20,365 nt of DNA from a virus. Made by a program: the position numbers and the translations under genes. The stretch covers positions 1 through 20,365 of IMG/VR virus record IMGVR_UViG_3300032238_000061; one strand, given 5' to 3'. The notes under the pieces are model-generated. The model was not told where the DNA came from. It did no database searches and was given only the letters and a program-made list of their open reading frames with translations. Below, one piece after another: positions 1-20,365 of the stretch; the stretch's first letter is position 1; each line of letters begins with the position of its first letter.

Positions 1-18
1 ACAACTAATAAATAATAG

Positions 19-357
19 ATGTATTTTAAAAACTCAAAGGGGGACACTGTCCCCCATTTCATTGTCTGGCAAGCCTTGATATGGGATCGATTTGCAAGAA
101 TAAGTCCCATATTGTCTATAACTGTAATAGCGATCATGTATATGATTGGGTTTAGGAACTGGGAATTAATAATTGACACGATAATAATAATGTTTGCGAT
201 AACTGCGGTCACTTGGTGGTTCTGGGTAGTCTATACGATAGCGATGATCGCATATATCATAGATAAATCTAGTGAAAAATTAAAAGATGTTATATATGAG
301 ATACGTGAAATAAAAGAAGAAGTAAAAACATTTGATACACCAAGACCTGAAAATTAA
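19..357 (+). CDS. Small membrane protein with C-terminal charged helix
   Basis: This 112-residue protein is not assigned to a named family. Hydrophobic segments lie at about residues 29-45 and 50-81, the second long enough for one extended or two short membrane spans and rich in tryptophan (VTWWFWVVY). A charged helix follows at about 84-104 (Lys/Glu with regularly spaced Ile/Val), likely a short coiled coil on one membrane face. The ATG follows stop codons in the first 18 bases, with no convincing ribosome binding site. Codons 7-13 overlap a G/C-rich perfect palindrome (see 39-55). It would act in the host inner membrane. Partner and function are unknown, and it could be a lysis-related or superinfection protein, but nothing in the sequence settles that. 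Confidence 0.7.
   Translation: MYFKNSKGDTVPHFIVWQALIWDRFARISPILSITVIAIMYMIGFRNWELIIDTIIIMFAITAVTWWFWVVYTIAMIAYIIDKSSEKLKDVIYEIREIKEEVKTFDTPRPEN
39..55 (+). repeat. 17-base perfect palindrome near the start of the first gene
   Basis: GGGGGACA, a central C, then TGTCCCCC form a perfect inverted repeat in otherwise AT-rich DNA. As RNA it can make a 6-bp stem with a 5-base loop. It begins 20 bases after the A of the ATG, inside the coding region. It could slow translation initiation or end an upstream transcript, although the following bases (ATTTC) are a poor U-tract. Confidence 0.5.
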
Positions 358-359
358 TC

Positions 360-388
360 TTGATAATCACAATGATATATAGTAATAT
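360..388 (+). promoter_or_regulatory. Sigma70-like promoter for the QueD-like/UvdE pair
   Basis: A TTGATA box at 360-365 (5 of 6 to TTGACA), a 17-base spacer and TAATAT at 383-388 (4 of 6 to TATAAT) lie in the 108-base gap upstream of the QueD-like gene. Spacing is ideal for host sigma70-type polymerase, which T4-like phages use early. In AT-rich DNA such matches arise by chance, so this is a suggestion only. Confidence 0.4.
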
Positions 389-465
389 AAAAATAGAGGA
401 CATTGACGCTCCAGCCCTCTTTAAAAATTCTGTGCATCAAACTCGCTCATAAAAGGAGACAAGAG

Positions 466-981
466 ATGGCGAAATATTATTCTACTAAGACATATGGAAC
501 AGATCGTGGACTAAGTTGTTGCTTTAGGCAGTGGCGTGCTAAACATAGTCACTGTTCTACACTACACGGATATTCGATTGGTATCAAACTAGTATTTGAA
601 AGTGAAACACTCGATGATCGAAATTGGGTATTTGACTTCGGTGGACTAAAGCAATTCAAAGAATGGTCAGAAACTATGTTTGATCATACGCTAGTAATTG
701 CTGCTGATGATCCTCATCTTGATTTTTTCATTAAGATGAACGAGATTGGATATGAGGGTATGACTAGCGGAGTTCCGCATGAACGTGGAGCATTATGTGA
801 TCTCCGCATCGTTCCGGGTGTGGGTTGCGAAATGTTTGCTAAGATGTGCTACGATGCTATGTCTGACCTACTTGAACAGTATAAAGTCCAAGGAGGACGT
901 TATCCTGCCGGGCAAGGTGTACGACTTAAGAGTGCTGAAGTATTTGAACACGCTGGCAACAGTGCTATCTACGAAGGTTGA
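466..981 (+). CDS. queD: QueD / 6-pyruvoyl-tetrahydropterin synthase-like protein
   Basis: A 171-residue T-fold enzyme of the 6-carboxy-tetrahydropterin synthase / 6-pyruvoyl-tetrahydropterin synthase family, which converts dihydroneopterin triphosphate to a pterin. In the QueD branch this feeds 7-deazaguanine (preQ0, queuosine) synthesis. Family signatures are the Cys-His segment HSHCSTLHGYS (H26, H28, C30, H34), DFGGLKQFKEW at 57-67, DHTLVI at 73-78 and a C-terminal EVFEH glutamate near 161. The usual HGH zinc motif reads HGY here. The start at 466 is chosen over an in-frame ATG at 403 because AGGAG lies 7 bases upstream of it and the longer N-terminus is not family-like. UvdE follows 30 bases later. 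No QueC, QueE or FolE partner is in the window, so the pathway is inferred. It may supply modified bases for tRNA or phage DNA. Confidence 0.85.
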   Translation: MAKYYSTKTYGTDRGLSCCFRQWRAKHSHCSTLHGYSIGIKLVFESETLDDRNWVFDFGGLKQFKEWSETMFDHTLVIAADDPHLDFFIKMNEIGYEGMTSGVPHERGALCDLRIVPGVGCEMFAKMCYDAMSDLLEQYKVQGGRYPAGQGVRLKSAEVFEHAGNSAIYEG

Positions 982-1011
982 CATGTTCTACAATCATGTT
1001 ATAGTTAAACT

Positions 1012-2004
1012 ATGACAATTAAACGCATAGGTTTCGCATGTAAGTGGACTGAACTAGGGCCTAAGGGTCCTGTTTCTGTTCCTGAACTCAACAACAGCAC
1101 TACAACCGTGGCTTGGCTTAAACGCCAGAATAAGGCTGCTGCTGAACAAAAGTTATGGGATCTCATGACCCATAACATCGACGCGGTACATAACCTTGTA
1201 AAGAAAGTTGGAGGATTAGATGAGCATTTTAGGATGGTTCGAATTGGGAGCGATGTGCTTCCTGTATATACAGAGCCAAGTTTTGGTTATTTCTACAATC
1301 AACCAGGTGTACGAAACTATGCTGAAAGAAAACTTGCTGAAGTTGGACGAGTGGCTCGTCTTCTTGATGTGCGTCTCAGTTTTCACCCTGGCCAGTTCAC
1401 AGTGTTGGCAAGTGATCGCCCAGATGTTGTTGAGCGTTCGATAGAAGAATTTGAATATCATGTAGACATGATCCGTTGGATGGGATATGGTCAAAAGTTC
1501 CAAGACTTTAAGTGTAACGTACATATCGCTGGTAAGCAAGGTGCTGAAGGCATACGAAAGGTATTAGGTCGGCTGAGTCCTGAGGCTCGTAATACTATAA
1601 CTATCGAGAATGAGGAGAATAAACATGGACTTGATGATTGTCTCGCTATTGGTGATATCGTGCCTATCGTTTTGGATATCCACCATCATTGGATCAAGAC
1701 AGGGGAATACATTCAACCCACGGATGACCGCACGAGATTGGTGGTGGACAGCTGGCGCGGTGTACGGCCTACTCTACATTATAGCGTCAGCCGCGAGACT
1801 GATTTGGTTGGCCATCCACTCGATGTAATGCCGGATATGAATCTATTGTTAGAACAGGGCTATAAGAAACAAAAATTAAGAGCCCATTCTAACTACTACT
1901 GGAATACAGCAGTTAATCAGTGGGCTCTTCAGTTTCGTGATGACTTCGATATCATGTGTGAATCGAAGTGTAAGAATCTAGCTAGTATTAAACTGATTTC
2001 TTAG
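1012..2004 (+). CDS. uvsE: UV-damage endonuclease UvdE/UvsE
   Basis: A 330-residue TIM-barrel endonuclease of the UVDE family, which nicks DNA 5' to UV photoproducts in an alternative excision-repair route. Length and motif order fit the family: RIGFACKW at 5-12, SFHPGQF at 123-129 (H125), NVHIAG at 169-174 (H171), ITIENEE at 196-202 (E199), VLDIHHHW at 220-227 (D222, H224, H225), HYSVSRE at 256-262 and AHSNYYW at 291-297. The metal-binding His/Asp/Glu set looks complete, so the enzyme is probably active. The N-terminus matches the usual family start, although the ribosome site before the ATG is weak. It lies 30 bases after the QueD-like gene and its last 17 bases overlap the convergent minus-strand gene. 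It probably repairs phage or host DNA in sunlit water. Confidence 0.93.
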   Translation: MTIKRIGFACKWTELGPKGPVSVPELNNSTTTVAWLKRQNKAAAEQKLWDLMTHNIDAVHNLVKKVGGLDEHFRMVRIGSDVLPVYTEPSFGYFYNQPGVRNYAERKLAEVGRVARLLDVRLSFHPGQFTVLASDRPDVVERSIEEFEYHVDMIRWMGYGQKFQDFKCNVHIAGKQGAEGIRKVLGRLSPEARNTITIENEENKHGLDDCLAIGDIVPIVLDIHHHWIKTGEYIQPTDDRTRLVVDSWRGVRPTLHYSVSRETDLVGHPLDVMPDMNLLLEQGYKKQKLRAHSNYYWNTAVNQWALQFRDDFDIMCESKCKNLASIKLIS

Positions 2005-2347
2005 GGCGTCCGCCCTTCTTAACAGCAGCCACTACAACTTCCTCAGCCTTGGCCTCAACAGCCTTGGCTTTTGCCTTGGCCTTTGTAGCAACCTTCTTAA
2101 CTTCGGCAACTACAACTTCTTCAACCTTGGCTTCTACGGCCTTAACTTCTTCAACAACCTTGGCGGCTTCAACCTTAACTTCTTCAACAACCTTTGCTGC
2201 AACTACTTCAACAGCAGCCTTAGCATCAGCACCATCAATCTTGCCATCTTCATTTACATCAAGGCCCTTGCCCTTTGGCCAGTATCTATACATAACACCT
2301 ACTAGTGCCAAAACAACAATACCTACGATAACTGTCTCAATATCCAT
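1988..2347 (-). CDS. Membrane-anchored EF-hand protein with 11-residue helical repeats
   Basis: An unrecognised 119-residue protein with striking layout. Residues 5-22 form one membrane segment, followed by RYWPKGKGK, so the C-terminus is probably cytoplasmic. Residues 30-41 (DVNEDGKIDGAD) match a dockerin-type EF-hand calcium loop, with Asp/Asn at positions 1, 3, 5, 9 and 12. From about residue 46 the chain is almost only Ala, Lys, Glu and Val, with an 11-residue period (AAKVVEEVKVE then AAKVVEEVKAV), as in hendecad coiled coils or LEA/apolipoprotein-type helices. It ends KKGGRPKKSV, similar to an AT-hook core. AAGGAGA lies 7 bases before the ATG. Its 3' end overlaps UvdE by 17 bases. Calcium binding, DNA binding and membrane tethering are inferences from motifs alone. 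A shorter low-complexity structural role is equally possible. Confidence 0.8.
   Translation of the reverse strand: MDIETVIVGIVVLALVGVMYRYWPKGKGLDVNEDGKIDGADAKAAVEVVAAKVVEEVKVEAAKVVEEVKAVEAKVEEVVVAEVKKVATKAKAKAKAVEAKAEEVVVAAVKKGGRPKKSV
2003..2016 (+). terminator. Possible weak terminator at the convergent gene junction
   Basis: AGGGC, a 4-base loop and GCCCT form a short G/C stem directly at the UvdE stop codon, followed by TCTT. It lies where two convergent transcripts meet. The stem has only five pairs and the T-run is broken, and it is inside the coding sequence of the minus-strand gene, so the call is tentative. Confidence 0.25.
2140..2195 (-). repeat. 33-base tandem repeat within the EF-hand gene
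   Basis: The same 23-base stretch beginning CCTTAACTTCTTC starts at 2140 and again at 2173, giving a 33-base period that encodes the 11-residue protein repeat. The near-identity at DNA level suggests a fairly recent duplication rather than only protein-level constraint. Confidence 0.6.
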
Positions 2348-2370
2348 TTTATTTCTCCTTTATTTAGATA

Positions 2371-2410
2371 GAAATATTTAGTGATTTTGAATCACTGTAA
2401 AAAATATTTC
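2371..2410 (-). promoter_or_regulatory. Inverted repeat with late-promoter-like CTAAATA between the minus-strand genes
   Basis: Inner arms AGTGATT (2380-2386) and AATCACT (2390-2396) are perfect, and outer arms GAAATATTT (2371-2379) and AAATATTTC (2402-2410) pair with a 5-base bulge. It sits just after the stop of the oxygenase-like gene and before the EF-hand gene. On the minus strand it contains CTAAATA (2381-2375), and a second copy, TCTAAATA, is at 2368-2361. Both resemble the T4 late box TATAAATA. It may be a combined 3' hairpin for one gene and late promoter for the next. Confidence 0.4.
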
Positions 2411-2413
2411 TAC

Positions 2414-3022
2414 TTAACTTTTAAATGGGATAAAATGATTTAATCTAAAATAATTCTTCTGAAGGATAGAATCAATTGGAACAATATCAAATGCTAGAGT
2501 GATTCTAGGGTGTGTAGGATCTGTCCAAACTGAACTCGAATGGCGATCATTATCGGATTTACCTACTACTAATAATCCGTTAACAGAAGGTACCTCAATG
2601 TCAGTATGTGAATTAGGTATTGAATATGTTGTCTTTGATTCGTTAACTCCTACATTGGCACAATAGAATCCATGCCAAACTTCATATTGGCTTTCCCAAT
2701 GACCGTGTGGCTTAACCCATTCTCCTTCTCTATATACATTCATCCAACTCTTTAACATATATCCTCTATCTGTATCAAGTAATGGGGATATATTTTCTAC
2801 CATAGATTTATATAAAATAATGAGTTCTCTACAGGGAAAGGAAAATAGATTATAATTTAAATTTAAAGCACTAGGTTTATTTCCATAAAATCCTAGTTCT
2901 ATATCTTTAGGAAATGCTCTGATCAGATAATCTTCAATCTGCAAACATTCATCAACTAGAGTTTCATTGTTGATTGTTGTTAAGTTAAACCCATAAAGAT
3001 AGTCTGTATAATATGTTTTCAT
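2414..3022 (-). CDS. 2-oxoglutarate/Fe(II)-dependent oxygenase-like protein
   Basis: A 202-residue protein resembling the putative 2OG-Fe(II) oxygenases common near fibre genes in marine T4-like phages. The C-terminal half carries the expected double-stranded beta-helix signature: SWMNVYREGEWVKPHGHWES at 92-111 with the HxH pair H106/H108, FYCANVG, VPSVNGLLVVG at 144-154, H161 as likely third iron ligand, and R173 in PRITLAFDI as likely 2-oxoglutarate-binding arginine. Residues 1-90 are less conserved-looking. AAAGG lies 7 bases before the ATG and a strong sigma70-like promoter lies further upstream. It is divergent from the Fe-S carrier gene at 3111. The substrate is unknown. Family members hydroxylate proteins, small molecules or nucleobases. 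The reaction class is supported by motif only. Confidence 0.7.
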   Translation of the reverse strand: MKTYYTDYLYGFNLTTINNETLVDECLQIEDYLIRAFPKDIELGFYGNKPSALNLNYNLFSFPCRELIILYKSMVENISPLLDTDRGYMLKSWMNVYREGEWVKPHGHWESQYEVWHGFYCANVGVNESKTTYSIPNSHTDIEVPSVNGLLVVGKSDNDRHSSSVWTDPTHPRITLAFDIVPIDSILQKNYFRLNHFIPFKS

Positions 3023-3045
3023 TAGATACCTTTAGTTTGTCCTAA

Positions 3046-3074
3046 ATTATATATGATAAATATGACTACTGCAA
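3046..3074 (-). promoter_or_regulatory. Sigma70-like promoter for the oxygenase gene
   Basis: Read on the minus strand: TTGCAG (3074-3069), a 17-base spacer and a perfect TATAAT (3051-3046). A start would fall near 3039, giving a short leader with AAAGG before the ATG at 3022. This is the best host-type promoter match in the window and implies expression separate from the plus-strand late block. Confidence 0.55.
3055..3062 (+). promoter_or_regulatory. T4-like late promoter box
   Basis: GATAAATA matches the T4 late consensus TATAAATA at 7 of 8 positions and lies 48 bases before the ATG of the Fe-S carrier gene. The same GATAAATAT occurs before the gene at 13325, and AATAAATA before the gene at 9171. 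Recurrence at unit starts supports function. Confidence 0.45.
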
Positions 3075-3110
3075 AAAAAATCTTTCATAGGACTTAGAAT
3101 AAATATCATT

Positions 3111-3455
3111 ATGATTATAAATGTCACAGATTCTGCTAAAACACATATCGTAAACGTACTCACTAACATGGACAAGCCATATCTAGTCTTTGGATTAAAA
3201 GGCGGTGGATGTGCGGGCTTTGAATATTTCTGGGAACCAGCTGACCAAGAATTATATGAAAAAAACGGCACACCAGATCGAGATGAATTTATTGAATTAA
3301 ATGAAGATAAGAAATTAATCGTAGATTGCACTAGTCTAGTTTACCTCTTTGGTAGCACTATTGATTACAAGAGTGATTTTGTTAGTAGCAGTCTAGTTGT
3401 AGATAATCCAAATGCCAAATCAAGCTGTGGTTGTGGCACAAGTATTGCTGTATAG
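3111..3455 (+). CDS. IscA/HesB-like A-type iron-sulfur carrier protein
   Basis: A 114-residue member of the IscA/ErpA/HesB family, which carries iron or Fe-S clusters to apoproteins. The three family cysteines are present: C34 in GGGCAGF and C106/C108 in the C-terminal CGCGTS. Between them lies the usual beta-rich core. Two features differ from bacterial IscA: the insertion around residues 46-60 (LYEKNGTPDRDEF) and a C-terminal tail of only six residues after C108. The start fits the family start (IINVTDSAKTHI). It is only 12 bases upstream of the giant fibre gene, so it is probably the first gene of that late transcript, and it faces a putative Fe(II) oxygenase. It may mature host Fe-S enzymes during infection or load metal into a virion protein. 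The sequence does not show which. Confidence 0.88.
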   Translation: MIINVTDSAKTHIVNVLTNMDKPYLVFGLKGGGCAGFEYFWEPADQELYEKNGTPDRDEFIELNEDKKLIVDCTSLVYLFGSTIDYKSDFVSSSLVVDNPNAKSSCGCGTSIAV

Positions 3456-3467
3456 AACGGAGATAAA

Positions 3468-6400
3468 ATGGTTAAGAAAATAATTAATGTTGGTATCGAA
3501 GGAAATGACGCTACTGGTGACCCCATTAGAGAAGCATTTACTAAAACCAATTCAAACTTTACTGAGCTATATGCAGTATTTGGTAAGGGTGATGGATTTC
3601 CTTTTACCTCTTTATCAGATTATGATCCAACCCGAAACGGCGAATTAGTACCAAAGTCTATCTTTATTGTTAATGAAGCTGGAGATAAGATCCTAGCCAA
3701 AACAATCGAAGGTGAAGGAATTGAAGTAGATTATACTGATCCTAACGTTCTTAAATTAGTTAATAAAGGCGCTAAGATTGTCAATGATTCAAAGCCTACA
3801 TTAGGAGGAACTCTTAATGCTACGAATCATGCTCTTGGAAATATCAAGGATGCGACAAGTCTAGATGCTACTGAAATAAATGCTGATCTCAATTCATTTG
3901 CTGTTACTCGCGGATATGTTGGTTCAACTTTTGTTTATAAAGCTGGCGATACTATGACTGGTGCTTTAAATGTTCCGGCAGGTGCTACAGGAACTGCTGT
4001 TCCGAGACGACAAGAAGTTGTAGGTCGTGCTGGCGATACAATGTCAGGACCATTAATACTAAATGCAGATCCAGATGATTTAAGTAGTCCATTAACTGCT
4101 GCTACTAAAAATTATGTTGATACTACAGCATTTGCTAGCCAAGTTAATTTATATGTTAGTACCCAAGGTGACGATTTTAGATTCAACATACCAGATGAAA
4201 AAAGAGGTACATCACTTGCTTATTCTTTCAAGACGATTAATCAAGCTTGCTTTAAAGCAATAAAGATAATCGAATCAGCAAAGAATGAATTAGGGCCTTA
4301 TCAGAAGCCAATATTCTATGGCGGCAGTACAGGTCGTTCAACATTAGTCAGCCTAAACCCTATCCTTAATTATGTTTCTATGACTGGAGGATCTGGAAGT
4401 GGAACTACGATAACTGTCACAAGCACAGTAGGTCTAACACAAGGAATGCGTGTTATCGTTTCAGCTGGAACTGGAAGTTTTTATTCTACAAGATATGACT
4501 ACCAAGGTAATCTTGTTAGTTCAGATACTACTGTTAGTACAATTATTAACAATACATCATTTACTGTTTCACGAGCACCGAGGATCCCATTGTCTGGTGC
4601 TACTATACAGGCAATAACTCCTAATACATCTTGGACATTAACTATAACAAACGGTGGTAATCCATACGGTACTGATATGCGAGGAAATGGTAGTGTCGCT
4701 AGCCTTGATATCAGAGCAGGTCATCTAATAAGAGGTACTACAAGTGGTGCTACTGTAATAGTTGATTTGATTGGTAGCGTTAATGGATCAGTTGAAACAT
4801 ATACAGTACATTACGCACCTGAGTCACCGGTGTTTATCGCAGGTGAAGAATTAGAATATGGCGAAGCTGTAAAGTCTCCGAACATTACTATCTATGTCGA
4901 GAGTGGTGAATATTTTGAGAACCTTCCAATACGTGTACCTAACAATGTTTCACTAGTTGGTGATGATCTACGTCGTGTTATCGTCCGTCCAAGGATGGGT
5001 CCAAGCTGTAGCATATGGAGCGATACTTACTTTAGAAGAGATCCTAGAATTGACGGACTATGGGTAACACAAGAAGATCCTACAACTCATATACATCGTA
5101 CATTTGGTTGGCATTATCTATCAGATTCAAGCAAGAGTTTCTATACTAAGAGTTTTTATAAGCCAACTGATGTTTCCTATAATCATGGTACCTTTGTGAA
5201 TGCCCAAAAGATATTGCTTGCCAATAAAGCATTCTTACAGGATGAAATTATAGCATACATTAATCATCATATCGCTAACAATATATCTCCATATTCGTCA
5301 TCATTTGTTTATGATGAATATTTCTGTAGGAGAGATGTGGGACTAATAGTTGATGCTATATGTTTTGATATCTTTTACGGTGGATATACTAAGACATTAG
5401 AAGCTGCTATGTCCTATTATATGAATGCTAGTTCTAGAATAGTATTAACTAATCAGTTAGCACAACATTTAGATTCTATACATCATCTAATCTTCATAGC
5501 CAAGCGTGTTATCCAGGAAATAACGATCGATCCAAAATATTCCAATTCTACTCCGATTACTTTTCCTAATCTTACTGCTGAATCTGCTGTTTACGCAGTT
5601 ATTGATAATCTAGAAATATTCATGGACGATATATTGAATGGAGATACATCTATCAATATGCCACTAAACAATGATGAGATGGATATGTTCATGTTAAATG
5701 ATTCTAACAGAGTTAGAACATTAAGTGGACAGGGACATGGCGGATTTATGTGTGTACTTGATCCAGTTGGTCAGATCCTCACTAAGTCCCCCTACATACA
5801 ACAGTGTTCATCATTTGCTAAGAGTATTAACAAACATCATTTTGCTGGTGGTACTTTCGTTGATGCTTTCACAGGAAATCTACAGTGTAATATTACTGCT
5901 AGATCATATGATTCTGGAACAAAGCTAACGATACTAACAGTAACTGGGCTCACTTACAGAGTTCCACAGTTGCCAACATCATTCTTCTATCAGGGAGTTA
6001 GATTTGAAGTTGACTATATTGGACCTCCAGATACTCCATTGGCTGGATCATATAAATTGTATCTCAGCCAGAGCACGCCTGATGCCCAATCATATACTAG
6101 ATCAGCAACTGCCTTATTAACACCAGCTATTTCTCCAGCTGTTAAGACAATTGAGATACAGACAGCTGGTAATAGATCAATGTTAGCCAGTGACTTTACA
6201 CAGATTAACGATCTTGGATATGGTATATTTGTAACCAACAATGCGTTCTTTGAAGCAGTCAGTATATTCTGTTACTATAATTATAGAGCTTTCTATGCCC
6301 TAAATGGTGCGCAGATAAGGAGTCTGAACGGATCCTGCGGATATGGAGTTTATGCCCTAAGTTCAGAAGGATCGGATCCTACCGAAATCGCAACAACAGC

Positions 6401-9149
6401 TTCTTTAGCATATCCAATGGTTCAGATATTAAAGACCTATTCGATAGATACATTTTCAACTAAGAATAAGAAAGGTGATCTAGCTTTATATGTTACAGTA
6501 GATCCAGTATCAAACTATAAACCATTTAATGTAAGTGAACTAGAGATTGATAACGGTGATGGTACATTCAGTAGATATGAGATCAGTAGTGCTAGCACAA
6601 CTGGTGTAACAAACGTTTATCTCTTAAACATTAATACATCAGGAAACAACGATACAAGCAAGTTAGGACTAAATGATGACGTATCTCATGAAACAAATGT
6701 TATTCTGAGAAGTCTACAGAATTTTGAACTACTACATCTTGTAACTATACAGCCAACTCGCCCAAGCACAGCTTTACAGTTTGATAACGACGAAAATATA
6801 TATCATGTACTTTCTTATCAGTTAGCCGAAGCTCCGTATATACTCAGCGGAACTGGGCCTAATGATCTTGCTGCTACGTTAACTGTTAGCGAGTCTTATG
6901 CTTACATACAATTAATTCCAGATCTTACTGCTGGCATAGCATCTAATACTGGTCAAGTTGGTGCTACTAAGATAATCATGTCACCAGTATCAACAGCACA
7001 GGCTAGTAAAATAGTAGGCATGGTTTTTGGTTGGGGTGATACAGTACATACTATATCTGCATACGAGACTCCTACACAGACTGGACAAGCTTGGGCAAGG
7101 ATTACATTTAGTCCTTCTCTAACTAAGACTGTTGCTAAATCTGCTTACAACAATAATGTTCCTACACTAAAAGCTGGTCTTAACTCAGCAGCAGGAGCAG
7201 ACTTAACAGTACAGATATCTGTCGTAAGAGCAAACGGCCATGACTTAGTTGATATTGGAACTGGCAGTTTTGCTGATTCAAACATTCCAGCTAACATCTA
7301 TGGTGCTCCAGCAAACGCTAAGGATCAATCTAAAGAAGTACAAGAGATAGGTAAAGGTCGTGTGTTCTATGCTACAACTGACCAGGACGGTAATGTTAGA
7401 TTTGGTAAGTTCTTCCGAGTTGATCAAGGTACTGGTACTGTAACATTTGCTGCCAGCATAGCACTTTCTAATCTAAGTGGAATTGGATTTAAGAGAGGTG
7501 TAACTGTTAGTGAATTTAGCACTGACGATACAATGAGCAATAATGCTACTGATACAGTATCAACACAATCTGCTGTTGTAGGATATATCAATAAGAGACT
7601 AGGACTTACACCTACCGGAACAACTACCCTAAACAAAATAGGTCCAGGATATCTAGCATTAGATGGTACTACACCGTTCGGAACCGAAGCACAGAATGAT
7701 CCAAAGACCCAGACATTAAACATGTCATCGCACAAGATAGTGAATCTAGCTGGCCCAACTGAAGATAGTCATGCTGCTACTAAATTATACGTTGATAATG
7801 TGTTAATAAACTCAGATACAGTACGTACTGGTGTTCTAGGGTTTGCGATGGCCGACAGCATAGACGGTATCATTGATATGAACGATAACAAGATCATAAA
7901 TGTTACTACTCCGACTGCTACCGGAGATGCTGCTAACTATGATTATGTTAATACTAAAGCAAATATTAGCGCATTAAATGATATTACAATTTCAAGCATT
8001 GCTAATAACCAAATATTATATTATGATAATAGTTCAGTTGGATATACTGGATCAAACGCCAAATGGAGAAATAGTTTATTAAAGAATGCTAATGTAGCTA
8101 CAGACGCAGCCATAGCACAAAGTAAATTAGCACTAAGTGACGCTACTGCTGATGCTACTGCTGGTGCTGCTACAAAAGGTATATCAAGTTTTAACAGTGC
8201 TACTTTTGATGCGTCTAGTGGATATGTAAGTATTAAAGTTAACGGATTAACCTTAGATAGAATAACACAGATTGGCGCTGGATATGTTTTAGGAAATAAA
8301 CAAAATGTCACAGCAAACGTAGCAGGGATTACCTTTGCGGATGTTGTTAATTCAGCACTATCAGGAACTGACACTGGAATTTTAATAAGGACAGGTGCGT
8401 CACTATTTTCTACTGTTGGATACACGAGTGATAATACTGGTGGTACAGTAGTAAAACGTGATAACAGTGGCAATTTCAAAGCAGGTGACGTAACTATTAC
8501 TTCATTGACTGTAAATGGAGCGATACAAACAAATACTTTAAATGCTGATAGTAGTATTTCAGGATCTACATTAACTGCTACTAGCCAAATTTCAGCTGGT
8601 ACTGAAATACAAATTAATTCTAAAAAGATAATAGATTATAATGGAATTAATACCCGCATCTTTACTCAAGCTGGTGATGTGGCATTACAAGTAGGTGGAC
8701 CTGCTGGTTCTCCAACTGGTAAATTTTACGGAGCTTGGACATTAGAAACTGGAGCTACATTAAACGCAACTTATGCTGACTTGGCAGAATATTATGAGTC
8801 AGATAAAGATTATACTGTTGGATCTGTTATGATGATAGGTGGTGACAAGGAGATTACATTAGCTAAAGGACAAGGAACTACCGCAGTCGCAGGTGTAATA
8901 TCAACAAACCCGGCATTCATTATGAATGAAAAATGCACAGGTATCAAAATAGCAATAGCATTACAAGGTCGTGTTCCATGTAGAGTAGTTGGACAGATAC
9001 ATAAGGGAGATTTATTAGTAGTTAGCGCAGTGCCTGGTGTTGCTACATCAAGCACTGATCCAAAACCTGGTAGCATCATTGGAAAGGCTCTCAAGAATTA
9101 TAATTCAGATCGTGTTGGAACCATAGAAGTATTAGTAGGTAAACACTAA
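3468..9149 (+). CDS. Giant tail-fibre / adhesin-like virion protein
   Basis: This 1893-residue protein has a mosaic fibre architecture. Residues 1-40 carry a head shared with the next gene (INVG..GND..GDP.R.AF.K.N.NFTEL), probably for virion attachment. Two AGDTM(T/S)G fibre repeats lie at 159-165 and 188-194, each leading to an AATKNYVD-type turn. Residues about 470-515 (ITIYVESGEYFENLPIRVP) look like the start of a pectate-lyase-like beta-helix. A helical module with YDEYFCRRDVGLIVDAICFD, at about 620-640, is typical of marine myovirus fibres. More ALYVDN/YDYVNTK repeats occur at about 1430-1510. The last 124 residues (ADLAEYYES onward, with GRVPCRVVG and KGDLLVVS) resemble the C-terminal domain of phage fibres related to Peptidase_G2, but no autoproteolytic residue can be assigned. 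GGAG lies 5 bases before the ATG. It likely contacts the host surface. Confidence 0.85.
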   Translation: MVKKIINVGIEGNDATGDPIREAFTKTNSNFTELYAVFGKGDGFPFTSLSDYDPTRNGELVPKSIFIVNEAGDKILAKTIEGEGIEVDYTDPNVLKLVNKGAKIVNDSKPTLGGTLNATNHALGNIKDATSLDATEINADLNSFAVTRGYVGSTFVYKAGDTMTGALNVPAGATGTAVPRRQEVVGRAGDTMSGPLILNADPDDLSSPLTAATKNYVDTTAFASQVNLYVSTQGDDFRFNIPDEKRGTSLAYSFKTINQACFKAIKIIESAKNELGPYQKPIFYGGSTGRSTLVSLNPILNYVSMTGGSGSGTTITVTSTVGLTQGMRVIVSAGTGSFYSTRYDYQGNLVSSDTTVSTIINNTSFTVSRAPRIPLSGATIQAITPNTSWTLTITNGGNPYGTDMRGNGSVASLDIRAGHLIRGTTSGATVIVDLIGSVNGSVETYTVHYAPESPVFIAGEELEYGEAVKSPNITIYVESGEYFENLPIRVPNNVSLVGDDLRRVIVRPRMGPSCSIWSDTYFRRDPRIDGLWVTQEDPTTHIHRTFGWHYLSDSSKSFYTKSFYKPTDVSYNHGTFVNAQKILLANKAFLQDEIIAYINHHIANNISPYSSSFVYDEYFCRRDVGLIVDAICFDIFYGGYTKTLEAAMSYYMNASSRIVLTNQLAQHLDSIHHLIFIAKRVIQEITIDPKYSNSTPITFPNLTAESAVYAVIDNLEIFMDDILNGDTSINMPLNNDEMDMFMLNDSNRVRTLSGQGHGGFMCVLDPVGQILTKSPYIQQCSSFAKSINKHHFAGGTFVDAFTGNLQCNITARSYDSGTKLTILTVTGLTYRVPQLPTSFFYQGVRFEVDYIGPPDTPLAGSYKLYLSQSTPDAQSYTRSATALLTPAISPAVKTIEIQTAGNRSMLASDFTQINDLGYGIFVTNNAFFEAVSIFCYYNYRAFYALNGAQIRSLNGSCGYGVYALSSEGSDPTEIATTASLAYPMVQILKTYSIDTFSTKNKKGDLALYVTVDPVSNYKPFNVSELEIDNGDGTFSRYEISSASTTGVTNVYLLNINTSGNNDTSKLGLNDDVSHETNVILRSLQNFELLHLVTIQPTRPSTALQFDNDENIYHVLSYQLAEAPYILSGTGPNDLAATLTVSESYAYIQLIPDLTAGIASNTGQVGATKIIMSPVSTAQASKIVGMVFGWGDTVHTISAYETPTQTGQAWARITFSPSLTKTVAKSAYNNNVPTLKAGLNSAAGADLTVQISVVRANGHDLVDIGTGSFADSNIPANIYGAPANAKDQSKEVQEIGKGRVFYATTDQDGNVRFGKFFRVDQGTGTVTFAASIALSNLSGIGFKRGVTVSEFSTDDTMSNNATDTVSTQSAVVGYINKRLGLTPTGTTTLNKIGPGYLALDGTTPFGTEAQNDPKTQTLNMSSHKIVNLAGPTEDSHAATKLYVDNVLINSDTVRTGVLGFAMADSIDGIIDMNDNKIINVTTPTATGDAANYDYVNTKANISALNDITISSIANNQILYYDNSSVGYTGSNAKWRNSLLKNANVATDAAIAQSKLALSDATADATAGAATKGISSFNSATFDASSGYVSIKVNGLTLDRITQIGAGYVLGNKQNVTANVAGITFADVVNSALSGTDTGILIRTGASLFSTVGYTSDNTGGTVVKRDNSGNFKAGDVTITSLTVNGAIQTNTLNADSSISGSTLTATSQISAGTEIQINSKKIIDYNGINTRIFTQAGDVALQVGGPAGSPTGKFYGAWTLETGATLNATYADLAEYYESDKDYTVGSVMMIGGDKEITLAKGQGTTAVAGVISTNPAFIMNEKCTGIKIAIALQGRVPCRVVGQIHKGDLLVVSAVPGVATSSTDPKPGSIIGKALKNYNSDRVGTIEVLVGKH

Positions 9150-9155
9150 TAAATA
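9149..9155 (+). promoter_or_regulatory. Possible T4-like late promoter box
   Basis: ATAAATA (preceded by A, followed by TA) overlaps the stop codon of the giant fibre gene and lies 15 bases before the next ATG. A late start near 9161 would leave a very short leader containing GGGCAGGAA. The composition is AT-rich, so chance is possible. Confidence 0.3.
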
Positions 9156-9170
9156 TAAAGAGGGCAGGAA

Positions 9171-9740
9171 ATGGCTATAAAAACAATAAATGTAGGTAAT
9201 GTTGTTAATGATGGATCTGGCGATGATCTACGAACTGCCTTTGTTAAAGTTAATGATAACTTTACTGAATTAGTTAATATGCAGGGAGAAGATAATACTG
9301 CTTCCAACGTAGGAACTGGTGTTGGGCTATTTAAGGAAAAAGTAGGAAGTGATCTTAGATTTAAATCATTAGTATCTGGAACTGGAATTGGGTTGACATC
9401 AGATACTAATACAATTACAATTTCTAATGCTGATAATCAATTAGTTAACCAAATTAATAGCCTCCTTAATTCTTATGATTTTGGAGGAATCCAGAATAAA
9501 AGCAATAATGTTATAGAATTTATATTACAAGCAATGACTTTTGATTTTGGATCCATACTATCACCTGCTTCATTTAATCTAGATTGTGGTGTTACTGATA
9601 TCGTTATACTCTCAGAAGTACCAAATAATCTAACTGAATTTGATAGTGGCGGAGCAAGTGGAAATTATACATATCAAGCTGACAGCGGATCAGCTACAAC
9701 AACAAATTATACATCTGAATTCGATGGGGGATTAGCATAA
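9171..9740 (+). CDS. Small fibre-associated structural protein, paralogue of the giant fibre head
   Basis: A 189-residue protein whose first 40 residues (KTINVGNVVNDGSGDDLRTA, then FVKVNDNFTEL) closely match the head of the upstream 1893-residue fibre, so both probably dock on the same virion site. The middle (KVGSDLRFKSLVSGTGI...TNTITISN) resembles the beta-hairpin run of fibre shafts, and the Gly/Ser/Thr/Tyr-rich C-terminus (YTYQADSGSATTTNYTSEF) may be a short tip or assembly region. GGCAGGAA precedes the ATG. Its stop codon shares one base with the next ATG (TAATG), so translation is coupled to the collagen-like fibre. A role as adaptor or short fibre is inferred from position and head homology. 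Confidence 0.75.
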   Translation: MAIKTINVGNVVNDGSGDDLRTAFVKVNDNFTELVNMQGEDNTASNVGTGVGLFKEKVGSDLRFKSLVSGTGIGLTSDTNTITISNADNQLVNQINSLLNSYDFGGIQNKSNNVIEFILQAMTFDFGSILSPASFNLDCGVTDIVILSEVPNNLTEFDSGGASGNYTYQADSGSATTTNYTSEFDGGLA

Positions 9741-10558
9741 TGACTGTAAAGATTAAATTACGTAGAGATACATATACAAATTGGTATAATGCTAATCCCA
9801 TATTAGCACTCGGTGAACCATCATATGATACTACTAATAATAAAATTAAAGTCGGTGACGGATCAAACTCTTGGCGAAATTTAGAATACTTAACTGGGAG
9901 CTCGGGTGCTGGGGCTGGTTACACAGGTTCAGCTGGCACTAATGGTTACACCGGATCAGCTAGTACAGTAGCTGGACCAACTGGTTACACAGGTTCAGCT
10001 GGTACTAATGGTTACACCGGATCAGCTAGTACAGTAGCTGGACCAACTGGTTACACTGGATCAGCTACAAGAATCCCAACGGGCGGAACTACTGGACAAG
10101 TATTAACTAAAAATTCTGGAACTGATTATGATGCTGGCTGGGCAACACCCTCAGGTGGAGGCGGCTCTGGCCTCACAAGTAGAACAACAGCAAATGTTAC
10201 TACTAGTAGTTTAGCTAATGGCGCTAGTGGAAACGCTTCCATAACTGGATTCAAAGGTTACGGATTATATAAGATACAAACATCTGCCGCAGCGTGGGTT
10301 GTTATATATGATAGTGTAGCATCCAGAACAGCAGACATAAATGCTGCTCGTGATCAAAATACAGATCCATTACCAGGAAGTGGAGTTATAGCAGAGGCTA
10401 TAACAACAGGAGCACAGACTATTAAGTTAAGTCCGGGAACTATAGGATTTAGTGACGAAACTAGTCCAACTACTGCTATCCCAATAAAGGTGACAAATTT
10501 AAGTGGCAGTAGTACTACTATTACAGTTACATTAACTCTTCTATGCTTGGAGGTATAA
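9740..10558 (+). CDS. Collagen-like fibre with Mtd-type N-terminal domain
   Basis: A 272-residue fibre protein. Residues 1-52 (KIKLRRDTYTNWYNANPILA, then LGEPSYDTTNNKIKVGDGSN and WRNLEYL) match the N-terminal domain of the phage major tropism determinant and many tail fibres, which anchors the trimer. Residues about 57-110 are a Gly-rich collagen-like shaft of GYTGS units with AGPTGYTGSA, encoded by a 66-base tandem repeat (see 9917). A GQVLTK linker and GSGGGG hinge follow. The C-terminal 125 residues form a beta-rich tip (YGLYKIQTSAAAWVVIYDSV) like those of marine phage receptor-binding proteins. The ATG overlaps the preceding stop codon. It probably binds a surface receptor. The near-identical repeat copies allow easy length change. 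Confidence 0.85.
   Translation: MTVKIKLRRDTYTNWYNANPILALGEPSYDTTNNKIKVGDGSNSWRNLEYLTGSSGAGAGYTGSAGTNGYTGSASTVAGPTGYTGSAGTNGYTGSASTVAGPTGYTGSATRIPTGGTTGQVLTKNSGTDYDAGWATPSGGGGSGLTSRTTANVTTSSLANGASGNASITGFKGYGLYKIQTSAAAWVVIYDSVASRTADINAARDQNTDPLPGSGVIAEAITTGAQTIKLSPGTIGFSDETSPTTAIPIKVTNLSGSSTTITVTLTLLCLEV
9917..10066 (+). repeat. 66-base tandem repeat encoding the collagen-like shaft
   Basis: Unit one (9917-9982) and unit two (9983-10048) differ by a single base, and a third copy of the first 18 bases (10049-10066) follows with two changes. Each full unit codes for 22 residues (GYTGSAGTNGYTGSA then STVAGPT), itself holding two GYTGSA sub-repeats. The near-identity points to recent duplication or ongoing slippage. 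Confidence 0.9.
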
Positions 10559-10561
10559 TAA

Positions 10562-13279
10562 ATGATACCTATTATAGATATTGAACAGAAAGAATATATA
10601 ATAACTCTGAAAAATTTTGATGATTTAGAATCATTCTATAATGATATGGAATCAGAAGGATCTTCTGTCAGTTCAATACCTGTAAGAGAAATTGTATGTA
10701 CTGAACGTCGACCGATAAGTCGTAATACTCAGTATATGCTAACTAAAAAAGAATATTTAAAAATATCTAAAGATCCTAGAGTTGAGATAATAACTTTACA
10801 TCCTCGTTATCTAGGGGTAAAGGCTGATATATTTTTACCTCCTGAAGAAGAAGAGGAACAGGCGTTATCTTCTTCCACAAGAGAACAATCATCATCATAT
10901 TTTAATAAGTCAACATCTACGTCTAATAATATGAAAAACTGGGCGTTACTAAGATGCTATGAAGGAGTACCTAGAGCAAATTGGGGTTCAGATGGCACTA
11001 CTAATCAATCTGGAACTATTAAATTAGCACAAACTGGAAAGAATGTTGATATTATATTAATCGATGCAGGAAATCCTGATATCAATCATCCCGAATATGC
11101 TGTTAATGCCGACGGAACTGGCGGTAGTAGGATGATGCCATTTAATTGGTTTCAGTACGATCCAATAGTTAAAGGGTCAGCAACGAATACATATTCTGTT
11201 TCAAGTAATCCGCATTCAGTACACGTATCCGGAACTTCAGCTGGAAATACACAAGGCTGGGCTAGAGATGCTAATATCTACAATATGTATTATGCTGCTG
11301 GTGGAGACGCCGAGCCAACTATCGATGGTATGTTTTCTTATGTTATGGATTATGCAAGAGCGTTCCATAACAACAAAGCAATAAACAACAATACCGGACG
11401 AAAGAATCCAACGATTACTAGTAATAGCTGGGGATGGTCATTATTTCCAGGTGACTGGGCAATGACACTTATTACTGCTGTGACATATAGAGGTGTAAGA
11501 TATACACCGGCAGGTGGTAGTATAATTTATGATGGGGAATATGGTGTCTATAGTGCTGATACAAAACTTGCAGATCTTTTAGGAAAAGAAAATTTTGGAA
11601 ACAGAATTGTCACTACTGGAGACATTGTATCTGATTCTGGTACATTCGTTTCTTATCCTCAAGACTGGTCGTTAGAACCTCAACCGTCACCCCCATTTAA
11701 GAGTATGGTTTATATAATAGGATTTGGAGTTCCAGGAACCCAATACGTTGTAACTGTACAAGGACCAGCTACTATACAAGTAGACAGTCAGTTTGCAGCA
11801 TCAGTATCGACAGGTTCAGTAACAGTAACTGGCGAATACATAGTAACCGATGCTAGCAGCAACGTGATAGGTTCGTGGAGCGATACACAAACCGGAACAG
11901 ATGGCGCAAATGCTGAAGTAATACATCAAACAGATTTTGATATCCTTGATAATCAAATATATACTATAACCTTTAATCAATCAAAAAGTCAAACTCCAGG
12001 AAGCACTGGGTATATGGCTGCTTATGCTTATTCCGTAAAAAGTGTAGATAAATCTGTAATTGATGTAACAGTCACTGAAATAACAAATACATTATTAGGA
12101 GCAGCTTCACTTACAGGATCAACTACTCCAACTTCGGGCAACAACGATGATGGATATTGGACTCTGTCTTTGCCCTTTACTGTAAGATACTTGGGCGTAG
12201 ATTATACTTCTGTTTATGCCGGAACTAATAATTACTTAACATTCGGTGTTGGATCAGCACATTACCAGGGGCTTGGACCAACCGATCCTTATGCTCCAAA
12301 AATAATGATGGCTGCAGGTGATACTAGCATACAACGATTATATTACGGAACAGAAGGTACTTCACCAAATAGAAAATATAGAATAAGAACTGAGGGGTCA
12401 GCAAGCACTGGTGGAACTCTAGGTAGTCCAACAATAGTATATGAATATACATTTTATGAAAATACAAATAATCAAATAGATTTACAAATAGGTGTAAACG
12501 GTAATAAACATTCAAATTCATCATTTACTACACAACAATTAAATGACTGGGGGATTATTGCTGGTCAAAGAATACCGCAACGATTACCGTCTCTTGATGC
12601 TGATATAATAGATGCAATGAATGACGGTGTTATATTTGTTGGGGCAGCTGGAAATGGAAAATGGTATCATGATGTACCAGGCGGTCTCGATTGGGACAAT
12701 ACATTTGAAATGGCTACACAGTATCCTGATAGTGTAGCACACCCATTCTATCTCTGCAGAGGAACTAGCCCAACTGCTAATGATGTTAATATGCCTAACA
12801 TATGTGTTGGAGCTATTGATGTAACAGTTGAAGAAAGAAAAGTATATTTTAGTGACTGTGGACCTGGTGTAGATATATGGGCTCCTGGTCATCATATAAT
12901 AAGTGCGTTAACTAACGGATTTGGTGTTGTATTAGTGCAGGACGAAAGAAATACTAGCCATACATTAGGAAAAATTTCTGGGACTAGCATGGCTTGTCCG
13001 CAAGTTGCTGGTGTATTAGCATGTGCTTTAGAAGTATATCCTGATATGAATCAATCAGAAGCTAAAGAATATATTACTAACATAGCTAAAGAAGGACAAT
13101 TAAAAGCAACCGGAACAGGATACGCAGATCCAAATGATATAAACGGATCTCCAAATCTTTATCTTTATTACAAAAGAGAAAGAGAATTAAATGGCAATTC
13201 ATTTCCAAAGGTAAACTTTAGACTACGTCCTACAAGTGGATCAGTTTACCCACGTAATAGAATCAAACGCAGGAAATAA
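10562..13279 (+). CDS. Subtilisin-family (S8) serine protease with large internal insertion
   Basis: A 905-residue protein with an intact S8 catalytic set: D168 (IILIDAGNPDINHP), H218 (NPHSVHVSG), oxyanion N698 (VGAAGNGK) and S809 (ISGTSMACPQVAGV). Residues 1-90 (YIITLKNFDDLESFYNDM ... LTKKEYLKISKDPRVEIITL) resemble an I9-type propeptide that folds and inhibits the enzyme, followed by an acidic/Ser-rich linker at 92-122 that could be cleaved. Between the His and Asn motifs lie about 480 residues, against about 90 in subtilisin. Roughly 310-660 of this is beta-rich, with two probable sandwich domains. The C-terminal tail is strongly basic. No signal peptide is visible. GGAGG lies 8 bases before the ATG. 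It sits inside the fibre block, so it is probably a virion enzyme that processes fibres or digests host surface proteins. The target is unknown. Confidence 0.9.
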   Translation: MIPIIDIEQKEYIITLKNFDDLESFYNDMESEGSSVSSIPVREIVCTERRPISRNTQYMLTKKEYLKISKDPRVEIITLHPRYLGVKADIFLPPEEEEEQALSSSTREQSSSYFNKSTSTSNNMKNWALLRCYEGVPRANWGSDGTTNQSGTIKLAQTGKNVDIILIDAGNPDINHPEYAVNADGTGGSRMMPFNWFQYDPIVKGSATNTYSVSSNPHSVHVSGTSAGNTQGWARDANIYNMYYAAGGDAEPTIDGMFSYVMDYARAFHNNKAINNNTGRKNPTITSNSWGWSLFPGDWAMTLITAVTYRGVRYTPAGGSIIYDGEYGVYSADTKLADLLGKENFGNRIVTTGDIVSDSGTFVSYPQDWSLEPQPSPPFKSMVYIIGFGVPGTQYVVTVQGPATIQVDSQFAASVSTGSVTVTGEYIVTDASSNVIGSWSDTQTGTDGANAEVIHQTDFDILDNQIYTITFNQSKSQTPGSTGYMAAYAYSVKSVDKSVIDVTVTEITNTLLGAASLTGSTTPTSGNNDDGYWTLSLPFTVRYLGVDYTSVYAGTNNYLTFGVGSAHYQGLGPTDPYAPKIMMAAGDTSIQRLYYGTEGTSPNRKYRIRTEGSASTGGTLGSPTIVYEYTFYENTNNQIDLQIGVNGNKHSNSSFTTQQLNDWGIIAGQRIPQRLPSLDADIIDAMNDGVIFVGAAGNGKWYHDVPGGLDWDNTFEMATQYPDSVAHPFYLCRGTSPTANDVNMPNICVGAIDVTVEERKVYFSDCGPGVDIWAPGHHIISALTNGFGVVLVQDERNTSHTLGKISGTSMACPQVAGVLACALEVYPDMNQSEAKEYITNIAKEGQLKATGTGYADPNDINGSPNLYLYYKRERELNGNSFPKVNFRLRPTSGSVYPRNRIKRRK

Positions 13280-13281
13280 TT

Positions 13282-13318
13282 AGTACCCTATATACGATAA
13301 ATATCGTATAGGGGTACT
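13282..13318 (+). promoter_or_regulatory. Intergenic hairpin enclosing a late-promoter-like box
   Basis: Outer arms AGTACC(C) (13282-13288) and GGTACT (13313-13318), and inner arms TACGATA and TATCGTA around a 2-base centre (13293-13308), form an extended imperfect inverted repeat in the 45-base gap between the protease and the Ig-repeat protein. GATAAATA at 13296-13303 lies at its centre, matching the late box at 3055. A late transcript would start near 13309. The element could also be a 3' hairpin of the protease transcript or an RNA-processing site. Confidence 0.5.
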
Positions 13319-13324
13319 TCGATA

Positions 13325-15718
13325 ATGTCAAAACCTGTTTGGTCTACAACGCAACCTTCAAATGTCAGTTTAGGAACTTTTATTGAGAGAAAAACTCTCG
13401 GTGTAGGTGGAGTTCCTGTTATCCATCTGTTAGTAACAGGTAACAATGTGTCAGTATCAGTTATATCAGGAAAACTACCCGGTGGACTTCGAATTGACGG
13501 ATTAACTATCGTTGGAACACCATATGCTGTAATTGGTTCTGTTACTTCAAGATTCGTTCTACGTGCTAAAAATCAAGATGGGATCAGTGATCGTACTTTT
13601 ACAATTAAAATCGGAGGAGAAGGAGATTCTCTTGCCTGGACAACACTTCCAGGTTCACTACCTGTTGGAGCCAATAATCATTTTTATGTGTTAGATAATT
13701 CATGGGTTGAATTCCAATTTGATGCGATTGATATGGATGTTCCGAGTGGAAAGTACCTTAACTATCATGTTCCACCTAATGGAGGAGAATTACCTAAAGG
13801 TCTTAGTTTATCAACTACAGGACTTCTGTCAGGATTTACAGCACCAATACTTGCTGTAGATACCGGTGGGAATTTAGGAAAATATGACACTACCTTATAC
13901 GATAAGTTTGGATACGATTATGGGGTAAGACCTATGAACGGTTATGATAGTTTTTACTTTGATAATCAGACTTATGATTTCTTTAATCCCAACAGAGCAC
14001 CTAAAAAACTAAATCGTTATTATCAATTCGTAGTAAGAGCTAGCGATGGAATACGTTATATCGATAGACAATTTAAAATATATGTAGTTGGTGACGATTA
14101 TATGCGAGCAGATAACGATATCTTACGAGTAGGTACTAATACATTCTCAGCAGATAATACATATATGAGAAAAACTATTTGGATAACTCCAAAATATATC
14201 GGAAGATTAAGAGCCAACAATTATATAACTATCATATTAGATGTCTTTGATCCTGTTACATTAGAAGGAACGATTGGATATATTTTAAATCCAACAAATG
14301 ATGATGGGTCTCCAAGCGTGTTACCTCCTGGAATGGTGCTAGATCAATTAAGCGGTGAAGTATATGGGTCAGTACCTTATCAACCTGCTATTACTAAAAC
14401 TTATAAATTTACAGTTAATGCGTTAAGATATAGCGTAGATCCTAATGTTCCAAATGTGCCAAGCCTACGAACATTTACTGTTGATATTATAGGCGATATC
14501 GATAGTGTGATACGTTTTACTACAAACGGAGATCTAGGAACTATTAATGCTAATTTTATTAGCAATTTAAGTGTAAGTGCTGTTACTACTGTACCACAAG
14601 CTGTTTTAATTTATAATATCACTAGTGGAAGGTTACCTCCTGGATTAAAATTAATCAATGACGGGACAATACAAGGAAAAGTTAATCAGTTCTCTTCTGA
14701 AGAGAATCTAGGACTAATAACTTTTGATAATAATACAACAGTATTTGATGGTCATACGACACCGATTGATAGAAGCTATACATTTACTGTAGAAGCTAGA
14801 GACCAATTTAATCAATCAGCTACTACAAAAACATTTAAATTATCAATCGATACTCCAAATGATAAACTCTATAGCAATATATATGTTAAGCCATTTTTAA
14901 AAGCATCTGTAAGGGCAGCACTAATTGGATTTTTTAATAACTCTAATGTATTTGAACCCAAATCAATATACAGACTAAGCGATCCAGAGTTTGGTATACA
15001 GAACGAACTTAAGATGTTACTTTATCCAGGGATAGAGAGCAAAGAAATATCAGCCTACGTTTCTACTTTTGGAAGATCATATAGAAAGAGATATATAACA
15101 GGAAATATAAAGAAAGCTATAGCTAAGACTCCTGGAACTAATACTGTAGTATATGAATTAATATATCTAGAAATTGTTGATAAATTTGAAAACGATCGAG
15201 GTTCAGTAGCTGAGTATATAAGCACAAACTCATTACATCATCCAATAAGTGTAAATCAAAGTAGAAGAGACATTATTGATAGTGATCCATACGATGATAA
15301 TATCGCAGCGATGACGATAGATCGATTATCAAGTATATTAATACAAGATAAAGTTATGACAGCCGATTTTGGTGGACAATTAATTAGTGATAGCAATCGT
15401 TCAAATGTATTTGGAAATAGCACTACTAATATAAGAAAGAAAATCGAAGCGATCGGTGATACTGAAAGGAACTATCTACCATTATGGATGAGAACTCCGC
15501 AATCATTTAGTGGTGTAGAACAGGGATTTACAAAAGCAGTTCCAATTTGCTATTGTGTTCCAGGCGCTGCTGATAATATAATGTTAAACATAAAGAATAG
15601 TGGATTTGATTTTAAGATAATCGATTACACAGTAGATCGTGCCATAATTGATAGTGTAGTAGGCGAAGCTGGCGATAAATACATCGCATTCGCAGCAAGA
15701 GAGGTTATAAATGGCTAG
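13325..15718 (+). CDS. Ig-like repeat virion structural protein
   Basis: A 797-residue structural protein with four putative Ig-like (He_PIG/cadherin-like) repeats, each with a GxLPxGLxL...GxxxGxP signature and a closing YxFxVxAxD...FxI strand pair: about 30-97 (SGKLPGGLRIDG), 110-250 (GELPKGLSLSTTG), 300-390 (LPPGMVLDQLSGEVYG) and 425-515 (SGRLPPGLKLINDGTIQG). The C-terminal 280 residues form a separate domain with YLPLWMRTP near 717 and AVPICYCVPGAADNIML near 738, which I recognise as a pattern of marine T4-like virion proteins. The start follows the hairpin and late box at 13282. Its stop overlaps the next gene by 8 bases. Such proteins often decorate tail, baseplate or fibres and bind carbohydrates, but the exact position in the virion cannot be read from the sequence. 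Confidence 0.8.
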   Translation: MSKPVWSTTQPSNVSLGTFIERKTLGVGGVPVIHLLVTGNNVSVSVISGKLPGGLRIDGLTIVGTPYAVIGSVTSRFVLRAKNQDGISDRTFTIKIGGEGDSLAWTTLPGSLPVGANNHFYVLDNSWVEFQFDAIDMDVPSGKYLNYHVPPNGGELPKGLSLSTTGLLSGFTAPILAVDTGGNLGKYDTTLYDKFGYDYGVRPMNGYDSFYFDNQTYDFFNPNRAPKKLNRYYQFVVRASDGIRYIDRQFKIYVVGDDYMRADNDILRVGTNTFSADNTYMRKTIWITPKYIGRLRANNYITIILDVFDPVTLEGTIGYILNPTNDDGSPSVLPPGMVLDQLSGEVYGSVPYQPAITKTYKFTVNALRYSVDPNVPNVPSLRTFTVDIIGDIDSVIRFTTNGDLGTINANFISNLSVSAVTTVPQAVLIYNITSGRLPPGLKLINDGTIQGKVNQFSSEENLGLITFDNNTTVFDGHTTPIDRSYTFTVEARDQFNQSATTKTFKLSIDTPNDKLYSNIYVKPFLKASVRAALIGFFNNSNVFEPKSIYRLSDPEFGIQNELKMLLYPGIESKEISAYVSTFGRSYRKRYITGNIKKAIAKTPGTNTVVYELIYLEIVDKFENDRGSVAEYISTNSLHHPISVNQSRRDIIDSDPYDDNIAAMTIDRLSSILIQDKVMTADFGGQLISDSNRSNVFGNSTTNIRKKIEAIGDTERNYLPLWMRTPQSFSGVEQGFTKAVPICYCVPGAADNIMLNIKNSGFDFKIIDYTVDRAIIDSVVGEAGDKYIAFAAREVING

Positions 15719-16265
15719 TGAGATAAATTTTAATAGTATTGACGAGACTTATCCTATCGCAGGTAAGGATAATGATAGCCAGGGATTTAGAGATAATTTT
15801 GGTTATATCAAGAATAGCCTACAGTCTGCTAAGAGTGAAATTGAAACATTACAGTTGACTACAGCTAAAACTGATGATGATAATGATTTTAATTTTAAAC
15901 AGATATCTAGAGCTTCTTTTATTGATTGCGGTGAAAGTTTTCACAATGGTGAAACAGTTAACGGTGCTACATTAGTTTCATATAGCGATGGTTCACTACA
16001 GCTATTCAATGTCACTAGTAACTTAACATTTACACTTTCAGATTTCCCTCCGTTAGCTAAATCAACTGTTGGAAAAGTTAGAATACAAATAACTAGCAGT
16101 GGTATATACGATATTACATTTGCAGCTAATGCTGGAACTATTAAAAAGAATGTAGGAACAGCCAATCCATTACCAGTTACTGCTACTGGAACATATATAG
16201 TTGATTTTTGGTCATATAATGGAGGAACAACTGTATTCATGGATTATGTAGGACATTTCAGTTAA
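15711..16265 (+). CDS. Small virion structural protein with fibre-type head
   Basis: A 184-residue protein. The N-terminus (YPIAGKDNDSQGFRDNFGYI) is the typical head of small structural proteins in marine myoviruses and is a distant relative of the NDG.GD..R.AF...N.NF heads of the two fibre genes upstream. A coiled-coil segment (SLQSAKSEIETLQLTT, about 37-52) leads to a beta-rich C-terminal domain (residues 75-184) with alternating hydrophobic strands. GAGG lies 6 bases before the ATG, inside the end of the Ig-repeat gene, and its stop codon shares a base with the next ATG (TAATG). It is likely a trimeric accessory fibre or baseplate protein. The function is inferred from context. Confidence 0.75.
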   Translation: MASEINFNSIDETYPIAGKDNDSQGFRDNFGYIKNSLQSAKSEIETLQLTTAKTDDDNDFNFKQISRASFIDCGESFHNGETVNGATLVSYSDGSLQLFNVTSNLTFTLSDFPPLAKSTVGKVRIQITSSGIYDITFAANAGTIKKNVGTANPLPVTATGTYIVDFWSYNGGTTVFMDYVGHFS

Positions 16266-16501
16266 TGCATCCACTAAGCCCAAGTCTTACTAAACTCTCA
16301 GATCAAGAATTGGATAAGAAAGTCCAGGAACTTACGGAAAGATATTATCAAGCATTACGATTTTCTCCTAGCATTGCTAGTCAGATTGTGCTATTATTAG
16401 ATAGTTACAATAGTGAAAAGCAAACAAGAGCCCTCGAAAAAAGCAAGAAGGCTGCTGAAAATGGAGATAATAATCTAAATGACCTCATCAAAATCAACTA
16501 G
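16265..16501 (+). CDS. Small helical protein of unknown function
   Basis: A 78-residue, highly charged and probably all-helical protein. Residues 9-52 (KLSDQELDKKVQELTERYYQ onward) form two amphipathic helices, and a Lys/Asn-rich tail follows. It is not assigned to a named family. It starts in a TAATG overlap with the preceding structural gene and its last 23 bases overlap the next gene, so it bridges the virion block and the replication-side block. A chaperone or adaptor for virion assembly is possible, but only its location suggests this. Confidence 0.7.
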   Translation: MHPLSPSLTKLSDQELDKKVQELTERYYQALRFSPSIASQIVLLLDSYNSEKQTRALEKSKKAAENGDNNLNDLIKIN

Positions 16502-17147
16502 AAACCTTCCCCATACATGGGCAACTGAAGTAAGCAGCATGGTGTTTGTTGATAACATCATGCTAACTAATCGATATAAATTTGAAATTGGATTCTTTAG
16601 TATTAATCCAAATCCTGTGCTAAATGATATCGGACTCGATCAGCTTGATATGTTCTTTAGCATGTTAATGTCAAACGCAGTTATCGTCGATAGAGCAGAC
16701 TATACTGAATCACTGATCCTAAATGATCTAAAGAATAACAAGATCATGGTTCCAGGTAAGGGGAACGATCAGGTAGTTGGAAGTTTAGTATTCCTAAAAC
16801 TATTGAATATAGTTGGCGAAAATCTAGAAATGGATTATGTTAAGATCACTAGTGAACTAGGAAAAGACATATGCTATACTATCACTGCTGACTCTCTAGA
16901 GATTGAAGCACTAGTTCCAAAGAAAGCAGATTGGTGGGGAGACGATAAAGTTAAGCATCAACCATGGTGGAATAGACCAGATGCTGCTACATATGATCTA
17001 CTGACAGATGGTAAGCTTTATACAGGTGACTTTGATTGGAAAGAGATCTTTAAGGATGAGTATGAAGAAGCTGAGGAATATAATAAGCCAGCCCTTTCTA
17101 AAGGTAAGGTGTTTAAGCTGATTCCTGGCGGGAAAGATGTACACTGA
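16479..17147 (+). CDS. Conserved-looking protein of unknown function
   Basis: A 222-residue acidic protein I cannot assign. It lacks membrane segments and known catalytic motifs. Residues 20-130 alternate strands and helices (FKFEIGFFSINPNPVLNDIG region), and residues 145-175 hold an unusual aromatic cluster (KKADWWGDDKVKHQPWWNRP). The C-terminal third is Asp/Glu/Lys-rich. GGAG is 12 bases before the ATG, a long spacing. An internal ATG at 16540 is a less likely start because it would remove only 20 residues and has no better ribosome site. It overlaps the genes on both sides (23 and 11 bases), so it is co-translated with the polymerase III alpha-like fragment. A shared role with that protein is a guess. 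Confidence 0.75.
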   Translation: MTSSKSTRNLPHTWATEVSSMVFVDNIMLTNRYKFEIGFFSINPNPVLNDIGLDQLDMFFSMLMSNAVIVDRADYTESLILNDLKNNKIMVPGKGNDQVVGSLVFLKLLNIVGENLEMDYVKITSELGKDICYTITADSLEIEALVPKKADWWGDDKVKHQPWWNRPDAATYDLLTDGKLYTGDFDWKEIFKDEYEEAEEYNKPALSKGKVFKLIPGGKDVH

Positions 17148-17661
17148 TCAACTAGGTCGTATCTCGTTTACGAGCAAAGACATCATAGAAGAGATTTATC
17201 GGGGAAATCTCGGTAAGATCGATCTAGCTAAAGTTAGGATTGATGAGGAATATCTACAGTATGTAGAATTCGTCCGAGAGAATGCTTTAGACGATTGGCC
17301 TATTCCTCTGCCCGAGGATACAGATGAAATAGATATTGAGAAGTTTGATTGTCTGAACCAACATAGTTGGCTAATGCCCTTTGAATATAAAAAGATTTCA
17401 GCTGGGCCGTACCTATTAAATCTCTGTTCGACGGCAGAGGAAGAAGCTAGAGTTCATATGGAACTAGAATTGTTTGAAAAACACAACATGATGGATCTAT
17501 TGCGCTTCCTGATCTTTTTAGTTGACACGCTTAGGGCAAATAATATACTATGGGGTGTAGGTAGAGGTTCTAGTGTCGCTAGTTATTGCCTGTATCTTTT
17601 AGGCGTACACAAGATCGATTCACTTAAATATCAATTAGATATAAATGAATTTTTAAGATAG
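17137..17661 (+). CDS. Short DNA polymerase III alpha (C-family) like protein
   Basis: A 174-residue protein whose C-terminal 60 residues match the palm segment of bacterial replicative polymerase DnaE: helix LLRFLIFLVDTLRANN, then WGVGRGSSVASYCLYLLGVH (139-158), then KIDSLKYQLDINEFLR. In DnaE the GRGS motif is followed by the catalytic aspartates (PDID). Here the chain ends right after FLR, before those residues, so it cannot be a complete polymerase. The N-terminal 110 residues are acidic and do not look like the PHP domain. The stop codon is followed by GGAG and the next gene, with no sign of a frameshift continuing the reading frame. It may bind DNA or nucleotides, or interfere with the host polymerase. 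The resemblance is clear, the role is not. Confidence 0.75.
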   Translation: MYTDQLGRISFTSKDIIEEIYRGNLGKIDLAKVRIDEEYLQYVEFVRENALDDWPIPLPEDTDEIDIEKFDCLNQHSWLMPFEYKKISAGPYLLNLCSTAEEEARVHMELELFEKHNMMDLLRFLIFLVDTLRANNILWGVGRGSSVASYCLYLLGVHKIDSLKYQLDINEFLR

Positions 17662-17671
17662 GAGAATGAGA

Positions 17672-18007
17672 ATGGCAATACGTAAGCAATATAGAACTAT
17701 GCAGGGCAAGGTAGTTGATCTGGAGAAACTAGCAGCTAAGAATGAGCTTGTTCCAGCTATTGGAAACATTCCAGTTAACGCCCGTGGAGACGAATTAGGT
17801 CCAGGTGGCCGGATCGTCCGTAAGCGTGAAGATATTGTAGCAGAATACTACGAGAGGAGCACTAACTTTACTCCAATTGAAAATAGAGTTAGAAAGCCGG
17901 CAGAAGTTCCTGCTCCACAACCTATCGTTAATGTGGATCCAATTCCTGCGCCAATGCCTACATCTGTTATTAATAAGACAGTGAAAAAAGAAGAACCAAC
18001 GGAGTAA
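17672..18007 (+). CDS. Conserved hypothetical protein of marine T4-like phages
   Basis: A 111-residue protein with a conserved-looking N-terminal half: YRTMQGKVVDLEKLAAKNEL, VPAIGNIPVNARGDELGPGG and RIVRKREDIVAEYY. From my knowledge, proteins of this pattern recur in T4-like cyanophages and related myoviruses without a known function. The C-terminal third is Pro/Val-rich and probably disordered. I choose ATG at 17672 over the upstream ATG at 17666 because GGAG (17661-17664) is 7 bases from the former but only 1 base from the latter. It sits between the polymerase-like fragment and the co-chaperonin gene. A role in capsid assembly or in replication is undecided. Confidence 0.8.
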   Translation: MAIRKQYRTMQGKVVDLEKLAAKNELVPAIGNIPVNARGDELGPGGRIVRKREDIVAEYYERSTNFTPIENRVRKPAEVPAPQPIVNVDPIPAPMPTSVINKTVKKEEPTE

Positions 18008-18010
18008 GAA

Positions 18011-18349
18011 ATGATTACCAAGGGTAAGTTGATACCGATCCGTGATCACGTGATCGTAGAAGAGATGGAATTTGGCGAACAGATCAGCAAGGGCGGAATC
18101 ATCATCCAGAGTGATGATGGTAAGACTATGGGCGTTAAGCCACGCTGGGGCAAGGTATATGCTGTTGGCGAAAAGAACAAAGATGTAAAGGTCGGCGATT
18201 GGGTCCTAATCGAACATGGTCGATGGACTCGTGGCATGAACGTAGAAGACGAAGATGGAAATATGAGAGTCTTGCGTAGAGTCGATAAAGATGCTATCAT
18301 GATTACTAGTCATAAGAAGCCAGGAGATGTGTATGTCACAGCAGATTGA
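18011..18349 (+). CDS. GroES-like co-chaperonin (gp31-type)
   Basis: A 112-residue GroES-fold protein that caps host GroEL so that the capsid protein can fold, as T4 gp31 does. The sequence shows the co-chaperonin pattern: LIPIRDHVIVEEME (7-20), a mobile-loop region with KGGIIIQSDD (27-36) where III stands for the IVL triplet that touches GroEL, RWGKVYAVG (45-53), VKVGDWVLIEHG (59-70), and a closing strand with VDKDAIM. GGAG is 6 bases before the ATG. It overlaps the MazG-like gene by 17 bases at its 3' end. Length is between bacterial GroES (about 97) and T4 gp31 (111), and it has an extra C-terminal tail. The roof-loop region (RWTRGMNVEDEDGN) is long, which might enlarge the folding cage. 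Confidence 0.87.
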   Translation: MITKGKLIPIRDHVIVEEMEFGEQISKGGIIIQSDDGKTMGVKPRWGKVYAVGEKNKDVKVGDWVLIEHGRWTRGMNVEDEDGNMRVLRRVDKDAIMITSHKKPGDVYVTAD

Positions 18350-18740
18350 TCTTAATCGTTATACAGAATTTGTTAGCGTAGTCACAAGTGCTGAATCAAA
18401 TGATACAGAAGCACTAATACATCGTATGCGTGAACTAGATAAGGATACTAATATAGCATTACTAACAACTGCTGCTATTGGACTTGCTAGTGAAGGTGGT
18501 GAGTTTAATGAAATCGTTAAGAAGATGTTGTTCCAGGGCAAGCCTTTTAACCAAGACAATCGTTTCCATCTAATGCGCGAACTTGGAGATATTATCTGGT
18601 ATTGGACTAATGCTTGTCGTGCGCTCGGATATGATCCTAATGAAGTCGTTGCTGAGAATGTTCGTAAACTAGAGGCACGTTATCCCGGCGGTACATTTAA
18701 CGCTTGGTATAGTGAGAATCGTATGGATGGTGACATATGA
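18333..18740 (+). CDS. mazG: MazG-like nucleotide pyrophosphohydrolase
   Basis: A 135-residue all-helical MazG/NTP-PPase family protein, which hydrolyses nucleoside triphosphates to monophosphates with Mg2+. Signature residues are EGGEFNE (54-60, E54 and E57) and RELGDIIWYW (82-91, E83 and D86), giving the ExxE...ExxD metal-binding set. Related phage proteins are thought to tune the dNTP pool or the alarmone response. I choose ATG at 18333, not 18327, because AGGAG at 18322-18326 is 6 bases from it and directly abuts the other. It overlaps the co-chaperonin gene by 17 bases and the next small gene by 4 (ATGA). The true substrate cannot be read from the sequence. Confidence 0.85.
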   Translation: MSQQIDLNRYTEFVSVVTSAESNDTEALIHRMRELDKDTNIALLTTAAIGLASEGGEFNEIVKKMLFQGKPFNQDNRFHLMRELGDIIWYWTNACRALGYDPNEVVAENVRKLEARYPGGTFNAWYSENRMDGDI

Positions 18741-18895
18741 AGTTTAGTAATGCCAGTTCTGGTCTAGGTACTATGGGATTAACTGGCGTTACTCTCATGA
18801 TCCTACACATTACAGATCATCTAACAGGATGGGCTTGGCCGATACTCTATATATTTTTAATCCTTAGTGCTATTGGACAGGAAAATAGAAAATGA
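18737..18895 (+). CDS. 52-residue small membrane protein
   Basis: A short gene with ATGA overlaps at both ends, which is the main evidence that it is translated. The product has a polar N-terminus (MKFSNASSG), then two hydrophobic stretches, GLTGVTLMILHI (about 14-25) and WAWPILYIFLILSAI (about 32-46), probably two spans joined by TDHLTG, ending QENRK. No family is recognised. The ribosome site (GGTGA) is weak, consistent with translational coupling to the MazG-like gene. A membrane anchor or regulator is possible. Confidence 0.6.
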   Translation: MKFSNASSGLGTMGLTGVTLMILHITDHLTGWAWPILYIFLILSAIGQENRK

Positions 18896-19275
18896 GTGGA
18901 CCGTATGTATCAGCAACCACAACCCCTAGATATTTCAATACCAAAGAAGCACCTGATGTTTATAACAAGGAAACTAAGAAGATGAATTTTTTACAGCGTT
19001 GGTTTGATCAAAAGTGTAGAGAAGCTTGGCATCGTGCCCAGTGTGAGCCTGCTAATCCAGTTCGAAATAACTTAGTCCTAACTGAGGATCCTGGAATCAA
19101 TTCAATTGAGGGATTACAAATCCGACTCTATGGAGCAACAGGTGGCCAGATTGTAGAATTCCGCAAATATGATAGGAATAAAGATCGCACTGATTGTAAA
19201 CTATATGTTATAAATGCTGAACAGAACTTTAGCGAAGAACTTGCTAAGATCGTAAGCTTGGAGATGCTACGTTGA
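18892..19275 (+). CDS. Hypothetical protein, 127 residues
   Basis: Not assigned to a named family. Residues 1-30 are polar and Thr/Pro-rich. Residues 32-52 (NFLQRWFDQKCREAWHRAQC) form a basic amphipathic helix with conspicuous Trp and Arg residues. The C-terminal half (GLQIRLYGATGGQIVEFRKY, then DCKLYVINAEQNFSEELAKI) looks like a small beta-sheet domain closed by a helix. Similar proteins occur in marine T4-like phages near replication genes, to my knowledge without function. AGGA precedes the ATG, which overlaps the previous stop codon (ATGA), and its end overlaps the following TTG start. Confidence 0.7.
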   Translation: MSGPYVSATTTPRYFNTKEAPDVYNKETKKMNFLQRWFDQKCREAWHRAQCEPANPVRNNLVLTEDPGINSIEGLQIRLYGATGGQIVEFRKYDRNKDRTDCKLYVINAEQNFSEELAKIVSLEMLR

Positions 19276-19475
19276 TTAAGTTAACTAATCTAGCGATAGA
19301 ACATAGAGGCAATCCTTTATACATTAATTCTGATTGGATTGTTGCGGTATTTCCATTCTCCAATGATGAGGGAGGAAGTTTAAGAACTGTAGTATATGGT
19401 GGGCCAACTGGAACATCATGGGAAGTAGAAGAAAGCCCTGAAGAGATACAACAACTAATAAGAGCATTGAAATGA
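19272..19475 (+). CDS. FlbD-like small protein with TTG start
   Basis: A 67-residue protein read from TTG at 19272, overlapping the previous stop codon (TTGA). GGAG at 19260-19263 lies 8 bases upstream, which supports this non-ATG start, and no ATG exists near the family-like N-terminus. The sequence (MIKLTNLAIEHRGNPLYINS, DWIVAVFP, TVVYGGPTGTSWEVEESPEE) resembles the small beta-barrel FlbD family, known from flagellar operons and seen also in phages: IKLT head, N/INxDxI strand, a Gly turn and a VxESxEE tail. The role in phages is unknown. It overlaps the clamp-loader start by 4 bases (ATGA), so the two are co-translated, and it could modulate replication. Confidence 0.75.
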   Translation: MIKLTNLAIEHRGNPLYINSDWIVAVFPFSNDEGGSLRTVVYGGPTGTSWEVEESPEEIQQLIRALK

Positions 19476-20365
19476 AATACCTTTGGGTAGAAAAATATCG
19501 ACCTACAACTATTGACGAGTATGTCTTCCGTGATGACGGACAGAAACAGCAGATTGAAAGTTGGATCAAGCAACAAGAAATACCCCATCTGCTATTCAGT
19601 GGGTCAGCTGGTATTGGTAAGACGACACTTGCTAAGATACTCTGTAATGAACTAGATATCAATGAATATGACATCATGTTCTCAAATGGATCTAAGGAAG
19701 GTCGCAAGATCGAATGGGTTGATAAGTTAATCTCATTCTGTCAGACTATTCCGTTTGGTGCTTTCAAAGTCGTCATCATCGATGAAGCAGACTTCCTTAA
19801 TCCTATGAGTGTTCAACCTGCGTTGCGTAACCTAATGGAAGACTATAGCAGCACTGTTAGATTCATCCTAACTTGTAACTATCCTCAGAAGATTATTCCT
19901 GCACTACATAGTCGCTGCCAAGGCTTCCATATTGAAACTGTTGATAAGGAAGAGTTTACAGCCCGTGTAGCAACTATCCTCATCAAGGAATCAATTGATC
20001 TTGATCTTGATACGCTAGACACATATGTTAAGGCAACATATCCTGATCTTAGGAAGTGTATCAATTCAGTACAGATGAATTCTGGAACAGGTGCATTGCT
20101 ACCTCCAAACAAGAGTGATAAGAATGAAGCCGATTGGCGCTTAGACATGGTCACTATGTCTAAGGCTGGCAAGATCAACGAAGCAAGAAAGATGATCTGT
20201 AAGGCTGCTCGTCCTGAGGAGATGGAGGATATCTATCGTTGGCTTTATGACAACTTAGATTTAATTAGCGAACATGAAGCGATACAGGATAAGGCTATCC
20301 TAGTAATCAAACAAGGGCTAGTTGATCATACGTTAGTTGCTGATCCAGAGATTAATTTGGCTGCT
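19472..20365 (+). CDS. 44: Clamp-loader ATPase large subunit (gp44-type), 3' end cut by the window
   Basis: The first 298 residues of an AAA+ clamp loader, with no stop codon before the window end. It opens the sliding clamp and loads it on DNA at primer ends. Visible motifs: N-terminal LWVEKYRPTTIDEY (4-17), Walker A GSAGIGKTT (44-52), Walker B VVIIDEAD (100-107), sensor 1 LTCN (133-136), and the SRC arginine finger motif (147-149). This set matches T4 gp44 and archaeal/eukaryotic RFC small subunits. T4 gp44 is about 319 residues, so some 20-30 residues are probably missing. The ATG overlaps the previous stop codon by 4 bases. In T4 the sliding clamp also activates late transcription, which fits the ATAAATA boxes in this window. 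Confidence 0.95.
   Translation, partial: MKYLWVEKYRPTTIDEYVFRDDGQKQQIESWIKQQEIPHLLFSGSAGIGKTTLAKILCNELDINEYDIMFSNGSKEGRKIEWVDKLISFCQTIPFGAFKVVIIDEADFLNPMSVQPALRNLMEDYSSTVRFILTCNYPQKIIPALHSRCQGFHIETVDKEEFTARVATILIKESIDLDLDTLDTYVKATYPDLRKCINSVQMNSGTGALLPPNKSDKNEADWRLDMVTMSKAGKINEARKMICKAARPEEMEDIYRWLYDNLDLISEHEAIQDKAILVIKQGLVDHTLVADPEINLAA

Follow-up and report, generated by a model that had tools for sequence, protein, structure and literature searches.

A phage subtilase with a beta-rich insertion in a fibre locus and its candidate role as an exchangeable enzymatic fibre tip

The window analyzed here, i.e. the complete stretch of 20,365 nucleotides given by IMG/VR virus record IMGVR_UViG_3300032238_000061, contains a complete open reading frame (10562-13279, plus strand, ATG to stop) for a subtilase of 905 amino acids. 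As originally predicted, the gene lies within a tail-fibre/baseplate block, and its relatives, too, are found among fibre, tail-pin and structural genes. The block comprises genes for a 1893-aa tail fibre (3468-9149, +; PHROG match), a short protein resembling the N-terminal part of T4 gp9/gp10 (9171-9740, +; a weak match just below the Pfam cut-off), a short fibre protein of 272 aa (9740-10558, +; Pfam) that combines Mtd_N with collagen-like GYTGSAG repeats and a conserved C-terminal domain, termed CTD in the following, and, downstream of the subtilase, a 797-aa He_PIG (Ig-like) structural protein (13325-15718, +; Pfam). Genes for a QueD-like PTPS protein and, next to it, a UvdE UV-endonuclease (403-2004, +) place modified-base or repair functions adjacent to the fibre block, and a weak 2OG-Fe(II) oxygenase-like ORF is found on the minus strand (2414-3022) within the plus-strand block. 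Further genes encode a 174-aa protein with a match to a PHROG 'DNA polymerase' family (phrog_11127; 17137-17661, +) and a gp31/GroES-like co-chaperone with, after it, a MazG-like pyrophosphatase (18011-18740, +). A short protein like the phrog_11127 match occurs at the same place in many relatives and is possibly a split or truncated part of a polymerase. An assignment of the window to the cyanophages is not supported: its clamp loader is nearest to those of T4-like jumbo phages of the PA5oct, Phosso and Atu_ph07 type and not to those of marine cyanophages, and none of 14 related contigs carries a psbA-family gene. Four large related contigs contain gp23.

The subtilase matches Pfam Peptidase_S8 with 66.5 bits (cut-off 21.8), and PHROG family 9158, which carries the label 'unknown function', at 9e-92. 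The original prediction placed Asp168, His218, Asn698 and Ser809 in proper S8 motifs, and the homologue alignment bears this out: the four codons reside in the motifs ILIDAGN (Asp168, 11063-11065, +), PHSVHVSG (His218, 11213-11215, +), GAAGNG (Asn698, 12653-12655, +) and GTSMA (Ser809, 12986-12988, +), and the full set is retained in 128 of 130 non-redundant homologues, the exceptions being one Asp-to-Glu exchange and one gap in the Ser column. With its triad and oxyanion Asn in S8 motifs and a predicted subtilisin fold, the window protein is a member of peptidase family S8. At least 80 close relatives are present in IMG/VR, and the majority of 47 matching phage records have versions devoid of the insertion described below. 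The subtilase itself thus joins a family already known and annotated in cyanophages as a new member, albeit one with an unusual insertion. Inspection by eye of the N-terminus, MIPIIDIEQKEYIITLKNF, revealed no signal peptide, in agreement with the earlier reading.

AlphaFold2, run on a 49-sequence alignment consisting exclusively of the window protein and IMG/VR proteins, yielded a model with a mean pLDDT of 81.8 and a pTM of 0.61. Foldseek matched it, over some 200 columns, to structures of the subtilisin/proteinase K type with E-values down to 4e-10. Whether the four catalytic residues come together in a predicted structure had been posed as a test, and their canonical fold positions are consistent with it, with Asp ending beta1, His and Ser each starting a helix and Asn following a strand in the model. 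The catalytic core is split into a first half with D168 and H218 (residues 108-317; 10883-11512, +) and a second half with N698 and S809 (residues 673-858; 12578-13135, +), both delimited by AlphaFold2 and the alignment. It is preceded by a predicted N-terminal prodomain of I9-like fold (residues 8-85; 10583-10816, +), in which residues 10-79 follow the order beta-alpha-beta-beta-alpha-beta. The label 'I9-like' was part of the original prediction and rests on this predicted secondary structure, since Pfam I9 (PF05922) matched just one of the 49 alignment members and did so below threshold (E 0.078). Between prodomain and core, a variable, mostly low-confidence linker (residues 86-107; 10817-10882, +), with pLDDT values below 50 at residues 89-105 and a mean identity of homologues to the window of 20%, is the putative region of self-cleavage. 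Triad and predicted prodomain together fit self-activation of the subtilase. That the protein is a catalytically idle relic serving as an adhesin is hardly credible: a large beta insertion and a Glu aligned with the catalytic Asp in a relative from S-CAM1 would suit such a role, but the near-complete retention of the four catalytic residues and the preserved prodomain speak against it.

The insertion (residues 318-672; 11513-12577, +; delimited by alignment and AlphaFold2) extends from the SNSWG segment, which we take from established subtilisin knowledge and an alignment to Mirolase to be S1-wall segment 125-127 of subtilisin, to the helix before Asn698. The original prediction of some 350 inserted, mostly beta-structured residues and a His-to-Asn distance of about 480 holds: the distance is 480 residues, as opposed to 148-157 in S-CREM1, S-H38, Sf-FR1 and S-WAM2, and the segment comprises 355 residues, about 330 of them extra. 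Most relatives with a full insertion have about 345-360 residues here (two are near 450) and some paralogues 217-258; homologues without insertion mostly have 24-36. Whether the insertion forms separate beta domains on the S8 core had been proposed as a check, and the model has two all-beta domains directly after the S1-pocket segment; modelled alone, the insertion reaches a pLDDT of 88.1. Domain A (residues 346-505; 11597-12076, +) is the fastest-evolving folded part, with a mean identity of homologues to the window of 27%; domain B (residues 506-660; 12077-12541, +) is at 60%, about the level of the core. Relatives of domain B occur in Xanthomonas and Stenotrophomonas phages, within proteins annotated as fibre or FnIII, and in S-SRM01 as a separate protein of 286 aa. 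The insertion has no match in Pfam, its profile picked up SusE alone among solved structures (E 0.0095), and Foldseek returned the phage T1 tail tip, the Fbs1 sugar-binding domain, CBMs and TNF-like lectins, all weakly and with TM-scores of at most 0.45. We therefore rejected its assignment to a known domain; the model weakly resembles jelly-roll, lectin or CBM-like folds. In the tree, proteins with full insertion form a single clade of 41 (support 0.998), while mid-size forms branch at two other places outside of it, and a single origin of all insertions is consequently rejected. Some loci (L010-L015, L018, L025, L026, L029 and L032) contain tandem subtilase genes, with a mid-insertion copy directly before the full-insertion copy. 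The insertion of the former has about 226 residues and lacks domain A; both copies end with the tail described below, and one CTD gene lies ahead of the pair. Overall, the insertion is less informative than the CTD encoded upstream and the tail at the C-terminus of the protease.

Two phages provide indirect mass-spectrometric support for a virion location of the protease, albeit not for that of the window phage itself. The S-SCSM1 record notes the subtilase homologue gp144 as '(virion protein)', a label present on 47 genes. The S-SCSM1 paper gives 45 proteins as detected in mass spectrometry, and three non-structural virion proteins that it names appear to bear the same label (PMC9602691). The S8 protease gp329 of Atu_ph07 has a C-terminal part akin to the He_PIG protein downstream of the window subtilase (E 2e-16), and the gene that follows resembles, by eye, the next gene of the window at its N-terminus. 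According to the corresponding paper, gp329 is the last gene of a virion cluster (CDS 284-329) defined by mass spectrometry (PMC6102473). Against this evidence stands that both proteases are devoid of the CTD partner and the tail described below. The gp144 label, the Atu_ph07 cluster, the setting among fibre and structural genes and triad plus prodomain lend indirect support to the original idea of a virion-borne, self-activated protease. As virion proteins can enter the cell, the enzyme could also act after entry or at release, on intracellular host proteins or debris instead of at adsorption; we regard this as very unlikely, since both the location in fibre/tail-pin operons and the Ig-like He_PIG repeats fused to the Atu_ph07 protease suggest an external location.

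The main clue of the locus lies outside the subtilase gene, in the CTD, a C-terminal domain of about 110 aa (about residues 162-272 of the short fibre protein; 10223-10555, +; HMM 2.4e-52) that may serve as a socket. A CTD gene is located directly upstream of the subtilase gene in 77 of 77 informative IMG/VR loci, all of which were found by way of the protease and not the CTD and include the upstream gene; three contigs beginning at or near the protease were left out. The upstream proteins vary in content and in length, up to 1031 aa, and have their last ~110 residues in common. A search of marine phage genomes for the same gene order had been suggested, and the order of CTD and subtilase genes is present in S-CREM1, S-H38, Sf-FR1, S-WAM2 and S-RSM4, but there is no CTD upstream of the proteases of P-SSM2 or S-SCSM1 (gp144). 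The CTD profile found no match among solved structures, and comparison with PHROG and Pfam returned no match of gp38 or gp37-tip type.

Which genes follow the CTD was assessed in a census starting from CTD searches, deduplicated to 170 distinct CTD genes, in all of which the domain sits at the extreme C-terminus. Among the matches listed, the next gene encodes an S8 protease in 129 cases, an S53-like protein in eight and another protein in 26, with a contig end in six cases and no gene in one, fractions that are biased to near relatives of the queries because the best 80 matches were taken per IMG/VR scan. The S53-type proteins are true relatives of kumamolisin, with pro-kumamolisin and S53 catalytic domains: the one from locus L104 aligns with pro-kumamolisin (1t1e) over almost its full length, prodomain and enzyme included (E 2.5e-63), and the catalytic domain of that from L182 matches mature kumamolisin (8.8e-31). 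Twenty of the 26 other proteins make up one family without protease match, represented by S-SCSM1 gp140 and the S-BM3 and Sf-CH1b types. A family of proteins of about 600-900 aa behind the CTD, without protease match and ending with '..ARTT', is encoded at L311:5347-8064, L154:4317-6614, L155:4317-6143 and L151:4337-6307, usually with a gene for a small tail-bearing protein after it. For siphovirus CTDs (S-CBS2, S-CRES1, PSS2), the next gene is not a protease gene either, and we rejected the notion that the CTD is exclusive to subtilase genes, given that S53 proteases and non-proteases are found behind it as well. Two further arrangements are worth recording. One subtilase following a CTD (L178:5340-8645) is 1101 aa long and includes an extra region at its C-terminus that matches AGS_C (3.4e-12) and, weakly, cupredoxin models. 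S-BM3 contains a 7.9-kb gene annotated 'peptidase S8' (SBM3_00202; L155:1-1355) three genes before the CTD fibre. At the level of sequence, then, S8 proteases (insertion-bearing or not), tandem pairs of them and S53/kumamolisin types swap behind the same CTD, which is suggestive of interchangeable protein-cutting fibre tips.

These arrangements bear on the question of what the protease cuts, for which the original prediction had offered fibre processing or cleavage of host surface proteins. The subtilase could be a maturation protease that trims the adjoining fibre during assembly, for instance a chaperone-like CTD, with phage proteins as its sole targets. Its gene adjoins fibre genes, the CTD is strictly C-terminal as in cleaved intramolecular chaperones, and S8 enzymes are expected to self-process. 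However, in 26 of the 163 cases with a next gene the CTD is followed by a non-protease, mostly together with a small tail-bearing protein, so that the CTD fibre has no need of a protease, and processing becomes less likely as the main role. The alternation of S8 and S53 families behind similar CTDs also argues against it, and a role confined to such substrates would leave the tail common to both families unexplained. We therefore deem a maturation protease unlikely and favor cleavage of a host-surface protein as the probable role.

The tail in question forms the C-terminus of the window subtilase (residues 859-905, ...SFPKVNFRLRPTSGSVYPRNRIKRRK; 13136-13276, +; tail HMM 1.4e-23) and is shared with S53 proteases of other phages. 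S8 proteins behind a CTD end with ...FPKxNYxxRPxxGxVYPRxRIRR, and the motif RPxxGxxYPR is common to these and to most of the S53 proteins, where the tail follows their own catalytic domain (L182, ...RPVTGNVSPTHAFDRRPATGMVWPRTKTL; L104, ...YPKVNYGFRSANKQRYPRYTTG...). A YPR-type motif is present within the last 40 aa in 92 of 109 S8 and seven of eight S53 proteins but in none of 23 others; among the 17 S8 proteins and the one S53 protein without a terminal tail, some carry additional C-terminal domains. With S8 tails alone as its training set, an HMM finds three S53 tails (3e-10, 9e-10 and 1e-9) and, in L111, a tail located ahead of an added glycine-rich domain (7e-6). The score of the tail of the kumamolisin-type L104 protein was reached by none of 1000 shuffles; the tail of L102 is weak, with two of 1000 shuffles reaching the real score. 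Where the CTD is followed by another protein, the tail resides in most loci on a small protein encoded after it, e.g. S-SCSM1 gp139 (...RPATGQMYPRFNK). The proposal that every CTD has the tail as its only plug is thus weakened, as these other proteins are themselves tailless, even if most of their loci have the small tail-bearing protein.

The co-occurrence of CTD, tail and protease may alternatively stem from mosaic exchange of fibre loci. All three would then merely travel together in a recombination-prone region without physical coupling, and fibre loci are indeed mosaic, domain B of the insertion being found as well in phage fibre proteins that are otherwise unrelated. Nevertheless, we judge mosaicism as the whole explanation to be quite unlikely. 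Two nearly whole genomes were scanned: a 199-kb relative of the window contains one CTD, one protease and one tail, all adjacent, and in S-SCSM1 (1189 ORFs, six frames) both of the tails present lie within four genes of the single CTD. The tail moves among S8, S53 and small proteins yet stays beside the CTD, and it is missing from the proteases of P-SSM2, S-SCSM1 (gp144) and Atu_ph07, all of which lack an upstream CTD.

On balance, we consider it probable, by a modest degree, that the virion-borne subtilase is an enzymatic tip that docks via its tail on the fibre CTD and cuts a host-surface protein at adsorption. A short fibre or a tail pin would bear it at its end. Judging from family and fold, it would be made as a zymogen whose prodomain folds the catalytic domain and is then cut off in the linker around residues 86-107. 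Genomic co-occurrence suggests that the basic RPxxGxxYPR tail would then plug into, or assemble with, the ~110-aa CTD of the upstream protein. The beta insertion may act as an exosite or adhesin that steers the protease to its target, with domain A varying and domain B constant, and the tip may finally cut pili, an S-layer or an outer-membrane receptor. A more general scheme is conceivable and is put forward tentatively: in T4-like phages, the CTD may accept any protein with an RPxxGxxYPR tail, so that S8, S53 or adaptor-borne non-protease tips are exchanged in a plug-and-socket manner, while inserts near the S1 pocket tune specificity. If true, this would suggest that infection includes the cutting of surface proteins of picocyanobacteria and other aquatic bacteria; CTD and tail would provide a rule by which fibre tips could be recognized in phage genomes that lack annotation, as well as a naturally occurring plug and socket with which enzymes could be mounted on fibres. 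PHROG 9158, a family of 'unknown function' that recurs across cyanophages, would gain a candidate role.

The closest known counterparts are proteins of cyanomyoviruses annotated as 'subtilisin-like serine protease' and belonging to PHROG 9158 (S-CREM1 SCREM1_165, S-H38 QPB07966.1, S-RSM4 SRSM4_039 and those of Sf-FR1 and S-WAM2). They share S8 core, prodomain, upstream CTD gene and, in most cases, the C-terminal tail with the window protein but lack the insertion and stem from phages of picocyanobacterial hosts. Beyond their annotation, no discussion of their role was found in the literature searched; nor was a description of any fibre-borne subtilase found in the open-access literature searched, where, to our knowledge, exchangeable proteases in a plug-and-socket arrangement are likewise undescribed. 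P-SSM2 PSSM2_297 and S-SCSM1 gp144 are also S8 proteases encoded in a fibre/baseplate block, in contrast to the window protein without upstream CTD, terminal tail and insertion, and gp144 is extended by a long region at its C-terminus. Atu_ph07 gp329 (PHROG 3677) is an S8 protease of a T4-like jumbo phage and includes a relative of the He_PIG protein but is a single fused protein of 1251 aa, again without CTD, tail and insertion. Kumamolisin (S53; 1t1e) is a self-activating protease of the subtilisin clan whose phage homologues occupy the position behind the CTD, yet it belongs to a Ser-Glu-Asp family and has a different activation domain. With regard to architecture, gp38 of T-even phages offers a parallel: this separate adhesin at the tip of the long tail fibre is encoded just downstream of gp37 and docked on the C-terminal domain of the latter. 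In the window, too, the gene for a candidate tip comes right after a fibre gene whose product ends in a conserved domain, on which the tip would dock. The likeness drawn here is one of arrangement, and gp38 serves for binding and has no enzymatic activity. Sugar-breaking phage tail enzymes, finally, are well known. Virion-associated tailspike depolymerases resemble the proposed tip as tail-borne enzymes that modify the host surface (PMC5380687), but their targets are polysaccharides and they typically belong to the spike itself, whereas the window subtilase would be a separate, exchangeable part that cuts proteins.
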